Below are positions 1-64,000 of a DNA stretch of 64,000 nucleotides, in pieces. The stretch comes from Acidobacteriota bacterium (lineage in GTDB: Bacteria; Acidobacteriota; Thermoanaerobaculia; Gp7-AA8). The notes below the pieces were generated by a model. It had not been told where the DNA came from and did not search any database. It saw nothing but the letters and a program-made list of their open reading frames with translations. The DNA lies in NCBI GenBank assembly GCA_003223645.1, contig QHVT01000005.1:124001-188000 (forward strand), read 5' to 3'. A program made the position numbers and the translations under genes. How positions within the stretch are numbered: the first letter of the stretch is position 1; every line of letters starts with the position of its first letter.

Positions 1-618
1 ACCGCGCAGGTCGCGCTCGACTTGACCATTCCGATTCCGACGATCGCCGCGGCGATCGACGCGCGCGTGCTCTCCAGCATGAAAGACGAGCGCGTTCGCG
101 CATCATCGATGCTGAACGCCTCCGCACCCGCGCGCCCGGAAAATCGCGATCAATTCATCAAAGACGTCCACGACGCGCTCTACGCCGCGAAAATCTGCTC
201 CTACGCGCAGGGCATGGCGCTCATCCAGGCCGGCAGCCGCGAATGGAAGTGGGACATCGACATGCGCGAGATCGCGCGCATCTGGAAAGCCGGCTGCATC
301 ATCCGCGCGAAGTTCCTCGACTCGATCATGCGCGCGTACGAGCGCGATAAAACGCTGCCGAACCTGCTCCTCGACGAAGCCTTCCGCGCCGACATCACGT
401 CATCCCAACAGGCCTGGCGCCGCTGCGTCGCCTACGCGCAGACAAACGGCATCCCCACTCCCGCGTTCTCCGGCTCCCTCGCCTACTTCGACAGCTACCG
501 CACCGCCAACCTGCCGCAGAACCTCACCCAAGCCCAGCGCGACCTCTTCGGCGCGCATACCTATCAGCGCAACGACAAAGGCGCGGACGCGCCGTTCATT
601 CACACGGACTGGGAGTGA
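1..618 (+). CDS. gnd: 6-phosphogluconate dehydrogenase, C-terminal part (cut by window start)
   Basis: Decarboxylating 6-phosphogluconate dehydrogenase: converts 6-phosphogluconate to ribulose 5-phosphate with NADP(H) production in the oxidative pentose phosphate pathway, in the cytoplasm. The reading frame is open from base 1, so the NAD(P)-binding Rossmann domain lies outside the window. What remains is the all-helical dimerisation domain, recognisable from 'ALDLTIPIPTIAAAIDARV', 'SSMKDER', 'WKAGCIIRAKFLDSIMRAY' and the C-terminal 'QAQRDLFGAHTYQR', which lines the substrate pocket of the partner subunit. The gene ends at a TGA about 5 bases before a repeat array and is convergent with the cardiolipin synthase. 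rpiA of the same pathway is about 38 kb away. Confidence 0.93.
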   Translation, partial: TAQVALDLTIPIPTIAAAIDARVLSSMKDERVRASSMLNASAPARPENRDQFIKDVHDALYAAKICSYAQGMALIQAGSREWKWDIDMREIARIWKAGCIIRAKFLDSIMRAYERDKTLPNLLLDEAFRADITSSQQAWRRCVAYAQTNGIPTPAFSGSLAYFDSYRTANLPQNLTQAQRDLFGAHTYQRNDKGADAPFIHTDWE

Positions 619-623
619 GACGC

Positions 624-873
624 AGGCTCATAGGCTCACAGGCGCATAGGCTCATAGCTCTTCTATGAGCCCATGAGCCTCTACGCCTCTGACCCTTTCT
701 ATGAGCCCATGAGCTCTACGCCTCTGAGCCTTCTATGAGCCCATGAGCCTCTGCGCCCCTGAGCCTTTCTATGAGCCCATGCGCCTCTACGCCTCTGAGC
801 CTTTCTATGAGCCCATGCGCCTCTGCGCCTCTGAGCCTTCTATGAGCCCATGAGCCTCTGCGCCCCTGAGCCT
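624..873. repeat. Inverted array of 8-9 bp words (GCTCATAG / CTATGAGC type)
   Basis: The left arm (about 624-657) has four degenerate copies of 'ggctcatag'; the long right arm (664-873) has many copies of the reverse complement ('ctatgagccc', 'atgagcctct', 'gcgcctctga'). It fills the whole gap between the convergent gnd and cardiolipin synthase genes and ends against the cls stop codon (TAG formed at the array edge). Related words recur at 2663-2756, 12695-12849, 30091-30170 and 57708-57810. No U-tract follows, so it is not an ordinary terminator. Confidence 0.85.
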
Positions 874-2127
874 CTACAACTGCGGTTTGAACCACGACGC
901 CACCGACTCGCGAATGCGGTTGAAGAACGGCCGCCGCAGCCAGCGGCGGCGCGTGATCTCTTCGCTGCGCGCGAGGTCTTCGAAGAACATCGTCTCCATC
1001 TGCGAGGCGATCGCCTCGTCGTAGACGTTCACGTTGTTCTCGTCGTTGAGACGAAACGAGCGGTCGTCGAAATTCGAGCTGCCGATCGTCGACCAGATGC
1101 CGTCGACGACCATCGTCTTCGCGTGCATCATTGTCGGCTGGTACTCGAAGATGCGGATGCCGCGGCGCAGCATCCGCTCGTACAGCCACCGCGCCGCGTC
1201 GCGCACGATCGGCACGTCGGTGTATTCGCCGGGAACGATCACGCGCACGTCGACGCCGCGGCGCACCGCCGTCTCCAGCGCGCGCAGCGTGTCGCGGTCG
1301 GGAACGAAGTAGGCGTTGGAGATGCAGATCGACTTCTGCGCGCTGACGATCGACACGATGTACATCAGCTTCACCGCCGACGATCCTTCCGACGGCGACG
1401 ACTTGATCACCTGCGCGCAATGCGGTCCGCGTTTTTCGAGCTCCGGAAAATAGTCGAGACCCGTCAACAGCTCGCCGCGGCTCTTGACCCAGTTGTCCAT
1501 GAACGCGAACTGCATCTGCGTCACGACCGGACCTTCGACGCGCACGACCGTCTCGCGCCAGTGATTCGGCGCGTCGGCGTCGCCGAGCCACTCGTCGGCG
1601 ATGCCCATGCCGCCGGAGAAGCCGATCTCGCCGTCGATGATCATCAGCTTGCGATGCGTGCGGTGATTGACGCGGGAGAGCGTGTACCAGCGCAGCGGGT
1701 GATACCACTCGACGGCCACGCCGTTGCGCTGCAGGAAAAGCACGAGGTCGCGCGACATCGGCGCCGATCCGACGGCGTCGAGAATCACGTTCACCTGCAC
1801 GCCCCCGCGCGCGCGCTCCGCCAACGCCTCCGCGAATTGCCGCCCGATCTCGCCGTCCCAGTAAATGTAGAACTCGAGATTGATCGTCTTCTTCGCGCCG
1901 CGGATCGCGCCGAGCATCGACGGAAAAAACGCGACGCCGTTTTTCAGGATCTCGATGCGGTTTCCTTCCGCGAGCGGCATCCCGGTGAGGGCGTACATCG
2001 TCTGGCGGAACGCCGTGTCGCGCACGCCGAACTGGTGGCGCATGTGGTAGCGCATCGGAATGCGCCGCCGCACCATCGGCAGCGGCGGACGCCCCGGATA
2101 GCGCGCTTCTTTGCGTTTAGAAAACAT
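874..2127 (-). CDS. Phospholipase D-type cardiolipin synthase (ClsB-like)
   Basis: Two-HKD phospholipase D superfamily enzyme, most likely cardiolipin synthase, condensing phosphatidyl groups at the inner membrane. HKD motif 1 is H158-R-K160-x4-D165 and motif 2 is H335-A-K337-x4-D342, each followed by the usual Gly/Ser-rich stretch ('GFSGGMG', 'STIGSSNFDDRS'). The 417-residue length and the lack of N-terminal membrane helices resemble ClsB/YbhO rather than ClsA. The start at 2127 overlaps the DUF4112 stop by 11 bases, so the two are probably co-transcribed and translationally coupled. Other PLD-family transphosphatidylases cannot be excluded. Confidence 0.87.
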   Translation of the reverse strand: MFSKRKEARYPGRPPLPMVRRRIPMRYHMRHQFGVRDTAFRQTMYALTGMPLAEGNRIEILKNGVAFFPSMLGAIRGAKKTINLEFYIYWDGEIGRQFAEALAERARGGVQVNVILDAVGSAPMSRDLVLFLQRNGVAVEWYHPLRWYTLSRVNHRTHRKLMIIDGEIGFSGGMGIADEWLGDADAPNHWRETVVRVEGPVVTQMQFAFMDNWVKSRGELLTGLDYFPELEKRGPHCAQVIKSSPSEGSSAVKLMYIVSIVSAQKSICISNAYFVPDRDTLRALETAVRRGVDVRVIVPGEYTDVPIVRDAARWLYERMLRRGIRIFEYQPTMMHAKTMVVDGIWSTIGSSNFDDRSFRLNDENNVNVYDEAIASQMETMFFEDLARSEEITRRRWLRRPFFNRIRESVASWFKPQL

Positions 2128-2641
2128 TGACGTTGCGCTGCCCCGCGATCCAGAGCACGAGCGCGATCGCGCCGACGAGAATCGCGATCGCGACGATCAG
2201 GATGAACAACACGATCGCGCTGATCGCGAGCGCGATGCCGGCCATCGTACGCGGCGGACGCCTGCGATCGCGATGTTTCTCCAGCAGGCGCATGTTCATC
2301 ATGTTCTCTTCGTAGAGAAAATCGAACGCGTCGCCCGCCACCGGGATCGCTCCGAAGAGCAGATCGAGCACGATGTTGAAGACCATCCGCGCAATCACGC
2401 GCGCGGGCACGCGATGCCGCAGCGCGCCGGCGATGATCCACGTCGAGAGGACGCCGCCGATGATGTCGCCGATGCCGGGGATCAGACCGAGGAGCGCGTC
2501 GGCGCCGATGTGGAAGCGAGTGCCCGGAATGGTGAAGGCCTCGTCCATCCAGAAAGCGAAGCGGCGAAGCGCGACGAGGTCAGCCGGCAGCTGCTCATCC
2601 GCCTCGATGACCTCGGGGATATGAATTTTTTCGGCAGACAC
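2117..2641 (-). CDS. DUF4112 family membrane protein
   Basis: A 174-residue protein matching the DUF4112 family: an N-terminal cytosolic stretch, then the family hallmark 'GADALLGLIPGIGDIIGG' and 'NIVLDLLFGAIPVAGDAFD', then a basic linker ('KHRDRRRPPRT') and a C-terminal hydrophobic segment (about residues 130-165). Function is not established. It is the first gene of a two-gene unit with the cardiolipin synthase (11-base overlap), which hints at a membrane-lipid role. Its start faces the divergent YihY gene across a repeat array. Confidence 0.8.
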   Translation of the reverse strand: MSAEKIHIPEVIEADEQLPADLVALRRFAFWMDEAFTIPGTRFHIGADALLGLIPGIGDIIGGVLSTWIIAGALRHRVPARVIARMVFNIVLDLLFGAIPVAGDAFDFLYEENMMNMRLLEKHRDRRRPPRTMAGIALAISAIVLFILIVAIAILVGAIALVLWIAGQRNVNVF

Positions 2642-2662
2642 GCTCAGCCATTATGCAAGGAC

Positions 2663-2756
2663 GAGGCTCATAGGCTCACAGGCGCCTGGGCTCATAGCGT
2701 TTTCTGTGAGCCCATGAGCCTCTGCGCCTTTGAGCCTCTGCGCCTACGAGCCTCTC
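2663..2756. repeat. Inverted array of 8-9 bp words in a divergent promoter region
   Basis: Purine-rich arm 'gaggctcataggctcacagg' followed after a short loop by pyrimidine-rich copies ('gtgagcccatgagcctctg', 'cgcctttgagcc'). Same word family as 624-873. It lies between two divergently transcribed genes, so it cannot act only as a transcription terminator. Confidence 0.8.
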
Positions 2757-2794
2757 CCGCCATCGGCGCAGCCTTTGCGTCTATGCTTCGCACC

Positions 2795-4231
2795 ATGTCC
2801 GCGGAACCGGACCCGCCCGTGCGACCGCCCGGCTGGAGACAACGGCTGGCCACGCGCTATCGCACGTCGCGCAGCGTCGTCTGGTCATGGCTGGCCGATC
2901 CCGCCGTGCTGATCTATCGCCGTCACGGCTCCGGCCGCCGGCGCGCGCGCGCGATCGTCGTCGAGTTCTTTCTTTTCGTGCGCGAAGTCGTGCGCGAGTT
3001 CTACCACACGGGTGAAGTCTCGACGCGCGCGGCGTCGCTCGCGTACACGACGCTCCTCTCGCTGATCCCGCTGCTGGTCGCGTTCACCTACAGCATCAGC
3101 AAATACTTCCAGCAGGCCTTTCCCGGACTGCAGTCGCAGTTCGACTCGATTCTCAACCAGCTCATTCCGTACGACTCGCCGCTCATCGCCTATCAGCTCG
3201 CGCGATTCCGGGAGAACGCGACCGCCGCGTCGACCGTCGGCGTCGCCCTCTTCATGATCGTCGCCTTCCGGCTCTTCCTCGCCGTCGAAGGTGCCGTGAA
3301 TCGCATCTGGAAAGTGCCGAGCGCGCGCGGCTACAAACAAAAAATCATCGCCTTCACGATGCTCTTTTTCTGGGGCCCGCTGCTGATGGGCCTCTCCTTC
3401 ACGACGAACGCGATGCTGCAGCACAATCGCTATCTGCGCGTGCTCTTCCAGGGCGACTTCATCTTCTTCGTCACGCCCGTCGTCATCCTGTTCATCGGCT
3501 TCACGATGGTGTTCTGGCTCGTGCCGTCCGCGAGCGTCAAACTCTCCGCGGCGGCCGTCGGCGCGGTCGTGACGACGCTCCTCTTCACGCTGGTGCGCTG
3601 GGGCTTCGGCATCTACGCGAATCACCTCATTCACGGCCGGTTGAATCTCATCTACGGCACCGTTGGACTCGCCATCATCTTCCTGATCGCGATCGAAATC
3701 ATGTGGGTCGTGATCCTCCTCGGCGTGCAGATCAGTCACGTCTGGCAAAACCTCTATGGACTGCTGCGCGCCACCGAACAGCAGGTCGAGGACCAGCCGC
3801 AGTTCGATCTCTACTACGCGCTGCGCGCGATGATCGAGATCGCCCGGCGCTTCGACCGCCGCGAAGAGCCGCCGAGCTCGTACCGCCTCGCCGAACAATT
3901 CGGCTCGACCGACGCGCAGATGAAGCGCGTCCTCGAGAAAATCGAAGACGCGAAACTCGTCGCGCTCACCACCGGCGACTGGGTCGGCTACGTCCCCGCC
4001 TGCGATCCCGACCGGATCACCATCGACGAGATCGTCACGCACATGGAAGGCGTCATGCGCCTCCTCCCCGACATCGGACCCGAAGACCACGAGCGCGCCG
4101 CCCTCGGCGCGCTGTTCCAACGCCTGAATCAATGCACGATCGAAGCACTCGACCGCATGACGATCGGGCGTTTGGTGAAAGAGCTCTACGCGCCGCGCGA
4201 AGTGCGCGACGACGATCGCGTCACGATGTGA
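2795..4231 (+). CDS. YihY/BrkB family multi-pass membrane protein
   Basis: YihY (BrkB) family inner-membrane protein, once mislabelled ribonuclease BN; the true activity is unknown. Family signature 'STRAASLAYTTLLSLIPLLVAF' begins near residue 75, followed by about five more hydrophobic helices; 'VEGAVNRIWKV' and the 'GTVGLAIIFLIAIEIMWVV' helix are typical. After the membrane domain comes a soluble C-terminus of roughly 150 residues that looks like a winged-helix ('SYRLAEQFGSTDAQMKRVLEKIEDAKLV'-like pattern, shown here in part), seen in many YihY proteins. The open frame extends far upstream through the repeat array, but similarity begins near 2795; the ATG at 2783 is an alternative. Confidence 0.85.
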   Translation: MSAEPDPPVRPPGWRQRLATRYRTSRSVVWSWLADPAVLIYRRHGSGRRRARAIVVEFFLFVREVVREFYHTGEVSTRAASLAYTTLLSLIPLLVAFTYSISKYFQQAFPGLQSQFDSILNQLIPYDSPLIAYQLARFRENATAASTVGVALFMIVAFRLFLAVEGAVNRIWKVPSARGYKQKIIAFTMLFFWGPLLMGLSFTTNAMLQHNRYLRVLFQGDFIFFVTPVVILFIGFTMVFWLVPSASVKLSAAAVGAVVTTLLFTLVRWGFGIYANHLIHGRLNLIYGTVGLAIIFLIAIEIMWVVILLGVQISHVWQNLYGLLRATEQQVEDQPQFDLYYALRAMIEIARRFDRREEPPSSYRLAEQFGSTDAQMKRVLEKIEDAKLVALTTGDWVGYVPACDPDRITIDEIVTHMEGVMRLLPDIGPEDHERAALGALFQRLNQCTIEALDRMTIGRLVKELYAPREVRDDDRVTM

Positions 4232-4449
4232 GAGGAACGCCGGCAATTAGGTCTTCACGCGGCATCGTGGTCATCGCCACATGTGCTTCGACATAAGAAC
4301 GTGAACATCGATGCGAGTTGCCAGCCATTTCAAATAGCGACGCTGGTTCGCTGTCCGACGTCGCTTTTGCGCCAAAACTGGATCTGCGGCGTGGCGCCGT
4401 TTCGTGCGCTTGATCATGCGTACAGATTAGCGTGATCTCGCGTACACAT
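4232..4449. other. Intergenic region with a possible 48-codon basic ORF
   Basis: About 220 bases between convergent genes, less GC-rich than its flanks and without the repeat arrays seen elsewhere. A minus-strand ORF (4417-4271, ATG to TGA, 48 codons) would encode a strongly basic peptide starting MIKRTKRRH. I do not recognise it; it may be a decayed gene end. No terminator hairpin is obvious. Confidence 0.3.
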
Positions 4450-5157
4450 TCACGATGTGAGCATCACACGATCGCCCACCCGAATGGTGCCGATTTGTAC
4501 GACCGTTCCGTAAGCGCCGGCGTTGTTGTCGTTGAGCCGCACGACCGTCTTCATCATTCCGGCGTTTTGCTGCGCAGTGTCGGGATCGAGATTGATCATC
4601 ATGCAGCGCACGTCGCGCGCGGTGAGGCTCACGATCGGAGCGGACTCGCTTTCGCCGAACACGAGCCAGCCGCCGATCCACGCATCTTCCTCGAACGGCT
4701 CCGCATCGTGCGTGTCCAGCACGATGTTCGGCCGGAAACGGCGCGTGTCGAGCTCCGCTCCTGCCTCGCGACAGATCGTGGCCATCGTTGCGCGCGTGAT
4801 CACCGAGATCGGAGAATCGTCGAAGATTCCGTGCTCGAGCATCCTCAATTCGACGGCGTTGCCGTGCCGCTCCGCGATCTCGCTCTCGAGCTCTTTGCTG
4901 CGCAGTTCGAGCTGTGATCCGTCGGGAGTGCGGACGTGCGTCGGCTCGATGCCGAGCGGGTGATAGAGGAGCAGCTCGGGCACGCGGCTCGCGGTGAGCC
5001 ACGGGAATCCGCCGTCCTCTGCCAGTCGACGGAACGCGAAGCGGCGATCGCCGTCGAGTCCGTGAGGACCGAGGAACGCGGACTCGGCCGGGATGCCGGC
5101 CATCGACTTCACCGGATAACGAACGAGCTCGCTGATCTGTCCGAGCGTTTTCTGCAT
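4450..5157 (-). CDS. MOSC domain-containing protein
   Basis: MOSC-domain protein of 235 residues, with an N-terminal MOSC beta-barrel domain ('GQISELVRYPVKSMAGIP') followed by the MOSC core. Family members handle sulfur bound to molybdenum cofactor, or reduce N-hydroxylated compounds using Moco (mARC, YcbX). The conserved cysteine expected to ligand Mo or carry the persulfide is in 'DVRCMMINLDPDTA'; 'RFRPNIVLDT' is another family motif. The open frame extends upstream to 5427, but that part is a shadow of the PAP2 gene; the ATG at 5157 begins the family similarity and lies 10 bases after the PAP2 stop, suggesting co-transcription. The substrate is unknown. Confidence 0.85.
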   Translation of the reverse strand: MQKTLGQISELVRYPVKSMAGIPAESAFLGPHGLDGDRRFAFRRLAEDGGFPWLTASRVPELLLYHPLGIEPTHVRTPDGSQLELRSKELESEIAERHGNAVELRMLEHGIFDDSPISVITRATMATICREAGAELDTRRFRPNIVLDTHDAEPFEEDAWIGGWLVFGESESAPIVSLTARDVRCMMINLDPDTAQQNAGMMKTVVRLNDNNAGAYGTVVQIGTIRVGDRVMLTS

Positions 5158-5167
5158 GACACAGTTA

Positions 5168-5986
5168 CTACGGAACTGCCCCGCGTTTCGCCCGGATCGC
5201 CCGCAACAACCGAATCCTTCGAAACGTCTCGTACGCAACCGTCGACGCCGTAACCCAGATGAATCCGGCGACGATGCCGGCGCCGACGTCGGAGATCCAG
5301 TGGACGCCGAGGTACACGCGCGAGGAGGCGATGGCGACGATGATGGAGAGCGCGAGTGCGACGGCGGCGGCGCGCCAGCGCCATTGCCAGTGCGCGAGCG
5401 CGCGGACGGCGACGTAGGAGAGTGCACCGAACGTCACCATCGATCCCATCGCGTGGCCGCTGGGGAAGGAGAAGCCGGTGGCGTGGCGCAAGGCTTCGGC
5501 GAGGTCGGGGCGCGCGCGTTGAAAGTACGTTTTCAACACGAGGTTGAGGAGGGCGCCGGTGCCGACGGTGAACACGAGGTACGTTGCCCAGCGCCAGCGC
5601 TTTTTCGCGATGAGCAGCGCGGTCACGCCGGCGATCAGGATGCCGAGGGGGAGCGGCGTGCCGATGATCGTCATCGTGACGAAGAAGCGCGTGGAGCCGG
5701 GCGTGCGCGAGTAGCGCGCCCAATCGTGAAACCGCGCGTCGATGCCGTGCAGATGCGTGCTGTTCGAATGCACGAGCTCCGCGAGGTCTTCGAACAGGTC
5801 GCCGGCAGCGATCGTCGCGCCGATTCCGAGCAGCACGACCAGCGCGACCGGCACGTAGTCGTGATAGCGGAACTTCGTCGTCCAATGCGCCATCCGCTTG
5901 ATGCCGCTCTCCAGGAGCGGCTCGGCGACGAGGAAGATCAGCCAGAGGACGAAGAAGAGAATGAGAAACGCGAGCACGAAGAGCAT
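5168..5986 (-). CDS. PAP2-family membrane phosphatase
   Basis: Type 2 phosphatidic acid phosphatase superfamily, probably dephosphorylating a lipid phosphate (undecaprenyl pyrophosphate, phosphatidate or phosphatidylglycerol phosphate) at the membrane. All three active-site motifs are visible: 'KTYFQRARP', 'SFPSGHAM' (PSGH, proton-donor His) and 'SRVYLGVHWISDV' (nucleophilic His). Six hydrophobic segments surround them. Length 272 is normal. It is upstream of, and probably in one transcript with, the MOSC gene. Which phosphatase it is cannot be decided from sequence. Confidence 0.86.
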   Translation of the reverse strand: MLFVLAFLILFFVLWLIFLVAEPLLESGIKRMAHWTTKFRYHDYVPVALVVLLGIGATIAAGDLFEDLAELVHSNSTHLHGIDARFHDWARYSRTPGSTRFFVTMTIIGTPLPLGILIAGVTALLIAKKRWRWATYLVFTVGTGALLNLVLKTYFQRARPDLAEALRHATGFSFPSGHAMGSMVTFGALSYVAVRALAHWQWRWRAAAVALALSIIVAIASSRVYLGVHWISDVGAGIVAGFIWVTASTVAYETFRRIRLLRAIRAKRGAVP

Positions 5987-5990
5987 GGAT

Positions 5991-6059
5991 CGGTTGCGCA
6001 GTCACGCGGTTGCGCGGCAAAGACGCGGTGCAACTGCGTGACCACACAAGCGCGCAACC
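5991..6059. repeat. Inverted array of 'cgcggttgcgc' words
   Basis: Words such as 'cggttgcgcagtcacgcggt' are followed by complementary copies ('caactgcgtgacc', 'gcgcgcaacc'). It lies between the stop of the cyclic-nucleotide-binding gene and the start of PAP2 (same strand). The same word family recurs at 44302-44372 upstream of birA. Confidence 0.65.
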
Positions 6060-6060
6060 A

Positions 6061-7863
6061 TCAAAATCCGCCGCTCATGTATTTCCACTGGACGATCTTG
6101 TCGTTGATCTCGCGCAGGCGGCGGCTGATCATGCGGCAGAGCAGATTCAAGAATTGCAGCGATGCGTGCGGATCCATCGACAGGATCTCGTTGAGCGTCG
6201 CGCGGTCGATCGACAGCACGGTCGCGTCCTGTTCATGCGCTTTGGCATCCGCCGAGCGCGGCTTGTCGTCGATGAGCGCCATCTCGCCGAAGAAGTCGCC
6301 GCGGTCGAGCACGGCCAGCGCTTCCTCGCCGACGCCGGGGATGAACTTGGAGATGCGCACGCGGCCGTCGAGGACGATGTAGAGCTTGTCGCCCTTCTCG
6401 CCTTCGCGGAAGATCATCGACCCTTCGCGGAAACGCTCTTCGCTGGAGAACGTCGCCAGTAGTTTCATTTCAGCGGCGGAGAGGCCGCGCTCGCGGAAGA
6501 GATCGACTTTCTCCTCCGACTTCACCGTCACCTGCTCGGTCTCGCGTTTGCTGTCGACGCGCTTCCGCCCGCCGCCTCTCTTCGCGTCTTCCTGGAAAAA
6601 GAGCTTCAGCTGTTCGTTCGCGTCGCGTACTTTTTCGGTCAAGGACCTCCAGAACGACCAGTGCAATCCGACGGCAAGCTCCTTGTCCTCATCCATCAGC
6701 TGATCGAGCGCGCTGAACGAGAAGGTGTAGCAGGCCGACGACTCGGTCGCCACGGCGTCGCTGGAGCGATGCGTGCGGTCGATGAAGTTCATCTCGCCGA
6801 AGATGTGATCGGCCTGCAGCGTGCCGAGGATCTGCGGGCCGAAGGGCGTGTCCTTGCGGATGTCGATCTTTCCCTCTTTGACGACGTAGAAGTCCATCGA
6901 CCGGTCTTCGGAGTGAAAGACGTAATCTTCGTGCGTGTACCCCTCGACGCGCGCGAAGCGCGAGAGGCGGAAGATCTGCTCGTCTTTCATGTGCTGGAAG
7001 ACGGTCAGCTTCCTCAAGTCATGCGAGATGGTGATGAGATCCTCGCGCTTCTCCTCGGCACGCGTGATCTTGTGAATGATCTCCTTCAGGTCCTTGCGGC
7101 TCTCGAGGCGGAAGAGGTTCTCCTTGCGGAACTCCAGCCGCTCGGTCGCGAGCTGGAGCTGCTCGACGCGCTCCTTGATGCGCCCGTTGAGCGTCTTCGT
7201 GTCGATGCTGTGGATGCGCTTGAGCGTGTTGATCATCCGCCGCACCGGCTCCGTCGACTGGCCTTTCTGATCGGTGGCGAGGAGAAACGCGTCGATGAAG
7301 TTGTCGAGCGAGCGGTCGAAGTTTTTCAGCTCGAACTCGATGCGCCCGGCGATCTCGGCGAGTCCGCGGTCGAACGGATTGAGCTTGCGCGCCATCGAGA
7401 TCTCGTCGTACGCGAGGTCCCATTCGCCCTGCGAGTAGTACAGGCGGCCGAGGATCTCGAAGGGGCGATAGTTGTTCGGCGTCTTCAGCTTGGCGATCTC
7501 GAGCAGCTCGATGGCCTTCGAGGTCTGATCCTTGGCCATGTAGTACTGCGCGAGGCCGACGTACTGCGAAGAGTCGATCTCATCGCGCCCGCGATCACCG
7601 AGGATCTCCTGCTTGACGCCCGCGTATCGCGTTTCTTCGGCTTCCTTTTTCTGATCGCGCACGCGCGCGAGATTGATGCGCAGCGCGACCGAGCCCGGCT
7701 TGAGCTTCTCGGCCATCTCGTAGAGATGGATCGACTCGTCGTACATCCCCTGATCGGCGTAGCGCCGCGCGAGCGCGAGCAAGTCGTCCGCCTCGATCGG
7801 AATCGGCGCCTCGGCAGCGAGCGTGCGAAACCGCGCGCGTCCGACGAGAGGTTGCTCAGCCAT
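6061..7863 (-). CDS. TPR protein with two cyclic nucleotide-binding domains
   Basis: A 600-residue soluble protein. Residues about 25-215 form tetratricopeptide repeats ('LARRYADQGMYDESIHLYEMAEKL' pattern, shown in part; 'PFEILGRLYYSQGEWDLAYDE'), then a helical linker (about 230-285). The first CNB domain (about 290-405) contains 'FGEMNFIDRTHRSSDA' and the second (about 460-580) 'FGEMALIDDKPRSADA'. The second matches the phosphate-binding cassette (FGE...R(S/T)A) closely; the first has an extra residue before the final Ala and may bind weakly. No DNA-binding or catalytic domain is visible, so it is probably a ligand-controlled scaffold. Transcribed alone, divergent from the AttH-like gene. 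Confidence 0.8.
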   Translation of the reverse strand: MAEQPLVGRARFRTLAAEAPIPIEADDLLALARRYADQGMYDESIHLYEMAEKLKPGSVALRINLARVRDQKKEAEETRYAGVKQEILGDRGRDEIDSSQYVGLAQYYMAKDQTSKAIELLEIAKLKTPNNYRPFEILGRLYYSQGEWDLAYDEISMARKLNPFDRGLAEIAGRIEFELKNFDRSLDNFIDAFLLATDQKGQSTEPVRRMINTLKRIHSIDTKTLNGRIKERVEQLQLATERLEFRKENLFRLESRKDLKEIIHKITRAEEKREDLITISHDLRKLTVFQHMKDEQIFRLSRFARVEGYTHEDYVFHSEDRSMDFYVVKEGKIDIRKDTPFGPQILGTLQADHIFGEMNFIDRTHRSSDAVATESSACYTFSFSALDQLMDEDKELAVGLHWSFWRSLTEKVRDANEQLKLFFQEDAKRGGGRKRVDSKRETEQVTVKSEEKVDLFRERGLSAAEMKLLATFSSEERFREGSMIFREGEKGDKLYIVLDGRVRISKFIPGVGEEALAVLDRGDFFGEMALIDDKPRSADAKAHEQDATVLSIDRATLNEILSMDPHASLQFLNLLCRMISRRLREINDKIVQWKYMSGGF

Positions 7864-7881
7864 GGGACTCGCTATTATATG

Positions 7882-7981
7882 AAGGCAGAGGGCAGAAGGC
7901 AGAAGCAGAAGTGAGAAATAGCGCAGGCCGCGTTCCCTGGTTACTTCTCATTTCTGCCTTCTGCCTTCTGCCTTCTGCCTT
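7882..7981. repeat. Inverted heptamer array (GGCAGAA / TTCTGCC) running into a gene
   Basis: The left arm 7882-7910 carries 'ggcagaa' copies; the right arm 7945-7981 carries about five tandem 'ttctgcc'. The right arm is coding: it supplies the hydrophobic core of the signal peptide of the gene starting at 7911. The array spans the divergent promoter region between the CNB protein and that gene. Confidence 0.85.
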
Positions 7982-8999
7982 CGCAGCACAATTCCAATCC
8001 GCACTCCCCGGCTACGAATACCAGTTTCCCCGCGACCACGGCTCCCACCCCTCCTACAAAACCGAATGGTGGTACTACACGGGGCATCTACGCACGGACG
8101 ACGGGCACCGGTTTGGATTCGAGCTCACGTTCTTTCGGGTCGGTGTTCAACAAGGTGAGACCCAGTCGCGATGGGACCTGCGTCATCTGATGCCGGCGCA
8201 TTTCGCGATCACCGACGTCGACGGAAAGGCGTTTCGTTTTTACGAGAAGATGAATCGCGCGTCGGCGTTCACTGCGAATGCGGCGGAAGGAAAGCTCGAC
8301 GTGTTCAATGAGTCGTGGCGCGCGATGACGAATGGCGACGGGTCGTGGCGATTGATCGCGAATGAAGGGAAAGATGCGATCGATCTCACGCTGCGCTCGT
8401 CGAAGGCGCCGGCGATCCACGGCGAGAACGGCATCAGCGTGAAGGCGCTCGGCGCGGGATACGCGTCGCATTACTACTCGATGACCGCGCTGGAGGTGAC
8501 GGGCGCGGTCAACGGAAAGAAGTGCACGGGCCGCGCGTGGATGGACCACGAGTTCGGCAGCTCGGCGCTGCGCGAGAACCAGCAGGGATGGGACTGGTTT
8601 TCGATCCAGCTCGACAACGACACGGAGATCATGCTGTACGCGATCCGCACGAAGAGCGGCGCGCCGGACGTGACGTCGTCGGGCTCGCTGATCACGAGCG
8701 ACGGCCGCGTCGTGCACATCACGCGCGAGCAGATGCGCATCACGCCGGCGTCGCGATGGAAGTCGCCGAAGAGCGGCGCGACGTATCCGATGGGGTGGCA
8801 GATCGCGCTGCCGTCGTTCGACGTTGCGCTCACGCTGACGCCGCTGCTCGAAGATCAGGAGCTGGTGACGCACGGCTCGACGCGCGTGACGTATTGGGAA
8901 GGCGCGGTCGACGTCAGCGGACGCTTCGGCGGCACGCCGGTGCGCGGCGGCGGCTACGTGGAAATGACGGGCTACGACAAAGCCTTTCGCGCGCCCTGA
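7911..8999 (+). CDS. Secreted lipocalin-like AttH/CrtC family protein
   Basis: AttH/carotenoid 1,2-hydratase-like family of two lipocalin-type barrels; some members hydrate carotenoids, others are of unknown or hydrolase-like function. Visible signatures: 'YKTEWWYYTGHLRTDDGHRFG', 'YSMTALEVTGAVNGKKCTG', 'RAWMDHEFGSS' and 'GWDWFSIQLDNDTEIMLY', all typical of the family. The start is a GTG at 7911 inside a heptamer array, and the signal peptide core ('LLLISAFCLLPSAFAAQ') is translated directly from the 'ttctgcc' arm. No carotenoid genes are nearby, so the substrate is open. Confidence 0.82.
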   Translation: MRNSAGRVPWLLLISAFCLLPSAFAAQFQSALPGYEYQFPRDHGSHPSYKTEWWYYTGHLRTDDGHRFGFELTFFRVGVQQGETQSRWDLRHLMPAHFAITDVDGKAFRFYEKMNRASAFTANAAEGKLDVFNESWRAMTNGDGSWRLIANEGKDAIDLTLRSSKAPAIHGENGISVKALGAGYASHYYSMTALEVTGAVNGKKCTGRAWMDHEFGSSALRENQQGWDWFSIQLDNDTEIMLYAIRTKSGAPDVTSSGSLITSDGRVVHITREQMRITPASRWKSPKSGATYPMGWQIALPSFDVALTLTPLLEDQELVTHGSTRVTYWEGAVDVSGRFGGTPVRGGGYVEMTGYDKAFRAP

Positions 9000-9032
9000 T
9001 TTCGCCGCATTCGCTTTCTAATCTCGCCCGCC

Positions 9033-9869
9033 ATGATGATTCTCGCCATTCTTTTCGCTGCGCTCATCGGGGGCGGGCGAGACGCCCGCTCTCCTCTTCC
9101 GCCGCAGAAGAGCGATGCCGTGATCGGCGTCGCCGCCGTCGATTTGCAAACCGGCAGACGCATCTCCGTCCGCGACACGGAGCGCTTCCCGATGGGGAGC
9201 GTGTACAAGGTACCGATCGCGATCGAGGTGCTACGTACGCAGCAGCTCGAACGCATGATCACGATCGAGCCGAAGGATTTCTCGCCGGGATGGAGTCCCC
9301 TCCGCGACGGCGCGGACGGGAAGCCGATCGTGATGACGATCGAGGACCTCGCCGAATGGATGGTGCAGGCGAGCGACAACACGGCCTGCGACGCACTGCT
9401 GCGCATCGTGACGCCGCAGGCCGTGACGAAGCGCATGCGCGAGCTCGGCGTCCGCGGCATCCGCATCGATCGTCAGGAGCGCGAGATGGCCGCCGATCTG
9501 CGCAAGCCTGGCGGCGTGAAGCGCTACGCGACCGATCCGCGCGACACGACGACGCCGGACGCGATGCTCGCGCTCTTCACCGCCATCGCGCAGAAACACG
9601 ACGGACTCTCGCCTGCGAATCACGCGAAGCTGATGCACTGGATGACCGAGACGACAACGGGACCGCATCGCATCAAGGCCGGCATCCCGAACGCCGCGAT
9701 CGCGCACAAGACCGGCACGATGCCGGGAACGGTGAACGACGTCGCGATCATCGACAACCGCATCGTGCTCGCGATTTTCACGAAGGCGTCGACGACGCCG
9801 GACGAGAAAGCGGAGGCGGACATCGCGGCGATCGCGCGCGGGGTTTACGACGCGCTGACTACGCGTTAG
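9033..9869 (+). CDS. Class A beta-lactamase-like serine hydrolase
   Basis: Penicillin-recognising serine hydrolase, best matched to class A beta-lactamases, expected in the periplasm. Active-site motifs in order: SxxK as 'MGSVYKVPIA' (nucleophilic Ser, general-base Lys), SDN as 'QASDNTACDALL', an omega-loop glutamate in 'IDRQEREMAADL', and KTG as 'AHKTGTMPG'. The 278-residue length is normal. The N-terminus has a short hydrophobic stretch (residues 2-12) directly followed by 'GGGRDARSPLP', encoded by half of a dispersed palindrome (family R2) that also occurs between genes. Whether it confers resistance or acts on cell-wall peptides is unknown. Confidence 0.85.
   Translation: MMILAILFAALIGGGRDARSPLPPQKSDAVIGVAAVDLQTGRRISVRDTERFPMGSVYKVPIAIEVLRTQQLERMITIEPKDFSPGWSPLRDGADGKPIVMTIEDLAEWMVQASDNTACDALLRIVTPQAVTKRMRELGVRGIRIDRQEREMAADLRKPGGVKRYATDPRDTTTPDAMLALFTAIAQKHDGLSPANHAKLMHWMTETTTGPHRIKAGIPNAAIAHKTGTMPGTVNDVAIIDNRIVLAIFTKASTTPDEKAEADIAAIARGVYDALTTR
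9069..9097. repeat. Partial R2 palindrome inside the beta-lactamase gene
   Basis: 'gggcgggcgagacgcccgct' followed by 'ctcctc' matches one arm of the palindrome at 17804-17868, 28652-28707 and 15855-15910. It is read in frame as GGGRDARSPLP between the signal peptide core and the mature enzyme. Confidence 0.65.
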
Positions 9870-9874
9870 GCACG

Positions 9875-10007
9875 CCCCCTCACCCGGCGCTTCGCGCCAC
9901 CCTCTCCCCGCAAGCGGGGCGAGGGGCAACAAACATCGAACGTTGAGATTTGTGGCCCTTCGCCCCGCTTGCGGGGAGAAGGTGGCCGAAGGCCGGATGA
10001 GGGGCTC
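9875..10007. repeat. Dispersed palindrome R5, copy 1
   Basis: A long imperfect palindrome with 'cccctcacccgg' and 'ccggatgagggg' ends and two internal hairpins around 'ctccccgcaagcgggg' and 'ccccgcttgcggggag'. A second copy lies at 60051-60190. It follows the beta-lactamase stop codon directly. Confidence 0.8.
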
Positions 10008-10009
10008 AC

Positions 10010-10532
10010 GCCTTCGCGGTAACGCGCTTGATCTCGCGCAGGAGATGCTCGCGCGCCGAGCCCTTGCACGAAGCTCGACACTTTCGCGTTGAAGTGAGGG
10101 GCGGCGGCTTTGGACTGCGGCGGCTCAGCCGCCGCTTTCTTATACCTATGAAAGAGCGGCAGCGTAGCTGCCGCAGTCCAAAGAAGATCACGCGTTCGCG
10201 GTAACGCGCTTGATCTCGCGCAGGAGATGCTCGCGCGCGGAGCCCTTGCACGAAGCTCGACATTTCGCGTTGAAGTGAAGGGCGGCGGCTTTGGACTGCG
10301 GCGGCTTAACGCCGCCGCTTTCTTATACCTATGAAAGAGCGGCAGCGTAGCTGCCGCAGTCCAAAGAAGATCACGTGTTCGCGGTAACGCGCTTGATCTC
10401 GCGCAGGAGATGCTCGCGCGCGGAGCCCTTGCACGAAGCTGACACTTTCGCGTTGAAGTGAGGGGCGGCGGCTAACGCCGCCGCTTTCTTATAGGTATAA
10501 AAAAGCGGCAGCGTAGCTGCCGCAGTCCAAGG
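10010..10532. repeat. Three extra copies of a histidine kinase 3' end plus hairpin, in tandem
   Basis: The last roughly 85 bases of the hybrid kinase gene (10533-12641) recur three times downstream of its stop. The shared 'aacgcgcttgatctcgcgca' starts at 10021, 10203, 10386 and, in the gene itself, 10548, giving periods of 182, 183 and 162 bases. Each truncated copy ends at 'actttcgcgtt' and is joined to a hairpin element ('tttggactgcggcggct', 'agcggcagcgtagctgccgc'). The three copies agree with each other more than with the intact gene end. This block fills the gap of about 660 bases after the beta-lactamase; no other gene is seen in it. Confidence 0.88.
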
Positions 10533-12641
10533 CTACGCGTTCGCGGTAACGCGCTTGATCTCGCGCAGCAGGTGCTCGCGCGCCGATCCCTTGTGCACGA
10601 AGCTCGACACTTTCGCGTGCAGCAGCGCCCGATCCTCGGATGAAATCTCTTTTGAGGTCAGCACGAGGATCGGGATGTCCGCCGTGCGCGGGTCGTCTTT
10701 CAGCGCTTCGGCGACGTCGAAGCCGGAGAGGCCCGGCATCATCAGGTCGAGGATGATGACGTCGGGCGTGCTGTCGCGCGCGACGCGCAGGCCTTCTTCG
10801 CCGGAGTACGCGCAGGCGACGATGTAGCCAAGCTCTTTCAGCTCTTCGTCGAGGAGCGCGTGCACGTTCGCGTCGTCGTCGATGACGAGGAGCCGCGCGC
10901 GGCCGTTGCCGCTGCGCGAGACGATCGAGCGGACGCGCTCGACGAGGCGGTCGCGATCGACCGGCTTGACGAAATAGTCGTCGGCGCCGAGGGCGAGGCC
11001 GAGGTCACGATTGTCGATCATCGAGATGATGACGACCGGGATCGCGCACGTTTCGGTGTCGTTCTTCAGCCGCTTCAGCACTTCCCATCCGTCGACGCCG
11101 GGCAGCACGAGATCGAGCGTGACGGCGACGGGGCGCGACTCGCGCGCGAGGCGCAGCGCCTCTTCGCCGTGACGCGCGCGGACGGAGAGATAGCCCGCCG
11201 ATCCGAGCGCGGCGGCGATGAGGTCGTAGGCGTTTGCATCGTCTTCGACGACCAGCACGCGGTCGCTTCCACCCGCCGGAACCAAAGCGCTCTCGTGCGG
11301 ACGGGTGATCACGGCCGCACGCGAGCGCACCGGCAGCGTGAACGAGAACGTGCTCCCCTGTTCGAGCGCGCTGTCGATGCTGACGCTGCCGCCCTGCAAT
11401 TCGATAAAGCGTTTGACGAGAGCAAGCCCGAGCCCCGTTCCGCCGAACTCGCGGCGCGCGGTGCCGTCGACCTGGCGGAATTCCTGGAAGATCACGGCGT
11501 GATTCTCCGGCGCGATGCCGATGCCCTCGTCGCGCACGGAGACGGTGATCGCGCCTTCGTCGAGCGACGCGCGAATCGTGATCGGCACGCCGGGCGGCGA
11601 GAACTTGACGGCGTTGGAGAGCAGGTTGAAGAGGACCTGCTTGAATTTCGCGAGGTCGGTCTCGATCTGCGGCAGCGACGACGGGATGTCGAGGACGAAA
11701 CGCGGCGACGACTTCATCATCCCGCGCATCACCTGGCAGACGCTCTCGACGACCGGCGCGATGGAGAAGAATTCGGGATAGACCTCCATCTTCCCCGCTT
11801 CGATTTTCGAGAGGTCGAGGATGTCGTTGATGATGCCGAGGAGGTGCTGTCCGGAAGCGTGGATGTGCTTGAGGAAGCCGAGGTGCTTCGTCTCGACGCG
11901 GCCGTCGAGGCGCTCGACGAGAATCTCGGAGAAGCCGATGATCGAGTTCATCGGCGTGCGCAGCTCGTGCGACATGTTGGCGAGGAATTGGCTTTTCAGC
12001 CGATCCGCTTCCTGCGTACGCCGGTTCGCGTCTTCGAGCTCCTGCGTGAGCCGCGTCAGCTCTTCGACGCGCCGCTGCGCTTCCCCTTCGAGCTGGCGAA
12101 TGACGAGGCTGCGCTCCTGCAGGTTCGCGACGCCGATGAGGAAAAAGTACGTCGCGCCGAAGATGAAGAGCATGCGGCAGAGCGCGAGCAGCATCGGCTC
12201 GTCCCAGAACGACACCTGTCCCATCAGCAGCAGCGTCGTGATGTACGCCACGGTGTTGCCGATGCTGACGAGATACGCCGCGAGCTTGCCGTTCGCGAAT
12301 GCGGCGACGCACGACGACGCGATGTACCAGATGAACCACGGACTCTGCACGCCGCCCGACGCGTAGACGCCCATCGTCACGAAGACGACGTTCGCGGTGA
12401 GCCAGAGCGGATTGAGAATGCGGCGATTGATGCCGGCGCGAAAAAGAAAATAGAACACGGCCGCGCTGACGCATCCCATTGCCCAGACGAGAAACGCCCA
12501 GCGCAAGTCGAGCGGAAACACGCGCAATCGCCACGCGGCGAGGCCGGTCAGAAGGCCGATCGTGTAGACGAAGATGTGGTTTCGCTGAATCGCGAGATCG
12601 AAGCGGACGACGCGCGCACTTTCGGGAACCCTCTCCGACAT
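10533..12641 (-). CDS. Membrane hybrid histidine kinase with two receiver domains
   Basis: 702 residues. Residues about 25-172 form six hydrophobic helices (a sensory membrane domain), then a coiled-coil linker (175-215). HisKA has the phosphoacceptor H225 in 'ANMSHELRTPMNSIIGFSEI'. The HATPase domain shows the N box 'NLLSNAVKFSPPG', G1 'DEGIGIAPE' and G2 'FGGTGLGLAL'. Receiver 1 has 'VVEDDAN', phosphoacceptor Asp in 'TLDLVLPGVDGW' and Lys in 'DDYFVKPVD'. Receiver 2 has 'VIDDDAN', Asp in 'ILDLMMPGLSG' and Lys in 'FVHKGS', where the usual Pro after Lys is Gly. No output domain is present. The extreme 3' end is the part duplicated at 10010-10532. Confidence 0.92.
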   Translation of the reverse strand: MSERVPESARVVRFDLAIQRNHIFVYTIGLLTGLAAWRLRVFPLDLRWAFLVWAMGCVSAAVFYFLFRAGINRRILNPLWLTANVVFVTMGVYASGGVQSPWFIWYIASSCVAAFANGKLAAYLVSIGNTVAYITTLLLMGQVSFWDEPMLLALCRMLFIFGATYFFLIGVANLQERSLVIRQLEGEAQRRVEELTRLTQELEDANRRTQEADRLKSQFLANMSHELRTPMNSIIGFSEILVERLDGRVETKHLGFLKHIHASGQHLLGIINDILDLSKIEAGKMEVYPEFFSIAPVVESVCQVMRGMMKSSPRFVLDIPSSLPQIETDLAKFKQVLFNLLSNAVKFSPPGVPITIRASLDEGAITVSVRDEGIGIAPENHAVIFQEFRQVDGTARREFGGTGLGLALVKRFIELQGGSVSIDSALEQGSTFSFTLPVRSRAAVITRPHESALVPAGGSDRVLVVEDDANAYDLIAAALGSAGYLSVRARHGEEALRLARESRPVAVTLDLVLPGVDGWEVLKRLKNDTETCAIPVVIISMIDNRDLGLALGADDYFVKPVDRDRLVERVRSIVSRSGNGRARLLVIDDDANVHALLDEELKELGYIVACAYSGEEGLRVARDSTPDVIILDLMMPGLSGFDVAEALKDDPRTADIPILVLTSKEISSEDRALLHAKVSSFVHKGSAREHLLREIKRVTANA

Positions 12642-12657
12642 GGGCGGTAAGAGGTTA

Positions 12658-12691
12658 GTTTATCCCGCGCGCCGACGCGGGATCTAGGGTT
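12658..12691. repeat. Half copy of the R4 palindrome
   Basis: 'tatcccgcgcgccgacgcgg' then 'gatctagggttat' matches one terminal arm of the elements at 14117-14265 and 39022-39143. It lies just upstream of the kinase start. Confidence 0.6.
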
Positions 12692-12694
12692 ATC

Positions 12695-12849
12695 GCATAG
12701 GCGCATGGGCTCATGGGCTCATGGGCGCATAGGCGCATAGAAGTTTCTTCCTATGAGCCTATGAGCCCATGTGCCTATGAGCCCATGTGCCTATGAGCCT
12801 ATGAGCCTATGCGCCTATGAGCCCATGAGCCCATGAGCCCATGAGCCCA
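12695..12849. repeat. Inverted array of 8-bp words (GGGCTCAT / ATGAGCCC)
   Basis: The left arm has 'gcgcatgggctcatgggctc'; the right arm has at least twelve 'atgagccc' or 'atgagcct' words, the last four perfect 8-bp repeats. It ends exactly against the stop codon of the downstream monooxygenase gene at 12850. Confidence 0.85.
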
Positions 12850-14103
12850 TTACTCGACCGTCACGCCGAGGAACGCGATGCACATCTCATCCGTCGTCGC
12901 CTCTCCCCACGACACCGCCTTCGGCGGAAGGTTGGGGTTGCGCGAGTTGGCGGTCGAGTTGTCGTACCACGCGCTCAGCGAGAGCTTCGTTCCCGCGGGC
13001 GCGACGATCGGCTCGCGAAATTGATACGCGCCCTGCCAGTTGAAATCCCAGTCGTCGATGTTGATGAGGCACTTCTGTTCGTTGCCCGGCATCGTCATCT
13101 TCACGTTCATCTTTCGTCCGAGCAGATGCATGTGCGGCGCGACGAACCAGATCTTGACGGGGAACGGCAGCGTGATCGGGAACTCGGCGTTGACCTGATA
13201 GCTGCCGTTGCCGGGCGGGATCGTGAAGTTCTGATTGATCACCGGCAGCACGCGCATCGTCGCGCGCGGCGGCTTCTTCGCGAAGTAGAGCGCGAACTGC
13301 GTCTGATCGGGACCGGGCGCGCCGTGATGCGGGTGATAGTGGACCTGCAGCACGATGCGTGCGTTGGCCGGAACTTCGAACGCCGTTTCTTCGGGGAGCG
13401 CGAGCGGACGCGAGCCCGGCGCCCATCCGCCGAGCGTTCCTCCGAGCGATGAGAATCCCGGACCGCCAAAGCAGGTGTAGCCGGGGCCGGGATCGTTCGC
13501 GTCGAGTTGTTCGGACTCGCCGGTGGTGTCGATGAAGCTGATCAGGTGATGCACGGTCGCGCGATCGCCGGGATGCGTATCGATCGCCGAGACGTACGTC
13601 GTGGTCTTGAAATTCGTCGGAAGCGAGAAGCAGCGGTACGTGTCCCCCTCGGCCGGCGGCTGAAACGGCTCCGGATTCGAGAGCACCAGGTCGGGCTGTC
13701 CGAGCGCCCAGCCGCTGGAGAAGTCGAGCGGCTGCGGGAGATCCCACGCGTCGCCTTCCGGCGCGCCGTGATCGACCCACTGTCCGAGCGTGTCGATCTC
13801 TTCTTTCGTCAGCGTCCGCTCGTTCGCAAACTCGCCGCAGCCGTCGGTCGGCTTCCACGGCGGCATCTGATGCGACTTCGTCATCAGCTTGATCAGCGTC
13901 GCGTACGGCTTCGCCTCTTCATACGACGTCAGCGAGAACGGCGCGATGTCGCCGGCGTGATGGCAGGTCTGGCAATGCTCCTGAAAAATGCGCACGACTT
14001 CGTTGTCGAACGTCGGCCACGCCGTCGGATGGCGCACGGCGCGCGATTTCGCAACGGCGGGAAGCGCGATCAGCACGAGGAAGATGGGGACGAGGCGGCG
14101 CAT
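12850..14103 (-). CDS. Cytochrome c / copper type II monooxygenase-like (PHM-like) protein
   Basis: 417 residues with a signal peptide (about 1-18). A haem c site, 'CQTCH', lies near residue 44, followed by 'MPPWKPTDG', typical of bacterial proteins with an N-terminal cytochrome c. The C-terminal two-thirds match the ascorbate-dependent type II copper monooxygenase fold (peptidylglycine hydroxylating monooxygenase / dopamine beta-hydroxylase): a His-His pair in 'TVHHLISF', the His cluster 'QVHYHPHH', 'APHMHLLGRKM' and a Met in 'TDEMCIAF'. In the family these residues bind CuH and CuM. Probably periplasmic. The substrate is unknown; no redox partner lies adjacent. Confidence 0.82.
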   Translation of the reverse strand: MRRLVPIFLVLIALPAVAKSRAVRHPTAWPTFDNEVVRIFQEHCQTCHHAGDIAPFSLTSYEEAKPYATLIKLMTKSHQMPPWKPTDGCGEFANERTLTKEEIDTLGQWVDHGAPEGDAWDLPQPLDFSSGWALGQPDLVLSNPEPFQPPAEGDTYRCFSLPTNFKTTTYVSAIDTHPGDRATVHHLISFIDTTGESEQLDANDPGPGYTCFGGPGFSSLGGTLGGWAPGSRPLALPEETAFEVPANARIVLQVHYHPHHGAPGPDQTQFALYFAKKPPRATMRVLPVINQNFTIPPGNGSYQVNAEFPITLPFPVKIWFVAPHMHLLGRKMNVKMTMPGNEQKCLINIDDWDFNWQGAYQFREPIVAPAGTKLSLSAWYDNSTANSRNPNLPPKAVSWGEATTDEMCIAFLGVTVE

Positions 14104-14116
14104 GTGGTTCTCATAG

Positions 14117-14265
14117 TTTATCCCGCGCGAAGACGCGGGATCTCTGGTTATACCGCGAAAATGTCACAACTGGCGAGAACGCGGCACCGCGACCGCTCGA
14201 TCTACGTCATTCGTGCCACTCGATTCGGTATCACCAAAGATCCCGCGTCTTCGCGCGGGATAAAT
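14117..14265. repeat. R4 palindromic element with long terminal inverted repeats
   Basis: About 149 bp. The ends 'gtttatcccgcgcgaagacg' and 'cttcgcgcgggataaa' are inverted copies for about 35 bases, around a non-repeated core. A second full copy with a different core is at 39022-39143 and a half copy at 12658-12691. The arrangement resembles a MITE-sized element; no transposase gene is linked. Confidence 0.75.
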
Positions 14266-14274
14266 TGAAAAGTC

Positions 14275-15843
14275 CTACGGAAGGTCGTCCAACGCGATCT
14301 TCCCCCCGACGATCGTCAGCAGGCTGACGGTGTTCGGCAGCGCGTCCGCGCGCACGGTGAAGATGTTCTGGCTGAGCACGGCGAGGTCAGCGAGCTTGCC
14401 CGGCGCGAGCACGCCTTTGTCGTCGCGTTTTTCGGCGAGCGCCGATCCGAGCGTATACGCGCGCACCGCTTCTTCGCGCGTCAGCTCCTCGCGGCGATTT
14501 CCATCCGCGCGCACGGTTGCTTCTTTGATGTCAACGTATGGATTGAACGGCGGGCCGTCGGAGCCGATGGCGACGGTGAGCGGAATCGCGAGCAGCGACT
14601 TCGCGCGCATGAATCCGCCCTGCGGGTAGAGCGGACTCGCGAAAAAGTGTGTCGGGTTGATGACGACGATCACGCCGAGGTTTTTTGCGCGCGTGTCGAG
14701 ATCGGGAAGAAGACCATCGCCGTGCTCGATGCGCAAACGCTCGGCCGGCCAGTTCACGCCGGTCGTGTTCTCCATCTCCTTCAACAACGTCGCGGTGGTG
14801 AGATCGCCGGCGGCGTGAAAGAGCAGCTGCTCTTTCGCAGTGATCCCGCTCTTGATCAATCGCGTGAACGACTGGAAGTTGAGTTGCCCGCTGCCGCCGC
14901 CGTCGGGATACGGAGTGCGCAGCGCTGCGCCTTTCTCGACCGGCGTGCCGTCGAGGATCCACTTGATGCCGCTCGTTCCCTTGAACGCGAAGTCCGTGCG
15001 CGGCAACAGCGGCGGCAGCGTGATCGGCGTGAAGATGTGGCGCACGCGCAGTTTGCAGTCGGCGTCGCGCATCGCCTGGTCCCAGAGCGTTTCGTCGTCG
15101 TCGAACGGCATCGCCTGAATCGACGTGATGCCGAAGCGGATCGCCGTGTCGCAGTAGTCATGCAGCGCTGCCGTGAGATCGCCGGGGAGCTGCGTCAGCT
15201 GCGCGATCTTGCGCAGGATCGGATACCCCGCGTACTCGAACACGCGGCCGTTCAGCGTGCCGTCGGCGTTGTGACCGAAGCGGCCGCCGGGAGGATCGGG
15301 AGTGCTCTCGGTGACGCCGGCCTCCTCCAGCGCCTTCGAGCTGAGGATCAGACCGTGGCCGGTGAACGAGCGCAGCATCACTTTGTGGCCCGGCGCGAGC
15401 TGATCGAGCTTCGCGCGGTTCACCGTCTCGTCGAGCATGATCGTGCGGCCGACGATGCCGATGATCCATTGCGACGCGGGTGACTCGTCGGTGACGCTCG
15501 CCAGCGCGGCGGCAACGTCGGCGACGGTGGAATCGGGACCGCTGCCGATGCCGATGCCGACCGGACCGAGTCCGGGATGCACGTGCGCGTCGTTGAGACC
15601 GGGAATCACGACGTCGCCTTTCAATCGATAGCGCTTCGTGTTCGCGTCGCCGGGAATGGCTTCGATCTCTTCGTCAGTGCCGACCGCGAGGATCGTGTTG
15701 CCTTTGATCGCGATCGCGGTGGCTGCCGGCTTCGCCGGATCGTTCGTGAAGACGCGGCCGCCGGTGATCACGATCGTCGGCTGCGCAGCGACGGCGAACG
15801 TGAGGAGACAGAATCCGAGCGCGAGCGATGCCGCACGTTTCAT
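14275..15843 (-). CDS. Exported amidohydrolase (amidohydrolase 3 / YtcJ-like)
   Basis: 522 residues with a Sec signal peptide ('LALGFCLLTFAVAAQ'). Metal-dependent hydrolase of the amidohydrolase superfamily, YtcJ/N-substituted formamide deformylase group. Visible: N-terminal beta-sandwich 'ITGGRVFTNDP' with 'AIKGNTILAVGTDEEI', the metal-binding 'GLNDAHVHPGLG', 'RIEHGDGLLPD' (metal His), 'IGSDGPPFNPYVDI' (catalytic Asp) and the C-terminal 'GVLAPGKLADLAVLSQNIF'. It hydrolyses C-N bonds of an unknown compound. Single gene, flanked by R4 and R2 palindromes. Confidence 0.88.
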   Translation of the reverse strand: MKRAASLALGFCLLTFAVAAQPTIVITGGRVFTNDPAKPAATAIAIKGNTILAVGTDEEIEAIPGDANTKRYRLKGDVVIPGLNDAHVHPGLGPVGIGIGSGPDSTVADVAAALASVTDESPASQWIIGIVGRTIMLDETVNRAKLDQLAPGHKVMLRSFTGHGLILSSKALEEAGVTESTPDPPGGRFGHNADGTLNGRVFEYAGYPILRKIAQLTQLPGDLTAALHDYCDTAIRFGITSIQAMPFDDDETLWDQAMRDADCKLRVRHIFTPITLPPLLPRTDFAFKGTSGIKWILDGTPVEKGAALRTPYPDGGGSGQLNFQSFTRLIKSGITAKEQLLFHAAGDLTTATLLKEMENTTGVNWPAERLRIEHGDGLLPDLDTRAKNLGVIVVINPTHFFASPLYPQGGFMRAKSLLAIPLTVAIGSDGPPFNPYVDIKEATVRADGNRREELTREEAVRAYTLGSALAEKRDDKGVLAPGKLADLAVLSQNIFTVRADALPNTVSLLTIVGGKIALDDLP

Positions 15844-15854
15844 AGGCCCTCCAT

Positions 15855-15910
15855 AGAGGAGAGCGGGCGTCCCGCCCGCTGTCCATGGCGGGCAAGATGC
15901 CCGCCGTCCT
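15855..15910. repeat. Dispersed palindrome R2, intergenic copy
   Basis: 'gaggagagcgggcgtcccgc' followed by 'ccgctgtccatggcgggcaa' and 'gatgcccgccgtcct'. Same family as 17804-17868 and 28652-28707. Between the amidohydrolase and the ABC permease. Confidence 0.75.
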
Positions 15911-15931
15911 TTTGTTTGTGAGGAAAGAAGT

Positions 15932-18661
15932 CTACTCGCTCTTCAGCGCCGCGGCGATGTCGATGCGCGCCGCGAGGCGCGCGGGTGCGAGGCCGGCCAA
16001 CGCGGACGAGAGGAAGGTGACGGCGAGCGACGCGACGATCAACGCCACCGGCGTGTGGAAGTCGATCGTCCAGCCGAACGACTGTTTGTTGATGACGTGG
16101 ATGAGAATCCACGACAGCGCGTAGCCCATCACCACTCCCGCCGCGGTCGAGGCGAGGCCGAGGAGCGAAGACTCGAGGACGATCATCGTGCGCAGCTCAC
16201 GTGCGGAGAGGCCGCCGGCGCGGAGCAGCGCGAGCTCGCGCGTGCGCTCGAGGATCAGCGCGGAGAGCGTGTTCACGATGCCGAGGACGGCGATGATGAT
16301 CGCGACGCCGAGGAGCGCGTACGTGATCGTGAAGGTCTGATCGAAGATGCGCATCACCTCGGTGCGGATCTCCTCGTTCATCACGACGAACGCGTGATAC
16401 TTCGGCCCGAATTGTTTTTCGAGCGCAATCCGCGCCTTGTTGTGATCGACGCCCGGCTTCAGGTAGACGACGATCGTGTTGATCGCATCGTCGCCGAACG
16501 AGCGAATGTAAAGCGCGCGGTCCATTGCCACCACTCCGCGATCGTTCGAGTAGTCGCGATAGATGCCGGTGATCGGAAAACGATGTCCGGCGACCTCGAT
16601 GACGTTGCCGACGCGCTTGTCGAATTTGATCGAGAACGTCTCCGACACGACCACACCGTTCTGCCGGATCGCCTCGGTCAGCGGTCCGCCCGGCCGGCGA
16701 TGTCCGATCATCGGCAGCTCTCCGCGCCGCGCCGCGACCGCGAAGTCGCCGCTGCCGAGCGCGATCAGCGTGTCGCCGTACAGCACGTCCTTGCCGCGCA
16801 CGCGATCGACTGCCGCGACGAACGGAACTTTGCGCAGCTCTTCCGCGACTTCGGGTCGAAAGAGCGCAACCTGTGAGTTCGACAGTCCCTTCGAGGGCCG
16901 CAGCCACAAATCGGAGCTGACGGTTTGATTGACCCAGATGCGTACGGTCTCCCGAAAACTGCCGACCATCAGCGCAACCGCGACCATCATTCCGGTCGCC
17001 AGCGCGAGCGCGGCGCCGGCGACGGACGTGCGTCGCAGCGACGCGGGCAGCGAGACGGCAGCGAGTCGTCCGACGATGCCGAACGCGCGCGTCAGCAGCG
17101 GAGAAAAAATGCGCGACGTCGCGAGCACGGTCGCCGGCGCGAGGAGTGAGAAGCCGGCGACGACGAGGAGCACGGCGACGTAGCCGGCGACGGCGATTCC
17201 GCGCACGGGCGGCAATCGCGCGACGAACGCGCTCGCGATGAAGCAGACGATCGCGGCGACGACGAGTGCGCGCGGTTTGCGCACGCGCTGTTGCAGTCCG
17301 GGACGGATCATCGCGCTCGGCCGCACGCGCGACGCTTCGAGCGCCGGCTGCAGCGCGGAGAGCAGCGAGAGGATCGTGCCGACCGCCATTCCGAGCGCGA
17401 TCACTCCCGGCGTCAGCTCGACCGCCTCGGGGCTCGACGAAACGTACAACGTGTTCACCGTGCGCCCGACGGCGGCGAGGATTCCGCTCGCGAGCAATCG
17501 GCCCAACAAGATGCCGAGGAGCGATCCCGCCACGCCGAACAGCAATCCCTCGGCGAGAAAGGCCGCGAAGATCTGCCGCGGCGCGACGCCGACGGTCTTC
17601 AGCATGCCGACGTCCTTACGCCGCCGCAGGATCGAGATCAGCACGGTGTTGTACACGAGGAACATGCCGACGAGCAGCGCGACGCCGGCGAGCGCGAACA
17701 AGTTCACGCGAAACGCGCGCAGCATTTTCTCGACGCGCTCGTTGCGGCGCGACGGGCGCTCGATGCGCGTGCCGGGCGGCAGGGAAAAGCCCCTCCACGC
17801 GTTTCCGAGGAGAGCGGGCATCCTGCCCGCCTCCCGGGGGCGGGCGGGACGCCCGCTCTCCTCGGAATCTTCCGGCACGAGCAGATCGACGCGCGAGAGC
17901 TTGCCGATCATGCCGAAGCTCCGCTGCGCGACGGAGATGTCGCACACGGCGATGCTGCCGTTGAATGCGGTCGCCGGTCCTTCGGCTTCGAGCAACCCGC
18001 GCACGACGAGCGTGCTGCGATGTCCGAGAACGTTGATGGTGATGCGGCTGCCGAGCGTGAGGCCGTGCTCGCGCGCGAACGGCGCGGGAAGGATGATCGA
18101 GTCGGGCTCGAAGAGCGCGAGGTAATCCGTCACGCCGTTCTTTTCGCCGGTAACGATTTTCGCGTAGCGGTAGTCGCGGAAATGCAGGTCGCTGAAGAGA
18201 TCGACGGCCAGCAAACGGATGGGTGTCATCCCGAGCGTGAGCGAGGGATCAGGGGCTCGGGTGGCGGTGCGAGGCTCGTGCATCGCGCCCCGCCCACCCG
18301 GGTCCCTCGCTACGCTCGGGATGACAGGCAGCTCGAGGATTCCTTCGATGTCGATCACCGGCGCAAAGCGCACGCCTTCGCGCCACAGCGGCTGCAACTG
18401 AAACAGCACGCTCTCGTCGAGCGGCGCGACGTCCGGCACGAGCTGATAGTTCGCGCGTCCGGCGATCGCGTCGACAGACTCGCGGAACGCGCGCAGCGCG
18501 CTCTGGTTCGCGAGCTGGATCGCGACGACGACTGCCACGCCGACGGCGATGCCGGCGATCGTCAGCGCGGTGCGCGTTTTCTCGCGCTGGATCGGGCGGA
18601 GGACGAGCGCCTTGAGGATTGAGGATTGAGGATTGAGGATTGAGGAAAGGCCAGGACTCAT
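15932..18661 (-). CDS. ABC exporter permease with two FtsX domains (YbbP-like), carrying repeat-derived segments
   Basis: 909-residue permease of the MacB/FtsX superfamily. A first helix follows the start (33-55), with three helices at about 325-470 and, after a central four-helix stretch, three more in the last 170 residues; the two-FtsX layout matches YbbP/LolC-type exporters. It pairs with the ATPase at 18658-19353 (stop and start overlap as ATGA). Three parts are repeat-derived: residues 5-16 ('LSSILNPQSSIL') come from a heptamer array; about 113-147 ('PSVARDP...PSLTLGM') come from palindrome R1; about 265-287 ('EESGRPARPREAGRMPALL') come from palindrome R2. All are in frame with no stop. 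The cargo is unknown. Confidence 0.88.
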   Translation of the reverse strand: MSPGLSSILNPQSSILKALVLRPIQREKTRTALTIAGIAVGVAVVVAIQLANQSALRAFRESVDAIAGRANYQLVPDVAPLDESVLFQLQPLWREGVRFAPVIDIEGILELPVIPSVARDPGGRGAMHEPRTATRAPDPSLTLGMTPIRLLAVDLFSDLHFRDYRYAKIVTGEKNGVTDYLALFEPDSIILPAPFAREHGLTLGSRITINVLGHRSTLVVRGLLEAEGPATAFNGSIAVCDISVAQRSFGMIGKLSRVDLLVPEDSEESGRPARPREAGRMPALLGNAWRGFSLPPGTRIERPSRRNERVEKMLRAFRVNLFALAGVALLVGMFLVYNTVLISILRRRKDVGMLKTVGVAPRQIFAAFLAEGLLFGVAGSLLGILLGRLLASGILAAVGRTVNTLYVSSSPEAVELTPGVIALGMAVGTILSLLSALQPALEASRVRPSAMIRPGLQQRVRKPRALVVAAIVCFIASAFVARLPPVRGIAVAGYVAVLLVVAGFSLLAPATVLATSRIFSPLLTRAFGIVGRLAAVSLPASLRRTSVAGAALALATGMMVAVALMVGSFRETVRIWVNQTVSSDLWLRPSKGLSNSQVALFRPEVAEELRKVPFVAAVDRVRGKDVLYGDTLIALGSGDFAVAARRGELPMIGHRRPGGPLTEAIRQNGVVVSETFSIKFDKRVGNVIEVAGHRFPITGIYRDYSNDRGVVAMDRALYIRSFGDDAINTIVVYLKPGVDHNKARIALEKQFGPKYHAFVVMNEEIRTEVMRIFDQTFTITYALLGVAIIIAVLGIVNTLSALILERTRELALLRAGGLSARELRTMIVLESSLLGLASTAAGVVMGYALSWILIHVINKQSFGWTIDFHTPVALIVASLAVTFLSSALAGLAPARLAARIDIAAALKSE
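17804..17868. repeat. Palindrome R2 inserted in frame in the permease gene
   Basis: 'ttccgaggagagcgggc' at the left and 'gcccgctctcctcggaa' at the right are exact inverted copies around a GC-rich centre. The same element is intergenic at 15855-15910 and 28652-28707. Here it is translated as about 22 residues of the permease extracytoplasmic domain. Confidence 0.85.
18224..18325. repeat. Palindrome R1 inserted in frame in the permease gene
   Basis: About 102 bp bounded by 'gtcatcccgagcgtgagcg' and 'cgctacgctcgggatgac'. Related copies are intergenic at 41643-41729, 43411-43503 and 59946-60045. A length divisible by three and absence of stops keep the frame; translated as about 34 residues. Confidence 0.85.
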
Positions 18662-18692
18662 TCCTCAATCCTCAATCCTTCATCCTCAATCC
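18613..18692. repeat. Inverted heptamer array (GATTGAG / CTCAATC) at the ATPase-permease junction
   Basis: Left arm: five 'gattgag'-type words (18613-18645). Right arm: 'cctcaatcctcaatcc' and 'ttcatcctcaatcc' (18663-18692). The ATGA stop/start overlap of the two ABC genes sits in the loop, so the array encodes the C-terminus of the ATPase ('GLRIEE') and the N-terminus of the permease ('SSILNPQSSIL'). The same words form the array at 22947-23063. Confidence 0.88.
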
Positions 18693-19353
18693 GGCCGTCG
18701 GCGAGACGAATGACATAGTCACCGTAGCCGGCCGCGACGGCCGAATGCGTCGCCATCACGATCGTCGGCTTCAGCGATTGATGCACGTCGCGAATGAGAT
18801 CGAGGATCATCGCGCCGTTTTTCGAGTCGAGATTTCCGGTCGGCTCGTCGGCGAGGATGAGCGGCGGGCGGTGCACGATCGCGCGCCCGATCGCGACGCG
18901 CTGCATCTCGCCGCCCGACAGCTCATTCGGAAAATGCGTCGCGCGATGTTCGAGCCCGACGCTCTTCAGCACTTCCCTCACGCGCTCGTTCACTTCGCTC
19001 TTCGGCCTGCGCGCGAGCGACAGCGGAAACGCCACGTTCTCGAACACGTTCAGCGTCGGAATAAGATTGAAGAACTGGAAGATGAATCCGATCGATACGC
19101 GCCGCAGCGACGTCAGCTTCGCTTCGTCGAGCGCTGACGTCTCGACGTCGCCGAGAAACACCTTTCCGCTCGTCGGGCGATCGACCGCGCCAATCAGGTT
19201 CAACAATGTCGACTTGCCGCTGCCCGACGCGCCCATCAGCACGGCGTAGTCGCCCGACGCGATCTCCAGGGAGACGTCGTCGAGCACGTGCACCGCACCC
19301 GATTCGTCGCTCGGCGCGTAGTCGTGGGAAACGTGTTGCAGCGAGATCCGCAT
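18658..19353 (-). CDS. ABC transporter ATP-binding protein (YbbA/LolD-like)
   Basis: 231-residue ATPase of the MacB/LolD/YbbA group. Walker A 'GASGSGKST', Q-loop '[12 protein letters not shown]', signature '[14 protein letters not shown]', Walker B '[12 protein letters not shown]' and H-loop 'MATHS' are all present. It energises the permease that follows on the same strand (4-base ATGA overlap). The ATG at 19353 begins the family similarity ('[12 protein letters not shown]'); the longer open frame upstream is not supported. Its last residues ('DEGLRIEE') are encoded by a heptamer array arm, where homologues end variably. Confidence 0.92.
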
Positions 19354-19410
19354 GTGGCAGTCGTTCTGCAACATCCTAAGCGAGCGGTGGTATCGTCGCC
19401 TCGCATTACC

Positions 19411-19416
19411 AGGAGG
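19411..19416 (+). promoter_or_regulatory. Strong ribosome binding site (AGGAGG)
   Basis: AGGAGG, six bases before the ATG at 19423; it fixes the start of the small membrane-anchored protein gene inside a longer open frame. Confidence 0.8.
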
Positions 19417-19422
19417 TACACG

Positions 19423-19689
19423 ATGGACGAGACAGCAAATCCCGAGGGAGCCGAGAACGCGAACCGGTTCGGACGCGCGAAGGAATACGTCGAGGACCAG
19501 TACGAGCGCGCGTCGGGCAAAGTGCGCGACGGCTACAACACGATGCGCGAAAAGGTCGAGGACGTCGACTTCGGCGCGATCACCGATCAGGTGCGCACGT
19601 ATGTCCGCTCGAATCCCGGCAAGGCGCTCTTGATCTCGGTCGGCGTCGGGTTCCTGATCGGGCTGCTGCTGCGCCGCGATGAGGAGTGA
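19423..19689 (+). CDS. Small membrane-anchored protein (DUF883/YqjD-like)
   Basis: 88 residues: a charged, helical N-terminal part with 'KEYVEDQYERASGKVRDGYN', a second stretch 'VRTYVRSNPGKALLISVGVG', and a glycine-rich C-terminal membrane anchor ending in arginines ('GLLLRRDEE'). This layout is that of the ElaB/YgaM/YqjD (DUF883) family, inner-membrane proteins some of which bind ribosomes in stationary phase. A consensus ribosome binding site precedes the ATG. It sits 2 bases ahead of a similar gene, forming a pair. Assignment is by layout, so moderate. Confidence 0.7.
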   Translation: MDETANPEGAENANRFGRAKEYVEDQYERASGKVRDGYNTMREKVEDVDFGAITDQVRTYVRSNPGKALLISVGVGFLIGLLLRRDEE

Positions 19690-19691
19690 CG

Positions 19692-20027
19692 ATGGCGAGA
19701 GAGTCTTCTGAAGATCACGAGCGAGCGGCGGCGGGACTCGATTTCGAGGAAGATCCGCTGCGCAGCGGCGCGGCGAACCTCGGAGCAAAGATCGCCGAGG
19801 AAGGACCTGAAGCCTTGTTGGACGAGATCGAAGAACTGCTTCCCGAGAGCTGGCGCGAGCACATCGAGGCGTATCCACTGGCGGCGATCGCGCTGGGCGT
19901 CGGCGTCGGCATCTGGCTGGGGATGAAGAAGAGCCAGGAGATCATCGCCGCCGGCACCGCGCTGGTGTCGTCCGTGGCGATGTCGAACGTCTCGCAAGTG
20001 ATGGACAAGGTGAAGGGCGGCGCGTGA
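19692..20027 (+). CDS. Small acidic membrane-anchored protein, partner of the preceding gene
   Basis: 111 residues. The acidic N-terminal half ('DEIEELLPESWREHIEAYP') is followed by one Gly-rich membrane helix ('ALGVGVGIWLGMKKSQEII') and a short amphipathic tail. The 'E..P(L)AAIALGVGVGIWLG' pattern parallels the C-terminus of DUF883-type proteins and of its neighbour, so the two may be distant paralogues. ATG at 19692, two bases after the previous stop, with 'gaggag' as ribosome binding site inside the previous gene end. Function unknown. Confidence 0.65.
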   Translation: MARESSEDHERAAAGLDFEEDPLRSGAANLGAKIAEEGPEALLDEIEELLPESWREHIEAYPLAAIALGVGVGIWLGMKKSQEIIAAGTALVSSVAMSNVSQVMDKVKGGA

Positions 20028-20038
20028 GATAATCAGGC

Positions 20039-20497
20039 GTGCCGGTTCTGACCGACCGCCCCATTCCGCTGCCCGTCCCCGCGACGCATCACCATCTCGA
20101 GTCGTTGGCGGCCGAGGTGCACCGGATGTACTTTTCCAAATACCCGCCGCTCCCCGTTCGCTGGGGCCAGCAGATCTCGCGCAAAAACCGCCGCACCATC
20201 CGCCTCGGCTCGTACAACCATCACACCGCCGAAATGCGCGTGCACCCCATCCTCAACCGTCACACCACGCCGGCGTTTTTCATCCAGTCGATCATCTACC
20301 ACGAATACCTCCACCACGTTCTCGGCCCCAGCCACAATCGCCGCTTCCATAAAGCGGAGCGACAGTTTCGCTATTACCGCGAGTCGCAGGAGTGGCTGCG
20401 GCGGAATTTGTGGGCGCTGTTGGGCCGGAAAAAGAGCGTGCTGCGGGCGCGGGTGGTGGTGGATGCGCCGCCGACGCCGCAGATGGCGCTGTTCTGA
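20039..20497 (+). CDS. SprT-like zinc metallopeptidase domain protein
   Basis: 152 residues with 'IIYHEYLHHVLG' (HExxH-type zinc site, glutamate as general base) and a third histidine downstream in 'SHNRRFHKAERQF'. This is the SprT/YgjP-like gluzincin pattern; such proteins are predicted small metallopeptidases, but the substrate is unknown. GTG start at 20039, 11 bases after the preceding stop, so probably in one transcript with the two small membrane proteins. Length is short compared with eukaryotic SprT proteins but normal for bacterial single-domain forms. Confidence 0.72.
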   Translation: MPVLTDRPIPLPVPATHHHLESLAAEVHRMYFSKYPPLPVRWGQQISRKNRRTIRLGSYNHHTAEMRVHPILNRHTTPAFFIQSIIYHEYLHHVLGPSHNRRFHKAERQFRYYRESQEWLRRNLWALLGRKKSVLRARVVVDAPPTPQMALF

Positions 20498-20498
20498 G

Positions 20499-20587
20499 AG
20501 CCTCCGGCCTCCCAGCCTCCTAGCCTCCCAGGGTTTCGGCATCTTCTCGGAGGCTTGGAGGCTTGGAGGCTTGGAGGCTTGGAGGCT
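20499..20587. repeat. Inverted array of 8-bp words (AGCCTCC / GGAGGCTT)
   Basis: Pyrimidine words ('cggcctcccagcctcctagc') come first, then four perfect 8-bp 'ggaggctt' repeats. This is the clearest array with reversed polarity. It fills the gap between the convergent metallopeptidase and HtrA genes and supplies part of the HtrA stop codon (TAG at its edge). Confidence 0.85.
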
Positions 20588-21953
20588 ACACCCCCATCGG
20601 GAATGTCAAAGTGTAAATGTAGCGTCCCCGCTGGACCGACAGCACCATCGACGAGCGATCCGCTCCGCGTGTCAATTCCGCGTTCAGGTCTTTGGTCGAC
20701 GCGATCTCGATTCCGTTGATGCCGACGATGACGTCGCCGGGTTGGAGGCCGATGTCGGCGGCGCGGCTGCCGCTCGCGACCTGGTCGATGACGACGGCGT
20801 GCTGTTCGTCGGCGACGCGCAGTCCTGAGATTTCTTCGAGAACGCGGAGGCCGAGGTTGGCGGGCGGGTCGGACGGGCGCACCTGGAGTTTGCGCGGGCT
20901 GCCGCCGCGCGTGACCGTCAGCGCGACCGGTTGTCCGTTCGCGAGCGTGGCCGTGTAGGTGTTGAACGATTCGCGCGAATCCACGGGCTTGCCGGCGACT
21001 GCCGTGATCACGTCGCCGGTTTTGATTCCACTCTGCTCGGCAGGCGAGCCGGCGAAGACGCGCGCGACGAGCGCGCCGCGCGGCGTGTTTTGTCCGAGGC
21101 GCTTCGCTTCCTCGGGCGTGAGCGTCGTGGTGACGGCGCCGATCCAGGCGGAGTGCACGGTTCCGTAGCGCAGCAGGTCCTGGATGACTTTCTTCGCACG
21201 GTCAACCGGGATGGCGAAGCCGATGCCCTGCGCGTTTTGATAGATCGCGACGTTGATGCCGATGACTTTGCCTTCGATGTTCAGCAGCGGCCCGCCGGAA
21301 TTGCCGGGATTGATCGACGCGTCGGTCTGAATGAAGTCGGTATACGTCCTTCCCTGCTCCTGCGATGGCACGGAGCGACCCAACGCGGAGACGACGCCGG
21401 TGGTGACGGTACCGGAGAGGCCGAACGGATTGCCGACGGCGACGACGCTCTCGCCGATCATCAGGTCGGACGACAAGCCGATCGGCGCGGCAGTGAGATT
21501 CTTCGAGTCGACTTTCAACACGGCGACGTCGCTGTCGGGATCGACGCCGAGCAGCTTCGCCGCGACCTGCGTGCCGTCGTTGAAGTTGACAGTGATGCGC
21601 GACGCGCCTTCGACGACGTGATTGTTGGTGACGATGACGCCGTCGCTCGACCAGACGAAGCCCGATCCTAGGGACTGCGAGGTGTAGGAGCGCGGCCCGA
21701 AGAATCCGAACGGATCGAACATCGGGTCGACCGCACGTCGCTGGATCGTCGCCTCGGTCTGAATGTTCACGACCGACGGCAGGACGTTGTGCGCGACGAC
21801 GACGATCGGCGTGCGGCGCGCGGCGCTGACGGCCGGCGGAATGGTGTTGGTCTGGACGTTCGTCTGCGGCTGCGCCAGCGCGGGCTGCGACTCCACAGCC
21901 GGCTTGCAGGCGAACGCGAAGGCAAAGAGGAGGAGCGTACGACGGAGGTTCAT
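20586..21953 (-). CDS. HtrA/DegP-like serine protease lipoprotein
   Basis: 455 residues. Trypsin-like domain with the catalytic His in 'VTNNHVVEGAS', Asp in 'DPDSDVAVLKVD' and Ser in 'INPGNSGGPLL'; two PDZ domains follow (about 255-345 and 360-450; 'GIKTGDVITAVAGKPVDS' and 'GLQPGDVIVGINGIEI'). HtrA proteases degrade or refold damaged envelope proteins. The start at 21953 gives 'LLLFAFAFACKPAV', a lipobox with Cys16, so it is probably a lipid-anchored periplasmic protease. A palindrome (R3) lies directly upstream. Confidence 0.92.
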   Translation of the reverse strand: MNLRRTLLLFAFAFACKPAVESQPALAQPQTNVQTNTIPPAVSAARRTPIVVVAHNVLPSVVNIQTEATIQRRAVDPMFDPFGFFGPRSYTSQSLGSGFVWSSDGVIVTNNHVVEGASRITVNFNDGTQVAAKLLGVDPDSDVAVLKVDSKNLTAAPIGLSSDLMIGESVVAVGNPFGLSGTVTTGVVSALGRSVPSQEQGRTYTDFIQTDASINPGNSGGPLLNIEGKVIGINVAIYQNAQGIGFAIPVDRAKKVIQDLLRYGTVHSAWIGAVTTTLTPEEAKRLGQNTPRGALVARVFAGSPAEQSGIKTGDVITAVAGKPVDSRESFNTYTATLANGQPVALTVTRGGSPRKLQVRPSDPPANLGLRVLEEISGLRVADEQHAVVIDQVASGSRAADIGLQPGDVIVGINGIEIASTKDLNAELTRGADRSSMVLSVQRGRYIYTLTFPMGV

Positions 21954-21991
21954 CGCATGGATTCTACGTTCGAAGCCGCGTGAGGTTCCCG

Positions 21992-22062
21992 GTGGAGCGG
22001 CGGCCGCCCTCGGCCGCCGATTTTTCGCGAGAACCGGCGGCCGAAGCGGCCGCCGCTCCACT
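21992..22062. repeat. Dispersed palindrome R3, copy 1
   Basis: 'gtggagcggcggccgccctc' at the left and 'gcggccgccgctccac' at the right, with 'ttttcgcgagaaccgg' in the centre. Other copies at 34391-34470 and 48256-48347. It is in the divergent promoter region of htrA and the lipid kinase. Confidence 0.8.
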
Positions 22063-22074
22063 ACACTCTCTCGA

Positions 22075-22959
22075 TTGCATCTCAAGGTCATCTATAACCC
22101 AACCGCCGGGCGCGGGAAGGCGCGGCGCTGGGTGCGCGAGGTCGAGGAGACGCTGCGCGCGCGCGGAGCACGCGCAGATTGCGAGCCGAGCACAGGCGCG
22201 GACGATCTTGTGCGCATCGCCGCCGAGAGCTCGCGCGCGGGATACGACCGCGTGGTGGTGATGGGCGGCGACGGCACGCTGAATCTCGCGCTGCGCGAGT
22301 TCGATCTCGCGAAGGGCACGCTGGCGCTGATCCCGACCGGTTCGGGCAACGACTTCGCGCGCGTCGTCGGACTGCCGCGCACCATTCGCGAGGCGTGCGA
22401 CGTCGTGCTCAACGGACGCGTGCGCGAGGTCGACGTCGCGCTGGCCAACAATCTCCGCTACGCCGGCGTCGCCGGGCTCGGCTTCGACTCCGAGGTCGCG
22501 GAGTTCGCGAATCGCAACGTGAAGTTCCTCCGCGGATCGGCGGTCTATCTCTACGCGATCCTGCGCGTGCTGCCGCGCTTCACGCCGCGCCGCGTGCGCA
22601 TCCGCAGCGAGAACGGCTCGCGCAACGAGACGATCATGTTCGCGGCGGTCGGCAACACGCGGCAGTACGGCGGCGGAATCAAGATCACGCCCGACGCGGA
22701 GATCGACGACGGTCTTCTCGATCTCTGCATCGTGCACGAGACGACGCGCCTGGAGCTGCTGAAGACGCTGCCGCTCGCCTACACCGGCGCGCACGTGAAA
22801 AGCCCGTTCGTCGAGATCGGACGCGGACGCACGTTCCACTTCGAAGGGGAGCAGCCGATGGCGGTCTACGCGGACGGAGAGCCGCTGACGAGGACGCCGG
22901 TGGAGTTTGCGGTGTGCGACGAGAAGTTGAAGGTCGTTGTACCGCGGATTGGGGATTGA
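22075..22959 (+). CDS. Diacylglycerol/lipid kinase family protein (YegS/DgkB-like)
   Basis: 294 residues, TTG start at 22075. Lipid kinase fold with the nucleotide-binding 'YNPTAGRGKARR', 'VVMGGDGTLNLA' (GGDGT, catalytic loop) and 'LIPTGSGNDFAR' motifs, then the C-terminal beta-sandwich ('GGGIKITPDAEIDDGLLDLCIV'-like, shown in part). It phosphorylates diacylglycerol or a related lipid with ATP at the membrane. The longer open frame upstream runs through the promoter and palindrome and is rejected. Its last codons (Gly-Asp-stop, 'gggGATTGA') are formed by the first word of the heptamer array that follows. Confidence 0.88.
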   Translation: MHLKVIYNPTAGRGKARRWVREVEETLRARGARADCEPSTGADDLVRIAAESSRAGYDRVVVMGGDGTLNLALREFDLAKGTLALIPTGSGNDFARVVGLPRTIREACDVVLNGRVREVDVALANNLRYAGVAGLGFDSEVAEFANRNVKFLRGSAVYLYAILRVLPRFTPRRVRIRSENGSRNETIMFAAVGNTRQYGGGIKITPDAEIDDGLLDLCIVHETTRLELLKTLPLAYTGAHVKSPFVEIGRGRTFHFEGEQPMAVYADGEPLTRTPVEFAVCDEKLKVVVPRIGD

Positions 22960-23063
22960 GAATTGAGGATTGAGAATTGAGAATTGAGAATTGAGGATTG
23001 AGGATTGAGGATTGAGGAAAATTGGAACAGCTTCCTCAATCCTCAATTCTCAATCCTCAATCC
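22947..23063. repeat. Inverted heptamer array (GATTGAG / CTCAATC) overlapping two convergent gene ends
   Basis: About ten 'gattgag' or 'aattgag' words (22947-23018), a short loop, then 'cctcaatcctcaattctc' words to 23063. The lipid kinase (+) and the DUF4388 gene (-) both end on a GAT-TGA (Asp-stop) taken from the array words, one on each strand. Confidence 0.88.
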
Positions 23064-24349
23064 AACAACCTGATCCCGCCCGTCTGCTGCTGCTTCGATG
23101 GCGCGGTCGCGGGTGCTCCGGTCATGCGCGAGAGGAGCAAATCGGGATCCGACTTTGCGTCGGCGGTGAAGCCGATGACGAGGAATCGCTCGGGCTGTTG
23201 CAGGTAGCTGTAGTCGTTGCCCCACGGATCTTTCAGCATCGACGCGGAGATGTAATTCGGTGCGAGCTCTTTGAGCGCCTGCGGCAATCGTCCGTGCGCG
23301 TCGTTGTACTCCTCGATCGCCTGTCCGATCGCGTCGATGCGCTGCAGCGAGATCGCCTTGCGCGTTTCGACGATCGGCGAGTTGCCGCCGGTGAGCGGAC
23401 GCAATCCGTTGAGTGGATTCTCGAACAAGGTGATGAGCGACGCCAGCGCGACGATCACCAGCGCGAGCACGAGCGGCAGCGGGACGGGCGTCTTCGCGAC
23501 TTCCGTCTCGTCGACCGGCGTTGCGGGCTCGAGCACCGCCGCCGCGCTCTGCCCGCGCACTTCTTCGATGAGGTCGCGCGTGAGCAGCTCGTACAGCGCC
23601 TTGTTGGTGTCGAACTCGGAGAAGCGCGAGACCTCCATGATGTCGCCGACCGTCATCGTGCCGTCGACCATGTCGTAGATCGCCTTCTCTTCCTGCGAGA
23701 TGCGAATGCGCTCGCCGAAGCCGACGCCTTTGCGCCGGCTGCGCGTCGTATCGCCGTCGAAGTCGATCTCGTCCGCGTCTTCCGCGCCCACGACCACGAT
23801 CTCCTGGTCGGTGAGCTTCTTGCGGAACATCATGTCGTACGAGCGGATCCGCTTCTCGATGATCGGCCACTCGTCGATCATCCGCGCGCCTTCCATCAGG
23901 ATCGACTCGGCGGTGATCGGCACGACGTTGTCGCGGTCGTACTCGATCGTCGTCTCCTGCGAGAACTGGTAGTCGCCGTCTTTCCAGCGGAAGAGGCGAT
24001 AGACGATCTGCAGGATCTGCAACTGGATCGCGTCGCGCAGCGAGTCCTGCGAAATGATTCCGTAGTGCGTGAGGATGAAGCCGAGGCGCTGCAGCGTCTC
24101 TTTCTGGATGTCCAGCGCGCGATTGAGCTGGTCCTGATTGATGAGGCCCGTCTTCATCAGCACCGTGCCGAGGCGGTTCTCGAGGCGGCGGTTGAGCGAG
24201 TCGGCGCCGACGACTTTTCCGTCGAGGAACGTGACGGTCACGGTGTCGTCTTTGCCGCGCAGCGTCAGCACGCCGGTTTTTCGCTGCAAGCCGATCAGCT
24301 GAAAGATGTCAGCCAGGCTGAAGTCGCGCAGTGTGCCTTCGAGTGCCAT
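23057..24349 (-). CDS. DUF4388 protein with GspG-like C-terminal domain
   Basis: 430 residues. The N-terminal 'MALEGTLRDFSLADIFQLIG' is a DUF4388 (PatA-like) domain (about 1-100); 'QRKTGVLTL' and 'GKVVGADS' fit. A middle helical region with a PEQG-type pattern (100-275) precedes one membrane helix (about 290-312). The C-terminus (about 335-400, 'AIEEYNDAHGRLPQALKELA' and 'DPWGNDYSYL') resembles the soluble part of the type II secretion major pseudopilin GspG, without its prepilin leader. The combination suggests a membrane-bound regulatory or assembly factor. Third gene of the DUF1844-TPR-DUF4388 unit. Confidence 0.75.
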   Translation of the reverse strand: MALEGTLRDFSLADIFQLIGLQRKTGVLTLRGKDDTVTVTFLDGKVVGADSLNRRLENRLGTVLMKTGLINQDQLNRALDIQKETLQRLGFILTHYGIISQDSLRDAIQLQILQIVYRLFRWKDGDYQFSQETTIEYDRDNVVPITAESILMEGARMIDEWPIIEKRIRSYDMMFRKKLTDQEIVVVGAEDADEIDFDGDTTRSRRKGVGFGERIRISQEEKAIYDMVDGTMTVGDIMEVSRFSEFDTNKALYELLTRDLIEEVRGQSAAAVLEPATPVDETEVAKTPVPLPLVLALVIVALASLITLFENPLNGLRPLTGGNSPIVETRKAISLQRIDAIGQAIEEYNDAHGRLPQALKELAPNYISASMLKDPWGNDYSYLQQPERFLVIGFTADAKSDPDLLLSRMTGAPATAPSKQQQTGGIRLLD

Positions 24350-24352
24350 CCG

Positions 24353-26188
24353 CTAGACCGCGAATCTCCGGCGATACACCGGCAACGACAACGTGAACCA
24401 GATGACGACCGCCGCGGCGATCGCGGCGATGCGGACGAAGAGCTGCGCGGCGTTCCCGGCCGGGCCGATCGCGGGCGCGAGACGGCCGACGAAGACGGCG
24501 ACGCCGATGAAGAGCGCGAACAGGAAGATGCCGATGATCCCCGACACCGTCCGCCCTTCCATGATCTGCGCGGATCCCGGAAGGAACGTGGCGAAGACGC
24601 GATTGCGGCGGGCCATTCCGGACTGATAGCTCGTCACTTCTTCGAGCTTCTGCCGCTTCGTGTCGAGCGACACGCCGTCGCGCTTCAAATAGATGTGAAT
24701 GCACTGCGTGCAGTACGTCGCGCTCTCGCGCGCCGACTTGCAGCGCGGGCAGAACGTGCGTCCGCATTTGATGCACGCGTTCGCGAATCCGATTCTGCGA
24801 CGCAAGCCCCACACGACCACAGCCAGGAGCAACGCGAGCAGCGCGGCGATCGTGATCGGGTTCGTCGCGCTCCTCGAGAGATCGAACGCCGCGTAGTTGC
24901 CGAACAGCGAGCGCGCCTGCGGCGCCGTGTCGACGATGTCCCGCGAGATCGCCCACGCCTCGGCGATCGACGGATCGTAGTAGACGACTTTCTGCGTCTT
25001 GTTGCGCGTCACGTTCTCGACATAGTCGGCGTCGATCGCGCGCGCCCTGCCGAGCATCTCTTTTTGCAGGTCGAATTTGTACAGGTCGCCGGCGGCGACG
25101 CTGTGATTGAAGAACGCAATCGCGAGCCGCGAGTCGGCGCGCTCGGCCTGTTCGTACTCCGTCATCGCGGCCTGGAGCTCGTTGTCGGCGAAGTGCAGAT
25201 TGCCGAGGTTCACGTGGGCGCCGGCGTAATTCGCGCGCAGCTCCGCGGCGCGGCGATAGTGCAGCGCGGCCTGATCGTCCGCGCCTTCGAAGACGAGCAG
25301 GTTGCCGATCAACAGATGCAGCGTCGCGTTGTTCGGAACGACCGTGAGCAATTCTTCGAGACGGCGCAGCGCGTCGGGCTCATAGCTCTGCGTCGCGCTG
25401 GAAATCGCCGCCGTGACCGCGGGACTGTCGACGCCCGCGACGCGATTCGCGGCCGTGTCGATGGCGATCGGCGCGAACGCAACGAGGATCAGCACGAGCA
25501 CGATCGCGACGCGCTCGCCGATGCTCGCGTAGCCGAAGGCGATCGCGAGCCAGTACATCAGCAGCCACGCCGGTCCGAGCCAGAGAAAGACCGGGAGAAA
25601 GAGCAGCGCGAACGCGAGCACGGAGACGGAGCCGCCGTGCAGGCGCCTGCCGAGCATTTCGCGAAAGTCGTGCGCCATCGCGCGGCCGTAGCGGAGGAGG
25701 AGCGCGACGGAAAGGACGACCGCGGTGATGGCGATCGCCAGCACGGCCATGAGCAGGAAGTCGGCTCGGCTGAGAACGCGCGCGCGATAGTCGCCGAACA
25801 CGCGCGTGTAACCCTGCATCGCGAACTTCAGTGCTTTGCCCCATTCATTGCGCGACGCGGCCTGGTCCGCTTCGCTGAATGCGACCGCGGGCGATCGTCC
25901 GTCGAGTTGATCGGCCACTTGCGCGGCCCATCTCGAGACCTCGGGCTGCTGCTTCGCCGCCGCGCCGGAGAGTCCCGAGGCCGACGCCGCGAACTGCGGG
26001 AACGTGCGGATGCCGTACGTGCGCCCGGTGTTGAGCAGCTCGTCGCTCCGCTTCTTCGCCGCATCGACGTCACCTTCGCGCGCGGCCGCCGTCGCCTGCG
26101 GCCAGAGGTCGCGCGGCGCAACCTGCGCGCGCACCGCTGCGGCGCACGCAACGAAGGCAAGCGCGGCGAATGCGAGACGGCCTTTCAT
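24353..26188 (-). CDS. Membrane TPR protein with zinc-ribbon motif
   Basis: 611 residues. Signal peptide (1-22), a helical extracytoplasmic stretch, two groups of membrane helices (about 145-250), then TPRs (about 270-400; 'LEELLTVVPNNATLHLLIGN', 'GAHVNLGNLHFADNELQAA'). After a further helix comes a Cys cluster with three CxxC pairs ('CIKCGRTFCPRCK', 'YCTQC'), then two C-terminal helices. No catalytic motif is visible. The start overlaps the DUF1844 stop (TGATG) and the stop lies 3 bases before the DUF4388 start, so the three genes are one operon. Similar TPR/zinc-ribbon proteins are of unknown role. Confidence 0.7.
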   Translation of the reverse strand: MKGRLAFAALAFVACAAAVRAQVAPRDLWPQATAAAREGDVDAAKKRSDELLNTGRTYGIRTFPQFAASASGLSGAAAKQQPEVSRWAAQVADQLDGRSPAVAFSEADQAASRNEWGKALKFAMQGYTRVFGDYRARVLSRADFLLMAVLAIAITAVVLSVALLLRYGRAMAHDFREMLGRRLHGGSVSVLAFALLFLPVFLWLGPAWLLMYWLAIAFGYASIGERVAIVLVLILVAFAPIAIDTAANRVAGVDSPAVTAAISSATQSYEPDALRRLEELLTVVPNNATLHLLIGNLLVFEGADDQAALHYRRAAELRANYAGAHVNLGNLHFADNELQAAMTEYEQAERADSRLAIAFFNHSVAAGDLYKFDLQKEMLGRARAIDADYVENVTRNKTQKVVYYDPSIAEAWAISRDIVDTAPQARSLFGNYAAFDLSRSATNPITIAALLALLLAVVVWGLRRRIGFANACIKCGRTFCPRCKSARESATYCTQCIHIYLKRDGVSLDTKRQKLEEVTSYQSGMARRNRVFATFLPGSAQIMEGRTVSGIIGIFLFALFIGVAVFVGRLAPAIGPAGNAAQLFVRIAAIAAAVVIWFTLSLPVYRRRFAV

Positions 26189-26679
26189 CAGATGCTCTTG
26201 GTGCGTTGGACGAATGCGAGCTTCAACTCGCCGAGGTGCGTCGAAAGAAAATCATCCTCGTCGGCCGTCAGGTTGCCTTTCGTTTTCTCCTGCAGCAGCG
26301 TGAGGATCTCGATCATCTGCCGCGCCGCGCCGGTGTCGATCTTGGCCTGCGGCTGATACGGATTGCGCAGCATGCCGAGGGACATGTAGGCCTGCGCGAT
26401 CAGCGGCTCGATGAAATCGGTGAACGGCGTCTCCGGATTCGTCGCCTTGTCGGCGATCGAGCGGCGATCGTCGCGCTTCTCCTGCTGCTTCGGCGGCTCG
26501 GATGGTTTGGGCGGCGGCGGTGGTGGCGGTGCTTCGGCGGGCGGCTTCGCGGCCTGCGGATCCGCCGGCTTGATCTCCGTTTTGAACTCCTCGCGAATGT
26601 CGCCTTCGGGAGTGAAGATCCGCTTATCCGTGACCTTCAGTTCCTTGGGCGCCTGTTTTTCGTTCGCCTTCCCAGACAA
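26188..26679 (-). CDS. DUF1844 family protein
   Basis: 163 residues. The N-terminal part is charged with a polyproline stretch ('APPPPPPPKPSEPP'); the C-terminal half has the DUF1844 signature 'AQAYMSLGMLRNPYQ' and 'IDTGAARQMIEILTLLQEKT' and ends with 'THLGELKLAFVQR'. DUF1844 proteins are small, mostly helical and uncharacterised. First gene of the operon with the TPR protein (one-base TGATG overlap), so translation of the two is probably coupled. Confidence 0.85.
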   Translation of the reverse strand: MSGKANEKQAPKELKVTDKRIFTPEGDIREEFKTEIKPADPQAAKPPAEAPPPPPPPKPSEPPKQQEKRDDRRSIADKATNPETPFTDFIEPLIAQAYMSLGMLRNPYQPQAKIDTGAARQMIEILTLLQEKTKGNLTADEDDFLSTHLGELKLAFVQRTKSI

Positions 26680-26706
26680 GGTCCGCCTCCGCCATCTCCC
26701 GTGGAA

Positions 26707-27513
26707 TCAAGAGTTTGGAATCTTAACATTTCGATCGAAGAATGCATCGATGCGCTTCTGTGCGTCTTCCGCCGCAGCGGCGTTGTATCCCTGTTTGTTG
26801 TTCGGATTCATGAACGCGTGTCCCGCGCCGGGATAGATCTTGATGTCGCCGAGCTTGCCGTATTTCGTGAGCTCGGCTCCGAACTTCTTCACGTCCTCGG
26901 CAGGAATGCCGCGATCCGCTTCGCCGAAGTTGCCGAGGATCTTCGCGTTGATCTTCGTGATCGCGGCCGGATCGGTGACGAGCGCTCCGTAGTTGATCGC
27001 GCTCGCGACGAGACGCGGCTCGTTGACGGTGAGCGACAGCGCTTTGCCGCCACCCATGCACCAGCCGATGACGCCGATGTGTTTCGGATCGACGTCGGGG
27101 CGCGACGCGAGATAGTCGACCGCGGCTTTCATGTCGGCGAGCGCGCGATCGTCGGGAAGTCCGCGCATCAGCTCGTGCGCTTCGTCGGGATTGTTCGTCA
27201 CTCGGCCGCGATACAGATCGACGGCCAGCGCGACGTAGCCCTGCTGCGCGAAGCGATCGGTCTGCTGCCTGATCCAATCATCGAGTCCCCACCATTCGTG
27301 AATGAGGAGGATTGCTCCTTTTTTTCCGGGCGTGCCCGGCGCCGCGAGATAACCGGACGCGTCGCCGAATTTCGTGTTCGTCACTGCGCTCATTTTTTCG
27401 GGCGCGGACGCGGGCGCAGCTGCGGGTTGGTGATCGGCGTGTTCGTCGTGAGCTTTTGGAGAGCAGGCGAAAATGACGAGAACCGCGAACAGAGAGAGAG
27501 CAGTTCGGCGCAT
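26707..27513 (-). CDS. Dienelactone hydrolase family lipoprotein
   Basis: 268 residues, alpha/beta-hydrolase of the dienelactone hydrolase family. The nucleophile is Cys in 'GVIGWCMGGGKAL' (GxCxGG, the DLH form), with Glu in 'LLIHEWWGLDDW', Asp in 'GNFGEADRGIPAED' and His in 'YPGAGHAFMNP'. The N-terminal 'SLFAVLVIFACSPKAH' is a lipobox, so the enzyme is probably lipid-anchored in the envelope, unlike cytosolic DLH of chloroaromatic pathways. No degradation genes are adjacent; the substrate is unknown. Confidence 0.87.
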   Translation of the reverse strand: MRRTALSLFAVLVIFACSPKAHDEHADHQPAAAPASAPEKMSAVTNTKFGDASGYLAAPGTPGKKGAILLIHEWWGLDDWIRQQTDRFAQQGYVALAVDLYRGRVTNNPDEAHELMRGLPDDRALADMKAAVDYLASRPDVDPKHIGVIGWCMGGGKALSLTVNEPRLVASAINYGALVTDPAAITKINAKILGNFGEADRGIPAEDVKKFGAELTKYGKLGDIKIYPGAGHAFMNPNNKQGYNAAAAEDAQKRIDAFFDRNVKIPNS

Positions 27514-27539
27514 GGCGAAACGATATCATCGACGCCGAA

Positions 27540-28646
27540 TTGCGCATCTTCCAGATCCTCGAGTTCAACCAGTTCAACACCGGCTCCGTGCACCAGATGT
27601 TTCAGGCTGCGACGGGCCTGCGCGAGCGCGGGCACGAGGTGACGATCCTCAGCAAGCCGGACGCTGTTCTTGCGGCGAAGGCCGCGGAGAACGACGTCCG
27701 CTTCCACGGCCTGCCGTTCCGTCATCAGTTCGACTTCGGCACGGTGCGGCGCCTGCGCCGATTGATTCGCGAGGAGCGGCCGGACGTGATTCACGTGCAC
27801 AAGGGCGTGTCGCACGCGCTGGCGCTTGCGGCAACGTGGCGTGATCCCGTAGGCGCGTTCGTCGTGAATCGCGGCGTGTCGTTTCCGCTCGACTACTGGA
27901 ACCGCGGCAAGTACCGCACGCGCCGCGTGGACCGCGTCATCACGGTCTGTCAGCAGATCAAGGACGTGATCGTCGAGAGCGGAAAGCTGCCCGACGAAAA
28001 AGTGCAGGTGATTTACGCGGGGACGGACGTGAACGCGTTCGATCCGGCGAAACGGGACGCGCGCGCGTTTCGCTACGAGAAAAACATCCCCGACGATCGC
28101 TTCGTCATCGCGCAGGTCGGCGTGCGCGATTGGAAGGGATGGAAGGAACTGATCGACTCCGTCTCCGACGTCGCGCCGCAACATCCGAACGTGCACCTCC
28201 TGCTCATCGGCTGCCGCGACGAAGCGGAGGCGAACGAAGTGCGCGCGTACGCGCGCGTTGATTGGGTCACGCCGGTCGAGTACCGCACCGACATGCCGAA
28301 CGTGTTCGCGTCGTGCGACCTCGTCGTCGACGCGTCGTGGGCCGGCACCGGAATCACCGGAACCATTCGCGAGGCGATGGCGATGGAGAAGCCGGTGATC
28401 GCGACCGACGCGGGAGGAAATCGCGAGCTCGTGTCGTCGCGCGACGTGGGCTGGCTCATTCCGATGAAGGACCGCGCGGCGCTCACGAACGCATTGCGCG
28501 AAGTGATCGAGAGCGACGCGTCGGTGATCGGCAAACGCGCGCGGCAGCACGTCGTGAGCGGATTCTCGAAAGAGCTGCGCATCACGCGGCTCGAAGAGCT
28601 GTACTCGTCGATCTTGCGTCAGAAGAGGTTCGACGTTCGCGGCTGA
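27540..28646 (+). CDS. Glycosyltransferase family 4 protein
   Basis: 368 residues, GT-B fold retaining glycosyltransferase. The N-terminal acceptor domain starts 'MRIFQILEFNQFNTGSVHQM' (TTG start at 27540) with the GT4-like 'RPDVIHVHKG'. The C-terminal donor domain has 'VIYAGTDVNAFDP', 'QVGVRDWKGWKELIDS' and 'IREAMAMEKPVIATDAGGNR', where the Glu-x7-Glu-type motif binds the nucleotide sugar. Probably adds a sugar to a cell-surface glycan or lipid at the inner face of the membrane. Divergent from the DLH gene; no other glycan genes adjoin. Confidence 0.87.
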   Translation: MRIFQILEFNQFNTGSVHQMFQAATGLRERGHEVTILSKPDAVLAAKAAENDVRFHGLPFRHQFDFGTVRRLRRLIREERPDVIHVHKGVSHALALAATWRDPVGAFVVNRGVSFPLDYWNRGKYRTRRVDRVITVCQQIKDVIVESGKLPDEKVQVIYAGTDVNAFDPAKRDARAFRYEKNIPDDRFVIAQVGVRDWKGWKELIDSVSDVAPQHPNVHLLLIGCRDEAEANEVRAYARVDWVTPVEYRTDMPNVFASCDLVVDASWAGTGITGTIREAMAMEKPVIATDAGGNRELVSSRDVGWLIPMKDRAALTNALREVIESDASVIGKRARQHVVSGFSKELRITRLEELYSSILRQKRFDVRG

Positions 28647-28651
28647 GCAAC

Positions 28652-28707
28652 GAGGAGAGCGGGCGTCCCGCCCGCCCCCGGGAGGCGGGCAGGATGCCCG
28701 CTCTCCT
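28652..28707. repeat. Dispersed palindrome R2, intergenic copy
   Basis: 'gaggagagcgggcgtcccgc' and 'ggatgcccgctctcct' as inverted ends around 'ccgcccccgggaggcggg'. It occupies the entire gap between two convergent genes and touches the Coa1-like gene stop. Confidence 0.8.
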
Positions 28708-29121
28708 TCACGGCGACGACATCAGGTCGATCTCGTCGCCCTTCAGCGGCTTGACGTACATCCGGTTGTAGAACCACTTCCCGTCCGTCTTTGTCGCCGT
28801 GACGTGCAGTATCCCCGCACCTTTCGGCCCCGAGATCGGGATGTCGAGCTTCGCATCGCCGTCGTTGTTGTGCGTGTTGATCGACCCGGTGAAAAAGAAC
28901 GATACCTTCACCGGCGAACCGAGCGTCGCGATCACGCGCGGATCGCTCTGCGCGACAGCGATCGCATGCCGATATGGCTCCGACCTCCGCATTGCGCCGA
29001 AGACCACGAAAAAGATGAACGCGCAGAACGCGATGAAGCCGACAAACAAGATGCCGCAGCCGAGGCCGACCCAGACCCACGGGCTCTTTTTCTTGGGGAC
29101 TGCTTGAGGTTCAGGATTCAT
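28708..29121 (-). CDS. Coa1/Tim21-like single-span membrane protein
   Basis: 137 residues. One N-terminal membrane helix (about 16-42) preceded by 'VPKKKSPW', then a periplasmic domain with 'SEPYRHAIAVAQSDPRVIAT' and 'LGSPVKVSFFFTGSI', which is the pattern of the cytochrome oxidase assembly factor Coa1/Tim21 domain. In bacteria the function is unproven. It starts within the end of the deacetylase gene (11-base overlap), so both are probably translated from one message. No terminal oxidase genes are nearby. Confidence 0.68.
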   Translation of the reverse strand: MNPEPQAVPKKKSPWVWVGLGCGILFVGFIAFCAFIFFVVFGAMRRSEPYRHAIAVAQSDPRVIATLGSPVKVSFFFTGSINTHNNDGDAKLDIPISGPKGAGILHVTATKTDGKWFYNRMYVKPLKGDEIDLMSSP

Positions 29122-30079
29122 GCAATGCGCTCACATGTTCGGCCACGCTCGCAGCGAGACCTTCCATATCGTACCCCCCTTCGAGCAAAGAAAGCACGCG
29201 ACCATCGCACCAGCGGTCCGCGCATTCGAGCACGCGGCGGGTGATTTCGCCGTAGGCCTGTTCGGTGACGCGCATGCCGCCGAGGGGGTCGCGGCGGTGG
29301 GCGTCGAAGCCGGAGGACAACAGGATGGCGTTCGGTTGGTAGTCGTCGATGATGCGAACGATCTCGTCTTCGGTGGCGCCGAGAAATGCGGCGTCGCCTT
29401 CGCCGCCTTGGAGCGGGATGTTTTTCGTGAAGCCGCGTCCGCGGCCGCTGCCGATCTCGCTCGCCGCGCCGGTGCCGGGATAAAACGGATAGCGATGGAT
29501 CGATGCGTAGTAGACGTCGTCGCGCTCTTCGAAGAGATGCTGCGTGCCGTTGCCGTGATGGACGTCGAAGTCGAAGACGAACACGCGCTCGATGCCGGGC
29601 TGCTCGCGCAGCCACTCCGCGACGCACGCAATGGTGTTGAAGAAACAAAACCCCATCGCCTCGGCGCGTTCGGCGTGATGTCCCGGCGGACGCGCGATCA
29701 GAAACGCGCGCTTCGTACCGGAAGGTGCGCCTATCGGCGCGTCGCGCTTCTTCCAGATGTCGTCCGCGGCGGCGATCGCTTCGGCGACGGACGTGCGCGC
29801 AGCGGCGAACGTCGAGGACGAGATCGGGTTGTCCATCGAATGAAAGTAGCGAGAGCCGCCGCGCGCCGCGTCGCGAAACTCGCGCTCGTAGTCGGCGGTG
29901 TGCACTTTCTCGATAATGCGCGTCGTGTCGGGATGCGCGTCCACGTCGCGAATCACGCTGTCGGTAAGACCCGCGCGTTCGACGCCTTCGAGCGCAGCGT
30001 CGAGACGCGCCGGGCGCTCCGGATGTTCGACGCCGGTTTCATGTTTGTAGAAAACGGAGTTCGTGTAGATCTTGAGCAT
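29111..30079 (-). CDS. Histone deacetylase family protein
   Basis: 322 residues, zinc-dependent HDAC/AcuC/acetylpolyamine amidohydrolase superfamily. Active-site motifs: 'HPERPARLDAAL', 'ARPPGHHAERAEAMGFCFFN' (tandem catalytic His), 'VFDFDVHHGNGTQHLFEE' (zinc Asp and His), 'LLSSGFDAHRRDPLGG' (zinc Asp) and 'LEGGYDMEGLA' (the Tyr is normally part of the Gly-Gly-Tyr transition-state motif). It removes acetyl or other acyl groups from lysine or polyamines in the cytoplasm. The substrate cannot be told. Operon with the Coa1-like gene. Confidence 0.9.
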   Translation of the reverse strand: MLKIYTNSVFYKHETGVEHPERPARLDAALEGVERAGLTDSVIRDVDAHPDTTRIIEKVHTADYEREFRDAARGGSRYFHSMDNPISSSTFAAARTSVAEAIAAADDIWKKRDAPIGAPSGTKRAFLIARPPGHHAERAEAMGFCFFNTIACVAEWLREQPGIERVFVFDFDVHHGNGTQHLFEERDDVYYASIHRYPFYPGTGAASEIGSGRGRGFTKNIPLQGGEGDAAFLGATEDEIVRIIDDYQPNAILLSSGFDAHRRDPLGGMRVTEQAYGEITRRVLECADRWCDGRVLSLLEGGYDMEGLAASVAEHVSALHES

Positions 30080-30090
30080 AGTTGCTGTTC

Positions 30091-30170
30091 GAGGCTCACG
30101 GGCTCATAGGCGCAGGGGCTCATAGTTTCTTTGAGCCTATGGCCTGTGAGCCTGTGAGCCTCTGAGCCTC
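30091..30170. repeat. Inverted array of 8-9 bp words (GGCTCATAG type) in a divergent region
   Basis: 'gaggctcacgggctcatagg' then, after a short loop, 'tgagcctatggcctgtgagc' and 'ctgtgagcctctgagcct'. It separates the divergent deacetylase and flippase-like genes. Confidence 0.8.
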
Positions 30171-30192
30171 GCCGTGGTACAACTCCCGCTCC

Positions 30193-31227
30193 TTGAAACG
30201 CATTCTCCACCTCATCGTCATCGCCGCGATCACCATCCTCTTCCTCTGGCTCTTTCTGAAAAACGCGAACCTGCGCGACGTCGGGACGATCCTGCGCAAA
30301 ACCAGTTATGGCTGGGTGGCGGCGGGATTCGCGACGAACATCCTCGCGCTGGTGTTCCGCACGATCCGCTGGCGCAACATCCTCGATCCCGAGAATCCGC
30401 CATCGTTCTACGACACGTTTTTTGCGAACGCCGTCGGCTACATGTTGTCGACGGTGCTGCCGGTGCGCGCGGGCGACGTCGCGCGTCCCGCGCTCCTCTC
30501 GCGCCGCACGTCGCATCGCTTCGCCGGCGCGCTCGGCACCGTGCTCACCGAGCGCATTCTCGACCTCACCACGATCCTGCTGCTGTTCGTCTTCTACGCG
30601 TTCTATCGCTGGCACGATCTCACGCACAACGCGCACGTCGGCCGCTGGCTGGAGATCGTCCGCCTCGGCGCGATCGGCTCCGCCGTCATCCTGTGCGTCC
30701 TCTGGTTTTTCATCCTCGGCCTCTACCTCTTCCGTCCCTTCATCCGCCGCATCCACGAAGGACTCGGCCGCATCGTGCCGCGACGCTTTCGCGATGCGTG
30801 GATGCATTTCTTCGACACCTTCGCCGCCACCACGCAGATCGCGCATCATCCCGTCGCGCTGATCAAGATCATTCTCTGCACCCTCGGCGTGTGGGCGTGT
30901 CTGACGTCGCAGTTCTGGGTCGGCACCGAAGCCGTGCATCACCCGCTGCCGTACGACGCCAGCTTTCTCGTCACCGGCGTCACCACCGTCGGCATGGCCG
31001 TCCCGACTCCCGGCGGCATCGGCGGATTCCACAAGACGTGTCAGTTCGTGCTCACGCGCTTCTACGACTTCGACGTCGATTCGTCCGTCGCGATCGCCGT
31101 GCTGTTCCACATCATCGGGACAGTTCCGATCATCGTGGTGGGACTGGTGTTGTTTATCAAGGAGGGGTTGCATTGGAGGGATGTCACCAAAGGAGCGCAG
31201 AACGCAGAACGCAGAACGCAGAGTTGA
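30193..31227 (+). CDS. Flippase-like membrane protein (LPG synthase TM / UPF0104 family)
   Basis: 344 residues, about eight membrane helices, TTG start at 30193. Matches the lysylphosphatidylglycerol synthetase membrane-domain (flippase-like, AglD-type) family: 'LVFRTIRWRNILDP', 'NAVGYMLSTVLPVRAGDVAR' and 'TVGMAVPTPGGIGGFHKTCQ' are characteristic. The aminoacyl-transferase domain of MprF is absent, so lipid translocation is more likely than lipid aminoacylation. The final residues 'GAQNAERRTQS' are read from a GCAGAAC heptamer array and are not expected in homologues. Confidence 0.82.
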   Translation: MKRILHLIVIAAITILFLWLFLKNANLRDVGTILRKTSYGWVAAGFATNILALVFRTIRWRNILDPENPPSFYDTFFANAVGYMLSTVLPVRAGDVARPALLSRRTSHRFAGALGTVLTERILDLTTILLLFVFYAFYRWHDLTHNAHVGRWLEIVRLGAIGSAVILCVLWFFILGLYLFRPFIRRIHEGLGRIVPRRFRDAWMHFFDTFAATTQIAHHPVALIKIILCTLGVWACLTSQFWVGTEAVHHPLPYDASFLVTGVTTVGMAVPTPGGIGGFHKTCQFVLTRFYDFDVDSSVAIAVLFHIIGTVPIIVVGLVLFIKEGLHWRDVTKGAQNAERRTQS

Positions 31228-31279
31228 GAAACGGCTGCGGAGAGGGTTTCAAGACTTCTACGTTCTGCGTTCTGCGTTC
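31195..31279. repeat. Inverted heptamer array (GCAGAAC / GTTCTGC)
   Basis: 'gcgcagaacgcagaacgcag' overlaps the 3' end of the flippase-like gene; after a loop of about 40 bases come 'acgttctgcgttctgcgttc' copies. The same words make the array at 40744-40836. Confidence 0.85.
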
Positions 31280-31366
31280 CCGGGCCGTGCACCACAATCT
31301 CGCCTCGAGCGCTGCGCAAGAATCGTCCGTACACGCGCTCCTCTCCCCTGTGATATACCGCGCCCA

Positions 31367-31813
31367 ATGCGTTGTCCCTTCTGCGCAAATCTCGAGGATC
31401 GCGTCGTCGACTCGCGGGAGAGCCGCGAGGGCGACGTCATTCGCCGGCGAAGGGAGTGCACGCGGTGTGCGCGGCGCTTCACGTCGTACGAAAAAATCGA
31501 GGTTCCGTTCTTTCATGTGGTGAAACGCGATCAGCGGCGGGAGCCGTATGACCGCAATAAGTTGATGCGCGGGCTGCAGATCGCGTGTCGCAAGCGGCCG
31601 GTTCCGCAGGCGGAGCTGGATCGCGTTGCGGACTCGATCGAGATCGACATGCAGGAAGGGACGGAACGCGAGATTTCGTCGCAGCGCCTCGGCACTCTGG
31701 TGATGGAGCGCCTGCGCGGACTCGACCCGGTCGCGTACGTGCGGTTCGCGTCCGTCTACCGGCGATTCGAAGACGTAGATGCATTTGTGAAAGAGTTGCA
31801 CCGTTTGAAGTAG
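31367..31813 (+). CDS. nrdR: Transcriptional repressor NrdR
   Basis: 148 residues. The N-terminal zinc ribbon has two CxxC pairs ('MRCPFCANLEDRVVDSRES' and 'RRECTRCARRFTSYE'), followed by the ATP-cone ('VVKRDQRREPYDRNKLMRGL') that senses ATP/dATP. NrdR represses ribonucleotide reductase genes by binding NrdR boxes. ATG at 31367 matches the family start exactly. It precedes lon on the same strand, separated by a repeat array, and no ribonucleotide reductase gene is in the window. Confidence 0.95.
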   Translation: MRCPFCANLEDRVVDSRESREGDVIRRRRECTRCARRFTSYEKIEVPFFHVVKRDQRREPYDRNKLMRGLQIACRKRPVPQAELDRVADSIEIDMQEGTEREISSQRLGTLVMERLRGLDPVAYVRFASVYRRFEDVDAFVKELHRLK

Positions 31814-31881
31814 ATGGCAGACTGCAGATGGCGGATGGCAGAAGCGGTTTTTGCCATCGGCCATCCGCCATCCGCCATCTG
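31813..31881. repeat. Inverted array of GATGGC(A/G) words
   Basis: 'gatggcagactgcagatggc' and 'ggatggcag' then 'gccatcggccatccgccatc' copies, between nrdR and lon. The first word overlaps the nrdR stop codon (TAG-ATGGC). Confidence 0.8.
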
Positions 31882-31924
31882 GAACCGCCATTGCAGCATT
31901 GAGCCCGAGTTAATCGAGAGAATC

Positions 31925-34387
31925 ATGACTGACGCGAACGAAGCCGCGAAAGAAGAGGCAATCAAGATCCCCGACGTGCTGCCGGTCCTGCCGCTGAAGG
32001 ACCTGGTGATCTTTCCGTTCATCATCGTGCCGCTGTCGGTGTCGCGCGAGAAATCGATCAACGCCGTCGACCAGGCGCTGGCCGAGAACCGCGTCATCAT
32101 GCTGACGGCGCAGAAGGATTTTCAGAACGAAGATCCGGGCGAGGAAGATCTCTATCGCGTCGGCACCGTCGCGATCATCATGCGCATGCTGAAACTGCCG
32201 GACGGCAGGATCCGCATCCTCGTGCAGGGGCTCTCCCGCGCGCGCATCGACTACTTCATCCAGACCGCGCCGTTCTTCAAGGCGAAGATCACGCGCATCG
32301 AAGAGCCGGTGACGAAAGACCGCGGACTGGAAGTCGAAGCGCTGATCCGCGCCGTCAAACAAAACCTCGACCGCGCGGTGTCGCTCGGCAAGAACATCTC
32401 CCCCGAGGTCATGGTGATCGCGGCGAATCTGGACGATCCGGCGCGGTTGACCGATCTCGCGGCGTCGAATCTCGACCTCAAGCTCGAGGAAGCGCAGGCG
32501 ATTCTCGAGACGATCGACCCCGTCGAGCGATTGAAGCGCGTGAACGAATTGCTCACGCGCGAGATCAACCTGCTGACGATGCAGCAGGAAATCTCGTCGG
32601 CCGCGCAGGGCGAGATGAACAAGTCGCAGCGCGAGTATTTCCTGCGGCAGCAGCTGAAAGCGATTCAGTCGGAGCTCGGCGAAGGCGAAGAGCTCGCCGA
32701 AGAAGTCGAGAACTACCGCAAGAAAATCGAAGAGAAGATGATCCCGCAGGAGGCGCGCGAGGAAGTCGAGAAGCAGATCAAGCGGCTCGAGCGCTCGCAT
32801 CCCGACTCCGCGGAGACGTCGATCATCCGCACGTATCTCGACTGGATGACCGGACTGCCATGGGGCGTGATGTCGCAGGACAATCACGACCTCGCCCGCG
32901 CGCGCGAAGTGCTCGACCAGGATCACTACGATCTCGAGAAGATCAAGGAGCGCATCCTCGAATACCTCGCCGTACGCAAGCTGCGCGGCTCGAAGATGAA
33001 AGGTCCGATCCTTTGCTTCGTCGGACCTCCCGGCGTCGGCAAGACGTCGCTCGGCCGATCCATCGCTCGAGCTTTGGACCGCAAGTTCGTGCGCATCTCT
33101 CTCGGCGGCGTGCGCGATGAAGCAGAGATCCGCGGCCATCGCCGCACGTACGTCGGCGCGCTGCCTGGCCGCATCGTCCAGGGCATCAACCAGGCGCAGA
33201 CTGGAAATCCCGTCTTCATGCTCGACGAAGTCGACAAGATCGGCGCGGACTATCGCGGCGATCCGTCGTCGGCGCTGCTCGAAGTGCTCGACCCCGAGCA
33301 GAACAACTCGTTCCGCGATCACTACCTCGGCGTCGCGTACGACTTGTCCAACGTGATGTTCATCGTCACGGCAAACGTGCTCGATACGATCCAGCCGGCC
33401 TTCCTCGACCGCATGGAAGTCATCCGCCTCTCCGGCTACACCGACGAAGAGAAGCTGATGATCGCCAAGCAGCACATCATCCCGAAGCAGCTGGAAGAGA
33501 ACGGGATCGCCGACGTGCAGGTCGCGTGGACGGACTCCGGGATCATGCGCGTCATCACCGGCTACACGAAGGAAGCGGGCCTGCGCAACATGGAGCGCGA
33601 GATCGGCACGATCTGCCGCAAGATCGCGGTGCAGGTCGCCGAAGGAAAGACGGACCAGACGTATCGCATCACCGACGCGGACGTCGAGCAGTACCTCGGT
33701 CCGATGAAGCACTTCGCCGAAGAATTGCTCGAGCGCGACCAGGTCGGCGTGGCCACCGGACTCGCGTGGACCGCCGTCGGCGGCGACATCCTCTTCATCG
33801 AGGTGACGGCGGTACGCGGCAAGGGCAAGCTGTCATTGACCGGACAACTCGGCGACGTGATGAAAGAGTCGGCGCAGGCCGCGCTGACGTACGCGCGCGC
33901 GCACGCCGACGAGAACGGCATTCCCGCCGATTACTTCGAGACCCACGACATTCACATTCACGTCCCCGCCGGCGCGATTCCGAAAGACGGACCGTCGGCC
34001 GGCATCACCATCACGACGGCGATCATCTCCGTCCTCACGCAGCGCCCCGTGCGCCGCAACGTCGCGATGACCGGCGAAGTCACGCTGCGCGGCGATGTTT
34101 TGCCCATCGGCGGCGTGAAGGAAAAGGTCCTCGCCGCGCGCGCGGCGAAGCTCAACACCGTGATCCTGCCGAAGCTCAACGAGCGCGACCTCATCGACGT
34201 TCCCGAGCCGATCAAGCGCGACATGTCGTTCCACTTCGTCGACCACGTCGAAGACGTGCTGCAAATCGCGCTGCTCCCGCGCGACCAGGCGGAGCAGAAG
34301 ACGACCGACCGCGCGGGACGAGAGTCGCACCCGCTCGCGAAGCCGGAGCCCGCGGATCACGAGCACATTCCGGCAGTGGCGAGTTAG
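31925..34387 (+). CDS. lon: ATP-dependent protease Lon
   Basis: 820 residues, full length. The N-terminal LON substrate-binding domain (about 15-205, 'VLPVLPLKDLVIFPFIIVPL') is followed by a coiled-coil region ('EMNKSQREYFLRQQLKAIQS'), then AAA+ with Walker A 'GPPGVGKTS', Walker B 'VFMLDEVDK' and Arg finger region 'FLDRMEVIRL'. The protease domain has the catalytic dyad Ser in 'PKDGPSAGIT' and Lys in 'GGVKEKVLAARA'. It degrades damaged and regulatory proteins in the cytoplasm. The ATG at 31925 starts the family similarity; the frame upstream runs through the repeat array. Confidence 0.97.
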   Translation: MTDANEAAKEEAIKIPDVLPVLPLKDLVIFPFIIVPLSVSREKSINAVDQALAENRVIMLTAQKDFQNEDPGEEDLYRVGTVAIIMRMLKLPDGRIRILVQGLSRARIDYFIQTAPFFKAKITRIEEPVTKDRGLEVEALIRAVKQNLDRAVSLGKNISPEVMVIAANLDDPARLTDLAASNLDLKLEEAQAILETIDPVERLKRVNELLTREINLLTMQQEISSAAQGEMNKSQREYFLRQQLKAIQSELGEGEELAEEVENYRKKIEEKMIPQEAREEVEKQIKRLERSHPDSAETSIIRTYLDWMTGLPWGVMSQDNHDLARAREVLDQDHYDLEKIKERILEYLAVRKLRGSKMKGPILCFVGPPGVGKTSLGRSIARALDRKFVRISLGGVRDEAEIRGHRRTYVGALPGRIVQGINQAQTGNPVFMLDEVDKIGADYRGDPSSALLEVLDPEQNNSFRDHYLGVAYDLSNVMFIVTANVLDTIQPAFLDRMEVIRLSGYTDEEKLMIAKQHIIPKQLEENGIADVQVAWTDSGIMRVITGYTKEAGLRNMEREIGTICRKIAVQVAEGKTDQTYRITDADVEQYLGPMKHFAEELLERDQVGVATGLAWTAVGGDILFIEVTAVRGKGKLSLTGQLGDVMKESAQAALTYARAHADENGIPADYFETHDIHIHVPAGAIPKDGPSAGITITTAIISVLTQRPVRRNVAMTGEVTLRGDVLPIGGVKEKVLAARAAKLNTVILPKLNERDLIDVPEPIKRDMSFHFVDHVEDVLQIALLPRDQAEQKTTDRAGRESHPLAKPEPADHEHIPAVAS

Positions 34388-34390
34388 CGG

Positions 34391-34470
34391 TCTTGTGGAG
34401 CGGCGCCCGCTTCGGGCGCCGAGCGCTCGCGAGAATCCGGCGGCCGAGGGCGGCCGCCGCTCCACAAGAC
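34391..34470. repeat. Dispersed palindrome R3, copy 2
   Basis: 'tcttgtggagcggcgcccgc' and 'gcggccgccgctccacaaga' are inverted ends. It lies between the convergent lon and bioY genes. Confidence 0.82.
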
Positions 34471-34481
34471 CGGACGAGGCG

Positions 34482-35063
34482 TTACACCTTCGCGATCAGT
34501 TGTCCCATCTTCGGCAGGAGCGCCGCGCCGATGGCGATCTTCACGATATCGGCGAGGATGAACGGCTGCACGGCCTGCACGTAGGCGGTGCGCGGATCGG
34601 TCAACACCGTAAACCACCACCAGCCGCCGAGGTAGATCACGCCGAGGGCGAGGAGCATGCCGGCGATGGAGCGGAGGACCGAGTTGCCCCAGCCGCGCTC
34701 GGACACGAAGCCGGAGAGCCATGCGGCGAATGGATACGAATACAAAAAGCCCGCGGTCAGGCCGACGAGCCAGAGCGGGCCGCCGTGTCCCTGCGCGAAT
34801 ACCGGCAGTCCGCTGAATCCTTCGAGCAGATAGAGCGCGGCCGCGGCGGCGCCGCGCGTGGAGCCGAGGGCGGCGCCGAGGAAGATGACGGCGAGCGGCT
34901 GCAGCGTCATCGGGACGGGAGTGAACGGAAGGCGAATCGCCACCTGCGCCGCGATCGCGATCAGCGCGCTCGCGCCGATCACCAGCAGCATGTCGGCCGC
35001 CACGCGGCCGCGCACGACCCGATCCGCGACCACCGCCGGGATGCTCATCGCTCTCTCTCTCAT
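34482..35063 (-). CDS. bioY: Biotin transporter BioY
   Basis: 193 residues, about six membrane helices; substrate-binding S component of the ECF-type biotin transporter. Family motifs: 'VAIRLPFTPVPMTLQPLAVI', 'GAALGSTRGAAAAALYLLEG' and 'GLPVFAQGHGGPLWLVGLTAG'. No bioM/bioN neighbours, so it probably acts alone or with a shared ECF module. The start overlaps the stop of the RND exporter (ATGA). A biotin-protein ligase (birA) lies about 9 kb away. Confidence 0.93.
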   Translation of the reverse strand: MRERAMSIPAVVADRVVRGRVAADMLLVIGASALIAIAAQVAIRLPFTPVPMTLQPLAVIFLGAALGSTRGAAAAALYLLEGFSGLPVFAQGHGGPLWLVGLTAGFLYSYPFAAWLSGFVSERGWGNSVLRSIAGMLLALGVIYLGGWWWFTVLTDPRTAYVQAVQPFILADIVKIAIGAALLPKMGQLIAKV

Positions 35064-37597
35064 TCACTCCTCCGTCGCAGGATCAGAATCGCGGGCAGCA
35101 GCGTGATCGCGGCCAGCCCGCTGAAGAAAATCCCGAAAAAGGAAGCATAACCAATCGAGCGCAGGCCGGGATAGTGCGAGAACGCAAACGATCCGTAACC
35201 GACGATGGTGGTGAGCGCGGCCATGACGACGGCTTTGCCGGTCTCGCGCGCGGCCGGACCGAACTCGGCCGGGTTCTCGTCATAGCGCTGCAGGATGTAC
35301 ACGGCGTAGTCGGTGCCGCAGCCGATGATCATCAATCCGACGAAGATGTTCATGAAGTTGAACTCGAGACCGATGACGGCCATGAGGCCGAACATCGCCA
35401 CGACGCCGGCGAGAAACGGCACGAACGACAGCGCCGCCGACACGAGTCGGCGGAAGGCGATGATCATGACGACGATCACGGCGATGAGACCGAGGATCGT
35501 CGAGCGATACGCGTCGGCGCGGACGATGCGGCGCAGCGTGCCGCTGACGAGATTGATGCCGGTGAGCACGTCACCGGGCCGCGACTCGACGAGCGCGCGC
35601 AATTTCTGCGGCACTTCGCGCGGCCACTTGCCGCCCGTCGGATAGAGATACGTCACCGACATCCAGCCGTCGTCCACCTTCTTGATGAAGCGCGACGTGA
35701 ACGCGAGCAGATCGGGATTGTTGAATGTGTCGACGGTGATCGGCTCTTTCGGCGCGAGCGTCTGCGCGAACGACTGCATGTACTCGTCGAACACGTCGGG
35801 GCGGAATCCGTTCGTGATCAGCGCCTCGTGAAACGTCTTATTGATACGCTCGAAGTTGAAGCGGTCCGCGCGTCCTTCTTCGAGCCGGCGCATCACCGCG
35901 AGCTGTTGTTCGCGCGGCGGAAGGAACGTGGCGATCGACTGGTACGACGCGATCGTGTGATCTTTGACGAGCGGCTGCAGCGCGCGCGCGGCGTCGTGCG
36001 TGCGCGTGAGCACGTCGTCCAGCGTCTTGTCCTTGACCACGTACATCATGAACTCGAAGGACTGCCCGAACTTCTCCGTCACGCGCGTCTGATTGACGAC
36101 GCCCTCGTTCCCTTTCGCGCGAAGGTTCTGGATGTTGTCGCTGAAACGGAGCTGCGTCGCGAACACGCCGCAGAGCGCGATGAACGCGGCCCAGATCGCG
36201 ATCGTCACTTTCGGGCGGTGCAACGCGGCCTGAATCAGATGATGCGAGCCGAACGAGTGGAGATAGAGCTTCGGCGCGCGCTTCGACTCCGCGCGGCGCT
36301 CCGACAATACGATCAGCGCGGGCAACAGCAGCGCGGTGCAGGCGAAGAAAAAGAGGATGCCGGTGCCGGTGAGGAATCCGAGCTGCGACATGCCGCGGAA
36401 ATCGGTCGCGAGGAATGCGTAGAACGTCGCGGCGGTCGTGACCGCGGCGATGAACACGCCGGGCAGCGTGGTGCGAATCGCGACGATCAGACCGTGCGCC
36501 ATCGTCGCGCCGCGATTGCGCTCGTCGACGTAACGTCCGTACAGCACGGTGATGAAGTCGATGCCGAGTCCCGCGAGCAGTGCCGCAAATCCTGCGCTTG
36601 CCGATGAAAGCTGGCCGTACACGAGTCCCGCGACGCCGAACGTGAGCGCGAGACCGAGCGCCATCGGCAGCGCGCCGTACGCGATGGCAACAGGACGGCG
36701 GAATGCGTAGAGGAACAATGCGAGCACGCCGAAGAAGGTGCCGAGGACGTTGATGACGATGTCGCCTTTGATGAGATCCGCGTCGCCGATTGCGATCTGA
36801 TAGCCGCCGGTGTGCACGATGTGCGGCAGCGTGACTCCCGGCGGCGCGCTCTTCTGGAAGTCGCTCAGCGCGCGCGCCTCGATGAGCGCGCCGTCGGCGA
36901 GCAGCGCCTTCGCGAACGGCACGTCCTGCGCGGGACGCTTCGGCTTCGCGATGATCAGCAGCATCGTATGATCGGCGGAGAGGTAGTAGCCGCTCGCCGC
37001 GTCGATGTGAAACCCGCCGCTCGCCGAGACGAACTTGTCGAGAAAAATCGGCGCGAGGTTGAACGGGTCGTAGCGGATCAGCTGCTTGAGCGCGAACGAC
37101 TGCGGCGTCTGCAGCAGCGTGGCGTTGCGCTGTACCGATTGGCGGATGCCTTCGTCGGAGAGTTTCTGTCCGACTTGATCGACCTGCTCCGGCGGCAGGA
37201 ACAGCAGCGCGCGCGGAAGAATGATCTCGACGAAGTCGAGCGGGTTGGGGATGCGGTACTGCACGTCTTCGATGCGCGGGTTTTTGCGATAGCCTTGTGC
37301 GATCGCCTCGATGAGCGGATCGTACGTGTTGACGTCGACGCCTTTCGGCAGCTCGACGACGACGACATGATTGTCGAGCGTGCCGAGGTCGCGGAGCACC
37401 CGGCGGAAATCATTCACCTCCTGGTTGTTTTGAGGAATGAGGTTGAGCAGATCGGGATCGAAGTGAATGCGCGAGGCGGCAGCGATCGCGAGCCCGGCCA
37501 CGAGAGCCGCGGCAATGGCGATTGCCTTGCTGTGACGGAGGACAAGACGCGCCAGAGCGTGGAAGATGCGGTCGAGCAAGTGCGCGGAAATTGACAT
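35060..37597 (-). CDS. RND/MMPL family exporter
   Basis: 845 residues with 12 predicted membrane helices in the RND two-fold layout: helix 1 (about 24-42), a large periplasmic loop, helices 2-6 (about 275-420), helix 7 (about 460), a second loop, helices 8-12 (about 690-840). 'ALLAGLGIDFITVLYGRYVD' and 'GLMIIGCGTDYAVYILQRYD' are the paired helix-4/10 motifs carrying the proton-relay Asp. Resembles the MMPL/HpnN branch that moves lipids such as hopanoids or mycolates. No hopanoid genes adjoin. Coupled to bioY by a 4-base overlap, an unexplained pairing. Confidence 0.85.
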   Translation of the reverse strand: MSISAHLLDRIFHALARLVLRHSKAIAIAAALVAGLAIAAASRIHFDPDLLNLIPQNNQEVNDFRRVLRDLGTLDNHVVVVELPKGVDVNTYDPLIEAIAQGYRKNPRIEDVQYRIPNPLDFVEIILPRALLFLPPEQVDQVGQKLSDEGIRQSVQRNATLLQTPQSFALKQLIRYDPFNLAPIFLDKFVSASGGFHIDAASGYYLSADHTMLLIIAKPKRPAQDVPFAKALLADGALIEARALSDFQKSAPPGVTLPHIVHTGGYQIAIGDADLIKGDIVINVLGTFFGVLALFLYAFRRPVAIAYGALPMALGLALTFGVAGLVYGQLSSASAGFAALLAGLGIDFITVLYGRYVDERNRGATMAHGLIVAIRTTLPGVFIAAVTTAATFYAFLATDFRGMSQLGFLTGTGILFFFACTALLLPALIVLSERRAESKRAPKLYLHSFGSHHLIQAALHRPKVTIAIWAAFIALCGVFATQLRFSDNIQNLRAKGNEGVVNQTRVTEKFGQSFEFMMYVVKDKTLDDVLTRTHDAARALQPLVKDHTIASYQSIATFLPPREQQLAVMRRLEEGRADRFNFERINKTFHEALITNGFRPDVFDEYMQSFAQTLAPKEPITVDTFNNPDLLAFTSRFIKKVDDGWMSVTYLYPTGGKWPREVPQKLRALVESRPGDVLTGINLVSGTLRRIVRADAYRSTILGLIAVIVVMIIAFRRLVSAALSFVPFLAGVVAMFGLMAVIGLEFNFMNIFVGLMIIGCGTDYAVYILQRYDENPAEFGPAARETGKAVVMAALTTIVGYGSFAFSHYPGLRSIGYASFFGIFFSGLAAITLLPAILILRRRSE

Positions 37598-38240
37598 GCG
37601 ATCACGTCACAGTCAAGCAGAAAGCAGAAAGCAAAAAGCAGAAAGCAGAAATGGCTCTGCTCTCTTTCTGCTTTCTGCTTTCTGCTTTTTGCTTTTTGCA
37701 TGCGGAAAGCCCGGACCGCTCACCGAAGAAAAAGCACGCGCGATCATCGCGGAGTCCTCTTACAAACAGGAGCCGGTGTACGCGGAGGTGCCGCAGAAAG
37801 TGTGGTGGACGCCGAAGGCGCCGAAGGACGACTACGACGGAAAAGCGCTGCGCACGCTGCGCAATCTCGAGCGCCTGGGACTCGTCACCATCACCGCGAC
37901 GGAGACACCCGACTCCGCGACGTACATCGCGAAGGTCACGAAAAAGGGTTTTCCGATCCTCGGCACCGCGCCGAGTTATCGCGGCCCCGTCTACCGCGCG
38001 CTCATCGCGATGAAGCGCTACGACGGCATCCGCAACTTCGTCCGCCATCCGACCGACCCGAACGTCGGACACGCGGAGCTGATCTGGCACTACGAGAGTC
38101 CGACGCCGTACTACGCGATCTTCGAGACGAAGATCGACAAGCCGCTGAACAAACCGTTCGCGTCACATGTGTCGTTCTGGTACGAGAGGCACCGGTACCG
38201 GTTTGACGTGAACGTGAAGAAGACGCAGCCGGGGTCATAG
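37596..38240 (+). CDS. Lipoprotein of unknown function with array-encoded signal peptide
   Basis: 214 residues. The signal peptide is encoded entirely by an inverted heptamer array: the charged part ('QAESRKQKAESR') by the AGCAGAA arm and the hydrophobic core ('LFLLSAFCFLLFAC') by the TTCTGCT arm, ending in a lipobox (Leu-Phe-Ala-Cys, Cys36). The mature part 'GKPGPLTEEKARAIIAESSY' continues as a soluble domain ('VWWTPKAPKDDYDGKALRTL') with no motif I recognise. The only in-frame start is the ATG at 37596, which overlaps the ATG of the divergent RND exporter by two bases. Confidence 0.7.
   Translation: MRSRHSQAESRKQKAESRNGSALFLLSAFCFLLFACGKPGPLTEEKARAIIAESSYKQEPVYAEVPQKVWWTPKAPKDDYDGKALRTLRNLERLGLVTITATETPDSATYIAKVTKKGFPILGTAPSYRGPVYRALIAMKRYDGIRNFVRHPTDPNVGHAELIWHYESPTPYYAIFETKIDKPLNKPFASHVSFWYERHRYRFDVNVKKTQPGS
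37615..37699. repeat. Inverted heptamer array (AGCAGAA / TTCTGCT) encoding a signal peptide
   Basis: Five to six 'agcagaa'-type words, a short loop, then 'tttctgctttctgctttctg' and 'ctttttgctttttgc'. Located in the divergent region between the RND exporter and the lipoprotein, inside the lipoprotein reading frame. Confidence 0.9.
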
Positions 38241-38344
38241 GACGGATAGGACATCGTAGGACGAATAGGACGAATAGGACGTCGTGGGCCGTCCTATAGG
38301 TCCTATTAGTCCTATAGGTCCTAGAATGTCCTACAAGTCCTATC
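38236..38344. repeat. Inverted array of (A)ATAGGACG / CGTCCTAT words
   Basis: 'cataggacggataggacatc' and 'gtaggacgaataggacgaat' then 'gtcctataggtcctattagt' copies. It lies between the convergent lipoprotein and rpiA genes; the words contain TAG, and both genes end on a TAG within or at the edge of the array. Confidence 0.87.
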
Positions 38345-39014
38345 GTGTCATCCGGCGCAACCCCGTCATCGTCGCGATGATCGCCTCGGTCGCTTCTTTC
38401 TCGAAGAATCCCGTCTCCACGACGCCGGCGTGCTCGCGAATGCGCGCGACGACGTCCGCGATGTCCGCGCTCCACGGCACTTTCACGTCGACGATGCGGT
38501 GGCCTTCGTCGGTGATGCGCACCTGACCGTCGCGGAGACGCAACACGGGCTGCAAGCGCATGTCCGCAAATTTTTTCGTGAGCACGTCGACGGCGAACGG
38601 CGTGACTTCGACGGGGAGCACGCCTTCGCCGAGGCGGTCGACGAGCTTCGAGTCGTCGGCGATGACGATGAAGCGGCGCGCCTGCTGCTCGACGATCTTC
38701 TCGCGCAGCAATGCACCGCCGCGTCCCTTGATGAGGCGCAGCTGCGGATCGATCTCGTCCGCGCCGTCGACGGCGAGATCGAGCGGCGAGACGTCGGCGA
38801 GCGGAAACGTCGGGATGTTTTCCTCGCGCGCCTGCTGCTCCGTTTTCTCCGACGTGCACGTGCAGCGGATGTCGCGCAGTTTCCCTTCGCGTAACGCTTC
38901 GCCGAGGAGCTTCACGAACTCGAACGCGGTCGTGCCGGTGCCGAGGCCCAGCGTCATTCCCGAGCGCACCGCGGCGAGCGCCGCGCGCGCGGCCTCGATC
39001 TTCTGCTGCTGCAT
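38340..39014 (-). CDS. rpiA: Ribose-5-phosphate isomerase A
   Basis: 224 residues. Interconverts ribose 5-phosphate and ribulose 5-phosphate in the non-oxidative pentose phosphate pathway. Family motifs 'LGLGTGTTAFEFVKLL' (phosphate loop), 'LDLAVDGADEIDP' (catalytic Asp), 'LIKGRGGALLREKIV' (catalytic Lys) and 'VPWSADIADVVARIR' are present and the length is normal. Single gene, with an R4 element directly upstream. Confidence 0.95.
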   Translation of the reverse strand: MQQQKIEAARAALAAVRSGMTLGLGTGTTAFEFVKLLGEALREGKLRDIRCTCTSEKTEQQAREENIPTFPLADVSPLDLAVDGADEIDPQLRLIKGRGGALLREKIVEQQARRFIVIADDSKLVDRLGEGVLPVEVTPFAVDVLTKKFADMRLQPVLRLRDGQVRITDEGHRIVDVKVPWSADIADVVARIREHAGVVETGFFEKEATEAIIATMTGLRRMTR

Positions 39015-39021
39015 TGGTTCA

Positions 39022-39143
39022 GTTTATCCCGCGCGTAGACGCGGGATCTCCGGTAATACCGGCAGTCGAGTGCCCACGGAGCGTTGCATCGGCAAACGCA
39101 TCGCGGTGGAACCGGAGATCCCGCGTCTTCGCGCGGGATAAAC
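39022..39143. repeat. R4 palindromic element, second full copy
   Basis: 'gtttatcccgcgcgtagacg' and 'cttcgcgcgggataaac' as inverted ends of about 35 bases; the core (about 60 bases) differs from that of the copy at 14117-14265. It lies between rpiA and the end of the gamma-glutamyltransferase gene. Confidence 0.75.
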
Positions 39144-39168
39144 TGGAGCACTGCAATCAATCAACGAA

Positions 39169-40836
39169 TCAATACCCTCCCGCCGCACCGCCGCGACGCG
39201 GGTCGGAGACGGCGATCATTTTCCCTTTGTCGAAGAGAATCGCCTGCACGTCGCCGATCGCGTCGCGCGCGGCGACGCCGTGTCCCATCGCGTTGAGCGC
39301 CTCGATCGTTTTCTTCGGCGCGGCGGTTTCGTAGGTGATGTCGTCCGGCGATCCCTGGTGATGGAAGCGCGGCGCGGCGACGGCGTCGGGCAGCGACTTG
39401 CCGTAGACCACGAGGTTGAGAAACACCTGCAGGATCGTCGTCGGAATCGTCGGGCCACCGCGCGTGCCGATGGCGAGGTATGGCGTGCCGTCGCGCAGGA
39501 CGATCGTCGGCGAGAGCGATGACGCGCGACGCTTCGCCGGCTCGATCGAATTCGCGTTGCTCTGCTGCAATCCGTCGCGATTCGCGGTGCCGCTGGCGAT
39601 CGTGAAGTCGTCCATCGCGTTGTTCAGAAAAAATCCGAGGCCGGGGACGAGATAGCCGCTGCCGAAATTCTCGCCGAGACTCGTCGTTACGGCGGCGATG
39701 TTGCCGCTGCTGTCGGCGATCGTGAAGTGCGTCGTGTGCTCGCCTTCGGCAGTCGCGACGGCGGGCTCGGTCAGCACCGCAGTCGCCGTAGCGCGCGCAG
39801 CATCGATCGTTTTCCGCCACGCCTCGCCGCGTTTGCGCGAGAGCAGATCGCGGTACGGAATGCGCGCGCTGAACGGATCGGCGAGGTATTTGTTGCGATC
39901 GACGTAGGCGCGCTGTTCGGCTTCGACGATGAGGTGCAGCGCGCGCACGGACTGAAAACCGGCGGCGCGCAGATCGTCGCCGGCGAGGATGTTGAGCGCC
40001 TCGCCGATCACGAGACCGCCGCCGGACGGCGGAGCAACGGTATAGATGTCGTATACACCGTAGTGCAGCTTCAGCGGCGCGCGCCAGACCGGTTTGTACT
40101 CGCGGAGGTCGCGGAAGCCGATGTAGCCGCCGCCGAAGCGCACGCCTTCGACGAGCTTCTTCGCGATGCCGCCTTCGTAAAACTCTTTCGCGCCGCTGTC
40201 GGCGATGCGCTGCAACGCGGCCGCGAGCTCGGGTTGCTTGAGCGTCGATCCTGCCGCGAGTCCGTCAATCTTCACCTTTGCAGTCGCCGCATCGGTGACC
40301 AGCTCCGTGTCGGCGACGAATCCGTAATGCGCGAGCGACGCCGCCGGCGCGACGAGCTCGCGCCACGGACGCGAGCCGAACTTGCGATGCATCTCTTCGA
40401 GCCCGGCCACCGTTCCCGGCACCCCGCCCGCGGACGCTCCGCTTCTCGCGCCGTTCGCATTCTTCGCAAACATGTCGCGCGTCGCCGCCAGCGGCGCAAC
40501 CTCGGTGAAGTCAAGCGTCCACACCGCGTTCGTCGATTTGTCGTAGTACGTGAGAAATCCGCCGCCGCCGAGATTGCCGGCCTGCGGGTGCACGACCGCG
40601 AGCGCGAACGCGACGGCGACCGCGGCATCGATCGCGTTGCCGCCCTTTTGGAGAACGGCGAGGCCGACCTTGGTTGCGATGGGATGTGCGGTGGCGAGCG
40701 CGGCGTGCGTGGCGGTGGCGTCGGAGGCGTATGAAGGCCAACACAGCAGAACGCAGAACGCAGAACGCAGAACGCAGAGTTTGAAAGCGTGAGTCTTTCT
40801 ACGTTCTACGTTCTGCGTTCTGCGTTCTGCGTTCAC
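39169..40836 (-). CDS. Gamma-glutamyltransferase with array-encoded signal peptide
   Basis: 555 residues, Ntn-hydrolase that cleaves itself before a Thr and transfers or hydrolyses gamma-glutamyl groups (e.g. glutathione) in the periplasm. Features: 'GGNAIDAAVAVAFALAVVHP', 'GNLGGGGFLTYYD', 'APPSGGGLVIGEALNIL', autocleavage/nucleophile Thr in 'GEHTTHFTIADSSGN', 'GFFLNNAMDDF' and 'SSLSPTIVLRDG'. The start is a GTG at 40836 overlapping the coaX stop (GTGA). The charged n-region ('NAERRTQNVERRK') is read from one arm of a GCAGAAC array and the hydrophobic core ('LCVLRSAFCVLLCW') from the other. Fusion of the open frame with sequence further upstream is not real. Confidence 0.9.
   Translation of the reverse strand: MNAERRTQNVERRKTHAFKLCVLRSAFCVLLCWPSYASDATATHAALATAHPIATKVGLAVLQKGGNAIDAAVAVAFALAVVHPQAGNLGGGGFLTYYDKSTNAVWTLDFTEVAPLAATRDMFAKNANGARSGASAGGVPGTVAGLEEMHRKFGSRPWRELVAPAASLAHYGFVADTELVTDAATAKVKIDGLAAGSTLKQPELAAALQRIADSGAKEFYEGGIAKKLVEGVRFGGGYIGFRDLREYKPVWRAPLKLHYGVYDIYTVAPPSGGGLVIGEALNILAGDDLRAAGFQSVRALHLIVEAEQRAYVDRNKYLADPFSARIPYRDLLSRKRGEAWRKTIDAARATATAVLTEPAVATAEGEHTTHFTIADSSGNIAAVTTSLGENFGSGYLVPGLGFFLNNAMDDFTIASGTANRDGLQQSNANSIEPAKRRASSLSPTIVLRDGTPYLAIGTRGGPTIPTTILQVFLNLVVYGKSLPDAVAAPRFHHQGSPDDITYETAAPKKTIEALNAMGHGVAARDAIGDVQAILFDKGKMIAVSDPRRGGAAGGY
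40744..40836. repeat. Inverted heptamer array (GCAGAAC / GTTCTGC) encoding a signal peptide
   Basis: 'gcagaacgcagaacgcagaa' words (40747-40778), a loop, then 'acgttctgcgttctgcgttc' words to the coaX stop. It is the whole signal sequence of the gamma-glutamyltransferase on the minus strand. Confidence 0.9.
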
Positions 40837-41618
40837 CGTCGCGCCCGTCGACTCACTCGATTCCTGTCGTAAATGATCTTCAGTCCCTTCAGCGTCAGCT
40901 CCGCGTCGATCTCGTCGATGTACTCGCTCTCTTCGGCGAACAGCGACGCGAGTCCTCCGGTCGCGACGATGCGTTTGAGCTCGGGCAATTCGCGTTTGAT
41001 GCGCGAGAGGATGCCGTCGACGAGACCTAGGTAGCCGAAGTAGAGGCCGGACTGCATGTTCGAAACGGTGTTCGTGCCGATGGCGCGCTCGGGACGCTTC
41101 ACGTCGATGCGCGGCAGTCGCGCCGCGCGCGCGAAGAGCGCTTCCGCGGAGACGTTGAGGCCGGGTGCAATCACGCCGCCGATGAACTCCGCGTTCGCGG
41201 TCACGACGTCGAACGTCGTCGCGGTGCCGAAGTCGACGATCACGGTCGGCCCGCCGTACTTGTCGTGCGCGGCCGCGCAATTCACGATGCGGTCGGCGCC
41301 GACTTCGAACGGATTGTCGACGTGAATCGCGATCCCCGTCTTCACGCCCGGCTCGACGAACAGCGGCTCGATGCCGAAGTACTTCTGCACCATGAACGCC
41401 ATCGCGCCGTTGAGCGGCGGCACGACCGACGCAACGATCGCGCCTTCGAGCTCCGCGTGCAGCGCGTCGCCTACGAGCTGCCGTGCGAGGATTCCGTACT
41501 CATCGGCCGTGCGCTCGCGCGCCGTCGCGAGCCGCCACGAGCTCACCAGCTCGTCGCCGCGATAGACGCCGAGGACGAGATTCGTGTTGCCGAGATCGAC
41601 GACGAGGAGATTGGACAT
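40833..41618 (-). CDS. coaX: Type III pantothenate kinase
   Basis: 261 residues, first enzyme of coenzyme A synthesis (pantothenate to 4'-phosphopantothenate), ASKHA fold. Motifs: 'LLVVDLGNTNLVLGVY' (phosphate 1), 'PFEVGADRIVNCAAAHDKYG', 'VIVDFGTATTFDVV' (phosphate 2), 'GGVIAPGLNVSAEAL' and 'IVATGGLASLFAEE' (adenosine). In many bacteria coaX follows birA directly; here an IS110-family element lies between them. The last codons abut a heptamer array and the stop overlaps the start of the gamma-glutamyltransferase. Confidence 0.93.
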   Translation of the reverse strand: MSNLLVVDLGNTNLVLGVYRGDELVSSWRLATARERTADEYGILARQLVGDALHAELEGAIVASVVPPLNGAMAFMVQKYFGIEPLFVEPGVKTGIAIHVDNPFEVGADRIVNCAAAHDKYGGPTVIVDFGTATTFDVVTANAEFIGGVIAPGLNVSAEALFARAARLPRIDVKRPERAIGTNTVSNMQSGLYFGYLGLVDGILSRIKRELPELKRIVATGGLASLFAEESEYIDEIDAELTLKGLKIIYDRNRVSRRARR

Positions 41619-41642
41619 CGGACTTCAGTGTATCGCGCACCC

Positions 41643-41729
41643 GTCATCCTGAGCCGCGAAGACGGCGAAGGATCGCAAGCTGCGGAACGTATAAGTCGGT
41701 TGAGATCCTTCGGCGTCTTCGCGCCTCAG
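41643..41729. repeat. Palindrome R1 copy, apparently interrupted
   Basis: 'gtcatcctgagccgcgaaga' at the left and 'gatccttcggcgtcttcgcg' then 'cctcag' at the right. Full copies end in 'gatgac'; that end is missing here but 'ctcaggatgac' is found at 43519-43529, across the IS110 gene. Confidence 0.78.
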
Positions 41730-41904
41730 AGGCTGCTACGAAAACTTAAGCTGGAAAGAGGGTCGGTGGGCAGAGATACCCTGAGCTGACAGATCAGTCA
41801 GCGAGAATCCAAGCGAGGTGCGCTACATCAGGGTCCCGTTCACCTTGAGCTCAAGAGAGCAGGATAGGCGATCCTGCTGAGGGGGCTGATGAGCGGCACT
41901 TAAA

Positions 41905-43155
41905 TCAGGTGGACTTCTTGGTCAAGGTGACCATGAAGCCGAGCGAGGAGAGCTTTTTGAGATGTCGCTGCACGGCACGCTCCTTGTTTCTGGCATCGTA
42001 GAAGTTGGGACCGAGGTCGGAATAGGGCCGATCGGTTGAGAGAACGTGATAGACGATCACGAGAATCTGGCGGGCAAGTGCGACGAGGGCTTTGTTGCGA
42101 CCGATGCGACTCTGTAGTCGCATGAAACGAACACGGAGGAAGCTGTCCTTGGTCCGTGATGCAGCCCATGCGATCTGGACGCAGATCCGTTTGAGATGGT
42201 GATTGCCTTTTCGAACGGAGATCCTGCGACGCTTGTCTGAGCTGATGGCATTGCCAGGAGCCAGCCCCGCCATAGCGGTGAGGTGACGATCGCTGCGATA
42301 GACGCTCATGTCGGCGCCGGTTTCGGCGAGCAGCGTAACCGCGCCGATGGCGTTGATCCCGGGAATGGCGTCGAGTCTAGCCAGAGCGGCAGCATACGGA
42401 GTGGCAAGGGAGGAAATCCTCAACTCGGTCTGGGCCACTTGGCTATCGATCATGTCGTAGGTATGCAGGTGCATCTTGAGCAACTCACGTTGTTGAGTGG
42501 ATAGCGGGTGACGGAGTGCTTGTTCCAAAGCTGGGATCTTGTTGCGAAGCTTCCCTTTTGCTTGGCCTGCAAGGAGGCTAATGTCTGGCGTCTGCTCGCA
42601 GAGGCCGTCGAGAATGATGCGGCCCGTCTTCCCAAACGAATCGCTGGCGACCGAAGAGAGCTTGACCCCGGCCATCTCGATCAGCTTGATGGTGCGATTT
42701 TTTGCAGCCGTGCGAATCGCGACCAACTTGGCTCGATAGCGTGTAACAGCTCGCAACTCACGAATCGGCTTCGGCGGAACGAAGCTCACCCTGAGCAATC
42801 CATGAGCGTGGAGTTCCGCCAGCCAGGCTGCATCGCTCACGTCGGTCTTCCGGCCGGGGACCTTCTTCACATGACTGGCGTTGACGACGGCCGGTTGGGT
42901 AACGCCTTCAAGCAACTCATACAAATGCATCCAGTAAACGCCTGTCGACTCCATCACCACATCCGTGACCTGCTGCTCGACAATCCATTGACGCAGTCGC
43001 TCCAAATCCTCGGGCATGGTTCCGAACTGCTGGGTCACTCCGACAGGCTCCTGATCCGAGCCGAGATGCACGCGTAGATAGGCTGTGTTCTGCTTCTTGT
43101 GCAAGTCCAGACCAAGACACCGCTTCCTGATGACGCGCATGGCGCCTCCTTTCAT
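41905..43155 (-). CDS. IS110-family transposase (DEDD recombinase)
   Basis: 416 residues. N-terminal RuvC-like DEDD domain ('RCLGLDLHKKQNTAYLRVHL', 'VVMESTGVYWMHLYELL', 'VPGRKTDVSDAAWLAELHAH'), coiled-coil middle, and C-terminal Transposase_20 domain ('LDAIPGINAIGAVTLLAETG', 'AGLAPGNAISSDKRR') holding the catalytic Ser. These are the two domains of RNA-guided IS110 recombinases. Appears intact; codon use is visibly less GC-rich than its neighbours, fitting recent arrival. Start taken at 43155; an internal ATG 15 bases later ('MRVIRKRCLG') follows a 'ggaggcgcc' site and may be the real one. Confidence 0.93.
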   Translation of the reverse strand: MKGGAMRVIRKRCLGLDLHKKQNTAYLRVHLGSDQEPVGVTQQFGTMPEDLERLRQWIVEQQVTDVVMESTGVYWMHLYELLEGVTQPAVVNASHVKKVPGRKTDVSDAAWLAELHAHGLLRVSFVPPKPIRELRAVTRYRAKLVAIRTAAKNRTIKLIEMAGVKLSSVASDSFGKTGRIILDGLCEQTPDISLLAGQAKGKLRNKIPALEQALRHPLSTQQRELLKMHLHTYDMIDSQVAQTELRISSLATPYAAALARLDAIPGINAIGAVTLLAETGADMSVYRSDRHLTAMAGLAPGNAISSDKRRRISVRKGNHHLKRICVQIAWAASRTKDSFLRVRFMRLQSRIGRNKALVALARQILVIVYHVLSTDRPYSDLGPNFYDARNKERAVQRHLKKLSSLGFMVTLTKKST

Positions 43156-43410
43156 GCGCTGGAAGTGGCCGTGTGCACCGAGTAGCCAAAAACGAAGCTG
43201 CTACGCGTGCTCTATTGATGCTGGCGACAGAAGGTGATACCAAGATCGGCGCGGGTCAATCTGTGAAGCGCGATCAAGTCGGCAAACTTAGAACGACCTT
43301 TGGCACGACCACCTACAGCTAGTCAAAGGAGTAAGCAGATTGGCCCGTCAACGCAACGTTTTCATCGACGGCGACGCGGCGCGCCTCATTGGATCTGTGA
43401 AAGAATCGGT

Positions 43411-43503
43411 GTCATCCTGAGCCGCAAAGACGGCGAAGGATCCCCCGCCGACGGAGCGTCAAGCGTTCTAACGCCGGGGATCCCTCGCTGCGCTCGGGAT
43501 GAC
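43411..43503. repeat. Palindrome R1 copy within extended 'ctgtgaaa' arms
   Basis: 'gtcatcctgagccgcaaaga' and 'cgctgcgctcgggatgac', extended outward by 'ctgtgaaa' (43395) and 'ttttcacag' (43507-43515). Between the IS110 transposase and birA. Confidence 0.75.
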
Positions 43504-43519
43504 ACATTTTCACAGCCTC

Positions 43520-44296
43520 TCAGGATGACGGTGCGAGCACCAAGTCCCCCGCACTGATCGCGATCGTCTCGCCGGCGCTCTGTAGCAGCGCGCGGCCGTG
43601 CTCGTCGATGCCGTTCCAGGTGCCGGTGATGGTGCGGTCGCCGAGGACGCATTGAATGCGGTCGCCGGGCTGATGGATCGAGAGCGAGCGCCACTCGGCG
43701 AGTACTTCGTCGTGATCGAGCGGACGCGCGAGGCGCGCGTCGATGTGCTCGATGAACGCGAGCGTCGCGTTCTCGATACCGTCGAAGTTGCGAGTCGTCA
43801 GTTCACGGATCGCGGTCGCGTTCGGTCGATGTTCGTCATTCACCGGCTCGACGTTGATGCCGGTGCCGATCAGCAGGTACGCGCGATTTTCCTGCAAGCG
43901 CGCTTCGATCAGGATGCCGGCGATCTTTTTGTGATCGACGAGGATGTCGTTCGGCCACTTGATGCGCGCCTCGATCGCGAACGTGTCGCGAAGATACGAC
44001 GCGAGAGTGTTCGCCATCGCCAGCGGCACGAGCGGCAGCTCCTGCGCGCTGCGCGTGAGCAGCGTCGTCGCGTAAATCCCTTTGCCCGCCGGCGACGACC
44101 AGCGGCGGTCGTTGCGTCCGCGTCCCGCGAACTGCTCGCCGGCGATGATCATCGCCTGCGGCAGCGACAGCTCGTTCTCGATGCATTCGTTCACCACGCG
44201 CCGCGCGATGAGGTTCGTCGACGCCACGCGCGGGATGATCGCGAGCGACTCGAGCGCGCGCAGGCGCGGAACGATTTCTCGTGTGTCGAGCTGCAT
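43520..44296 (-). CDS. birA: Biotin--[acetyl-CoA carboxylase] ligase
   Basis: 258 residues. Activates biotin as biotinyl-AMP and transfers it to the carboxyl carrier protein. Biotin-binding loop 'EQFAGRGRNDRRWSSPAGKG', 'IKWPNDILVDHKKIAGILIE' and 'IGTGINVEP' are canonical; the C-terminal SH3-like domain follows. No N-terminal helix-turn-helix, so a monofunctional (class I) enzyme, not a biotin repressor. ATG at 44296 ('MQLDTREIVPRL') chosen; the upstream frame reads through a repeat array. The final Ser-Ser-stop is made from 'gtcatcctga', the start of an R1-type sequence. Confidence 0.92.
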   Translation of the reverse strand: MQLDTREIVPRLRALESLAIIPRVASTNLIARRVVNECIENELSLPQAMIIAGEQFAGRGRNDRRWSSPAGKGIYATTLLTRSAQELPLVPLAMANTLASYLRDTFAIEARIKWPNDILVDHKKIAGILIEARLQENRAYLLIGTGINVEPVNDEHRPNATAIRELTTRNFDGIENATLAFIEHIDARLARPLDHDEVLAEWRSLSIHQPGDRIQCVLGDRTITGTWNGIDEHGRALLQSAGETIAISAGDLVLAPSS

Positions 44297-44301
44297 AATT
44301 T

Positions 44302-44372
44302 CGGTTACGCGGTTTCGCGGTCTCGCGGCTACGCGGCACTGAGCGACCGCGAAACTGCGCAACCGCGCAACC
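44302..44372. repeat. Inverted array of 'cgcggtttcgcggtctcgc' words
   Basis: Words around 'cgcgg(t)ttcg' followed by complementary 'cgaccgcgaaactgcgcaac' and 'cgcgcaacc'. Between the valS stop and the birA start on the same strand; related to the array at 5991-6059. Confidence 0.7.
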
Positions 44373-44375
44373 TCA

Positions 44376-47000
44376 TCAATTCTGCTTCAGCTTCTCCAAT
44401 CGCGCGCGCAACTCGGTCTGCCGCGCCTGCGCCTGCTGCACCACGCGCGCCGGCGCGTTTTTCACGAACTGCTCGTTCGCAAGCTTCGTGTCGAGCGACG
44501 CCAACTCTTTTTCGCTCTTCTCGATCTCGCGCTTCGTCCGCTCGAGCTGCTCCTGCGAGATCACCTTCTCCGGAAATTCGATCGCGATGTGGATTCCGTC
44601 GACGACGTCCTGCTGCGTGCCCGCCGGCGGCTCGCCGCCGACGATCACTTCGGTGAGACGCGCGAGCTCGATCAGGAGATACGCGTAGTCGCGGAAGAAA
44701 TTCGACTCGCGGTCGTCGTTGCCGTGCACGTAGAGCTTGAAGCGGTCCTTCGGCGTGAAGCCGCGCTCCGCGCGCGCGTTGCGCACCAGGGTGATGATCG
44801 ACTGCACCGCATGCATCATCCGCTCGGCGTCCGGATCCTCGAGCACATCCTCGGCGACCGGATACGGCGCAACCATCACCGACGGCTCGTGGCCGCCGAG
44901 CTTCAGCCAGATCTCGTCGGTGACGAACGGCATGAACGGATGCAGAAGGCGCAGCGAACGGTCGAGCACTTCGAGCAGCACGCGCTTTGCGAGCCGGCGA
45001 TCGTCTTCGCTCCCGTGCTTGCCGAGGAGCACCGGCTTCGCCATCTCGATGTACCAGTCACAGAACTCGTGCCAGAAGAATGCATAGATCGCGTTCGACG
45101 CTTCGTCGAAGCGGAACGCGGAGAGCGACTTGTTCACCTGGCTCGTCGCCTCGTTGAGACGCGAGAGGATCCAGCGCTCGACGGTGTGCAATTGATCGCG
45201 ATCGATCGAGCCGGCGGCGCGCAGGTCGGTATCGATGTGCATCATCGCGAAGCGCGACGCGTTCCAGATCTTGTTCACGAATGCGGAGTAGCCCTGGATG
45301 CGCGAGCGTCCAAGCGGGATGTCGCGGCCCGACGCGTTCACGGCCAGCGTGAAGCGCAGCGCGTCCGCGCCGACTTCGTTCACCACGTCGAGCGGATCGA
45401 TCACGTTGCCTTTCGTCTTCGACATCTTCTCGCCGTATTCGTCGCGCACGAGACCGTTGAGGAAGACTTGCGTGAACGGCGCTTTGCCGGTGAAGCGCAG
45501 ACCGAACATGATCATGCGCGCCACCCAGAAGAAGAGGATGTCGAAGCCGGTGATGAGCGTGTCGGTCGGATAGAAGGTTTGGACGTCAGGCGTGTTGTCC
45601 GGCCAGCCCATCGTCGAGAACGGCCAGAGTCCGGATGAGAACCACGTGTCGAGGACGTCGGTCTCCTGTTTCACCGGCTCGCCGCACTGCGGGCACTTGC
45701 CGGGATCGTCCATCGCCACGGTCGTGTGTCCGTTCGGACAGTGATACGCGGGGATGCGGTGGCCCCACCAGAGCTGGCGCGAGATCGTCCAGTCGTGGAT
45801 GTTCTCCATCCAGTTGAAGTACGTCGCTTCCCACGCCTGCGGAAAAATCCGGATCGTTCCGTTGCGCACGGCTTCGATCGCCGGCTCGGCGAGCGGCGCG
45901 ATCTTCACGAACCACTGACGCGAGATCATCGGCTCGATGTCGGTGTCGCAGCGGCCGTGCACGCCGACGTTGTGCAGGTGATCCTCGACTTTCACGAGAA
46001 ATCCCTGCTCTTTCAACGTCTGCACGACCTTCTTGCGCGCGTCCATCCGATCGAGTCCGGCGAATTCCGCGCCAGCGGCCGCGGTCATGCGCGCGTCTTC
46101 GCCGATCACCTGCATCTGCGGCAGGTTGTTGCGCAGACCCGCTTCGTAGTCGTTCTTGTCATGCGACGGCGTGACTTTCACGACGCCGGTTCCGAACTCG
46201 CGGTCGACGAGAATCGGATCCGCGACGATCCGGATCCGCCGATTGGCGATTGGCAAAATGGCAAATTTGCCAATCAGCTCTTGATAGCGCTCATCGTCGG
46301 GATGAACCGCGACACCGGTGTCGCCGAGCATCGTCTCGGGACGCGTAGTCGCGATGATCAGCCGCCGGTCGCTGTCTTCGATTGGATACGCGATGTGATA
46401 CAGCTTGCCGTTGCGCTCGCGGAAGTCCACTTCGACATCGGAGATCGCGGTGCCGCACTGCGGGCACCAGTTGACCATCGCCAGGTCGCGATAAATCAGT
46501 CCGTCTTCGTACAGCTTCACGAAGACGTAGCGGACGGCATAGGAGAGATGTTCTTCGAGCGTGAAGCGCTCGCGCGTCCAGTCGCAGGAGGCGCCGAGGC
46601 GCGTGAGCTGGTCTTTGATCTCCGTCGCGTGCTGCGCTTTCCACTGCCACACGCGCTCGACGAACTTGTCGTGCCCGAGCTCGACGCGCGACGTGCCTTC
46701 CTTGATCAGCTCGCGCTCCACCATCATCTGCGTGGCGATGCCGGCGTGGTCGGTGCCGGGAAGCCAGAGCGTGTTGAAGCCGGACATCCGCTTCCAGCGC
46801 GTGATGATGTCCTGTAGGGTCATCACCAGCGCGTGGCCGATGTGCAGGCGGCCGGTCACGTTCGGCGGCGGAATGACGATCGAAAACTTCGGCTTCTCGC
46901 GGTCGGCCACCGGCGTAAAAAATCCTTCGCGCTCCCAGAACGCGTACAGTTTCTGCTCGAAAGCCGACGGTTCGTAACGGGTGGACAGTTCTTCTTTCAT
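44376..47000 (-). CDS. valS: Valyl-tRNA synthetase
   Basis: 874 residues, class I aminoacyl-tRNA synthetase charging tRNA-Val. 'PPPNVTGRLHIGHALVMTLQ' (HIGH), 'WLPGTDHAGIATQ', the CP1 editing domain ('ATTRPETMLGDTGVAVHPDD'), 'KMSKTKGNVIDPLDVV' (KMSKS), the anticodon-binding helical domain and the C-terminal coiled coil ('SLDTKLANEQFVKNAPARVV') are all visible. Full length. A small 'gattggc' inverted mini-array (46241-46275) lies in the editing domain, encoding 'FAILPIANRRIRI', without apparent length change. Confidence 0.96.
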   Translation of the reverse strand: MKEELSTRYEPSAFEQKLYAFWEREGFFTPVADREKPKFSIVIPPPNVTGRLHIGHALVMTLQDIITRWKRMSGFNTLWLPGTDHAGIATQMMVERELIKEGTSRVELGHDKFVERVWQWKAQHATEIKDQLTRLGASCDWTRERFTLEEHLSYAVRYVFVKLYEDGLIYRDLAMVNWCPQCGTAISDVEVDFRERNGKLYHIAYPIEDSDRRLIIATTRPETMLGDTGVAVHPDDERYQELIGKFAILPIANRRIRIVADPILVDREFGTGVVKVTPSHDKNDYEAGLRNNLPQMQVIGEDARMTAAAGAEFAGLDRMDARKKVVQTLKEQGFLVKVEDHLHNVGVHGRCDTDIEPMISRQWFVKIAPLAEPAIEAVRNGTIRIFPQAWEATYFNWMENIHDWTISRQLWWGHRIPAYHCPNGHTTVAMDDPGKCPQCGEPVKQETDVLDTWFSSGLWPFSTMGWPDNTPDVQTFYPTDTLITGFDILFFWVARMIMFGLRFTGKAPFTQVFLNGLVRDEYGEKMSKTKGNVIDPLDVVNEVGADALRFTLAVNASGRDIPLGRSRIQGYSAFVNKIWNASRFAMMHIDTDLRAAGSIDRDQLHTVERWILSRLNEATSQVNKSLSAFRFDEASNAIYAFFWHEFCDWYIEMAKPVLLGKHGSEDDRRLAKRVLLEVLDRSLRLLHPFMPFVTDEIWLKLGGHEPSVMVAPYPVAEDVLEDPDAERMMHAVQSIITLVRNARAERGFTPKDRFKLYVHGNDDRESNFFRDYAYLLIELARLTEVIVGGEPPAGTQQDVVDGIHIAIEFPEKVISQEQLERTKREIEKSEKELASLDTKLANEQFVKNAPARVVQQAQARQTELRARLEKLKQN
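46241..46275. repeat. Mini inverted array of GATTGGC inside valS
   Basis: Two tandem 'gattggc', then 'aaaatggcaaatttgccaat' and 'c', giving an inverted repeat of the same word type as the intergenic arrays, but fully coding and without obvious insertion relative to the family. Confidence 0.55.
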
Positions 47001-47036
47001 CAGTGGAGTGGCGGATTATAGAGAGTTGTTTGTTCC

Positions 47037-47076
47037 AGCCTCCTGGGAGGCTAGGAGGCCGGGTGGCCAGGAGGCT
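47037..47076. repeat. Short inverted array (AGCCTCC / GGAGGCT)
   Basis: 'agcctcctgggaggctagga' then 'ggccgggtggccaggaggct'. Same words as 20499-20587, much shorter. In the divergent region of valS and tsaD. Confidence 0.7.
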
Positions 47077-47084
47077 ATTGAACT

Positions 47085-48104
47085 GTGATTCTCGGGATCG
47101 AAACATCGTGTGATGAAACCGCCGTCGCACTTCTGGAGCGCGACGGCAACGTGCGCGTGAATTTGATCGCGTCACAGATCGAACGGCATCAGCCGTTCGG
47201 CGGCGTCGTGCCGGAGATCGCGTCGCGCGAGCATCTTCAGCATCTCTTCCCGCTCGTCTCGCGCGCCCTCGCCGACGCGAACGCGGAGTGGCGCGACGTC
47301 GACTCGATCGCCGTCACCGCGGGACCGGGACTCATCGGCGCGCTGCTCGTCGGCGTCGCCGGCGCGCAGGGACTCGCCTACGGCCTCGGCATCCCGATCG
47401 TGCCCGTCAACCATCTCGAAGGGCACATCTATTCGCCGTATTTGCAGCGCGAAGGCGCGTCGATTCCGCTGCCGGAACGATTTCTCTCGCTCGTGGTCTC
47501 CGGCGGACACTCCGCGATTTACGACGTGCGCGGACGCTCCATCACGCAGATCAACCGCACGCGCGACGACGCGATCGGCGAGACGTTCGACAAAGTCGCG
47601 AAGTTCATCGGACTGCCGTATCCCGGCGGACCGCAGATCGAGAAGCACGCGCGCGAAGGCAAAGCCGACCCGCGGCGATTCCCGTTTCCGATTCCGCAGT
47701 TCAAGGACGAGTCGCTCGATTTTTCGTACTCCGGCATCAAGGCCGCGGCGATTCGCCACGCGCGCGAGAACAGCGTGCGCGCGGACGGCGACGCGGCGAC
47801 GCTGGCGAACTTCTGCGCGACGTTTCAGGACGCATTGATCGCACAGCTCTTCGATCGATTGGAAACGGTGTGGTCGCGCATTGAAGCGCCGAGGCCGGCC
47901 GAGGTTGCGATTGCGGGGGGAGTGGCGGCGAATGGAGTGCTGCGCGAGCGCGTGCTGGCGTGGGGCGAGGCGCACGGACTCATCGTTAGGCTGCCGGAGA
48001 AGCGCTACTGCACGGACAATGCGGCCATGATCGCGTTCGCCGGCCTGCAGAAGGGCTCGCCGTCCGATCCGCGCCGCGTGGCCACACGTTCCAGGATTGC
48101 GTGA
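47085..48104 (+). CDS. tsaD: tRNA N6-adenosine threonylcarbamoyltransferase TsaD
   Basis: 339 residues, transfers threonylcarbamoyl to A37 of ANN-decoding tRNAs. ASKHA-fold motifs: 'ILGIETSCDETAVALLE', 'FGGVVPEIASREH', 'VNHLEGHIYSPYL' (metal-binding His pair), 'LVVSGGHSAIY', 'LGLPYPGGPQI'-type loop ('IGLPYPGGPQIEKHA') and 'AIAGGVAANGVLRE'. GTG start at 47085 directly at the conserved 'ILGIETSCD'. Followed by a strong terminator. Confidence 0.96.
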   Translation: MILGIETSCDETAVALLERDGNVRVNLIASQIERHQPFGGVVPEIASREHLQHLFPLVSRALADANAEWRDVDSIAVTAGPGLIGALLVGVAGAQGLAYGLGIPIVPVNHLEGHIYSPYLQREGASIPLPERFLSLVVSGGHSAIYDVRGRSITQINRTRDDAIGETFDKVAKFIGLPYPGGPQIEKHAREGKADPRRFPFPIPQFKDESLDFSYSGIKAAAIRHARENSVRADGDAATLANFCATFQDALIAQLFDRLETVWSRIEAPRPAEVAIAGGVAANGVLRERVLAWGEAHGLIVRLPEKRYCTDNAAMIAFAGLQKGSPSDPRRVATRSRIA

Positions 48105-48194
48105 AACTTTTTCGAATGAAGCGCGTCCTATGTGATGAAGGGCAGTAGTTGAACGAATTCAAACCGGATCTCTCCTCCTCCTGATCAGTTGCAA

Positions 48195-48232
48195 CCAACC
48201 GCCGGCGACCTGACGCCGGCGGTTGGCGTTTT
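48195..48232 (+). terminator. Rho-independent terminator downstream of tsaD
   Basis: 'ccaaccgccggcg' and 'cgccggcggttgg' form a 13-bp GC-rich stem around 'acctga', followed by 'cgtttt'. It lies 90 bases after the tsaD stop. The remaining sequence to 48385 holds R3 and nothing else I can name. Confidence 0.85.
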
Positions 48233-48255
48233 GGGGAGGATTTGAACGACGACCT

Positions 48256-48347
48256 GTGGAGCGGCGGCCCCCCTCGGCCGCCGGAGCGCAGCGACACAGC
48301 TCGCCGAGGGTGCCCGTTTCGGCGGCCGAGGGCGGCCGCCGCTCCAC
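48256..48347. repeat. Dispersed palindrome R3, copy 3
   Basis: 'gtggagcggcggcccccctc' and 'gcggccgccgctccac' are inverted ends; the centre ('cggagcgcagcgacacagct') is longer than in the other two copies. Upstream of the epimerase gene. Confidence 0.8.
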
Positions 48348-48385
48348 ACGCAGTGTTACGAAACGCGAAGCCATACAATCGCCGG

Positions 48386-49267
48386 GTGAAGATCGTCATC
48401 GCAGGCGGAACTGGGTTCATCGGCGAGCCGCTCGTGCGCCGGCTCGTGACGCGCGGCGAAGACGTCACTGTTTTGACACGCAATCCAGCGAAGGTCACAG
48501 CCGGCCGCGGCGTGCAGTGGGACGGGCGGACGCAGGGCGCTTGGTCGAACGACGTCGCGAACGCGGACGTCGTCATCAATCTCGCAGGCGAGAATATCAG
48601 CGAGGGGCGGTGGACGGAGGAGCGGAAGCGACGACTCGTCGACAGCCGGCTGAACGCGACGAACGCTCTCGTCCAGGCGTTGCGCGGCAATCCGACATTC
48701 ATCAACGCGTCGGCGATCGGCATCTACGGCGATCGCGGAGACGAGACGCTCGATGAGTCGTCGTCGCGCGGATCGGGATTCCTTGCCGAACTCGTCGAGA
48801 AATGGGAAGCGGCGGCACGCGAAGCGGAATCGATCGCGCGGCTGGTCATCATCCGCTTCGGCATCGTGCTCGCGCCCGACGGCGGCGCGCTGAAGAAGCT
48901 GCTCCTTCCCTTTAAGCTCGGGGTCGGCGGACCGATCGGCAACGGCGGGCAGTGGATGTCGTGGGTCGATCGCGATGACGTGCTGCGACTCATCGAATGG
49001 GCGATCGATAACGCGAGCGCGCGCGGCGTTTACAACGCGACGGCGCCGCAGCCGCTGCGCAATCGCGATCTCTCGCGCGCGCTCGGCCGCGCCCTGCATC
49101 GTCCGGCAATTTTCGCCGCTCCCGCGTTCGGGCTGCGCCTGATGTTCGGACAGATGGCGGACGAGGCTCTGCTCGCCGGACAGCGCGCGATTCCGCGTCA
49201 CGCACTCGACGACGGCTTCGCCTTCACGCGTGCCACGCTGACAGATGCGCTCGCTCACATGCTCTGA
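48386..49267 (+). CDS. TIGR01777-family NAD(P)-dependent epimerase
   Basis: 293 residues, extended short-chain dehydrogenase fold of the YfcH/TIGR01777 group, of unknown substrate. 'MKIVIAGGTGFIGEPLVRRL' is the nucleotide-binding GxxGxxG motif; 'VVINLAGENISEGRWTEERK', 'NASAIGIYGDRGDETLDE' (with the catalytic Tyr region) and 'QWMSWVDRDDVLRLIEWAI' are hallmarks, and the C-terminal DUF1731 region ('RPAIFAAPAFGLRLMFG') is present. GTG start at 48386 matches the family start. Confidence 0.9.
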   Translation: MKIVIAGGTGFIGEPLVRRLVTRGEDVTVLTRNPAKVTAGRGVQWDGRTQGAWSNDVANADVVINLAGENISEGRWTEERKRRLVDSRLNATNALVQALRGNPTFINASAIGIYGDRGDETLDESSSRGSGFLAELVEKWEAAAREAESIARLVIIRFGIVLAPDGGALKKLLLPFKLGVGGPIGNGGQWMSWVDRDDVLRLIEWAIDNASARGVYNATAPQPLRNRDLSRALGRALHRPAIFAAPAFGLRLMFGQMADEALLAGQRAIPRHALDDGFAFTRATLTDALAHML

Positions 49268-49268
49268 G

Positions 49269-49309
49269 CGTTAACGTCGTTAACTGATCGCGTTAACACT
49301 GTTAACACT
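49269..49309. repeat. Four clustered GTTAAC palindromes
   Basis: GTTAAC occurs four times in 36 bases (two pairs separated by 3 bases: 'gttaacgtcgttaac' and 'gttaacactgttaac'), ending in 'cgtaac'. Located between the epimerase stop and the TonB receptor; could be an operator or a short-word array. Confidence 0.5.
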
Positions 49310-49430
49310 CTCGTAACTGCCAATGCGAATGCGGCGGGCCTGGAGAGCCGTTTGCGTCTCCACGTAAACACCGGCGCCAGCCCCCGACGCCGGCATGCAG
49401 CGCTTTCATCCACAACGTCATGAATCCAAC

Positions 49431-49435
49431 AGGAG
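49431..49435 (+). promoter_or_regulatory. Ribosome binding site deciding the TonB receptor start
   Basis: AGGAG eight bases before the ATG at 49444. It lies inside the longer open frame that begins at 49420, so the later ATG, which also begins a clean signal peptide, is preferred. Confidence 0.8.
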
Positions 49436-49443
49436 ATCCATTC

Positions 49444-52173
49444 ATGTCCTTTTCACGCATCGCCGCTTTGGCGCTGCTGATCGCGCTCGCTCCGTTCAGC
49501 GCGTTCGCAGCCGTCACCGGCAACCTGTTCGGTGTCGTCACCGACGACTCCGGAGCCGCATTGCCCGGCGTGACCGTGACCGTCCGCAGCCCGCAGTTGC
49601 AGGGCACGCGCGACACCGTCACGAACGCGCAGGGCGAGTACAACCTGCAACTCCTGCCTCCCGGCACGTACACGGTCGAGTTCACTCTCGAGGGACTCAA
49701 GCCCGTCGTGCGCGAGGGAGTGCAGGTCCAGCTCGACCAGACCACGAAGATCAACGCAACGATGTCGATCGGTCCGGTCAGCCAGGCCATCACCGTGACG
49801 GCCAACGCCGTCGTCGTCGACCCGACGCAGACCACGGTGCAGCAGAACTTCAACAATGAGCATCTGAAGTACGCGGCCGTCGGTTCGAACGGCCGTTCGT
49901 ATCAGAGTGTCGTGCAGCAGACGCCGGGCGTTGCCGGCGGCGCGAATCCGCAGGTTCTCGGGGCGAACCTGGGACAGAACAGCTTCCTGCTCGACGGCGT
50001 GAACACCACCGATCCCGTGACGCACACGTTCGGATCCAACCTTCCGTTCGATGCGATTCAGGAGATCTCGGTGCAGACGCTCGGCAAGGACGCCGAGTAC
50101 GGCCGTGCGGTGGGCGGCGTGATCAATGTCGTCACCAAAACCGGCGGTAACGAGTTCTCCGGTACGGTCGACGCGCGTTACACGTCGAACGATCTGGCGG
50201 AGTCGGGCGATCACTTCAAGGCCGGCGACAGCGAGTACGACGAGCTTCGCCCGGCGGTGACGTTCGGCGGACCAATCACGAAGGACCGCATCTGGTTCTT
50301 CGGCTCGGCACAGCGTCCCGACACGACGCGCATCAATACGCCGCTCGCGGGCGCGGACTTCAAGCCGGGTGCGCGCACGTTCAAGGGCTTCGACACGCTC
50401 GGCAAAATCACCGCGGCCATCGGCAGCGGCAGCACGCTTTCGCTGCGCTACACCAACAACCGTGCCGACATCGAGCACGCGACGGACAGCCCGTTCTACC
50501 GGCCGGAAGCCGACGCGTTCCAGACGCAGCGCTCCACGATTTACAACGCCGGCTACGACGCGACGCTCTCGTCGAACTGGCTCGCCAGCGCGCAGGTCGG
50601 CTATCGCACCGGATTTCTCGAGACGCGTCCGATGAGCGGGAACATGGCCGCGTCCGCGATCATCGACTCGCGCACGGGCATTCAGTCGGGCAACTATGAC
50701 AACTGGCAGTTCTCCGATCGCGACCGTGTGGAGCTCATCGCGTCGACGACGTTCTTCGCCGACAACTTCCTCGGCTCACACACGCTGAAGGCGGGCACGA
50801 ACATCGATCGCTCGAAGTTCAACCGCTTCAACAACGTCACCGGCACCGCGCCGGACGGTCTGTGCAGCGAGAAGTGGGGACTGCCGGCCGGTGTGAATTG
50901 CGGCGCGGTCTTTACGTCGCGCAGCGCAGCGCCGTTCTACGTGACGGTGTCGTCGATCACTCCGGAAGAGCAGTTCAAGAGCAACCTCTCGGCGTTCTAT
51001 CTGCAGGACGAATGGCATCCGATCTCTCCGGTGACCGCGCGCCTCGGACTGCGTTATGAGACCGTCGACTTCAAGGTGCCGGGCCGCAGCGATGCTCCGA
51101 AGCTGAGCAAGCTCCAGCCGCGACTCGGCCTGGCGTGGGATCTCTTCAACAACGCGTCGAGCGTCGTGCACGGATTCTGGGGACAGGTCATGGACGACAA
51201 CGGCCTGACGCTCTCCAGCTTTGGCAGCTCGATCGGCAGTGTGTCGTCGATCATTCTGTACAACCCGAGCACCCAGAAGTACGACCGCTACTTCACGACG
51301 TTCGGCGGCGCGAGCGGCAACAGCTACGATCCGTCGCTTCAGCCGACGTATTCGAATGAAGCGAACCTCGGCTTCACGCAGCGCGTCGGCAGCAAGAGCA
51401 ACTTCGACGTGACCGCCGTGTGGCGTGACACGCAGAACCTGTTCGAGGACACGTGCTTCGATCAGTCGAACTGCACCGTGTATTGGATGACCAACGCGCC
51501 GAACGGCGACCGCAACGCGCTGCGCAGCAAGTACAGCGGCGTGATCACGCGCTTCGAGACGCGTCCGTTCGACTGGCTGTCCGGCCTCGTGAGCTACACG
51601 TATTCGAAGTCGCAGGGATCGGTCGAGTACACGCAGAACGCTGGAGCGGACTTTGACGTCTTCCCCGATCACTTCGTGAATCGCAACGGTTATCTCTCCG
51701 ATGACGCGCGTCATCGCGTGAAGGCGAGCGGCTTCGTGCGCGCGCCGTTCGGCACGACGTTCGGTCTCAACTTCGAGTGGGACAGCGGCACGCCGTACAG
51801 CCTGACGGCTTCCAATCCGCCGGCCGGCTACGGCTTGCTGTTCATCGAGCCGCGCGGCTCGCGCCGTCTGCCGAATTACCGCCAGCTCGATCTTCAGGTG
51901 CAGCATGACCTGAACTTCGGCCGCGTTCGCGCGGGACTCATCGCCGCGGTCTACAACGTCCTCGGCAGCGAGATCGCGACGAACGTCGGCGGCAGCATCG
52001 GTGACTACACCGAATGCAACGCCGTCAACGGAACCGACTGCCTCGCCAACCCGCTATTCGGGAAGGTGGCGGATGCGGCTCCGGGAGTTGAAGTCGTGAG
52101 CAACACCTTCGGCCAGTCGACGACCTTCCAGCGTCCTCGCCGATACGAAGTCGGAGTTCGTTTCGAGTTCTAG
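49444..52173 (+). CDS. TonB-dependent receptor with carboxypeptidase-regulatory-like N-terminal domain
   Basis: 909 residues, outer-membrane beta-barrel. Signal peptide 'ALALLIALAPFSAFAAV'; CarboxypepD_reg-like domain (about 23-110, 'LFGVVTDDSGAALPGVTVTV', 'GTYTVEFTLEGLKPVVREGV'); plug (about 125-225, 'FLLDGVNTTDP', 'DAEYGRAVGGVINVVTKTGG'); then a barrel of aromatic-rich strands ending in 'RRYEVGVRFEF' with a C-terminal Phe for BAM recognition. This OmpA/TonB architecture is very common in Acidobacteriota, where it is thought to import oligosaccharides or siderophores; the ligand cannot be told. Own terminator follows. Confidence 0.92.
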   Translation: MSFSRIAALALLIALAPFSAFAAVTGNLFGVVTDDSGAALPGVTVTVRSPQLQGTRDTVTNAQGEYNLQLLPPGTYTVEFTLEGLKPVVREGVQVQLDQTTKINATMSIGPVSQAITVTANAVVVDPTQTTVQQNFNNEHLKYAAVGSNGRSYQSVVQQTPGVAGGANPQVLGANLGQNSFLLDGVNTTDPVTHTFGSNLPFDAIQEISVQTLGKDAEYGRAVGGVINVVTKTGGNEFSGTVDARYTSNDLAESGDHFKAGDSEYDELRPAVTFGGPITKDRIWFFGSAQRPDTTRINTPLAGADFKPGARTFKGFDTLGKITAAIGSGSTLSLRYTNNRADIEHATDSPFYRPEADAFQTQRSTIYNAGYDATLSSNWLASAQVGYRTGFLETRPMSGNMAASAIIDSRTGIQSGNYDNWQFSDRDRVELIASTTFFADNFLGSHTLKAGTNIDRSKFNRFNNVTGTAPDGLCSEKWGLPAGVNCGAVFTSRSAAPFYVTVSSITPEEQFKSNLSAFYLQDEWHPISPVTARLGLRYETVDFKVPGRSDAPKLSKLQPRLGLAWDLFNNASSVVHGFWGQVMDDNGLTLSSFGSSIGSVSSIILYNPSTQKYDRYFTTFGGASGNSYDPSLQPTYSNEANLGFTQRVGSKSNFDVTAVWRDTQNLFEDTCFDQSNCTVYWMTNAPNGDRNALRSKYSGVITRFETRPFDWLSGLVSYTYSKSQGSVEYTQNAGADFDVFPDHFVNRNGYLSDDARHRVKASGFVRAPFGTTFGLNFEWDSGTPYSLTASNPPAGYGLLFIEPRGSRRLPNYRQLDLQVQHDLNFGRVRAGLIAAVYNVLGSEIATNVGGSIGDYTECNAVNGTDCLANPLFGKVADAAPGVEVVSNTFGQSTTFQRPRRYEVGVRFEF

Positions 52174-52266
52174 CCGGCACTGCCGGCAGCGTTGGTTGGC
52201 TTGGCCTTCCGCACGCCAGTCGCCAATTATGGCGTTCGTCGCGGGAACAGGCACGAAGTGAAGTCA

Positions 52267-52302
52267 GCCGGTGGGTCGCTCACGCGACCCACCGGCTTTT
52301 TC
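52267..52302 (+). terminator. Rho-independent terminator of the TonB receptor gene
   Basis: 'gccggtgggtcg' and 'cgacccaccggc' form a 12-bp stem with loop 'ctcacg', followed by five to six T. About 95 bases after the stop codon. Confidence 0.88.
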
Positions 52303-52317
52303 GTCCGAGCCGCCGCG

Positions 52318-52761
52318 TCAATTCCTCGACGTCAGCATGTGCCACTCGGGGTTCTCCCGCACGTAGCTGGGGCGGCTGTCGTGCGGCGGGCGTTTGTCGC
52401 GGGCGTGATTGTGCACGTCCGACGCGCCTTCGAGCATGAGCTGGAACTTCCCGAGCATCGTCCTCTGCACCGGTTTGGGGAGACCGCGCAGATCATCGAG
52501 GATGCGCTGCGTTGCACATTCGTCTTCATCCATCTCCCACGGCGCGATCTGCCTCTCGACGGAGCCTCCGAAGAAATCCGATTCCGTCAGTCCGTACACG
52601 CCGAGGAGCCTGCGGAGCTGCGAGATTTTGAGGGAGCCGATGCGCTGGCCCGTCTCGAACGAGCTGATGGTCTTTTCTCCGACGCCGGAGAGGCGGGCGA
52701 CATCTTTCTGGCTCAGCCCGCGGAGCCTGCGAATTTCACGAAGTTTGAGCACGAGATCCAT
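52318..52761 (-). CDS. XRE-family helix-turn-helix regulator
   Basis: 147 residues. N-terminal Cro/C1-type helix-turn-helix (about 8-62: 'LREIRRLRGLSQKDVARLSG', 'GEKTISSFETGQR'), then 'LLGVYGLTESDFFGG' and a C-terminal tail of about 80 residues without a recognised domain. ATG at 52761 preferred because 'ggtgagg' precedes it by 9 bases; GTG at 52776 would add five residues. Lies 20 bases after lexA on the same strand, so probably transcribed from the lexA promoter and induced by DNA damage. Its target is unknown. Confidence 0.8.
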   Translation of the reverse strand: MDLVLKLREIRRLRGLSQKDVARLSGVGEKTISSFETGQRIGSLKISQLRRLLGVYGLTESDFFGGSVERQIAPWEMDEDECATQRILDDLRGLPKPVQRTMLGKFQLMLEGASDVHNHARDKRPPHDSRPSYVRENPEWHMLTSRN

Positions 52762-52781
52762 TTGCGTCTTCCTCACCTTCT

Positions 52782-53405
52782 TCAGAACCGTCTCATTAGG
52801 CCAACCACCACACCCTGCACCGCGACGTCTCGGGCATAGGCATAGATCGGATGCATCATTGAATTCGCCGGCTGCAGCCGGACGCGTTCTCCTTCGCGAT
52901 ACAGGCGCTTGAGCGTGACCTCGCCGTTCACGTTGGCAACAACCATCTCGCCGTTCAGCGCTTCCAGGCGGCGCACGATGACCACGAGATCACCATCGAA
53001 GATGCCGTCCTCGATCATCGAGTCCCCGCGGACTTTGAGCACGTAGTTCTCTCCGCGCGTCGTCAGATGCTGCGGCACCGTGATCGTCTCGTCGGAAATG
53101 TCGACCTCGAGCGGACGGCCTGCGGCGATGTAGCCGAACAGCGGCAACTCCCGCACGTTCGACGACGACGCGCTCTCGGGCGACGCCTCCGGCTTTTCGA
53201 CCAGTTCCACGCCGCGCTTCTGATTCCAGTCGCGCCGGATGAGGCCCTTCTTCTCGAGCAGCGACAGATGTTTGTAGACGGTGCCGTACGACGAGAACCC
53301 GAAGTGATCGCAGATCTCCCGGTGCGTCGGCGCGATCCCCCGGTCTTTTTGGAAGTCCCGAATGAAGTTCAGGATGTCCCGTTGCCGTTCCGTCAGATAT
53401 CGCAT
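52782..53405 (-). CDS. lexA: LexA repressor
   Basis: 207 residues, SOS repressor and self-cleaving protease. N-terminal winged helix ('LTERQRDILNFIRDFQKDRG', 'APTHREICDHFGFSSYGTVY'), cleavage site Ala-Gly in 'FGYIAAGRPLE', catalytic Ser in 'VRGDSMIEDGIFDGD' and Lys in 'VNGEVTLKRLYRE'. The recognition helix differs from Proteobacteria (HFGFSSYGTVYKHL), so a different operator is expected. A clear promoter with a candidate operator lies directly upstream. Confidence 0.95.
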   Translation of the reverse strand: MRYLTERQRDILNFIRDFQKDRGIAPTHREICDHFGFSSYGTVYKHLSLLEKKGLIRRDWNQKRGVELVEKPEASPESASSSNVRELPLFGYIAAGRPLEVDISDETITVPQHLTTRGENYVLKVRGDSMIEDGIFDGDLVVIVRRLEALNGEMVVANVNGEVTLKRLYREGERVRLQPANSMMHPIYAYARDVAVQGVVVGLMRRF

Positions 53406-53410
53406 TGGCC

Positions 53411-53460
53411 AGCAATATAGGCGGTAATCAGGCGAAAGTCAAGCGTAAGTAGGCGAAAGT
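53411..53460 (-). promoter_or_regulatory. lexA promoter with candidate direct-repeat operator
   Basis: On the minus strand: -35 TTGACT (53442-53437), 17-base spacer, -10 TATATT (53419-53414), start codon at 53405. ACTTTCGCCT occurs twice as a direct repeat (53460-53451 and 53439-53430), 21 bases apart (two helical turns), the inner copy overlapping the -35 box. This is a good position for LexA autorepression; the operator role is inferred. Confidence 0.7.
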
Positions 53461-53534
53461 TTCACACCTGAGGTAGCGGTCTAGTTTGGGGTCGAGGTTG
53501 TAACAGGCGCGCTCTCGCGTCTACGCTTGTTTAG

Positions 53535-54122
53535 GTGGACTTTAATCTCTGGTCGCTCATCTTCACGGCGGTGCCGTCATCGGCCGTGGTCGGCACAATA
53601 ATCCGCCCGCGCCTTCATCTACGGGCACTACCGCCAGAACCGGCTTTCAACGATCCCGCTTCAACGGTAGTACTTCCTACATTTCGCCTCGCCGTTGAGA
53701 ACTACAGCCGAATGGCTGCAAAGAATGCGCAGGTGATGCTTGACCGCGTGACAAAGCTAGAACGCGGTGGTGAGTATCCGATGATCTCGTTCTCATCGCC
53801 CCTGCTCTGGACAGACTGCGCTTCTTCAGAACCACGCACCGTCCCTGCACGGTCGACCATGAGGACGGAGCTATGTTTCACCGACCCCGAACGTCCAATA
53901 GAACTCTTCTTTCGCTCGCTTGACGGACAGAAATTCAAGGGTGGCTTCCATCCCGGACTGTACCGAATCGAGATTTCGGCGCACGCAGACTACGCGTCGT
54001 CCGGCGTTCTGACGATCTATCTCTCACATGGTGGGACTAACGAGTGGTACGCGTTTCTGAGCGACTCGGGTATGGGGACGGAAGTGATTCTTCAATTGCC
54101 GCGCACCAAATGGCGGCTCTAA
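53535..54122 (+). CDS. Hypothetical protein, possibly membrane-anchored
   Basis: 195 residues from a GTG at 53535 (codon 1 read as Met, then 'DFNLWSLIFTAVPSSAVVG'). One hydrophobic N-terminal segment (about 4-24), then a soluble domain with 'VLPTFRLAVENYSRMAAKNA' and 'PGLYRIEISAHADYASSGVL', suggesting a beta-rich fold. No family recognised. More AT-rich and with less biased codon use than neighbours, and next to a transposase remnant, so possibly acquired by transfer. Confidence 0.55.
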   Translation: MDFNLWSLIFTAVPSSAVVGTIIRPRLHLRALPPEPAFNDPASTVVLPTFRLAVENYSRMAAKNAQVMLDRVTKLERGGEYPMISFSSPLLWTDCASSEPRTVPARSTMRTELCFTDPERPIELFFRSLDGQKFKGGFHPGLYRIEISAHADYASSGVLTIYLSHGGTNEWYAFLSDSGMGTEVILQLPRTKWRL

Positions 54123-54124
54123 GC

Positions 54125-54345
54125 CGCTGTCGCAACATTCGCCCCATGTCCTCCAGCGCGAGCATGTCACTCGCCGTCCAGCGATGCTCAGTCAGTCCGG
54201 CTGCCATCGCCCGCAGTCTTCCCTTCAGCGAAAGGTGCTTCCGGCAGAAGTTGTAGTAGACCATCGTGATCGCGAGCATTTAGGCGTGGTTCTCTAGCTT
54301 GTTTGAGAACGCGTTCGTCAGGCGGGTGAAGCGGCGGTTCTGCAT
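54125..54345 (-). pseudogene. Remnant of an insertion-sequence transposase (C-terminal end)
   Basis: Translating the minus strand from 54345 gives 'MQNRRFTRLTNAFSNKLENH' and then a TAA in frame; after it, 'YYNFCRKHLSLKGRLRAMAA' and 'GLTEHRWTASDML'. This matches the end of DDE transposases/integrase cores ('RRFTRLTNAFSKKLENH...YNFCRIHKTLR...MAAGLTDHVW' pattern). The internal stop and missing N-terminal catalytic part show a decayed copy. Confidence 0.75.
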
Positions 54346-54384
54346 CCGCTAGACCACTACCTCCAAAGTAGAGAAACTCCAGAC

Positions 54385-54880
54385 ATTCTTACCTCCGGCT
54401 TTGGCTCGCGAGCATTTGTCCCAGCCTCAAGCCTCTGGCGCTCAGACGTTCGACCCTGATCTTTTGCCTCGTGGCTCTGAGCGCCCAGAGCCGCGAGCAT
54501 TCGACTTTGCCTCGCGAGCTTTCCTTGCAGCCTCGAGCCTCTGACGCTCAGACGTTTGACCCTACTTCTTTGCCTCGTGGGTCTGAGCCGCCAGAGCCGC
54601 GAAGCATCGACTTTGCCTCGCGAGCATTCCTCGCAGCCTCGAGCCTCTGACGCTCAGACGTTCGACCCTGATCTTTTGCCTTGTGGCTCTGAGCGCCCAG
54701 AGCCGCGAGCATTCGACTTTGCCTCGCGAGCCTTCGTCGCAGTCTCGAGGCTCTGGCCCTCAGACGTTCGACCCTGCTTTTTTGCCCCGTGGCTCTGAGC
54801 CGCCAGAGCCGCGAGCATCCGACTTCAGCTCGCAAGCATTCGTCGCAGCCTCGAGGCTTTGGCGTCAGAGCTCGCGCACC
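54385..54880. repeat. 106-bp imperfect tandem repeat, about 4.5 units
   Basis: The marker 'gcctcgtggctctgag' (variants) begins at 54466, 54572, 54678 and 54784: an exact 106-base period. Each unit contains internal dyads ('ggctctgagcgcccagagcc', 'cctctgacgctcagacg') and 'gactttgcctcgcgagc'. Since 106 is not a multiple of three, the short open frames across it shift frame between units and are not genes. It occupies the gap of about 590 bases before the terminator of the CsgG-like gene. Confidence 0.92.
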
Positions 54881-54883
54881 AAC

Positions 54884-54910
54884 AAAAAAGCCGGCCCTTT
54901 CGGGCCGGCT
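54884..54910 (-). terminator. Rho-independent terminator of the CsgG-like gene
   Basis: On the minus strand 'gccggcccgaaagggccggc' forms an 8-bp stem with a GAAA loop, followed by six T. 29 bases after the CsgG-like stop codon. It separates that gene from the 106-bp repeats. Confidence 0.9.
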
Positions 54911-54938
54911 TCTCGAGAACTGCAAGACGGGGCTGCGA

Positions 54939-55649
54939 TTAATCGAGCTTGATGGCTTTCTTGGTTTTGGCTTTGCGCGAGGCGTCTTTGGCGTCGTATT
55001 CGGCCATGCAGTCGCCCTGGTCGACCATGGCGCAGGAGAGGTATTCGCTGATCTCCATGATGACGGCGCGAATCGCTTTGCCGGTCGGGGTCTTTTCGTA
55101 TTGGCTCAGGTTTCCGCCGAAGCCGCCGCGGTAAACGCCGATGGCGAGGCCGCCGCTGGACGCGCGGGCTTCGACCGTACGCGTGAACTCGATCTCACCG
55201 GTGGTCGTGTTGATGACGCGGAGGTCGACCGCGAGGTAGGCATCCTCTTTCTTTCCGCCGACGCTGATGCCGCGGAAGCTGAGGCCACCACCCGTTCCCT
55301 TGACGTCGCTCTCGAACGCGCTGAGCGTCGCCACGACGATGTACTGCGCGCCCGTCATCTTGCCGATCTTGGCGCCGGTGGACTTGCTGATGCGTCCGGA
55401 GGCCGCGAGGTCCTGCTCGTCGAGCACCGCGCTGAGTTTGTCGCGCTCGACCATCTTGAATTTGCCGGTGCCGGAGAGCTCGTTGGTCAGCATGCCGGCG
55501 AGGTCATCGCCCACGCCGCCGTACCACCAGGCCGCCGAGGTGTGATTCTGGAACTCATTCACGGCGAGAACGGGCTTTCCACTGCCGGCAAACGCGCTGG
55601 AAGCAATCATCAAGACCACAGCAACTAAAAGGACGAGTTTCGTTTTCAT
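54939..55649 (-). CDS. CsgG/LpoB-like secreted protein
   Basis: 236 residues, signal peptide 'LVLLVAVVLMIASSAFAGS' without a lipobox Cys. The mature part resembles the CsgG/penicillin-binding-protein-activator fold: 'PVLAVNEFQNHTSAAWWYGG', 'LAGMLTNELSGTGKFKMVER', 'DLAASGRISKSTGAKIGKMT' and 'GAQYIVVATLSAFE' are typical. CsgG itself forms the curli outer-membrane pore, but curli genes are absent, so a periplasmic or outer-membrane partner role is more likely. ATG at 55649 preceded by 'gagggg'; the upstream frame to 55682 is rejected. Confidence 0.82.
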   Translation of the reverse strand: MKTKLVLLVAVVLMIASSAFAGSGKPVLAVNEFQNHTSAAWWYGGVGDDLAGMLTNELSGTGKFKMVERDKLSAVLDEQDLAASGRISKSTGAKIGKMTGAQYIVVATLSAFESDVKGTGGGLSFRGISVGGKKEDAYLAVDLRVINTTTGEIEFTRTVEARASSGGLAIGVYRGGFGGNLSQYEKTPTGKAIRAVIMEISEYLSCAMVDQGDCMAEYDAKDASRKAKTKKAIKLD

Positions 55650-55725
55650 GTTTTCCCCTCTGTTGGATATGCGAACCTGCAATCTAGGTCGCGAGTCTTC
55701 AGGAAACCGTGATCCCGCTCACGAG

Positions 55726-56592
55726 CTAGTGGCTGACGGTGTCAGCGCACTTCATTCTCGAGCGATCCCAGGTTTCGATCCGATTTCGGCCGCGACTTTT
55801 CGCTGAGTATAACGCGCGATCGGCGCGATCGATCAGCGCAGCGGGACTCAAAATCTCGTTCGATTCGGGCTCATCCATGCCGGCGATGCCGATCGACGCG
55901 GTGATCACGACCGATTCTCCGTCGCCGCACGGCAGCTGTGTCGTCTCGAATCGCTGACGGATGCGCTCCGCGACCGCGGCGGTGTTGCCCATCCGCGTTT
56001 CCGGCAGCACGATGCAGAACTCCTCGCCGCCGTAGCGTCCCGGCACGTCGTAGACGCGGCAGCTGTCGCGCAGCAGTTTGCCGACGCTCTTCAGAACTTC
56101 GTCGCCGGCCGCGTGTCCCCACGTGTCGTTGATGCGTTTGAAGTGATCGATGTCGAGCATCAGCAGCGACATCGGCGATCCGTGACGCAGCGCGCGATTC
56201 AGCTCCGTGTCGATCTTCTCGATGACGTACCAGCGGTTGTACAACCCGGTCAGCGAATCGCGCGACGACACCTCGGAGAGCGCGCGGTTCTTCACCACGA
56301 GATCGAGGTTCTCGCGCTGCAGTGCGAGCATGCGTTGCTCGAGCTCCGCGTAGCGCGACTCGCTTTCCTCCGCGACGCGCAGGACGTCGAACACTTCCTG
56401 CACGAGGCGGCGCTCTTCTTCGGTGAAGCGCGTTCCTTCAGCGGAAATGATCGCGACGCGCGGCACCGGGAGGCGGATGGCGAACGCATTCCCGGCTTCG
56501 GACGAGCGCCCGTCGACGAGATACAGAGGCTTGCGCAACAGTTCGGAAAGTGGCGCAAGAATCCGAGTGGCGGCGGATTCGAACGTGCCCAT
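55726..56592 (-). CDS. Diguanylate cyclase (GGDEF)
   Basis: 288 residues. N-terminal GAF-like sensory part (about 1-85, 'MGTFESAATRILAPLSELLR'), a coiled coil (about 85-115), then the GGDEF domain ('SRDSLTGLYNRWYVIEKIDT', 'LLMLDIDHFKRINDTWGHAA', 'GRYGGEEFCIVLPET'). The active site reads GGEEF, competent for cyclic di-GMP synthesis, and RVYD five residues before it is an intact inhibitory I-site. The ATG at 56592 (preceded by 'aaggtg') is chosen over 56658. The signal sensed is unknown. Confidence 0.88.
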   Translation of the reverse strand: MGTFESAATRILAPLSELLRKPLYLVDGRSSEAGNAFAIRLPVPRVAIISAEGTRFTEEERRLVQEVFDVLRVAEESESRYAELEQRMLALQRENLDLVVKNRALSEVSSRDSLTGLYNRWYVIEKIDTELNRALRHGSPMSLLMLDIDHFKRINDTWGHAAGDEVLKSVGKLLRDSCRVYDVPGRYGGEEFCIVLPETRMGNTAAVAERIRQRFETTQLPCGDGESVVITASIGIAGMDEPESNEILSPAALIDRADRALYSAKSRGRNRIETWDRSRMKCADTVSH

Positions 56593-56709
56593 GCAACACA
56601 CCTTGTACGAGAGAGTTGGCGCACTATACGACTTTGGTCGATCGCCGCCAACGCGCAAGATTGGAACGGATTTACTTAAGGTCGAGGGGCGCAGGCCGGA
56701 AAGCCTGCG

Positions 56710-57654
56710 TCACACCCGATTCTCGATCCGGAAGCGATTCATCCCGGCAGTGATCTCATCGCCCTGATGCACCTTCGTGTTCTTCGCCGGCAGCGTATTG
56801 AGGAATGTGCCATTGCGGCTGCCAAGGTCGCGGACGCGGATCGTGCCGTGCTCGTCGCGGACGACTTCGAAGTGGCGGCGAGAGAGAAATTCGTCGGGCA
56901 CGCGTACGTGGCCTTCGCGGCCGACGACGAGCCCGGTGGGCGGAATCTCGAACTCCTGTCCCTTCAACGGGCCTTCGATGCAGACGAGCACCGCGCGCGT
57001 GGCGGCGGGCTGCGTGGTACGCGAGCTGCGCAGTTTCTTCGCGAGCTCGGATTCATCCGTGACGGCGGATGGATCGAGTGCGATCGGATGGACGGGCACG
57101 CCGGACAGCTCGGTCGGCTCGATGCTGATCAGCGCGGAGCCGATGCGCAAAAGATGCGTGCCGTCATCGATTACCGCTTCGTCGATTTGTTGTCCATCGA
57201 GGAACGTGCCCATGTGCGAGTCGGCGTCGCGGATCACGAGGTTCTCGCCGCTCACGAACAATGAACAGTGACGAATCGACAGCTCGGCTTCGGACAACTC
57301 GACGTGACACCCTTTGCGTCCGAACCAGAGCGGATGCTCGAAGATCGTGAAGATCGTGTCGAGCGATTCCTTCGCGCCGCGGGCGATGATGTGGACCGAT
57401 CGCGCGCGTGCCGGCGCTTCGCGCAGCTCGCGTTTCTCCGACGGCGCCGCATCGGCGGAAGCGTCGACGCGATACGGTTTCATGTCGATCTCGCGAATCT
57501 GATCGACGTCGAGCACACGCGCCAGTACCGCGGCCTTGCTGCCGGAAAGCCACTCGCCGCAGTGACACGTCGCGATCGAGCTCTGAAGCCGCACGGCCAC
57601 CACGCCCGGCACGTCGTACGCCTGCCCGCACTTTGGGCAGCGGATGAGAGGCAT
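56710..57654 (-). CDS. Double FHA-domain protein with N-terminal zinc ribbon
   Basis: 314 residues. N-terminal zinc ribbon ('MPLIRCPKCGQAYDVPG', 'ATCHCGEWL'), a linker, FHA 1 (about 100-185: 'WFGRKGCHVELSEAELSIRH', 'DSHMGTFLDG') and FHA 2 (about 220-310: 'VVGREGHVRVPDEFLSRRHF', 'VRDLGSRNGTFLNT'). Canonical FHA residues (GR, SRRH, NGT) are complete in FHA 2; FHA 1 has SIRH and GT and is less certain as a phosphothreonine binder. Probably an adaptor in Ser/Thr phosphorylation signalling; no kinase is adjacent. Start at 57654 chosen at the zinc ribbon. Confidence 0.86.
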   Translation of the reverse strand: MPLIRCPKCGQAYDVPGVVAVRLQSSIATCHCGEWLSGSKAAVLARVLDVDQIREIDMKPYRVDASADAAPSEKRELREAPARARSVHIIARGAKESLDTIFTIFEHPLWFGRKGCHVELSEAELSIRHCSLFVSGENLVIRDADSHMGTFLDGQQIDEAVIDDGTHLLRIGSALISIEPTELSGVPVHPIALDPSAVTDESELAKKLRSSRTTQPAATRAVLVCIEGPLKGQEFEIPPTGLVVGREGHVRVPDEFLSRRHFEVVRDEHGTIRVRDLGSRNGTFLNTLPAKNTKVHQGDEITAGMNRFRIENRV

Positions 57655-57707
57655 CGCGCGCGATGATAGCGGAGTCGCGAGGGCGCAAGCGCCGCGGGAG
57701 GCGCGCG

Positions 57708-57810
57708 GAGGCTCAGAGGCGCAAAGGCTCAAGGGCTCAAAGGAGCCACGTCGCGCGTGGGTGGCGGTCCACTTTGAGCCTGTGAGCCTTTGAGCCTTTG
57801 AGCCTCTGCG
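57708..57810. repeat. Inverted array of 8-9 bp words (AGGCTCAA / TTGAGCCT)
   Basis: 'ggcgcaaaggctcaagggct' then 'tttgagcctgtgagcctttg' and 'agcctttgagcctctgcgc'. Same extended word family as 624-873. In the divergent region between the FHA protein and the chemoreceptor. Confidence 0.8.
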
Positions 57811-57830
57811 CTTACACTCCGCGCACGTCC

Positions 57831-59918
57831 ATGCTCGTGGGGAATGCAAATCAAACAACGGCGCGCGTCGGGATCCGCTCGAAGTTCATCGGGACGCTGG
57901 CGCTGCTGACGGTCATCGTCGCGCTGCTGATTCTCGTTCTGCAGCAGGCGCTGGTGCGGCGCGCGATGATCCGGCAGACGGTCGAGCAGGGCGCGGCGAT
58001 CGCGCAGACGATCGAGTCGACGGCCGGCTACTACGTCATCTTCGGATTGACGGACGACTTGAAAAACATCGTCGGCGATCTCGCGAAGAGCGCCTCCGTC
58101 GAATACGCGGATTTCCTCGATGCGAGCGGCAAGGTGCTGGCGTCGACGAAGCCGGAGCTTCCGGCGGCGCTGACGAATCGCGCGCCGAGACGTGAGAGCG
58201 GAACATCAACCGGCAACGGGCTGCACATCTACACCGTTCCGTTTTACGAGTCGAAAGCGGATGCGGCGAATCCGGCGGCGAAGCCGAAAGGCTACTTCCG
58301 CCTGCTGATGAACGAGTCGCAGGCGCAGACGGCACTGTCGAGCCTGCGCAAATGGGCAGCCGGGATCGTCGTGCTCGCACTGCTCCTCTCGACGCTCCTC
58401 GCGTGGGGAGCATCGGGCTTCATCGTGCGGCCGATCCTCTCGCTCGTTGAAACGGCGCAGCAGATTTCCGGCGGCGATCTCACGCAGCGCGTCGGAATTC
58501 GCTCCAGCGACGAGATCGGCGGTCTCGCGGAGACCTTCAACGGCATGGCCGCGAACCTCGAGCGGACGGTGAAGAGCCTCGTGCAGTCGCAGTCGAAGCT
58601 GAAGTCGGTCGTGGAGTCGGTGAGCAGCCGCTCGTCCACGATGATCTCGCGCGTCGACGAACAGCGCGCGATCATCGACGACACCTACCAGTCCGTCGAC
58701 CAGCTCAATGGCGGCGTTCGCAAGATCACGGACAACGTCGAAGCGCTCTCCGCGTCGTCGGAAGAAACGTCATCGTCGATGCTGGAGATGGTCGCGTCGA
58801 TGGAAGAAGTGAGCCGCCACACCGACACGCTGTTCTCGTCGGTCGAAGAGACGGCGTCGGCGACCCATCAGATGGTGTCGTCGATCAACGAGGTCGATCA
58901 GAACGTCGTCTATCTCACGAACTTCGTTACCGACACGTCGTCGTCGATGGTCGAGATGTCGGCGTCGATCGCGCAGGTCGAAGCGAACGCCGCGCGCTCG
59001 TACGATCTCGCGCTCGCGGTCGCCGACGCCGCCGAATCGGGCATGAACGCGGTGCGCGAGACGATCGACGGCATGGAGAAGATCCGCCAGTCAGTCATCG
59101 AGACGAACTCCGTCGTCGGCCGCCTCGGCGAGCGCTCGATCGCGATCGGAAAAATTCTCAACGTCATCGAAGACGTCGCCGAACAGACGAACCTCCTCGC
59201 GCTGAACGCCGCGATCCTCGCGGCGCAGGCGGGTGAGTACGGAAAGGGATTCTCGGTCGTCGCCGCGGAGATTCGCGAGCTCTCCGAGCGCACGGCGTCG
59301 TCGACGCGCGACATCGCGGGTCTCATCCGCGGGGTGCAGGAGGAAGTGGACAACGCGCTGAAGGCGACGTCGTCCGGCTCCACGCTCGTCGAGAACGGCG
59401 TCGCGCTGTCGCACGAAGCGGGCAAGGCGCTGAACAACATCCTCGACTCGGCGTCGAAGGCGTCGAACATGGGACGCGAGATCGCCGGCGCGACGCGCGA
59501 GCAGGCGACCGGCAGCGAGACGATCACGCGCGCGGTCGAGCGGCTGCAGGAGATGGTCAAGCAGATCAGTTCCGCGACGCGGCAGCAGGCCGCGGGATCG
59601 GATCACATCCTCAAAGCCGTCGAATCGATGCGCGAGGTGACGAAGTACGTGCGCCAGGCGATGGTCGAGCAGAAGTCGGGATCATCGATGATCTCCGCGG
59701 CCGCCGAGCGGATGATCGAGATGATCCACGAGATCTTCCAGGTCGCCGCGAGCCAGTCGACCGAGAGCGAGAAGATCGTCGCGACGATGCGCCAGGTGCG
59801 CGCGATCGCCGACGGCAACCGCGGCACGGCGAGCGACATGAACGAGGCGATCAATCTGCTCAACGATGCGATCCGCAGCCTCGACGACGAGGTGCGCAAG
59901 TTCCGGGTCAAAGGATGA
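57831..59918 (+). CDS. Methyl-accepting chemotaxis protein
   Basis: 695 residues. Helix 1 (about 18-42), periplasmic sensor (about 43-178, no recognised ligand motif), helix 2 (about 180-210), HAMP ('[20 protein letters not shown]'), then the cytoplasmic signalling coiled coil with the conserved hairpin tip '[20 protein letters not shown]' and '[20 protein letters not shown]'. Directs CheA activity through CheW; a cheW gene lies 283 bases downstream with no other che genes in the window. ATG at 57831 chosen as the first after the array. Confidence 0.93.
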
Positions 59919-59945
59919 GCGACGTTTCACTCTCGAGGCCCAAAT

Positions 59946-60045
59946 GTCATCCTGAGGCGCGAAGACGCCGAAGAATCTCCCGCAGACGGAGCACGGGCCG
60001 TCCTTCGGCGGGGGATTCCTCGCCGTCTGCGCGGCTCGGAATGAC
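59946..60045. repeat. Palindrome R1, intergenic copy
   Basis: 'gtcatcctgaggcgcgaaga' at the left and 'cgtctgcgcggctcggaatg' then 'ac' at the right. With R5 copy 2 it fills the gap between the chemoreceptor and cheW. Confidence 0.82.
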
Positions 60046-60050
60046 AACAA

Positions 60051-60190
60051 CGGCCCCTCATCCGCCCTTCGGGCACCTTCTCCCCGCAAGCGGGGAGAAG
60101 GGCAACAAACTACGAGTGTGCCGAGTTGCCCCTCGCCCCGCTTGCGGGGAGAGGGTGGCCCTGAGCGAAGCGAAGGGCCGGGTGAGGGGT
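60051..60190. repeat. Dispersed palindrome R5, copy 2
   Basis: 'ggcccctcatccgcccttcg' and 'gaagggccgggtgaggggtg' as ends, with the internal hairpins 'ctccccgcaagcggggag' and 'ccccgcttgcggggag'. It ends 11 bases before the cheW start codon, so it is part of the cheW leader. Confidence 0.82.
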
Positions 60191-60201
60191 GTGTCATCAG
60201 C

Positions 60202-60690
60202 ATGAGCGACAGGCGCGAGCTTCGCCTCATTACGTTCCGCGTCGGCCCCGAGACGTTCGTGCTCGACATCATGGCCGTGCGCCAGATCGTGCCGTACGCG
60301 GGATCGACGAGCGTGCCGACCGCGCCGGAGTTCATCGAGGGAATCATCGTCCTGCGCAACGAAGTGATTCCGATCGTCGATCTGCGCGACCGGCTCTATC
60401 CCGGCATGGACCGCCGTCTCGCCGAGCCGCTCGTCCTCATCACGCACACGAGCGCGGGCTTCATCGGATTGAAAGTCGACGAGGTGCGGCGCATCGTCAA
60501 CGTGAACAGCGACGCGTTCCTCACACCGCCCGACATCATTCGCGGGATTCGCGGCGAGCTGTTGATTGCGGTCGTGCCGCACGGCGAAGAGATTTACCTG
60601 CTCATCGACGTGGAGAACGTGTTGACGGAGCCGGAGAAGCAGCAGCTGCGTGAAGCGGACCTCTCCGTGGAGAGTGTGACGGCGAGGTGA
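60202..60690 (+). CDS. cheW: Chemotaxis coupling protein CheW
   Basis: 162 residues, single CheW domain: 'LITFRVGPETFVLDIMAVRQ', 'EFIEGIIVLRNEVIPIVDLR', 'GFIGLKVDEVRRIVNVNSDA' and 'IRGIRGELLIAVVPHGEEIY' are the canonical signature. It links chemoreceptors to the kinase CheA in the cytoplasm. ATG at 60202 directly after palindrome R5; expression may be influenced by that hairpin. Downstream membrane protein starts 3 bases after its stop. Confidence 0.92.
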   Translation: MSDRRELRLITFRVGPETFVLDIMAVRQIVPYAGSTSVPTAPEFIEGIIVLRNEVIPIVDLRDRLYPGMDRRLAEPLVLITHTSAGFIGLKVDEVRRIVNVNSDAFLTPPDIIRGIRGELLIAVVPHGEEIYLLIDVENVLTEPEKQQLREADLSVESVTAR

Positions 60691-60693
60691 TGG

Positions 60694-62184
60694 ATGGCAG
60701 AGATTGACGCGCTTCGCGTTGCGCACGGTGAGCTGTCGAAGAGGCTCTTCCGCGTCGCGCTGACGTCGTTCGTCCTGCTGTTCCTCGTCGTCCTTTCGTT
60801 CGCCCGCGGATTCGCGCGCGTGAACGGAGACGAAGTCGAGAAGCGCCTGAAAGACATCGCCGCCATCACCAGCCAGGCCGGCGTCGATCCGGACGTACCG
60901 ACGATCTTCAAGCCGGCATGGAACCGCCTCAAGGGACCACGGCCGCAATCGATCTATCTTTCGATCCCTGAGGCTCAGAGCGCGCAAAAAGAGATCAACG
61001 AATTGGGCGCTCTGGCGGACGGTTGGTTCACGTTGAAGCTGCCGCTCGGTTTCACGCAGGTGGAGATCGATCTCCGCGACTGGATCTTCATCCTGCCGCT
61101 GCTGCTTTGGATCAGTAACGTGTACCTCTGGATCACGCGCGCGAAACTGAAGATCGTCGAGGATCTGGCTGCGCGGGAGGTGATCAAGCTGGAGAACACG
61201 CTGGCGCTCGACCGCCTCGCATTCGGAGAACGTGCAGCGTGGACGCGTCTGCCCGCCGCGATCGGAACGACGATTTATCTCGCCGGGACCGCGGGGCTGC
61301 TCCTGTACTTCGCGATTGTCGCATTACCGATGTGGAAGCTGTTCGAGCAGCCCGATGGAGCCTTGACGGCTCGCGGGATGGTCACTTGGATCCTGCTCCT
61401 CATCACGTATTACGTCGCCGCATGGACGCTGTACGTCGAGGCGCGATTCCGCGCGCAAGCGAATGCGATTCTCGGTGTCGACAAGCTGACCCCGGCGCAG
61501 CGGCTCGTCCGTTTCATCGACCGCACCTTCGCGCGCGCGTCCGAGCGCCTCGCGCGTTGCGGGCGCTGGCTGGCCACGCCTGCCGCGGCCGCTGCACTCG
61601 CGAGTCTCTTCACGGCATTCGCGCATAACTGCGACGGCAAACCGATGCCGGGACACACGCTGCTTCACGACAAAGAGGCCTTTTGGTTTTCGGCCAGCAC
61701 CGCGCTTCCCGAGTCCATCGTTCCCTACCTCGGCCACATCTACTACGCCGTCTCGTTGCTGCTTGCGATCACCGCGCTCATCTTCGGGCGACGCCTCGGC
61801 ACTGTGATGCGCCGTGCCCTCATTGCGGCCGCTCTCTTTCTCTATGTGGAAGTCGTCTTCGTTTTTCCCGCGGTCATCGGATGGCTCATCGCCGACGGAA
61901 TCCGGATCATTTTTCTCGTGATCCCTCTGGTCCTCGCGCTGCGCCGTGGACGGGAAGTGATGCGCCCGTGCCTGATCGCGCTTTATCTTCCCGGACTCGT
62001 CGTCGCGCCATGGGCCTGTGTTGCGCTCGTCAAAATGAATCTGTGGGGCGTGCCGATTTACTTCGCCGGTTTCTCGCTGCTTGCAATCGTGTGCACCGCG
62101 GTCGTCGCCGAGGAAGTGCGCGCACCCGCGGTCACTCTTCGTCCTTCATCGTTACAGGCTCATCCCGCCGAACATCCTTCCTGA
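60694..62184 (+). CDS. Multi-pass membrane protein of unknown function
   Basis: 496 residues with about nine hydrophobic helices (first at about 18-40 'LFRVALTSFVLLFLVVLSFA', then about 128-146, 181-206, 225-245, 292-310, 340-362, 375-400, 405-425 and 440-475). A soluble stretch (about 42-125, 'LKDIAAITSQAGVDPDVPTI') follows helix 1. No conserved catalytic motif is recognised. Starts 3 bases after cheW, so co-transcribed. The last 53 bases overlap, on the other strand, the DUF5522 gene, and the end ('TLRPSSLQAHPAEHPS') looks unconserved. Confidence 0.62.
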   Translation: MAEIDALRVAHGELSKRLFRVALTSFVLLFLVVLSFARGFARVNGDEVEKRLKDIAAITSQAGVDPDVPTIFKPAWNRLKGPRPQSIYLSIPEAQSAQKEINELGALADGWFTLKLPLGFTQVEIDLRDWIFILPLLLWISNVYLWITRAKLKIVEDLAAREVIKLENTLALDRLAFGERAAWTRLPAAIGTTIYLAGTAGLLLYFAIVALPMWKLFEQPDGALTARGMVTWILLLITYYVAAWTLYVEARFRAQANAILGVDKLTPAQRLVRFIDRTFARASERLARCGRWLATPAAAAALASLFTAFAHNCDGKPMPGHTLLHDKEAFWFSASTALPESIVPYLGHIYYAVSLLLAITALIFGRRLGTVMRRALIAAALFLYVEVVFVFPAVIGWLIADGIRIIFLVIPLVLALRRGREVMRPCLIALYLPGLVVAPWACVALVKMNLWGVPIYFAGFSLLAIVCTAVVAEEVRAPAVTLRPSSLQAHPAEHPS

Positions 62185-62311
62185 ATCCATACGGACAATG
62201 CCGGCATCCCGACTCGCAGCAGTAGCCCCGCTCGCGAAGATACTTCTCCGTGAAGACCACGTACGGTCCTTCGCGATAGAAGTCGATGCCTTCCACAAGC
62301 TGGTCATTCAT
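62132..62311 (-). CDS. DUF5522 family small cysteine-rich protein
   Basis: 59 residues, found by translating the minus strand by hand: 'MNDQLVEGIDFYREGPYVVF', 'TEKYLRERGYCCESGCRHCP', 'YGFRKDVRRDEPVTMKDEE'. The 'GxY...VFTEKYLxERGYCCxxGCRHCPYGF' pattern is the DUF5522 signature with four Cys and one His that may bind a metal. Function unknown. It lies opposite the end of the membrane protein gene and before the heptose kinase. Confidence 0.85.
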   Translation of the reverse strand: MNDQLVEGIDFYREGPYVVFTEKYLRERGYCCESGCRHCPYGFRKDVRRDEPVTMKDEE

Positions 62312-62326
62312 CGATAGACTCGCCGC

Positions 62327-63343
62327 GTGTTTTCGCGCTCCCGGCTCCTGCAGCTGACGGAAGCGATGAAGGGAAAGCTGATCGTCGTCTACGGCGACAT
62401 CGTAGCGGACCGCTTCATCTACGGCACCCCGAAGCGGATTTCCCGCGAGGCGCCGGTGCTGATTCTTCGCCAGTATCGCGACGATGTGCTCCTCGGCGGC
62501 GCCGGCAACGCCATCAACAACATCCTCACCCTCGGCGGCCTGCCCGTTCCCGTCTCCGTCCTTGGCAATGACAACGCCGGCAACTCACTCGTCGAGCAAC
62601 TGACCGCGAGCGGCATCGACTGCAGCGCGATCCTGCGCGCCGACCGCTATCACACCGCCACGAAGACGCGCATCCTCGGCGGCATGCCGCATGCGAGCCG
62701 GCAGCAGATCGTCCGCTTCGACAACGAAGACGAGCTGGTGATGTCGGAAGAGGAGTCGAGTCAATTCGCGACGCTACTCCGTGAGCAGATCTCGATCTGC
62801 CACGCAGCGCTCGTCAGCGACTACGGCTACGGCGTGGTGCACACGAATCTCGTCGCCACGCTCACGCAATTCGCGCACGGCAAACCGGTCACGCTCGACT
62901 CGCGCTACAACCTCCTCAATTATCCCGGCGTGACCGCGGCAACGCCGAATGAAGAAGAAGCCGCGGCCGCGGCGGGAACGTCGCTCTTCAACGGCGAGGA
63001 TGAAGATCGTTTGTACGACGTCGCGGAGACGCTGCAGGAGTCGCTCGACTGCGAGTCGATTCTCATCACGCGCGGCAGCCGCGGAATGGCGTTGTTCGCG
63101 AGAGAAGGCGCGCCGCTGTTTTTGCCGGTGTACGGGACCGATCAGGTCGCGGACGTCACCGGCGCGGGCGACACGGTGATTGCGACGTTCACGCTTGCGC
63201 TCGCGGCCGGCGCGTCGTACGCCGAGGCTTCGAAGCTCGCCAACTATGGCGGCGGGATCGTCGTGATGAAGATGGGCACGGCGACGGTGTCGAACGACGA
63301 GCTCGCGCACGCGATCGAGCGCGACGAGGAGCTCGCGGAGTGA
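62327..63343 (+). CDS. hldA: D-glycero-beta-D-manno-heptose-7-phosphate kinase
   Basis: 338 residues, PfkB (ribokinase) family, RfaE domain I. Phosphorylates heptose 7-phosphate at C1 in ADP-heptose synthesis for lipopolysaccharide core. 'VYGDIVADRFIYGTPKRISR' and 'EAPVLILRQYRDDVLLGGAG' contain the substrate-binding residues; 'GTDQVADVTGAGDTVIATFT' is the PfkB signature with catalytic Asp. GTG start at 62327; the stop overlaps the next start (GTGA). The E. coli bifunctional HldE is split into two genes here. Confidence 0.92.
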   Translation: MFSRSRLLQLTEAMKGKLIVVYGDIVADRFIYGTPKRISREAPVLILRQYRDDVLLGGAGNAINNILTLGGLPVPVSVLGNDNAGNSLVEQLTASGIDCSAILRADRYHTATKTRILGGMPHASRQQIVRFDNEDELVMSEEESSQFATLLREQISICHAALVSDYGYGVVHTNLVATLTQFAHGKPVTLDSRYNLLNYPGVTAATPNEEEAAAAAGTSLFNGEDEDRLYDVAETLQESLDCESILITRGSRGMALFAREGAPLFLPVYGTDQVADVTGAGDTVIATFTLALAAGASYAEASKLANYGGGIVVMKMGTATVSNDELAHAIERDEELAE

Positions 63344-63804
63344 TCCTCTCCGAAGAGGAATTGTCCGCGGCTCTCGAGCAGGAACGCAGGCAGGGAAAAA
63401 CCATCGCCTTTGCGAACGGCGTGTTCGATGTGCTGCACGTCGGACACGTGCGCTATCTGCAGGACGCATCCCGCGTTGCGGACGTGCTCGTCGTTGGCGT
63501 GAACGGCGACACCTCGGTGCGCGCGATCAAAGGCGCAGGACGGCCGGTGATGCCGGAGCGCGAGCGCGCGGAGATCGTGGACGCGATTCGCGGCGTCGCG
63601 TACGTGACGATCTTCGACGAGTCGAGTCCCGCGCGATTGCTGCAGACGCTGAAGCCCGACTTTCAGTGCAAGGGGACGGACTACACGGCGGACAGCGTGC
63701 CCGAGGCGGGCGTGGTGAAGGCGTACGGCGGGAGAGTCGTGATCGTCGGCGATCCGAAAGATCACTCCACCACCGAGATGCTGGATAGACTGCGGCGCCA
63801 GTGA
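63340..63804 (+). CDS. hldC: D-glycero-beta-D-manno-heptose 1-phosphate adenylyltransferase
   Basis: 154 residues, RfaE domain II. Nucleotidyltransferase with 'FANGVFDVLHVGHVRYLQDA' (HxGH) and 'PERERAEIVDAIRGVAYVTI', adding AMP to heptose 1-phosphate to give ADP-heptose. The GTG start overlaps the hldA stop by 4 bases, and its own TGA overlaps the waaC-like start, so the three genes are translationally coupled. Confidence 0.93.
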   Translation: MILSEEELSAALEQERRQGKTIAFANGVFDVLHVGHVRYLQDASRVADVLVVGVNGDTSVRAIKGAGRPVMPERERAEIVDAIRGVAYVTIFDESSPARLLQTLKPDFQCKGTDYTADSVPEAGVVKAYGGRVVIVGDPKDHSTTEMLDRLRRQ

Positions 63805-64000
63805 AACGAATCCTGGTCCTGCGCCTCTCCGCGCTCGGCGACGTCATCCACACCATTCCCGCCGTCGCCGCGCTGCGCGATCAAACGACTGTTCAATGGG
63901 TCGTCGAGGCGGCGTATCGCGAGCTCGTCGAGATCGTCGCCGGGGTCGAGGCGATCCCCGTGCGATTCAAGCAGTGGGGACGCTCGCCGATCACATCGCG
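63801..64000 (+). CDS. waaC: ADP-heptose:LPS heptosyltransferase, N-terminal part (cut by window end)
   Basis: First 66 codons only. 'KRILVLRLSALGDVIHTIPA' is the N-terminal signature of GT9 heptosyltransferases, followed by 'VAALRDQTTVQWVVEAAYRE'. It transfers heptose from ADP-heptose onto Kdo of the lipopolysaccharide inner core. GTG start overlapping the hldC stop (GTGA). WaaC is more likely than WaaF given 'RLSALGDVIHTIPA', but this needs the rest of the gene. Confidence 0.85.
   Translation, partial: MKRILVLRLSALGDVIHTIPAVAALRDQTTVQWVVEAAYRELVEIVAGVEAIPVRFKQWGRSPITS

Follow-up and report, generated by a model that had tools for sequence, protein, structure and literature searches.

Tandem clusters of REPINs repeated along with their flanking sequence were described in Pseudomonas fluorescens SBW25, in which there are 16 such clusters, composed of inverted REP doublets as one long hairpin, arranged head to tail in up to four units and over 700 bp, and in which each RAYT gene is also adjoined by a cluster (Bertels and Rainey, 2011; PMC3116915). 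A 2013 survey of GTAG- and CGTC-tagged REPs described these as palindromes of 20-40 bp that form inverted dimers and lie mainly between convergent or co-directional genes, near the 3' ends; most of those between convergent genes had less than 20 bp between them and the 3' end on either side, and some dimers were reiterated in tandem with flanking DNA (PMC3733652). In E. coli, a REP and an inverted REP make up the BIME, copies of which often follow one another in tandem, and which occurs together with TnpA-REP (PMC8266576). A pattern in which a REPIN-like element and its flanks are duplicated in tandem has already been published (PMC3116915, PMC3733652). How REP-like elements arose and spread is still unsettled.

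Here we describe an array of gene ends and palindromic elements in an Acidobacteriota genome, within a 64,000-nucleotide stretch of contig QHVT01000005.1 (the window). We are confident that this array is a tandem cluster of the REP/REPIN type, in which an element and its flanking DNA were duplicated locally.

Layout and decay of the array

The tail of a hybrid histidine kinase gene is present in four copies, starting at positions 10008, 10190, 10373, and 10535 (periods of 182, 183, and 162 bases), the last of which belongs to the intact gene. The copies are about 85 bases long and, aligned in register over 59 nt, 93-97% identical, with an inverted-repeat hairpin element in each of the three gaps between them. 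The features, in order, are:

9033-9869, plus strand: class A beta-lactamase family gene (bla), convergent neighbor of the kinase gene (PF13354; synteny)
9870-10004 (core 9876-10004), unstranded: separate dispersed inverted-repeat element, from the bla stop to tail copy 1 (70 BLAST matches with both strands counted, roughly 40 places in the genome)
10008-10089, minus strand: kinase-tail copy 1, distal and nearest bla, without a REP element on the bla side
10090-10108, unstranded: spacer TGAAGTGAGGGGCGGCGGC, from tail copy 1 to element 1; an identical spacer is at 10271-10289 and at 10454-10472
10109-10182, unstranded: REP-like inverted doublet 1, TTTGGACT...AGTCCAAA (RNA fold -55 kcal/mol, z -8.7)
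10190-10270, minus strand: kinase-tail copy 2
10290-10365, unstranded: REP-like inverted doublet 2
10373-10453, minus strand: kinase-tail copy 3
10464-10531, unstranded: REP-like doublet 3, without the left TTTGGACT head; begins 1-2 bp past the kinase stop codon
10533-12641, minus strand: intact hybrid histidine kinase gene, which gives the duplicated tail (10533-10618); open reading frame with Pfam HisKA, HATPase_c, and two Response_reg domains, and orthologs in relatives

The duplicated unit comprises the 85-base gene tail, a 7-base flank, the doublet, and a spacer of about 20 bases, and the head-to-tail copies of doublet and flanking DNA have the arrangement of a tandem REPIN cluster. The starts of the four copies bear out the initial annotation, which had reported a kinase 3' end of about 85 bases recurring with hairpins at these periods. 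Its statement that a hairpin is joined to each copy is correct in that three elements lie between the tails, with the exception that the third is without its left 'TTTGGACTGCGGCGGCT', 17 nt that were deleted between direct repeats of GCGGCGGCT. The 162-base period is explained by this loss and by a right flank that is shorter. Read on the minus strand, the first hairpin of doublet 3 is followed by TTTTTT, as in a terminator. RNA folding of the array hairpins gave z values from -6 to -9 (about -8 to -9 for the doublets and -6 for the shortened third), and there were 13 terminator-like sites compared with 0.9 in shuffles, so both the stability and the number of hairpins are far beyond chance. 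A search of Rfam matched no known RNA family.

At the site where copies 1-3 read GTGC--AAGGGC, the sequence is GTGCACAAGGGA in the intact gene and GTGCAGAAGGGA in the ortholog from a genome of the same genus (G001). This 2-bp frameshifting deletion and several substitutions are common to the three copies and set them apart from the intact kinase gene; the agreement of the ortholog with the intact gene at the deletion polarizes the change as derived in the copies. One further change is common to copies 2 and 3, and each unit also has private differences, which include single-base deletions, substitutions, and a 17-nt deletion. Based on the fact that the deletion is common to copies 1-3 and absent from both the intact gene and the ortholog, these copies all descend from a single copy that had decayed, and the duplicated tails are non-coding debris. 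The initial annotation was therefore right that the truncated copies have differences in common, and the common deletion agrees with its suggestion that they were amplified from one another. The paralogue that it offered as another source was rejected, as the kinase tail was not found elsewhere in the 6.38-Mb genome.

Three relatives also have convergent kinase and bla genes; there the two run into each other, with overlaps of 11, 32, and 92 bp and no intervening repeats. The same-genus genome has no array 3' of its kinase gene. In the window 663 bp separate the two stops, a distance taken up by the array together with another dispersed element. The latter, which takes the place of a doublet on the bla side of the distal tail copy, is a 129-bp inverted repeat (CCCCTCACCC...GGATGAGGGG) whose outer flanks are conserved in one subgroup of copies; it might have inserted with a target duplication of its own, but its flanks vary among copies.

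The palindromic family and its sites in the genome

The half-element TTTGGACTGCGGCGGC has 94 matches in the whole genome at no more than one mismatch, compared with none for the reversed control, and 64 hairpins of this TTTGGACT family are perfect. These genome-wide counts come from pattern searches and from the fetched loci, in which the half-elements group into 66 distinct places, 31 of them singlets and the remainder mainly inverted doublets that span 62-87 bp (mostly 72-78 bp, typically about 75 bp). Being short, G+C-rich palindromes in many copies per genome, the elements belong to the broad REP/BIME-type class, and at about half of the 66 places there is an inverted doublet that folds to one long hairpin (z -8 to -9), as in a REPIN. 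Each half of a doublet resembles a terminator, with a stem and then a T-run. The palindrome ends have no GTAG or CGTC tetranucleotide tag, the conserved head being TTTGGACT. Several doublets hold another repeat at their center; at L023, L034, L073, L084, and L096, another dispersed palindromic repeat (GTCATCCTGAG...CTCAGGATGAC) is nested in the loop. A direct repeat with a period of about 174 bp (L072:1468-1640, and again about 174 bp further) is situated near a REP doublet, some hundreds of bases away.

Outside this genome the TTTGGACT family is almost absent. The same-genus genome searched (G001) has no exact half-element, other genomes of the same family have two or fewer matches, and across the phylum there were single matches in three more of 396 genomes searched.

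With respect to genes, 22 of the TTTGGACT places are convergent, 20 co-directional, 3 divergent, and 14 intragenic, with 7 unclassified, so that 45 of the 59 classifiable places are extragenic, and the ratio of convergent to divergent places is 22:3 vs. 8:8 for the gene pairs of the window. Outer element ends lie 0-12 bp past the stop of the gene that faces the element in 33 of 98 cases, compared with an expectation of 2% from intergenic positions of the window; the gene calls, which are from a home-made codon-usage caller trained on the window, are approximate, yet the effect is large. The inner sides of singlets have no such closeness to stops (3 of 31 within 60 bp). The proposal of the initial annotation to look for the hairpin beside other gene ends consequently had a positive outcome. 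At 33 other doublet places there was no excess of target-site duplications at lengths of at least 4 bp, and only a slight excess of matches of 2-3 bp.

There is one Y1_Tnp/RAYT gene in the genome (L052:5045-5820; G000:C4, about 53 kb; NF047646, 103.5 bits vs. a cut-off of 80). This gene is flanked by a different family, GTGGAGCGGC, which has 225 matches in the genome and none in the control, and no TTTGGACT element is present within the 10.5 kb fetched around it, in contrast to what is expected of a RAYT-linked REP (REPtron). A REP-associated transposase gene, which the initial annotation had suggested seeking, is thus present as this one RAYT (a tyrosine transposase), but it accompanies another REP family than that of the array. 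The RAYT open frame continues through a REP doublet, and further doublets lie behind it at a spacing of about 124 bp, forming a small third array of the GTGGAGCGGC family.

The second array, at L144 (1189-1888; G000:C10, about 73.7-74.4 kb), has four 175-bp units, each combining a GTGGAGCGGC doublet with the 3' end of the neighboring gene, which ends in ...PLIGPALTRGARWLVRRGRKRVR and a stop (...LVRRGRKRVR). The last unit continues into the intact gene, units 1-3 have common differences from that gene, and the first doublet retains its own outer flank. The joint, AAGCG-ATCTGG vs. GAGCGG-ATCTGG, is consistent with simple tandem duplication where a few bases match. This array is an independent parallel to the kinase array, having the same design with the other REP family.

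Origin of the array and alternative explanations

We consider it most likely that a doublet was situated at the kinase stop codon before any duplication took place. An inverted doublet of about 75 bp, from the dispersed palindromic family, would have landed directly past the stop, as at many gene ends, and the unit of tail, flank, doublet, and spacer would then have been duplicated head to tail. Such duplication could occur by replication slippage or template switching where a strong hairpin stalls the fork, and among mechanisms slippage is the one toward which we lean. Unequal exchange between the homologous units may later have altered the copy number. Judging from their sequence, a probable role of the elements is to terminate transcription in both directions or to stabilize 3' ends between the convergent kinase and bla genes. 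The repeated tails look like passengers, and if the array has a function, it would lie in its elements.

The main alternative to slippage is a templated insertion in one event, in which the nascent strand moved away from the kinase stop, copied a doublet and spacer elsewhere, and rejoined 85 bases upstream, with amplification following. This we regard as unlikely, although it has some evidence in its favor. Plain tandem duplication of a pre-existing element and tail should leave a doublet on the bla side, as it did at L144; as that doublet is missing here, it was either lost or came within or after the first duplication, and copy 1 would be expected to have no doublet on this side if the doublet entered between two tails. 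In addition, the bla end GACTACGCGTTAG and the kinase end GGCTACGCGTTCG have CTACGCGTT in common, as if the two genes once overlapped like those of the relatives. However, the spacer is beside no other element of the family, its best outside match has 2 mismatches and is not a TTTGGACT-family site, and L144 shows that plain tandem duplication suffices. A more general proposition seems to us improbable, namely that REP doublets of this genome are brought to stop codons through templated replication provoked by the hairpin, with the gene end before them duplicated at the same time; if it were true, 3'-end duplication would be a recurrent by-product of insertion and not of later slippage.

Local duplication of an element already in place is also preferred over mobile capture, by which the element would habitually pick up gene 3' ends and move them to new places. 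The initial annotation had likened the locus to 3'-end capture with tandem spread, and a palindromic element and a gene end have indeed spread in tandem. Two arrays in this genome join a gene 3' end to a REP doublet, as capture would have it, but none of the other 65 fetched TTTGGACT places has a duplicated gene end, so that capture of 3' ends is not a general property of the element, and no other site in the genome has the kinase tail. Capture as a habit is already largely refuted, and we give it very little credence. An assembly artefact from mis-joined repeats is a conceivable concern in a 51-contig draft, but it is very unlikely given that the units are distinguishable by their private differences and that the contig continues through both neighbor genes. 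Least probable of all is a site-specific integration hot spot, also raised by the initial annotation, in which the 85-base repeats would be attachment-site-like duplications made by a recombinase at a gene end: each element is bracketed by direct repeats of the gene 3' end, like attL and attR after gene-end integration, but the "cargo" of about 97 bp has no gene, there is no integrase gene within the array, and this cargo is a dispersed repeat whose 33 other doublets are without target duplications of at least 4 bp beyond chance.

Comparison with described REP systems

What the kinase array has in common with the E. coli BIME is the architecture and the tandem copies; the RAYT of this genome pairs with another repeat family. 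With the GTAG- and CGTC-tagged REPs, the TTTGGACT family has in common its palindromes, inverted dimers, siting at gene ends, and tandem repetition with flanks, while it differs in the unpaired head, which is TTTGGACT and neither of those tetranucleotides. The REPIN clusters of P. fluorescens SBW25 are like the kinase array in that doublets and their flanks are repeated head to tail, although the sequence differs, the TTTGGACT family is without a linked RAYT, and the duplicated flank here is identified as the 3' end of a gene. The last difference gives the locus its value, as decaying, formerly coding flanks, with frameshifts polarized by an intact gene, record which copy gave rise to which and so provide a record of cluster growth. 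Otherwise, this is another example of a genome-specific expansion of REPs at gene ends, and the array itself is ordinary, a further case of a known pattern.

What the first reader, a model, noticed from the sequence alone, without database searches (positions are those of the whole stretch)
41643..43529. IS110-type element appears to have inserted into an R1 palindrome, separating birA from coaX
Seen: the left R1 copy ends 'cctcag' at 41729 without its terminal 'gatgac'; 'ctcaggatgac' lies at 43519-43529 at the end of birA. The intervening DNA begins 'aggctg' and ends 'cagcct' and is flanked by 'ctcag'. Known: IS110 recombinases are RNA-guided and many members target REP-like palindromes; birA and coaX are often adjacent. 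A second R1 copy within the right non-coding side complicates the border.
Basis: partly seen in the sequence, partly recalled or inferred. Interest (0 to 1): 0.68.

Follow-up and report, generated by a model that had tools for sequence, protein, structure and literature searches.

The report
IS110 element nested in MITE-like repeat
A self-mobile DNA element of the IS110 family, which appears to find its insertion sites with a guide RNA, has jumped into the end of another small repeat that had itself jumped into a palindrome between two genes, and comparison with its relatives suggests that the parts of its guide RNA are laid out in an order different from that described for the best-studied relatives.

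Summary
The stretch that 'begins aggctg, ends cagcct and is flanked by ctcag' is not the IS110 element. It is a separate palindromic MITE-like repeat (B) with inverted ends, inserted into the R1 palindrome with a CTCAG direct repeat. The IS110 element sits inside B's left end: element 41735-43394, CT core copies at 41733-41734 and 43395-43396. A paralogue in the same genome (L002) has R1+B without IS110, which is the empty site. birA and coaX are adjacent in 11 of 15 relatives in which a birA locus was found. The element encodes a 416-aa DEDD recombinase and, upstream, a conserved bridge RNA. Its left target, right target and left donor guides were located by comparing 55 elements. Two points differ from the IS621 description. 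The right target guide lies 5' of the left one (the order reported for IS1111), although the RNA is upstream (the IS110 place). The two bases after the left target guide copy the element's first two bases: 28 of 35, permutation mean 3.9, maximum 12 in 20,000. This looks like a mirrored 'handshake'. Weak points: in the window copy the right guide pairs at 2 of 4 bases, no right donor guide was found, nothing was tested at the bench.

The parts
40833..41618 (-). coaX (type III pantothenate kinase), downstream neighbour
   Evidence: PF03309 E 3.6e-75
43520..44362 (-). birA (biotin-protein ligase), upstream neighbour; its TGA stop (43520-43522) lies in the CTCAG direct repeat
   Evidence: PF03099 and PF02237
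41643..41729 (.). layer 1: R1 palindrome, left part (from GTCATCCTGAG to CTCAG)
43524..43529 (.). layer 1: tail GATGAC of the same R1 palindrome, split off by layers 2 and 3
41725..41729 (.). CTCAG direct repeat, left copy (belongs to insertion of B)
43519..43523 (.). CTCAG direct repeat, right copy
41730..41734 (.). layer 2: MITE-like palindrome B, outer five bases of its left end
   Evidence: empty-site paralogue L002
43395..43518 (.). layer 2: rest of B, ending TTTTCACAGCCT; the core CT is counted in both pieces
41735..43394 (-). layer 3: IS110-family element between its two core copies (1660 bp)
   Evidence: paralogue empty site and guide matches
41733..41734 (-). core dinucleotide (AG in gene sense), right-end copy
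43395..43396 (-). core dinucleotide (AG in gene sense), left-end copy
41905..43155 (-). DEDD recombinase, 416 aa
43156..43394 (-). left end (upstream non-coding end, 239 nt) that holds the bridge RNA
43170..43315 (-). predicted bridge RNA, approximate limits
   Evidence: alignment of 55 left ends, consensus fold
43287..43290 (-). predicted right target guide TAAG (pairs the target at 2 of 4 positions here)
43261..43267 (-). left target guide TTCAC plus core AG, equal to the target at 43395-43401
43259..43260 (-). two-base tail AT of the left target guide, equal to the element's first two bases (43393-43394)
43198..43205 (-). left donor guide CGTAGC plus core AG, equal to the right end at 41733-41740
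41735..41904 (-). right end (170 nt), well folded, role unknown
   Evidence: fold z-score -2.23

Best explanation
Three nested layers lie between birA and coaX. (1) An R1 palindrome fills the short intergenic space. (2) A MITE-like palindrome B of about 130 bp, with ends AGGCTGTGAAA.../...TTTTCACAGCCT, inserted at CTCAG of R1 and left a 5-bp CTCAG direct repeat. (3) An IS110-family element inserted into B's left terminal repeat, in gene sense at TTTCAC-AG-CCTCTG, adding no target bases beyond the shared AG core. Shown by sequence: the layers, the ends, the empty paralogous site and the guide matches. Inferred: the element excises as a circle, the joined ends express the upstream bridge RNA, the target-binding loop pairs with the site and the donor-binding loop with the element's end, and the DEDD/Ser recombinase exchanges strands at the core. 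In this clade the target-binding loop has the right target guide 5' and the left target guide 3'. The 3' guide runs on for 2 nt that copy the first two bases of the element's left end, so it matches the finished left junction (5 target bases, core, 2 element bases). I read this as the handshake described for IS621, mirrored onto the other guide and strand.
For: Empty site: L002 has R1+B joined without IS110, and the window's flanks joined with one core copy differ from it by one base over CTCAGAGGCTGTGAAA.AATCGG. IS110 body occurs once, R1/B parts at 58 further listed places. B ends: 80 matches vs 2 in the control; 7 of 16 end pairings have a perfect 5-bp CTNAG repeat, 5 have four of five. Catalytic residues D17, E69, D105, D108 in 10 of 10 and Ser/Thr305 in 10 of 10. 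Guide matches of 7 or more: left target guide 36 of 55 own flanks vs 39 of 2918 cross pairs; left donor guide 41 of 55 vs 39 of 2918. Right target guide: one peak in 146 columns, z 7.6, 5' of the left guide; 73 of 104 vs 46.7, sd 3.9, maximum 63 of 3000. Two-base tail: 28 of 35, permutation mean 3.9, maximum 12 of 20,000; z 9.9 in the column scan. Target-loop stem held in 39 of 45 to 46 of 47 sequences with compensating changes.
Against: In the window copy the right target guide pairs at 2 of 4 bases and the left guide mismatches at the sixth target base. 14 of 55 left junctions and 14 of 55 right junctions were not resolved by my rule. No right donor guide found (best z 1.8; best of 40 offset tests z 2.7). 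The tail after the donor guide is weak (7 of 29 vs 3.6, p 0.03). The window RNA alone does not fold better than shuffles (z -0.07), and the antisense consensus fold is only somewhat weaker (-8.85 vs -10.07). 4 of 16 B end pairings lack the direct repeat. Permutations do not fully remove relatedness of the elements.
Confidence: 0.8

Rival explanations
1. One reading: the IS110 element itself spans AGGCT...AGCCT and inserted directly into R1 at CTCAG.
For: CTCAG flanks and inverted ends are really there.
Against: The same AGGCTG...CAGCC(T) unit with CTCAG repeats exists elsewhere in the genome without any IS110 inside; the guide matches put the ends at 41735 and 43394.
Confidence: 0.03
2. The element is inactive, or its match to B's end is an off-target event: guide-directed insertion into B ends is not its habit.
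For: Single copy despite about 80 candidate B ends; right target guide pairs 2 of 4.
Against: Intact 416-aa frame with its catalytic residues; 7-nt left guide match exactly at the junction and 2-nt tail match.
Confidence: 0.25
3. The two-base tail is not a handshake. It is a by-product, for example because the RNA loop is copied from or gene-converted with the left junction, or because the true core is four bases long.
For: No mechanism was tested; 7 of 35 elements do not match at both bases.
Against: In the window the two bases differ from the target's own (AT vs CC), so they are not part of a longer shared core. The peak is at one column pair only.
Confidence: 0.3
4. B is not a MITE but a form of the R1 palindrome family with added flanks, spread by recombination.
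For: B's core contains an R1-like palindrome.
Against: Defined inverted ends and CTNAG direct repeats in 7 of 16 pairings; insertion inside R1 in L002 and here.
Confidence: 0.2

Closest known systems
IS621 bridge RNA system (IS110 group)
   Same: DEDD/Ser recombinase (profile hit to 8wt6, E 3.2e-26); bridge RNA in the left end; left guide pairs the bottom strand and right guide the top strand; dinucleotide core.
   Different: Recombinase 416 aa against a 328-aa chain; target guides in the opposite order; tail follows the left guide and copies the left end; core mostly AG, not CT.
IS1111 group (seekRNA papers: ISEc11, ISPa11, ISKpn4)
   Same: Top-strand guide precedes bottom-strand guide.
   Different: RNA upstream, not downstream; recombinase outside the 330-350 aa range given for IS1111; subterminal inverted repeat in the window short (GAAAAC/GTTTTC) and far from the left end.
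IS110 subgroup of long transposases (395-455 aa) with upstream NCR; ISArsp3 as a named relative
   Same: Length range and NCR position; ISArsp3-family record L124 (38.6% identity) shows the same guide order and tail.
   Different: No guide layout for this subgroup was found in the passages and sections I read.
IS4321/IS5075 in Tn21-family terminal repeats
   Same: An IS110-family element parked in the terminal inverted repeat of another mobile element (reference title seen; details recalled).
   Different: IS1111 group; the host repeat here is a small palindrome inside a palindrome.

Membership tests
IS110 family | PF01548 DEDD domain and PF02371 C-terminal domain | tested here: met
   80.6 and 58.5 bits, cut-offs 29 and 21.3; DEDD and Ser/Thr in 10 of 10
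IS110 family | Conserved SG motif at the nucleophile | tested here: inconclusive
   Ser kept, next residue Ser here and Ala or Gly in relatives
IS110 family | Insertion without duplication beyond a short core | tested here: met
   Comparison with the empty paralogue L002
IS110 family | Circular intermediate with promoter across the joined ends | not testable with these tools
   needs PCR or reads
IS110 group (bridge RNA in the left end) | Longer NCR and RNA upstream of the gene | tested here: met
   left end 239 nt, right end 170 nt; RNA conserved upstream in 55 sequences
IS110 group (IS621-type bridge RNA) | Left target guide 5' of right target guide | tested here: not met
   Right target guide at column 82, left at columns 112-118
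IS110 group (IS621-type bridge RNA) | Left and right donor guides | tested here: inconclusive
   left donor guide met (41 of 55), right donor guide not found
IS1111 group | RNA downstream of the gene | tested here: not met
IS1111 group | Top-strand guide 5' of bottom-strand guide | tested here: met
IS1111 group | Subterminal inverted repeats of 7-17 bp | tested here: inconclusive
   6-bp GAAAAC/GTTTTC in the window; longer ones seen by eye in some relatives, not counted
IS1111 group | Tree position with IS1111 transposases | not tested
   no named reference sequences held
MITE (repeat B) | Short, non-coding, terminal inverted repeats, target duplication, many copies | tested here: met
   80 end matches vs 2; perfect CTNAG repeat in 7 of 16 pairings
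MITE (repeat B) | Autonomous partner with the same ends | tested here: inconclusive
   A 9-copy element with the similar end AGGGTGTGAAGAA, 8 of 9 after CTCAG, sits at contig ends; its 83-aa gene fragment has no Pfam hit

The most novel reading that the evidence does not exclude
A widespread clade of IS110 elements carries a third bridge RNA architecture: encoded upstream as in IS110 but with the guide order of IS1111, and with a mirrored handshake in which the 3'-placed left target guide reads through the core into the first two bases of the element, so that one 9-nt stretch spells out the finished left junction. By symmetry with IS621 the bottom strand would be exchanged first.
Probability: 0.5. 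Interest if true: 0.75.

Novelty: new variant of a known kind. Interest (0 to 1): 0.57.

Why it matters
Bridge RNAs are studied as tools for programmable DNA rearrangement. A natural clade whose target loop is laid out the other way round separates two features, RNA position and guide order, that were reported to go together in the elements tested so far. The donor-reading tail makes the question of which strand is exchanged first testable, and it offers a simple way to call exact ends of such elements from a single copy: look for the 9-nt repeat between the upstream RNA and the left flank.

Tried and rejected
IS110 as the AGGCT...AGCCT unit: rejected by the empty paralogue. Guide RNA in the right end (the IS1111 place): the relatives' right ends share little beyond TTTTC, five bases and the core, although the window's own right end folds well. 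Rfam: three hits, all far below gathering scores, to microRNA families, taken as chance. Close relatives: none above 43% over full length in 60 relatives, 396 phylum genomes, viral contigs or plasmids (best 42%); one 56% fragment of 76 residues in a Bacteroidetes MAG. Right donor guide: not found. Antisense RNA: consensus fold weaker but not decisively so. Tree against IS1111 and IS621: not built, as I held no named reference sequences.

Rows dropped: one search used 55 upstream sequences; records lacking the gene's 5' part or with an identical RNA were left out. For one search, 41 resolved left junctions became 35 and the resolved right junctions (41, three more added by eye for L033, L118 and L126, one too short removed) became 29 after removing repeated guides. 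One search used 26 elements.

Full report
OBSERVATION. coaX (40833-41618, minus) and birA (43520-44362, minus) are identified by Pfam. Between them lie an R1 palindrome missing its tail, an IS110 recombinase gene (41905-43155, minus) and a second palindrome.

NESTING. A search of the window's own 6.38-Mb genome with 41600-43600 found the IS110 body only here, whereas the R1-like parts (about 41640-41735 and 43395-43533) recur at 58 further listed places. At G000:C44:208027-208257 (L002) the two recurring parts are joined without an IS110: R1 ending CTCAG, then AGGCTGTGAAAAAATCGGTGTCATCC ... TTTTTTCACAGGCT, then CTCAGGATGAC. So a second element, B, with inverted ends, had inserted at CTCAG of R1, and the CTCAG repeats are B's. 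Of 16 end pairings (overlapping pairings of one locus included), 7 have perfect 5-bp CTNAG direct repeats, 5 have four of five and 4 have neither. The B-end pattern has 80 matches at up to 3 mismatches, the reversed control 2. The window's flanks joined with one core copy differ from L002 by one base around the junction. The IS110 therefore lies in B's left end: 41735-43394, with core CT (AG in gene sense) at 41733-41734 and 43395-43396. Identical bases next to the core leave a one-base ambiguity, settled here by the guide matches and the common core of the relatives.

birA-coaX. Of 18 family genomes, 16 gave a birA match, one being the window's own. Of the 15 others, coaX lies on the same strand 19 to 487 bp downstream in 11 and was not found within the fetched stretch in 4 (three of one genus, one near a contig end). 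In the only same-genus relative the gap is 106 bp and holds none of the three layers. birA's stop codon (43520-43522) lies in the CTCAG repeat at the R1 end, so neither B nor the IS110 breaks birA.

RECOMBINASE. 416 aa; DEDD residues identical in 10 of 10 aligned members, nucleophile position Ser in 8 and Thr in 2. A 10-sequence profile finds IS621 (3.2e-26) and ISCro4 (1.6e-24) in the PDB. The nearest full-length relatives are 43% identical. In the same genome only two partial, more distant relatives at contig starts were found.

BRIDGE RNA. The upstream 185 nt of the window element and 54 relatives from whole genomes, viral contigs and plasmids align with conserved blocks and two hypervariable stretches. 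Each hypervariable stretch was compared with the element's own flanks, without using the bases after the core. Left target guide: contiguous match of 7 or more (5 plus 2-nt core) in 36 of 55, against 39 of 2918 cross pairs. Left donor guide: 41 of 55 against 39 of 2918. The core is mostly AG, with AA or AT in some elements. In the window: TTCAC-AG at 43261-43267 and 43395-43401; CGTAGC-AG at 43198-43205 and 41733-41740.

ORDER. A scan of 146 alignment columns for complementarity to the first four bases of the right flank gives one peak, z 7.6 at column 82 with its neighbours, just before a conserved UUGG and 5' of the left target guide (columns 112-118); the next unrelated column has z 2.3. 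The anchored test gave 73 of 104 against 46.7 (sd 3.9, maximum 63 of 3000) over 26 elements. The consensus fold of 18 sequences places the two guides on the two sides of an internal loop between stem GGUC/GACC and an inner hairpin; the stem pairs hold in 39 of 45, 41 of 45, 42 of 46 and 46 of 47 sequences with alternative pair types. IS621's target loop is described as stem, left guide (A50-U58), stem loop, right guide (G77-G80) (PMC11208158, passages). The seekRNA paper reports bottom-strand match first for the one IS110-type element it tested and top-strand first for IS1111 elements (PMC11187229, abstract, passages, sections 6, 12, 13). The clade here thus has the IS110 position with the IS1111 order.

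TAIL. The two bases after the left target guide's core equal the first two bases of the element's left end in 33 of 41 resolved elements, 28 of 35 after removing repeated guides; permutation mean 3.9, maximum 12 of 20,000; column scan z 9.9, next unrelated column 2.4. IS621 has two-base handshake guides after its right-hand guides that pair with the incoming partner. I read the tail as the mirror image of that. The corresponding tail after the donor guide is weak (7 of 29 vs 3.6, p 0.03; first base 17 vs 11.6, p 0.0005).

AGAINST. The window copy's right guide pairs 2 of 4, its left guide mismatches at the sixth target base, no right donor guide was found, its single-sequence fold is ordinary, and permutations do not remove all relatedness. 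No experiment was run. Novelty is judged only from paper searches in an open-licence library. Durrant et al. (PMC11208160) was read as passages and section 12; its figures were not visible, and one of its six drawn structures (for example ISAar29, by recall from a relative of the host of ISArsp3) could already show this order.

VERDICT. A real, bridge-RNA type IS110 insertion whose border was misread. As an insertion it is ordinary; the layout of the guide RNA in its clade is the more interesting result.

Noticed in passing
G000 contig ends: C3:161, C5:284, C7:163, C12:63, C15:289, C21:105, C41:599147, C48:27893, C50:25535: A 9-copy insertion sequence with end AGGGTGTGAAGAATTCGCGCGTGC, 8 of 9 after CTCAG, breaks the assembly at contig ends and sits in R1-type palindromes; by recall its 83-aa N-terminus looks IS1182-like, but Pfam gave no hit.
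   Followed up: partly
window 43519-43529: The end of the R1 palindrome (TCATCCTGA on the minus strand) supplies the last codons and the stop of birA.
   Followed up: partly
window 41735-41904: The element's right end is unusually long for its clade (170 nt; 32-207 in relatives, many below 60) and folds better than shuffles (z -2.23); no function was found.
   Followed up: partly
L010 (G000:C36:1-1964): A second IS110, 43% identical to the window's, cut by a contig start, with right end GCAGCAG followed by AATTCAGAAG.
   Followed up: no
L065-L067 (viral contigs), L040-L042: Relatives with core AT or AA instead of AG, changed together in the target and donor guides.
   Followed up: partly
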